Source: Verrucomicrobiia bacterium
GTDB lineage: Bacteria > Verrucomicrobiota > Verrucomicrobiia > Opitutales > Opitutaceae
NCBI GenBank assembly: GCA_030424825.1
Contig: JAUHWE010000083.1
Location: 1 to 11,561 of the forward strand
Reading direction: 5' to 3'
Length of the DNA stretch: 11,561 nt
The translations under genes were made by a program, and so were the position numbers. Within the stretch, counting starts at the first letter, position 1, and every line of letters begins with the position of its first letter. This document shows positions 1 through 11,561 of the stretch, one piece after another. Below the pieces are notes generated by a model. That model ran no database searches and had not been told where the DNA came from. It saw nothing but the letters and a program-made list of their open reading frames with translations.

Positions 1-975
1 GTGCAGGTATTCGAATCCCAGATTGAACAACAACACCCCGGCTAAAGCGGCGCCAGCTCCCGCCGCGCCCAACGCAGCCCACTCATTCTGCACGGTCCAC
101 AGAAATTGCCCGATGCAAAGAATCGACACGACCAGCAGGGTCGGAGTCCGGCCAATCCGGCTCACGATAAAGGCCCCCAGAGGAGCGCCTAGGATGACCA
201 CCGGAGCGGCCGCTAACCAATTTTCAAATACACCGGGCTGAAGCGAGCCAAACAGTGTCTTTGTCGCCAAACCCACCAGCGATGTGAAGGCCATGATAAT
301 TACCGAGGTGGGAATCGCGATCTTCAGATCGGCCTGGCAAAGGAGCACCATGTCCACCCCCACGCCCGTGATTGACGAAACGGTCGCCCCAGCGAGCAAT
401 CCGACCCAGAAACCCGCGTTTCGATCAAATCGATGCGCTCCAGGAGCCAGCCCTTCGTGCCTCGCGATCTCTTTCAAACGGTACAAGTGGAGAACGCCGA
501 AACTGCACCAAACGATCGCAAACAACACTTTGATGATTAGGCCGGAAACTAGCGGCGCCAAGAACAGGACTCCAAACGGCGTCCCGATCAGGGACCCCAG
601 CACGGCCCAGCGAAGCATGGGACACTCGATAGGCTGTCGACGGCAGAGGATGAATATCGAGGCACTCGTCATCCCGATGCTTTGAACTGCAAAGCTGAAG
701 TCCCTCCCCAGCGTCGGCGCCTCCCCAAACAGCAAGACCAGCACCGGGAACCCCACCGTCCCTCCACCCATCGGCGTCGACCCGGCCGCGTAGGAACCAA
801 TCGCCATGGCAAAGGCAATCCCCCAATGATCGACGATCGTCTGCCAATGGCTTCCCAAAAACACGACACCTAGCCAGACTGCGTAGAACCCGACTAGCCA
901 GACAAGCCACGGGCGAAGCTCCTTGGCTCCTGACTCTGACGCCACCTTCCTCGAAAACACTCCCTCCGATTTCAT
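1..975 (-). CDS. TauE/SafE-family membrane permease (putative sulfite/anion exporter), 3' end cut by window edge
   Basis: An open minus-strand frame of 325 codons runs off the left edge without a stop. It encodes a very hydrophobic protein with about eight membrane segments. Family features are visible: a glycine-rich GGGTVGFPVLVL at residues 70-81 with FSFAVQSIGM after it, and the pseudo-symmetric second half with GVGVDMV (204-210), PTSVIIMAFTSLVG (222-235) and GAPLGA (263-268). TauE/SafE proteins move sulfite, sulfoacetate or other small organic anions across the inner membrane; the substrate here cannot be read from sequence. The ATG at 975-973 is the first after an in-frame TGA about 20 nt upstream; the GTG at residue 6 is an alternative because GGAGGG lies just before it. 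A basic, polar N-terminus of about 22 residues precedes the first membrane segment. A sulfite exporter would suit the sulfur genes further right, but three unrelated plus-strand genes intervene. The family is fairly certain, the substrate is not. Confidence 0.85.
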   Translation of the reverse strand, partial: MKSEGVFSRKVASESGAKELRPWLVWLVGFYAVWLGVVFLGSHWQTIVDHWGIAFAMAIGSYAAGSTPMGGGTVGFPVLVLLFGEAPTLGRDFSFAVQSIGMTSASIFILCRRQPIECPMLRWAVLGSLIGTPFGVLFLAPLVSGLIIKVLFAIVWCSFGVLHLYRLKEIARHEGLAPGAHRFDRNAGFWVGLLAGATVSSITGVGVDMVLLCQADLKIAIPTSVIIMAFTSLVGLATKTLFGSLQPGVFENWLAAAPVVILGAPLGAFIVSRIGRTPTLLVVSILCIGQFLWTVQNEWAALGAAGAGAALAGVLLFNLGFEYLH

Positions 976-1396
976 GAAGGTCCGATAAAAGCGTCACCAA
1001 AGCCACTCAATTTTGCTGATAAATTTCCCGCTCACGTAGTGATTCATCTAGCACGCTCATTCAACCCATCCCGTTGCGTGAAATCAGAAGTTCGAATCGG
1101 TATGTCATGCCCCGATTTCCCTGCCCGCCACAACAAGGCAACGAGGGCTTTATAGACATTTTTATTGAGCGAGGCAATCCCTGCAAAAAATGATCTCTAT
1201 TTTATCAGCTCCCGGTTTTTGCCAATGATCCGGCCATCCCGTAGCCAGATGGCTTCTCTAAAGAAAACCTCCGATACGAGAGCGAGTGTAACACTAACAA
1301 GGAATTCCAGCCCTTTCCTTTTCGAAGTCTATCGACTTTGAAAAAAGCGTGCTCAGTATCGCAATATCCTCATAACCGCCACCCCCTTAACGTAAA
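976..1396. other. Non-coding gap between divergent genes
   Basis: This 421-nt stretch lies between the minus-strand permease and the plus-strand DUF2254 gene, so it should hold both promoters. I see no ORF with coding character, no RNA gene and no strong terminator. A short inverted repeat, GCCATC/GATGGC with a 9-nt loop, lies at about 1233-1253 but has no T-run. The palindrome found upstream of the sulfur genes is not present here. The part from about 1155 to 1215 is A/T-richer than its surroundings. Confidence 0.5.
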
Positions 1397-2653
1397 ATGA
1401 TCAATCGTCTGCGCTTCATCTGGAACCGTTTGAAAGAAAACCTGTGGATACGCCCCTTGGCGATGATCGTCTTTTCTGTTGGGCTCGTTTTTCTGGTGCG
1501 CCTCGCGGATAGCACAAACGGGCGAGATTGGGCACCTGAAATCACCGTGGACACGATCGAGACCATGCTGTCCATAATGGCATCCAGCATGTTGGTGATC
1601 GCTACTTTTAGTGTGGCTTCGATGGTCTCCGCCTACGCCTCAGCCAGCAACAACGCAACCCCTCGCTCGTTTCCTTTGATCATTGCCGACGACGTCTCTC
1701 AAAACGCCCTGTCCACCTTTATTGGCACATTCATTTTCAGCATCGTAGCGCTCACAGCGGTAAAGAACAGTTACTACGAGGTCGCCGGGCGCTTTGCCAT
1801 CTTCTGCCTCACTATATTTTTCTTTCTCACTGTTATCCTGACTTTCGTACGCTGGGTGGACCGTGTGGCAAGACTTGGTCGATTGGGCAACACCATTGAA
1901 AATGTGGAGAGAACTGCCAAACACGTACTGAAACGACGCAAGAAGCGACCCTATCTCGGAGGCGGTCCGCTAAATGAGATTCCGAAAAATTCGATGAAGC
2001 TTTCCTCAAAGGAAATCGGTTATATTCAAATGATCGACATGGAGGCCCTTCAGAATTTCGCGGAGAAGGAAGGTATCACAATATTTGTTACCGCTTTGCC
2101 CGGAGTGTTTGCCACACCCAATCGAACGCTCGCGCATATCAGTGCCGATTCAGATCGCGAATCGCCTATCGAAACACAGCCTATCGTCGACGCCTTCCGC
2201 GTTGGCGCCAATCGAACCTTCGACGAAGACCCCCGCTTCGCGCTTATCGTCTTGTCGGAAATCGCCAGTCGGGCCCTTTCATCCGCCGTCAATGATCCCG
2301 GATCGGCTATCGACGTAATTGGAAGGATGGTTCGACTATTAGTAGAATACACCTCCCCCCATGACGAGGACGAGACACTCGAACCCGAATACGGTCGCGT
2401 ACAGGTCGCGCCTATCGACCACGCGGACCTATTCGAGGACTGCTTCAGCGGTTTGGCCCGGGATGGAGCCGGTACTCTGGAAGTGGCCATCCGATTGCAG
2501 AAAGCATTGCAGACCATCGCTGAACTTTCTCCCAGCCACATTAAAGCGCTCGCTAAGGATCAAGCCCGGAAAGCATTGGCCCACGCCGAAGCAGCACTGA
2601 ACATTCCCCATGAAAGGGAGACACTGAGAGAGATTGCCTCCTTGGCAGACTGA
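1397..2653 (+). CDS. DUF2254 domain-containing inner-membrane protein
   Basis: The protein has 418 residues. Four predicted membrane segments lie in the first 151 residues (about 20-36, 56-79, 104-122 and 131-151), followed by a soluble part. The pattern matches the DUF2254 family: IMASSMLVIATFSVASMV in the second helix, LSTFIGTFIFSIVAL in the third, a VRWVDRVARL stretch after the fourth, then GYIQMIDMEAL (208-218), RTFDEDPRFAL (273-283) and SRALSSAVNDPGSA (291-304), all typical family blocks. The start is fixed by an in-frame TAA nine bases before the ATG. The function is unknown; these proteins sit in the inner membrane with a large soluble C-terminal region. It appears to be transcribed alone, and nothing around it suggests a link to the sulfur genes. 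Confidence 0.9.
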   Translation: MINRLRFIWNRLKENLWIRPLAMIVFSVGLVFLVRLADSTNGRDWAPEITVDTIETMLSIMASSMLVIATFSVASMVSAYASASNNATPRSFPLIIADDVSQNALSTFIGTFIFSIVALTAVKNSYYEVAGRFAIFCLTIFFFLTVILTFVRWVDRVARLGRLGNTIENVERTAKHVLKRRKKRPYLGGGPLNEIPKNSMKLSSKEIGYIQMIDMEALQNFAEKEGITIFVTALPGVFATPNRTLAHISADSDRESPIETQPIVDAFRVGANRTFDEDPRFALIVLSEIASRALSSAVNDPGSAIDVIGRMVRLLVEYTSPHDEDETLEPEYGRVQVAPIDHADLFEDCFSGLARDGAGTLEVAIRLQKALQTIAELSPSHIKALAKDQARKALAHAEAALNIPHERETLREIASLAD

Positions 2654-3000
2654 ATAGGTTAGGCGATTTTTAGGTATTCAAATTTCAAAATGGACGCAGA
2701 CACCCCATCGATCCTGAACCAGGACAAAGGAGCAACCGTAGCTCACTCGCTTTAGCGTGAGCCAAAAATAATCCATTCGTCTTAGGTGACTCACGCTAAA
2801 GCGAGTGAGCTACTTTCGATGTCCGATCAATTAACTAACGTAGACTCAGTGAGGGTCTAAGATGCTCTCTAAAAGACTGCCTTATTTTTGGCTGTAGGGA
2901 CGGATTCATTAGATCCCAGACTTGGGCGGAGCCTACGTGTTTTTGGATTGATTCGCTTGGATCTTGTATCCGTCCATCTCTTGGTCGAATATCGTTTCTA
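2654..3000. other. Non-coding gap with REP-like inverted repeats
   Basis: This 347-nt stretch follows the DUF2254 gene and precedes the lactonase-like gene. It holds the perfect 24-bp inverted repeat described separately (2738-2813). A 12-bp inverted pair, AGCCAAAAATAA at 2760-2771 and its complement at 2882-2893, partly overlaps it. A small hairpin lies at 2841-2859 (TAGACTC/GGGTCTA with one G-T pair). There is no ORF of substance. The promoter of the downstream gene should lie in the last 100 nt, but I could not pick out a clear one. Confidence 0.6.
2738..2813. repeat. Inverted pair of REP-like palindromes (BIME-like unit)
   Basis: Two 24-nt arms, 2738-2761 and 2790-2813, are exact reverse complements separated by 28 nt. 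Each arm, read from its outer end inward, begins with the tetranucleotide GTAG and continues with its own imperfect palindrome, CTCACTCGC then a TTTA loop then GCGTGAG. A GTAG head followed by an imperfect hairpin is the known layout of REP elements mobilised by RAYT (REP-associated tyrosine) transposases, and two in opposite orientation form a BIME. No RAYT gene lies in the window, so any transposase would act from elsewhere. It could also work as a bidirectional terminator or mRNA-stabilising structure for the DUF2254 gene, which ends 84 nt before it. Confidence 0.7.
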
Positions 3001-4104
3001 ATGACCCGGGCTCTCTATCTCTGCTTGTTCGCCTTCATCGCTTGCTCACGCATCTCTGCGGACAATTCTTTTTTCATCGTTGCTCCCGATTCCAAGAATC
3101 AGCAAGTGCTGAGCATCGCGGTCACGGCAAATGGGAGCCAGGCTCAAGTATCTCAACGCGATGCCCTTAAACTCCCGTTCGACGCAAGCGGCAGCGCTGT
3201 CTACCCCAAGGGGCGTCATTTCATCATCACCGGATCGGATAACGAAATCAGCCACGCCGCCACCATTGCATTAGGCACCACCGGAAAACTACAGCTCATT
3301 GCCACTTCCAAACTAGACGGGCCTCTGGGCTATACCAGCGTGGATCGCAGCGGCCACTATCTGCTGTCCGCCCACTACCGCACCGGTAGGATTTCGGTAT
3401 ACGGACTGGATCCCGACGGCGCGGTGAGCAGCCTGGTCCGTACATTTGAAACACCTAACCGCGAAGCCCACAGTATCCTCACCACTCGGGACAATCGATT
3501 CGCCTACATTCCTTGCGTAAAAAACAACAATGCTCTTTTTCAATACGCCTTCGATGAAAGGAGCGGCCAATTGACCCCACTCGAGCCTTTCGATGCAAAA
3601 CCTCCAGCGATGTTCGGCCCCCGGCACATTGCCTACCACCCCAGCTTGCCGATCACCTATTTCAGCAATGAGCAGCAGCTTGGCGTCAGCGTCTACTCGA
3701 TCGGCAGCGATGGCCAGCTATCCGATATCCAGCACGCCACTACAATGCCACGACGCTCGCCCTTCGAACAGGGCAAACGCGATCTGCACGCCTCCGACCT
3801 CGTTGTCTCCCCTGATGGGAAACTCCTCTTCGTGGCTGTGCGTGATTTCAACGGAAACGAAGACAGCGTATTCAGTTTCCGAGTAGAACCCGATGGCAGG
3901 CTCAGCCAGGTCGCCCGCACCCGAGTCGGCGATATCCCCTGGAAGATCGACACCTCCCCTAGCGGCCAGCACCTCATCGTCCGGGAATCGGGCGACAAGC
4001 AATTCACAATCTGGAAAGTTCAATCCGACGGCTCATTGACACTGGCTGCAACATTAGACCTGCCTACCGCAGCCAATGATTTCTCCGTAATAGGACTCGA
4101 TTGA
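3001..4104 (+). CDS. Secreted lactonase-family beta-propeller protein (6-phosphogluconolactonase-like fold)
   Basis: The protein has 367 residues and begins with a Sec signal peptide (hydrophobic core ALYLCLFAFIACS, likely cleavage after SRISA at residue 20), so it is exported. The rest is a repeated propeller pattern of the PF10282 lactonase family: GPRHIAYHP (206-214) followed by an SNE (222-224), ASDLVVSPDGKLLFVAVRD (264-282) and DTSPSGQHLIV (317-327). Cytoplasmic members hydrolyse 6-phosphogluconolactone, but an exported copy would not meet that substrate. Many secreted paralogues have no assigned reaction, so another lactone or a purely structural role is possible. The reading frame is open for 54 codons upstream without another ATG, and the signal peptide sits directly at this ATG, which supports the start. 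The nearest plus-strand neighbour downstream is 249 nt away, so no operon is evident. Confidence 0.85.
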   Translation: MTRALYLCLFAFIACSRISADNSFFIVAPDSKNQQVLSIAVTANGSQAQVSQRDALKLPFDASGSAVYPKGRHFIITGSDNEISHAATIALGTTGKLQLIATSKLDGPLGYTSVDRSGHYLLSAHYRTGRISVYGLDPDGAVSSLVRTFETPNREAHSILTTRDNRFAYIPCVKNNNALFQYAFDERSGQLTPLEPFDAKPPAMFGPRHIAYHPSLPITYFSNEQQLGVSVYSIGSDGQLSDIQHATTMPRRSPFEQGKRDLHASDLVVSPDGKLLFVAVRDFNGNEDSVFSFRVEPDGRLSQVARTRVGDIPWKIDTSPSGQHLIVRESGDKQFTIWKVQSDGSLTLAATLDLPTAANDFSVIGLD

Positions 4105-4353
4105 ACTCTGAGGAACTAATTGCGAGCCACACCAAAAGGTCCTACAAACTAAACAGCCGCGGCCTAACGCAAGCATAAGTCCTACGTTTGATTGTGATTG
4201 AAAGGTTCGACTCACAGAGTCATGACCAACGACCCTTAGGTCCGTTCAAACTCGGGCGGCTAGCGTGAGCGGCAGGATACAGTCTCGCTTCGCATTGAAC
4301 GCGGCAAAATGGGGATTTACAAAAGAGATTTTTTCTCTTATGAAGAATCTCAA
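4105..4353. other. Intergenic gap, presumed promoter region of the secreted repeat protein
   Basis: This 249-nt stretch separates the lactonase-like gene from the secreted repeat protein. It contains a five-base hairpin GACTC/GAGTC at 4209-4221 and two copies of GTCCTAC (about 4139 and 4178). It has no T-run terminator. The 45 bases before 4354 are open in the downstream frame from an ATG at 4309, but that N-terminal extension would put a charged stretch before the signal peptide. Confidence 0.4.
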
Positions 4354-5661
4354 ATGTCCCTGCGATCGGCATTCCGGTTCAGTTGCCTCCTGCTCGCGTG
4401 GGCAGGAGGAACGCTCAAGGTATGCGGACAGGAAGTGGCGGATACCGAGATCGAGTTTTTAGAAATCGAAGCGAGTCACAATGGCTTTAATCTGGAGATT
4501 AAATTCACTCTGACGGCCAATCAGTTCGTTGAGCGCTTGTATATGGAAAACAGCTACGACCTGAAGACTTGGTCGAGTAACGAGATTTATCCAAACTTCG
4601 AAGATGAAGTGGAGGGGCAAGCCACCTTCTTTAGCAATCCTTTCGGTCCCACGTTCTACCGAGCGGGAATCCGTTTTCCAACCATCGCGCTATTCCAGGA
4701 TTCGATTCAAGTAGCTAACGGGAGGGAATCGCAGCCGGTTGTGTTCGGATTCTCCGACCGGGCCTTTCCTTTCGACTTCCCCGAGCTTGAGGCCATCTCA
4801 TCGAATCCTGCCCTTATCCCGCAGGAAAGCATCAAGATTCTCAGAAGCTCGTTCTCCAGCTCGATACAGGTAACACCGACTTTCGATAGCGTGGGAGACG
4901 TGCCGATAGACATCATTGTCACCGGTTCGGATGGAGTAACGGCAAAAGCGACTTTGACCGTATCGGTCGTTGAAGGTGGCGGGATTGCCCCTTCCGCTTC
5001 AGAATTCCACGAGCAAGTGCTAGAGCGCAAGTTTCCCGGATTTGACTACATCTTCAGCACCATTAAGCCTTCTCTGCGTTTCATACGCAATGGCGAACCT
5101 GGAAACTGGTTTTACGGATTGGATACGGATGCCGATGAGGACAAGGCGCTGCTTGGGTTTACCTACGATGAGTCCAACAACGATGCCACCCAGTTCGCGG
5201 AACTGATCCGGCTGACCTTTATCACCGACCACTCTGGCAACTACGAATATTTCGAAGTGATCAACAACTTCGAGCAGAGCAAAGCGTCGGGAACGTTCGA
5301 CCTGAGCGCATTTCCGATCTTTGGAGCGGGCGCATCGCCCACGGAAGCGGCCTTTGCGCGCATGGCGATTGGGAAACACATCGTCAACTCAGCCTGGACC
5401 TTCGATTCCGAAACCCGCTTCAACTACACCGAGCCCAATGGGGGAACGCCAGAGCGCGGCAATTGGAAGTATGTGAAAACAGGAGAAATTACCGGACGCG
5501 TTACGCTCACCTACGACGAGGACAACAATAATGCCGCGATTTACCTGGAGGAAGTAGACCTCACCTTCGAGTCTTTGGAAACGGGCAGCAGCGTTTACCG
5601 GGAGTATTTTGGCACTGAAATAAACAATACCTTCCCGGGAGTATTTGATTTTACCGAATAG
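4354..5661 (+). CDS. Secreted protein of unknown function with Ig-like segment and duplicated beta-rich repeat
   Basis: The frame is open from an ATG at 4309, but the ATG at 4354 places a normal signal peptide (MSLRSAFRFSCLLLAWAGG) at the N-terminus, giving 435 residues. Three regions follow. Residues 30-105 end in YDLKTWS...GPTFYRA, a small module common in exported verrucomicrobial proteins. Residues 115-206 look Ig- or cadherin-like (ISSNPALIP, IQVTPTFDSVGDVPIDIIV, ATLTVSVV). Residues 250-318 and 369-433 are two copies of one motif: GNW-Y, then TYDESNND or TYDEDNNN, then an LTF strand, Y-EYF, and a final G-FD. The acidic asparagine-rich turns could bind a cation, but that is inference. No catalytic residues and no sorting or anchor signal are visible at the C-terminus, so it is probably periplasmic or released. 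I know no function for it. Confidence 0.8.
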   Translation: MSLRSAFRFSCLLLAWAGGTLKVCGQEVADTEIEFLEIEASHNGFNLEIKFTLTANQFVERLYMENSYDLKTWSSNEIYPNFEDEVEGQATFFSNPFGPTFYRAGIRFPTIALFQDSIQVANGRESQPVVFGFSDRAFPFDFPELEAISSNPALIPQESIKILRSSFSSSIQVTPTFDSVGDVPIDIIVTGSDGVTAKATLTVSVVEGGGIAPSASEFHEQVLERKFPGFDYIFSTIKPSLRFIRNGEPGNWFYGLDTDADEDKALLGFTYDESNNDATQFAELIRLTFITDHSGNYEYFEVINNFEQSKASGTFDLSAFPIFGAGASPTEAAFARMAIGKHIVNSAWTFDSETRFNYTEPNGGTPERGNWKYVKTGEITGRVTLTYDEDNNNAAIYLEEVDLTFESLETGSSVYREYFGTEINNTFPGVFDFTE

Positions 5662-5686
5662 AAGGTGTCCGTATCGGTGACACTTC
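5661..5686 (+). terminator. Weak hairpin overlapping the stop codon of the secreted repeat protein
   Basis: GAAGGTGTC and GACACTTC pair with one bulged G around a 9-nt loop, starting on the last base of the TAG stop. There is no T-run after it, so it is a poor intrinsic terminator and may only be a 3'-end structure. Confidence 0.3.
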
Positions 5687-5950
5687 CGCCTATCCAATTC
5701 GCATTGCGGAACTCAACTCATCGATTAGAATGCGGAAAAATCGATCCCAATCGGCGGTTCATCCTCACGGCTGATCTCAGGATCTCCGACAGTCCATTCT
5801 AGCACCTGATTCTATGAATGTCTTGGTATTCCAATGACAGCTATGAGGGCCTTCCTCCACTATAATCCTTCCGTCTATTTCTATGATTACTTTTTGCAAA
5901 CAAAACCGGAGAACAAGTTCGCCTCCTACTAGAAGATAACCCAAATCAAT
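5687..5950. other. Non-coding upstream region of the sulfite reductase gene
   Basis: Together with the flanking sites this forms a 361-nt gap. I see no ORF, no riboswitch-like stem architecture (a SAM riboswitch was specifically considered) and no repeats. The last 80 nt are A/T-rich, as expected for a promoter region leading into the palindromic site at 5951-5973. Confidence 0.4.
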
Positions 5951-5973
5951 TTTTATATCGTATTACGTTATTT
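5951..5973 (+). promoter_or_regulatory. Palindromic operator-like site upstream of sulfite reductase
   Basis: These 23 nt recur without mismatch at 11066-11088. The core at 5955-5971, ATATCGTATTACGTTAT, is palindromic about its central T with a single mismatched pair (5958/5968), so it reads ATAnCGTAnTACGnTAT. The site ends 49 nt before the sulfite reductase ATG. Size and symmetry suit a dimeric winged-helix repressor. The identity outside the palindrome (TTTT on the left, TT on the right) suggests that a promoter element may overlap it. The regulator is not known from sequence; the MarR-family protein encoded two kilobases downstream in the same apparent operon is the closest candidate. Confidence 0.7.
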
Positions 5974-6022
5974 TTCTTGAAGTCCCGCTTGTTGTTTGAA
6001 TAACTCTCGATTTTCACCCACT

Positions 6023-7744
6023 ATGAGCGAAAAAAACGAAAGGATTAAAAAGGAGAGTATAGGTTTGCGAGGCGGCATCGCAGAAGCCTTGGAAGCGGGT
6101 ATTGACCATTTTGAGGAGCGTGAACTGCAGCTCTTGAAATTTCATGGTTCCTACCAGCAAGACGACAGAGATTCCCGTCGTGAACGCCGCGAGGCAGGTT
6201 TGGGTAAAGCCTGGCAATTCATGGTGCGCAGCAAGATTCCGGGTGGTCTCCTAAACTCAGAGCAATATTTGACCCATGACCGGATGTCGGAAGAACTCGC
6301 CAACGGCACCTTACGCCTCACAAATCGCCAAGGCATCCAACTGCATGGTGTGCTGTCGGGATCACTTAAGAAATGTATCCACACGATAAATGCATGCGGG
6401 CTGTCCACTTACGGGGCTTGTGGCGACATCGTTCGCAACACTATGGCCTGCGCCGTTCCCTTTGACTCCCCATCCTTCCAGGAATCCCGGGCCCTTGCCA
6501 AAGAGATTAGCGAAACGTTCTACGCTCGAAGTCGCGGCTATACTGAGATTTGGCTGGATGGGGAAAAGCTTCCGGTTCAAGAGGAGGAAGTCGAGGACCC
6601 GATCTACGGCAACGCCTACCTGCCCCGGAAATTCAAGATCGGCATCGCAATACCGCCCTTCAACGACGTCGACGTACTGACCCACGACACCGGACTCGTC
6701 GCAGATGTGAATGACGATACCATTGTCGGCTTTGACATCTATGTCGGCGGCGGGATGGGTATGAGCTTCGGCAACAAACAGACTCACCCTTCTCTTGGGT
6801 CACCTTTGTTCCATGTACCGCGCAACCAGATAATAGATACACTAAAGGCAATAGTCACGACGCAACGCGATTTTGGCAGGCGCGACGACCGCAAACAGGC
6901 CCGACTCAAATACTTAATCCGCGACCGTGGCATTGTCTGGTTCCGCAACCAAGTCGCTTCCAGACTCGAATTCGCCCCCACGCCCCACAAAGCCATTCCA
7001 CTCGGTCCAGTTGATGATCTGCTCGGCTGGCACCCGCAATCCAAGGGGCTCGCCTTTTACGGTCTATGGATTCCCGATGGCAGAATTGCCGACACCCCCT
7101 TTGGCAAGCACAAGTCTGCGTTAAGGGAAATTTGTGAAACCCACTCTCCGACCCTGACGATCAGTCCGAACGCTAATCTATACCTGCATGGGATTCCCGA
7201 ATCAGCGAAACCCGAGATCGACAAGATCCTGAGGAGGCACGAGATTCCTGACGCCTCAGTGTTCTCTCGAGCTAGACGTACCTCGCACGCATGCGTCTCC
7301 CTTCCGACCTGCGGACTTGCCCTCGCCGAAAGCGAACGCGTCTTCCAAGGCGTAATGGATTCCCTGGACCGTCTACTCGCCGTCCTTGGAATTCACCAAG
7401 AACCCTTGCTCGTCCGCATGAGTGGGTGCCCGAACGGCTGTGCTCGACCCTACAACGCTGACATCGCCTTCATTGGCAAAGGACCAGGGAAATACTCCGT
7501 ATTCATCGGCGGCTCGCATCGCGGCAACCACATGGCGAGCCTTTGGAGAAAATCGGTTCCCCTCGATTCTCTCGTGGAAGAAATACGACCAATTCTAGAG
7601 ACGTTCGTTTCCGAACGCCGCAAAGATGAATCGTTTTCCGACTACTGGCAACGGACCCAAGAGACAGAAAGGGCAAACGCAAACACTGATCGCTTCCACG
7701 TGGCAATCGACAGTCAAACACCCGCCGACCTGCTTGCCAGGTGA
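6023..7744 (+). CDS. cysI: Assimilatory sulfite reductase, hemoprotein (CysI/Sir type)
   Basis: The product is a 573-residue cytoplasmic enzyme that reduces sulfite to sulfide with six electrons on a coupled siroheme and [4Fe-4S] centre. The length matches E. coli CysI (570). The cluster ligands are C424 and C430 (ACVSLPTC) and C469 and C473 (GCPNGC). By eye, R69 (MVRSKIPGG), R138 (GDIVRNTMAC), K203 and K205 (YLPRKFKIGIAIPP) correspond to the sulfite-binding R83, R153, K215 and K217 of CysI. HGSYQQDDRD and LTNRQ are also conserved. A TTG at 5996 would add nine residues; the ATG at 6023 is preferred because MSEKNERIKKES begins like family N-termini. No flavoprotein partner (CysJ) is next to it, so the electron donor, NADPH flavoprotein or ferredoxin, is undecided. 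The palindromic site 49 nt upstream and the MarR gene 64 nt downstream suggest controlled expression. Confidence 0.95.
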   Translation: MSEKNERIKKESIGLRGGIAEALEAGIDHFEERELQLLKFHGSYQQDDRDSRRERREAGLGKAWQFMVRSKIPGGLLNSEQYLTHDRMSEELANGTLRLTNRQGIQLHGVLSGSLKKCIHTINACGLSTYGACGDIVRNTMACAVPFDSPSFQESRALAKEISETFYARSRGYTEIWLDGEKLPVQEEEVEDPIYGNAYLPRKFKIGIAIPPFNDVDVLTHDTGLVADVNDDTIVGFDIYVGGGMGMSFGNKQTHPSLGSPLFHVPRNQIIDTLKAIVTTQRDFGRRDDRKQARLKYLIRDRGIVWFRNQVASRLEFAPTPHKAIPLGPVDDLLGWHPQSKGLAFYGLWIPDGRIADTPFGKHKSALREICETHSPTLTISPNANLYLHGIPESAKPEIDKILRRHEIPDASVFSRARRTSHACVSLPTCGLALAESERVFQGVMDSLDRLLAVLGIHQEPLLVRMSGCPNGCARPYNADIAFIGKGPGKYSVFIGGSHRGNHMASLWRKSVPLDSLVEEIRPILETFVSERRKDESFSDYWQRTQETERANANTDRFHVAIDSQTPADLLAR

Positions 7745-7808
7745 TTCGACAGCAAATATTCAGTTTGGCTTAGACAAGCCGCCTGCGATCGCTAATACCG
7801 AAGATTAA

Positions 7809-8258
7809 ATGGCAAAAGGAACGCGATCATCGTCGAATCTTAGGAAATCGGACTATGAGCTTTTGGCGGATTTTCGCTATCGGCTCCGCAAGTTTCTCGG
7901 CTTTAGCGAAAACGCCGCCATTGAACACGGCGTCACACCGCAACAGTACCAGGCAATGCTCTCCATCCATGGCTATCCCGACCGAGACTGGGTAACGGTA
8001 GGCGAGCTGGCCGAGCAAATGCAGATTGAACACCACTCCGCCGGAGGACTCGCTAAACGCATGGAATCGGTCAATCTCGTACAGAGAGCGGTTTCGGAAG
8101 AAGATCGACGCAGTGTTCACCTTAAGCTAACCCCAAAAGGGCTCAGTATCTTGAACGAACTCATAAAGGCGCACCAAGACGAACTCAGCATTGTTGGCCC
8201 CGATCTTATCGGCCTCCTCAATAAAGCTTCGAAAAAAGGCCGCAAAAGCAAAGGTTAG
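7809..8258 (+). CDS. MarR-family winged-helix transcriptional regulator
   Basis: The protein has 149 residues. An N-terminal dimerisation helix (SDYELLADFRYRLRKFLGFSE, 14-34) is followed by TPQQYQAMLSIHG (43-55), the helix-turn-helix (VTVGELAEQMQIEHHSAGGLAKRME, 62-86) and the wing, which carries the MarR signature SEEDRRSVHLKLTPKG (96-111). The C-terminus ends in a lysine/arginine-rich tail (SKKGRKSKG). The start is fixed by an in-frame TAA touching the ATG. It lies 64 nt after sulfite reductase on the same strand, so it is probably cotranscribed and may control that gene and itself. MarR proteins bind short palindromes as dimers, and the site upstream of sulfite reductase is of suitable size; the pairing of this protein with that site is inference. 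No ligand-sensing cysteine is present in the protein at all, so a thiol-redox sensor is unlikely. Confidence 0.92.
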   Translation: MAKGTRSSSNLRKSDYELLADFRYRLRKFLGFSENAAIEHGVTPQQYQAMLSIHGYPDRDWVTVGELAEQMQIEHHSAGGLAKRMESVNLVQRAVSEEDRRSVHLKLTPKGLSILNELIKAHQDELSIVGPDLIGLLNKASKKGRKSKG

Positions 8259-8434
8259 TCGCTCTCAACCTGCAGTACTCATTAAGAGAAGCTTTTGTTA
8301 CCGTTAAAGTTTGGATACATATTCAGAATGCGACCGGTCACTCGTCGATCCCTTACCCGTACGCATTTCCTCCAGAAATGATGACAACATCATCCGAAAC
8401 AGCTTTTAGAAAAGGTTCTAGTCACCCGATACCC

Positions 8435-8770
8435 CTACTTCGGTTTCGACTCATATAGTAGAGAACCATTGATCTCCAACTCCAACGCCTGCAATCGGAA
8501 AACCGTTTCGGAATTCAGAGGACTGGGACCGTAGACCCACGTTGCAAACGAAAGGACAAGTAACCGCGTCGCAATCTTTCGCCTTAAACGTTTTCCGCCC
8601 ATGAGCAACGCCTTTCGAAGCTGAGGCAGCTCAGTGGCCAAAAAGCCGCGCAGGCTGATCGGCAACCAGGATTCTCTCAACAAGGAATCCTCAATTTCAG
8701 CAATCCTACTCGCAATGGCTTCGCCATTTGACTCCACACGCTCAGTAGAATAACTTGAATTTGAAGACAT
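8435..8770 (-). CDS. Hypothetical small protein, unrecognised
   Basis: This 111-residue ORF is on the minus strand. I do not recognise it. The first half is polar with an acidic helix-like stretch (EAIASRIAEIEDSLLRESW, 17-35), then a basic block (GGKRLRRKIATRL, 58-70) leads into a hydrophobic run (LLVLSFATWVYG, 70-81) that could be a short membrane or amphipathic helix. It lies 111 nt downstream of cysteine synthase on the same strand and converges on the MarR gene. There is no clear ribosome binding site. The composition looks protein-like and no competing ORF overlaps it, but with no family match it could be spurious. Confidence 0.5.
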   Translation of the reverse strand: MSSNSSYSTERVESNGEAIASRIAEIEDSLLRESWLPISLRGFLATELPQLRKALLMGGKRLRRKIATRLLVLSFATWVYGPSPLNSETVFRLQALELEINGSLLYESKPK

Positions 8771-8881
8771 GATGTCTAAGACTTTTCAATCGAATGAGAG
8801 GTCCATTTTATTTTTTTTAAAAGCCCACTTTTTTCCGAAGTCCATTTTCCCTTCATCAAAGACCTCTAAGTCCTGGAGTAA

Positions 8882-9835
8882 CTAGATTTCGTCACTGCCC
8901 ACATCGAGGTCGTCAAACAACCACGAACTAAAGTAACGCTCGCTACTAGACGGCACGATAGCGACGATCCGCTTGTCAGCGTTCTCTGGGCGTTTTGACA
9001 ATTCAATGGCCGCCCAGATGGCCGCCCCAGACGAGATACCGACCGGGATCCCATCGAGTCTGTTCACTTCGCGGCTAATCGGACCGGAATCCGATTCTTT
9101 CACCCGAATCACTTCGTCGTAGGAATCCGTATTCAAAACCTCAGGCACAAACCCCGCTCCCAAACCTTGGAGCTTGTGCGGCCCCGGCTCGCCACCGGAC
9201 AAAACCGGTGACCCCTCAGGCTCCACCGCTACGATCTTCAGATCTGGCTTCAAGGGCTTCAGCGCTTCCGCTATCCCGGTAATCGTACCGCCGGTGCCAA
9301 CCCCAGAGACGACGATATCCACGGTTCCGTCCGTATCGTTCCAGATTTCTTGAGCCGTCGTGAGACGATGAATCTCAGGATTGGCGGGGTTCGTAAATTG
9401 GCTAACAATAAAGCTGTTTGGAATAGACGCCGCGATGCGCTCAGCCTCCGCCATCGCTCCTTTCATTCCCTTAGCCCCTTCGGTCAAAACCAATTTCGCT
9501 CCCAGCGCTTTCAACATTCTACGCCGCTCCACCGTCATCGTTTCCGGCATGGCGAGGATCAGCTTGAGGCCTTTTGCGGCGGCCACGAATGCCAATGCGA
9601 TCCCAGTGTTCCCACTCGTCGCCTCAATCAAAGTCGTATCCGCACCGATCTCGTTCTTTTGCATCGCCGCATTGATCATGGCGGCGCCAATCCTATCCTT
9701 CACGCTCGAGAGCGGATTAAAAAATTCAAGCTTGAGCACGATTTCGCATCGAGCCCCATGTGCTGCCGCCGTGCGATTCAAACGCACCAAAGGCGTGTTT
9801 CCAATCGTTTCAACAATATCGCTATATATTCTCAT
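8882..9835 (-). CDS. cysK: Cysteine synthase (O-acetylserine sulfhydrylase), PLP-dependent
   Basis: The product (317 residues) makes L-cysteine from O-acetylserine and sulfide in the cytoplasm. All hallmarks of the fold-type II family are visible: IGNTPLVRLN (11-20), PLOP-lysine K46 in NPLSSVKDRIG, the substrate loop EATSGNTG (71-78), the phosphate-binding GVGTGGT (178-184), HKLQGLGAGFVP (220-231) and GISSGAA (266-272). The usual C-terminal 'SGERYLST' reads SSERYFSS (297-304), a conservative change. The frame is open upstream to 9898, but that region is inside the preceding gene and MRIYSDIVETIGNTP is the standard N-terminus. The ATG follows the stop of the PLP-enzyme gene by 10 nt, so the two are surely cotranscribed and possibly translationally coupled. 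Sulfide would come from the sulfite reductase encoded 1.1 kb away on the other strand. Confidence 0.95.
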   Translation of the reverse strand: MRIYSDIVETIGNTPLVRLNRTAAAHGARCEIVLKLEFFNPLSSVKDRIGAAMINAAMQKNEIGADTTLIEATSGNTGIALAFVAAAKGLKLILAMPETMTVERRRMLKALGAKLVLTEGAKGMKGAMAEAERIAASIPNSFIVSQFTNPANPEIHRLTTAQEIWNDTDGTVDIVVSGVGTGGTITGIAEALKPLKPDLKIVAVEPEGSPVLSGGEPGPHKLQGLGAGFVPEVLNTDSYDEVIRVKESDSGPISREVNRLDGIPVGISSGAAIWAAIELSKRPENADKRIVAIVPSSSERYFSSWLFDDLDVGSDEI

Positions 9836-9845
9836 AATAGTAATT

Positions 9846-11027
9846 TCAGTCACCAAGGGCCTGCTCCAAATCCGCGACAAGATCCGCAGTCGACTCAACC
9901 CCGACCGACAAGCGGATCAAGCCCTCCGAAATGCCTGCCTCTATTCGTCCCTCGGGCGTCATCCCTCTATGGCTGGACATCGCTGGGCGTGTCGCCAAAC
10001 TTTCCATACCACCCAAACTGACCGCATGCGTGATCAGCTTCATCCGGTCGAGGAACCGCTCTGCGGCCACCTTGCCCCCTTTTAGTTCAAAGGCGAGCAG
10101 CCCGCTTCCCGCCGCCATTTGTCGCTCGAAAAGAGCTCTTTGGCGCCCTTCCCCACTTCCAGGGTAATACACCCTTTCAACTTCAGGACGAGCCGCCAAC
10201 CACTGAGCGATTGCGGCGCCGTTGCGATTGTGGGCTTTCATCCGCAGCGCAAAGGTACGCATCCCACGCAGTATCATCCACGCCTCCATCGCATTCACCG
10301 TCCCGCCTAAATTCTTGTGAACACGCCGATCTTGCGACGTCAAAGCTTCCCGCTTCACCACGCAACCGCCCACCATGTCGGAATGTCCGTTCAAGTACTT
10401 GGTCGTTGATTGCACCACCCAATCCGCGCCCAGGACCAAAGGACGCTGGTTATACGGTGTCGCCACCGTGTTGTCCACAATCACCGGCACCCCGCTAGGA
10501 CGAGCGGCCTGCACCGTCGCTTCAATATCGATTAGCCGCATCAAAGGATTCGAAGGCGACTCCAACAACACCGCACCCGCGCGCGATACGGATTCTAGCC
10601 ACTTCTCTTCGTTCGCCGAATCGAGTACCTCGACTGACAGGCCATATACCTCCTCTAAAATCGCTAACAACTCGTGGCTTCCCCCATAGATATCCGGATG
10701 GGTCAGCAATTTCCCCTTTCGCCCGTACATCGCCGCCGTGATGGCGCAAAGCGTCGCCGCATTGCCAGAACTGGTCACCATCGCCCCCTTACCACACTCC
10801 AACCACTGCACGGCCTCCGCGAGTTTCTCCACCGTAGGATTTCCAAACCGCGTGTAGGCGAAACCCGAGCGTTCGCCGGAAAAAATGGCTTCCGCATCTG
10901 CCGCGTCCCCAAGATCGAACACAGTACTCTGGACGATCGGCGGCACATAAGGACCATTCCGCCCTTCCTTTCCGCCCAAATGCACACAATGGGTCTGCAA
11001 TCGGTCCTGAGAATCTGGTGAATCCAT
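9846..11027 (-). CDS. Cys/Met-metabolism PLP-dependent enzyme (cystathionine gamma-synthase/-lyase or sulfhydrylase type)
   Basis: The product is a 393-residue fold-type I PLP enzyme. Visible are YTRFGNPT (58-65), the SSGNAA phosphate-binding loop (86-91), DIYGGS (112-117), VDNTVATP (184-191) with the PLP-contacting aspartate D185, and QSTTKYLNGHSDMVGG (206-221) with the Schiff-base lysine K210. LGGMESLATRP and GLIRLSVGVE close the family pattern. The family includes cystathionine gamma-synthase, gamma-lyase and O-acyl-homoserine sulfhydrylases, and sequence alone does not separate them; gene order with cysteine synthase and sulfite reductase favours a biosynthetic or reverse-transsulfuration role. 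The frame is open to 11099, but those first codons cover the shared palindromic site, so the ATG at 11027 is chosen (11057 is possible). It is the first gene of a two-gene unit and its promoter should lie at or just beyond 11066-11088. Confidence 0.92.
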   Translation of the reverse strand: MDSPDSQDRLQTHCVHLGGKEGRNGPYVPPIVQSTVFDLGDAADAEAIFSGERSGFAYTRFGNPTVEKLAEAVQWLECGKGAMVTSSGNAATLCAITAAMYGRKGKLLTHPDIYGGSHELLAILEEVYGLSVEVLDSANEEKWLESVSRAGAVLLESPSNPLMRLIDIEATVQAARPSGVPVIVDNTVATPYNQRPLVLGADWVVQSTTKYLNGHSDMVGGCVVKREALTSQDRRVHKNLGGTVNAMEAWMILRGMRTFALRMKAHNRNGAAIAQWLAARPEVERVYYPGSGEGRQRALFERQMAAGSGLLAFELKGGKVAAERFLDRMKLITHAVSLGGMESLATRPAMSSHRGMTPEGRIEAGISEGLIRLSVGVESTADLVADLEQALGD

Positions 11028-11065
11028 TAGATCCGAAGCTTGACCACTATTATGCATTTGCCAAG

Positions 11066-11088
11066 TTTTATATCGTATTACGTTATTT
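11066..11088 (+). promoter_or_regulatory. Second copy of the palindromic operator-like site, between divergent sulfur genes
   Basis: This 23-nt stretch is identical to 5951-5973, with the palindromic core at 11070-11086. Only short chance similarity extends beyond it. It lies 38 nt from the PLP-enzyme ATG at 11027 on the minus strand and 21 nt from the DUF488 ATG on the plus strand, so one bound regulator could control both directions. The strand is given to match the first copy, in which the same orientation points into sulfite reductase; here that orientation points into the DUF488 gene. Confidence 0.7.
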
Positions 11089-11109
11089 ATTTCCAACACC
11101 CCACCCTCT

Positions 11110-11553
11110 ATGAAATTGCACCTTTATCAGTACGGTCACGGTTCCAAGCTACCCGGCATTTCTATCGGCGTCGCTCGGCTCGCCCCGCGCGGCATTCGCG
11201 TAGAAGACCGATTCCGCAAGGGATACTTTCAAGTCTGGATGCCCTTGCTCGCCCCTAGCAAAGCGCTCTTTTCCGCGTACCGGAAGCAAGCGATTTCGCA
11301 TCCGCAATTCGCACAACGATATATTCGAGAAATGAAGAGGCCCGAATCCGTCCAGGCCATTCGCCTCATCGCCGCCATTTGCCAAACTGTCCGCGTAAAC
11401 CTCGGCTGTTTCTGCCCAGACGATTCAAAGTGTCACCGCTCGCTACTGGCAGACCTGGTTCGGAAAGCGGAGGCGGAATTACCCGCACCCTCCGACTCTA
11501 TCCCTCAATACTTCAGTTCCCCATGCTCGATGCCAGAGATCGAAGATGATTAG
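11110..11553 (+). CDS. DUF488 family protein
   Basis: The protein has 147 residues and no signal peptide. It matches the DUF488 (YeaO-like) family: YGHGSKLPGISIGVARLAPRG pattern near the N-terminus (8-28), RKGYFQVWMPLLAPS (36-50), FAQRYIREMKRPES (67-80) and the cysteine/histidine motif LGCFCPDDSKCHRSLL (98-113), with C100, C102, C108 and H109. The biochemical role of the family is not established; the CxC...CHR cluster could bind a metal or a thiol ligand, which is inference. It is divergent from the cysteine-biosynthesis unit and has the sulfite-reductase-type palindrome 21 nt before its ATG, so it is likely expressed under the same sulfur-related control. The leader would be very short if the promoter overlaps the site. 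The stop codon is eight bases before the window end. Confidence 0.88.
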   Translation: MKLHLYQYGHGSKLPGISIGVARLAPRGIRVEDRFRKGYFQVWMPLLAPSKALFSAYRKQAISHPQFAQRYIREMKRPESVQAIRLIAAICQTVRVNLGCFCPDDSKCHRSLLADLVRKAEAELPAPSDSIPQYFSSPCSMPEIEDD

Positions 11554-11561
11554 TCGATAAC

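Follow-up and report, generated by a model that had tools for sequence, protein, structure and literature searches.

The window, an 11,561-nt stretch of DNA assigned to a Verrucomicrobiia bacterium, carries the same 23-nt sequence, TTTTATATCGTATTACGTTATTT, at 5951-5973 and 11066-11088, and raises the question of which regulator, if any, would read both copies and to what signal it would answer. The initial annotation had described two identical copies with a 17-nt palindromic core and one mismatched pair, placed at the promoters of sulfite reductase and of a PLP enzyme and a DUF488 gene, and had judged a chance identity very unlikely; all of this was borne out. When the two regions of the window are compared, the match breaks off right at both ends of the element; all directly repeated 18-mers of the window lie inside it, and about 1e-6 pairs of identical 23-mers are expected from base composition. 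The single mismatched pair of the core is T/T, at positions 4 and 14, and both copies carry the same off-consensus base. Copy 1 lies 51 nt upstream of the sulfite reductase ATG (6023; the TTG at 5996 could also serve as the start), while copy 2 lies 42 nt from the ATG of the PLP enzyme (11027, minus strand) and 23 nt from that of the DUF488 gene (11110). Promoter scans at both sites found no sigma-70-like promoter overlapping either of them.

Allowing up to three mismatches, ATANCGTANTACGNTAT matched the window at these two places only; shuffles of the window gave a mean of 0.15 matches, with two or more in 3 of 200. Likewise, ATATCGTATTACGTTAT at fewer than three mismatches was found at the same two places only in a scan of the window's own genome (5.04 Mb in 811 contigs, 89% complete). 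The palindromic consensus adds two matches at two mismatches in this genome: one within a reading frame (contig C56) and one within a long frame, where a second gene call starts the gene 204 nt later (C151).

Table 1. Genes and predicted operators discussed in the text (window coordinates).
Feature	Position	Strand	Remarks
Operator copy 1 (predicted)	5951..5973, core 5955-5971	none	before sulfite reductase; orthologous sites in G117 and G015
Sulfite reductase hemoprotein	6023..7744	+	NIR_SIR; NF010029 above cut-off; groups with the enzymes of G117 and G015 in a clade of their own
MarR-family regulator without cysteine	7809..8258	+	64 nt 3' of sulfite reductase; proposed owner of both operators
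Conserved small protein	8435..8770	-	after the PLP enzyme and CysK genes
Cysteine synthase CysK	8882..9835	-	about 10 nt behind the PLP enzyme gene; exceeds the TIGR01139 cut-off; internal ATG taken as start by our reading
Cys/Met-metabolism PLP enzyme	9846..11027	-	cystathionine gamma-synthase / gamma-lyase type
Operator copy 2 (predicted)	11066..11088, core 11070-11086	none	divergent gap between PLP enzyme and DUF488
DUF488-N3a protein	11110..11553	+	divergent from the PLP enzyme

The genes beside the two copies are listed in Table 1. The sulfite reductase scores 656 bits against the assimilatory family NF010029 (cut-off 457) and falls below the cut-offs of TIGR02041 (CysI) and TIGR02042 (sir); the PLP enzyme reached no equivalog cut-off among the families shown. 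The small protein had no match in Pfam or NCBIfam, and its homologues follow the PLP enzyme in the genomes G117 (two copies), G182 and G195. At the orthologous DUF488 gene of G117, a ClC channel comes next. Since the MarR gene follows sulfite reductase so closely, the two probably share an operon.

The MarR protein matches PF12802 and PF01047 above cut-off, and Pfam assigns it to the MarR and HTH_27 families only, with no Rrf2 domain. Its predicted fold shows helices and a wing in the MarR order (mean pLDDT 86). It contains no cysteine at all, and so lacks the reactive cysteine of OhrR and MexR. Relatives of solved structure are remote (best E 6e-14), and no NCBIfam equivalog cut-off was reached. 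Judged by sequence, it belongs to a so far unnamed, cross-phylum subfamily that ranges over Verrucomicrobiota, Chloroflexota, Pseudomonadota (Burkholderiaceae among them), Fibrobacterota and one actinomycete.

That the MarR protein encoded after sulfite reductase is the regulator, as the initial annotation had suggested, agrees with the distribution of the site. Searched alone at up to one mismatch, the pattern of that annotation was uninformative, with matches in 8 of 57 genomes (the window's own included), mostly inside genes by our reading, and in 11 of 57 for the reversed control; paired with the presence of MarR, it became specific. A site stands directly upstream of 22 of 40 MarR genes of the family (within 200 bp of the start of the match, up to three mismatches), elsewhere in the locus in 8 and nowhere in 10, the loci spanning about 12 kb or less at contig ends; shuffles expect 0.0 direct sites, and the reversed pattern matched once in all 40 loci. 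Genome-wide, at up to one mismatch, there are 19 sites in 12 of 39 MarR-positive genomes against none in 39 MarR-negative genomes, the latter picked by list order rather than at random and with some incomplete genomes dropped. At up to two mismatches the figures are 44 sites in 29 of 39 against 13 sites in 10 of 39, and the reversed pattern gave 3 and 0 matches, respectively. By our reading, 18 of the 19 one-mismatch sites precede MarR, ClC, HPP, sulfite reductase, the PLP enzyme/DUF488 pair, CcoN or one unknown family.

The operator also varies with the protein. Arms of the form ATATC-n7-GATAT, at up to one mismatch, precede 52 of the MarR genes in 80 named loci (0.35 expected) and were not found by this measure in the other 28. 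Among the 52 loci with a site, 25 combine A/T at operator bases 6 and 12 with Gly77, 26 combine G/C with Ser or Thr77, and one has a half-changed G/T site with Ser77. Thus Ser/Thr77 goes with an ATATCG operator and Gly77 with an ATATCA operator, although this pairing mostly reflects one change on the tree and the rows are therefore not independent. The subfamily operator reads ATATCG-TAnTA-CGATAT, and that of the beta- and gammaproteobacterial branch ATATCA-n5-TGATAT. Residue 77 lies in the modelled helix 75-87, which by MarR convention is the recognition helix. Two positions further on, residue 79 is Gly in the window and in loci L018, L020, L077 and L078, which form a window/Pelagicoccus-like branch, and Val in the other aligned rows; of the 10 sites in the Gly79 branch, 8 depart from the consensus at position 4 or 14, and none of the 32 sites in the other genomes scanned does so.

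These results support the assignment of both copies, on sequence grounds, to one regulator, the MarR protein of Table 1. The palindrome could instead belong to a merely linked protein of the Rrf2, Crp/Fnr or ArsR type, and genes for Rrf2 and Crp/Fnr proteins do occur in some neighbourhoods. However, the site follows MarR across genomes, the operator changes with the MarR recognition helix, and in many lineages the site stands directly before the MarR gene while the other neighbours differ. We consider ownership by such a protein, the Rrf2- or ArsR-type alternative of the initial annotation included, very improbable. Nor does a recent duplication or mobile repeat devoid of regulatory role fit well: the 23-nt identity and the off-consensus base found in both copies would agree with it, but there are two of them only in the genome, sites of the Gly79 branch often depart from the consensus at that position, and G117 has orthologous copies at the same promoters. 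Because the element is conserved at orthologous promoters, this origin is extremely unlikely. One might also suspect that the contig was misbinned and its regulon is foreign to the genome, given that the MarR protein was not found in any of nine listed genus mates and has its nearest relatives in Pelagicoccus, and that GC is 53% against 48-51% in six stretches of five other contigs. Against this, a dispersed 22-nt palindromic element with 69 matches in the genome at up to two mismatches (reversed control 0) occurs twice in the window and ties the contig to the genome, making misbinning quite improbable.

The initial annotation further expected the site to be conserved before orthologous sulfite reductases, and here the outcome depends on the clade. 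Within the clade of the window's enzyme the site precedes both other members, in G117 and G015; G117 also has the identical 17-mer in an identical divergent gap between DUF488 and PLP enzyme-CysK (L224:5001). Conservation before all sulfite reductases is ruled out, because 27 loci of the ordinary enzyme (40-45% identical; L050-L076, the best-scoring of the sulfite reductase matches) have no site within three mismatches, the best match having 4-7. Locus L068, which has an implausibly long branch in the sulfite reductase tree, was given no weight because its reading frame is probably wrong. An ordinary-type sulfite reductase in L086 does have a site; it lies in the gap shared with MarR, 12 nt upstream of the probable ATG of the reductase.

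The two sites of the window's own genome lie beside sulfur genes and DUF488 and nowhere else. A sulfur regulon as such is not supported, since sites in relatives also precede the MarR gene itself, ClC channels and HPP proteins (the commonest other targets), as well as NO reductase, DUF488 and, in G117 and G013, cbb3 oxidase. In G117 one site is followed by an HPP gene and then by NO reductase, and in L105 a site at three mismatches lies between DUF488 and NO reductase. The MarR gene adjoins nirK in G117 and G182, and RIC in G182 and G213. Copper nitrite reductase NirK is found in 26 of 39 genomes with MarR against 7 of 39 without, RIC in 15 against 6 and HPP in 9 against 1 (again of 39 each); NO reductase alone shows no significant difference (3 of 39 against 1 of 39). 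The window's own genome has NirK, on a contig without a site at up to two mismatches, and gave no match to HPP, NorB or RIC.

The same MarR protein and operators could nevertheless answer to sulfur, in the form of sulfite, sulfide or a cysteine precursor, and govern a dedicated sulfur regulon with sulfite reductase and the PLP enzyme/CysK as its core and the remaining targets as accretions. Besides the two sites of the own genome, those before the PLP enzyme in G182, G195, G148, G059 and G013, one at three mismatches before cysK in L142, and the presence of the site at two types of sulfite reductase all favour a sulfur signal. The other targets, the adjoining nirK and RIC genes and the tracking of nirK by MarR speak against it, and we regard it as unlikely. 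That both copies are operators of the MarR dimer, in a regulon that may be tied to nitrite or NO stress, is on the combined genomic evidence probable.

From the sites, targets and regulator-operator pairing read from these genomes, we infer that a MarR dimer would sit on the palindrome and probably repress the sulfite reductase-MarR operon, and with it its own gene through the sulfite reductase promoter, as well as the divergent PLP enzyme-CysK and DUF488 promoters. On meeting its inducer it would release the palindrome. The wider targets and neighbours suggest nitrite or nitric-oxide stress as the signal, in which case cysteine synthesis and sulfite reductase, an enzyme that might also reduce nitrite, may serve repair or detoxification. 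More tentatively, a MarR protein without a thiol switch may sense nitrite, NO or a direct product and place the special-clade siroheme sulfite reductase, cysteine synthase and DUF488 under nitrosative control, so that the sulfite reductase would be induced to reduce nitrite or to repair thiols; in this joint reading, residues 77 and 79 might set the operator code. If the nitrite/NO link is true, a MarR protein lacking a thiol switch would connect the metabolism of cysteine and sulfite with nitrosative stress. For an orphan regulator family, found from Verrucomicrobiota and Chloroflexota to Burkholderiaceae, the results define an operator, list its targets and propose that two residues encode specificity. 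In titles and the opening parts of abstracts of the papers listed, literature on the motif, PecS-type operators, MarR with sulfite reductase, the regulon, cysteine biosynthesis, and MarR with HPP, NO reductase or the chloride channel held no report of this regulator.

HucR, MftR and PecS are autoregulated repressors of the MarR family with palindromic operators. The system described here shares with them the winged-helix domain, the predicted order of helices and wing, and a palindrome before the regulator gene and its neighbours. The PecS consensus also contains TCGTA...TACGA; the window operator differs from those of all three in spacing and in its outer arms (ATATCG-TAnTA-CGATAT), and its targets differ too. 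With the NO regulons of NsrR, NorR, DNR and NnrR, the relatives overlap in gene content, namely NO reductase, RIC and the nirK neighbourhood. Those NO regulators are of the Fe-S Rrf2, sigma-54 activator and Crp/Fnr types, whereas the candidate here is a cysteine-free MarR protein, and its palindrome is presumably unlike their operators. Sulfite reductase and cysteine synthesis genes are targets shared with CysB, CymR, MetJ and SahR, which we take to belong to other regulator families and to read other operators; unlike in those systems, the targets in relatives extend outside sulfur metabolism, and the linked, co-occurring regulator is of the MarR type.

The 23-nt element that the initial annotation had reported at two promoters proved to be identical over exactly 23 nt, since the identity of the two copies stops exactly at their ends, and it is the sole direct repeat of at least 18 nt in the window. 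A scan of the window's own genome assembly found no further match to the core with fewer than three mismatches. Next to copy 2 stands a TGCCAAG motif that also lies beside the operator in three other fetched loci (L224, L225 and L227), and it may be a second conserved element in the PLP enzyme promoter. The window also holds a small conserved protein after the PLP enzyme/CysK genes; homologues follow the same genes in G117 (two copies), G182 and G195, three genomes of the same family.

Features of the window (gene families by Pfam and NCBIfam match) and of fetched loci (L numbers)
Feature	Position	Strand	Remark
23-mer TTTTATATCGTATTACGTTATTT, copy 1	5951-5973		51 nt upstream of sulfite reductase ATG
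23-mer TTTTATATCGTATTACGTTATTT, copy 2	11066-11088		gap between Cys/Met PLP enzyme-CysK (- strand; 42 nt) and DUF488 gene (+ strand; 23 nt)
Sulfite reductase	6023-7744	+	followed by the MarR gene
MarR gene	7809-8258	+	starts 64 nt after sulfite reductase
TGCCAAG	11059-11065		adjoins copy 2
Small conserved protein	8435-8770		no Pfam/NCBIfam match
TauE/SafE-family permease (PF01925), partial	1-975	-	no operator adjoining
Inverted repeat	2738-2813		27-nt arms, 96% complementary, 22 nt between arms; arm core is the 22-nt palindromic element
Protein family without a name	L229:3892-4899
Protein family without a name	L235:5111-5494		no Pfam match
Protein family without a name	L096:5330-5749

To relate the site to the MarR gene, we scored matches to ATATCGTAnTACGATAT with at most three mismatches, counting as directly upstream those in the 200 bp before the MarR match. 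The gene is present in 39 of the 200 family genomes searched, and because G117 has two this gives 40 genes, whose fetched loci span about 12 kb (shorter at contig ends). A site lies directly upstream of 22 of the 40 and elsewhere in the locus for eight, the window among them; the remaining ten loci hold none within three mismatches. The figure for shuffled upstream regions was 0.0, and the reversed pattern matched once in all loci together. The strongest test of MarR ownership is the genome-wide comparison with 39 family genomes that lack MarR, picked by handle order and leaving out some incomplete ones. At one mismatch or fewer, 19 sites fall in 12 of the 39 MarR-positive genomes versus none in the MarR-negative set; at two or fewer, 44 sites in 29 genomes versus 13 sites in 10, with reversed-pattern matches numbering three versus none. 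The site thus tracks MarR across genomes, and the proposal that the MarR gene after sulfite reductase encodes the regulator is upheld at the level of sequence.

The site also accompanies a recurring set of genes. G117 carries it between DUF488-ClC and PLP enzyme-CysK, arranged exactly as in the window. Four further sites in G117 precede sulfite reductase-MarR, CcoN-CcoO, a second PLP enzyme and an HPP gene that has a NO reductase gene behind it; a sixth match (two mismatches) is without a clear target, as is one of the 19 best sites (G033, contig C60). Elsewhere the site frequently lies between the MarR and ClC channel genes; HPP comes next, and the site-linked genes of Burkholderiaceae also include Usp. 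MarR-positive genomes hold nine HPP genes above cut-off, and in the loci fetched seven of them were read as lying behind a site of at most four mismatches (G117, G065, G030, G160, G213, G125 and G071); in G015 the order is HPP, site, ClC, and the HPP gene of G057 is outside these loci. In G094 and G110 the operator precedes a gene of a protein family without a name, and L096 has a member of this family opposite MarR.

We take the DUF488 gene at copy 2 to be a recurring partner of MarR, not a bystander, because DUF488 recurs beside MarR or the site in other genomes. A DUF488 gene sits just downstream of MarR in G108, G076 and Geminisphaera (L163, L169, L081), and in L105 a 3-mismatch site separates one from a NO reductase gene. 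In G065 a single open frame of 304 codons (L241:3102-4016) encodes a DUF488 and then a MarR domain, which is either a naturally fused gene or a pair of genes that no stop separates.

The expectation that orthologous sulfite reductases would carry the site held for the window's own clade. The window enzyme groups (support 100/100) with its counterparts in G117 and G015, to which it is 75% and 60% identical, and all three have the site; ordinary sulfite reductases, at 40-45% identity, stand apart, and none of the 27 such loci scanned has a site within three mismatches. Both types occur in G117, G015 has a second match, and in the window genome only the window type was found. The L086 enzyme falls outside the window clade, without firm placement beyond that, and is 45-59% identical to the ordinary type and 40% to the window copy; the gap between it and MarR holds a site, 12 nt upstream of the likely start codon. 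This copy is nearer the ordinary type yet has the site, and so the link probably arose twice.

Beyond the family, we scanned GTDB genomes with the MarR alignment and used the best 80 of at least 493 confirmed matches, which include Verrucomicrobiota, Chloroflexota, Fibrobacterota, Actinomycetota and Pseudomonadota. The arms ATATC-n7-GATAT (at most one mismatch, -350 to +30 of the gene) were found at 52 of these 80 genes (0.35 expected) and were absent from that interval at the other 28. Ser or Thr occupies residue 77 wherever operator bases 6/12 are G/C (26 sites), and Gly wherever they are A/T (25 sites); one half-changed site (L127) pairs G/T with Ser77. On the MarR tree this label requires four changes, with most of the Gly group in a single branch, so the correlation is close to one evolutionary event rather than 51 independent ones. 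Residue 77 lies within helix 75-87 of the AlphaFold model, which by MarR convention we take to be the DNA-reading helix. Residue 79 is Gly in the branch that unites the window with its Pelagicoccus-like relatives and Val in the other aligned rows; operator position 4 or 14 deviates in 8 of 10 sites of that branch versus 0 of 32 in the other MarR-positive genomes scanned, a count that excludes the two remaining 2-mismatch matches of the window genome (contigs C56 and C151). The mismatched pair described in the initial annotation thus parallels Gly79. In Caballeronia, operators of the ATATCA type are found close to a single gene cluster (L150:9319, L146:8346), with DUF1840 in L150.

As to the signal, we infer a nitrite/NO-linked stress regulon, and a sulfur signal is the main rival. 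MarR adjoins nirK in G117 and G182 and RIC in G182 and G213; nirK lies about 3.7 kb from MarR in G213, and RIC about 10 kb away in G117. Comparing the 39 genomes with MarR and the 39 without, hits above cut-off number 26 versus 7 for NirK (one-sided Fisher p 1e-5), 15 versus 6 for RIC (p 0.02), 9 versus 1 for HPP (p 0.007) and 3 versus 1 for NorB (p 0.3), p-values that are only guides because the 78 genomes are related. Among HPP proteins is a candidate nitrite transporter found in cyanobacteria and chloroplasts (Maeda et al. 2014, as cited in PMC4137279). The window genome has NirK; RIC, HPP and NorB gave no hit above cut-off there.

MarR is absent from the nine genus mates listed. Despite this, the window contig very likely belongs to its genome, judging from a 22-nt palindromic element that the two share, with 69 matches at two mismatches or fewer in the genome, two of them within the window. 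This is a REP/REPIN-like dispersed element, and its matches often stand in facing pairs.

At the level of titles and abstract openings, the open-access literature searched gave no description of the motif or regulator, and the MarR subfamily, its operator and its targets appear to be unnamed so far. Regulators of this general kind, MarR repressors that act on a palindromic operator, are well known.
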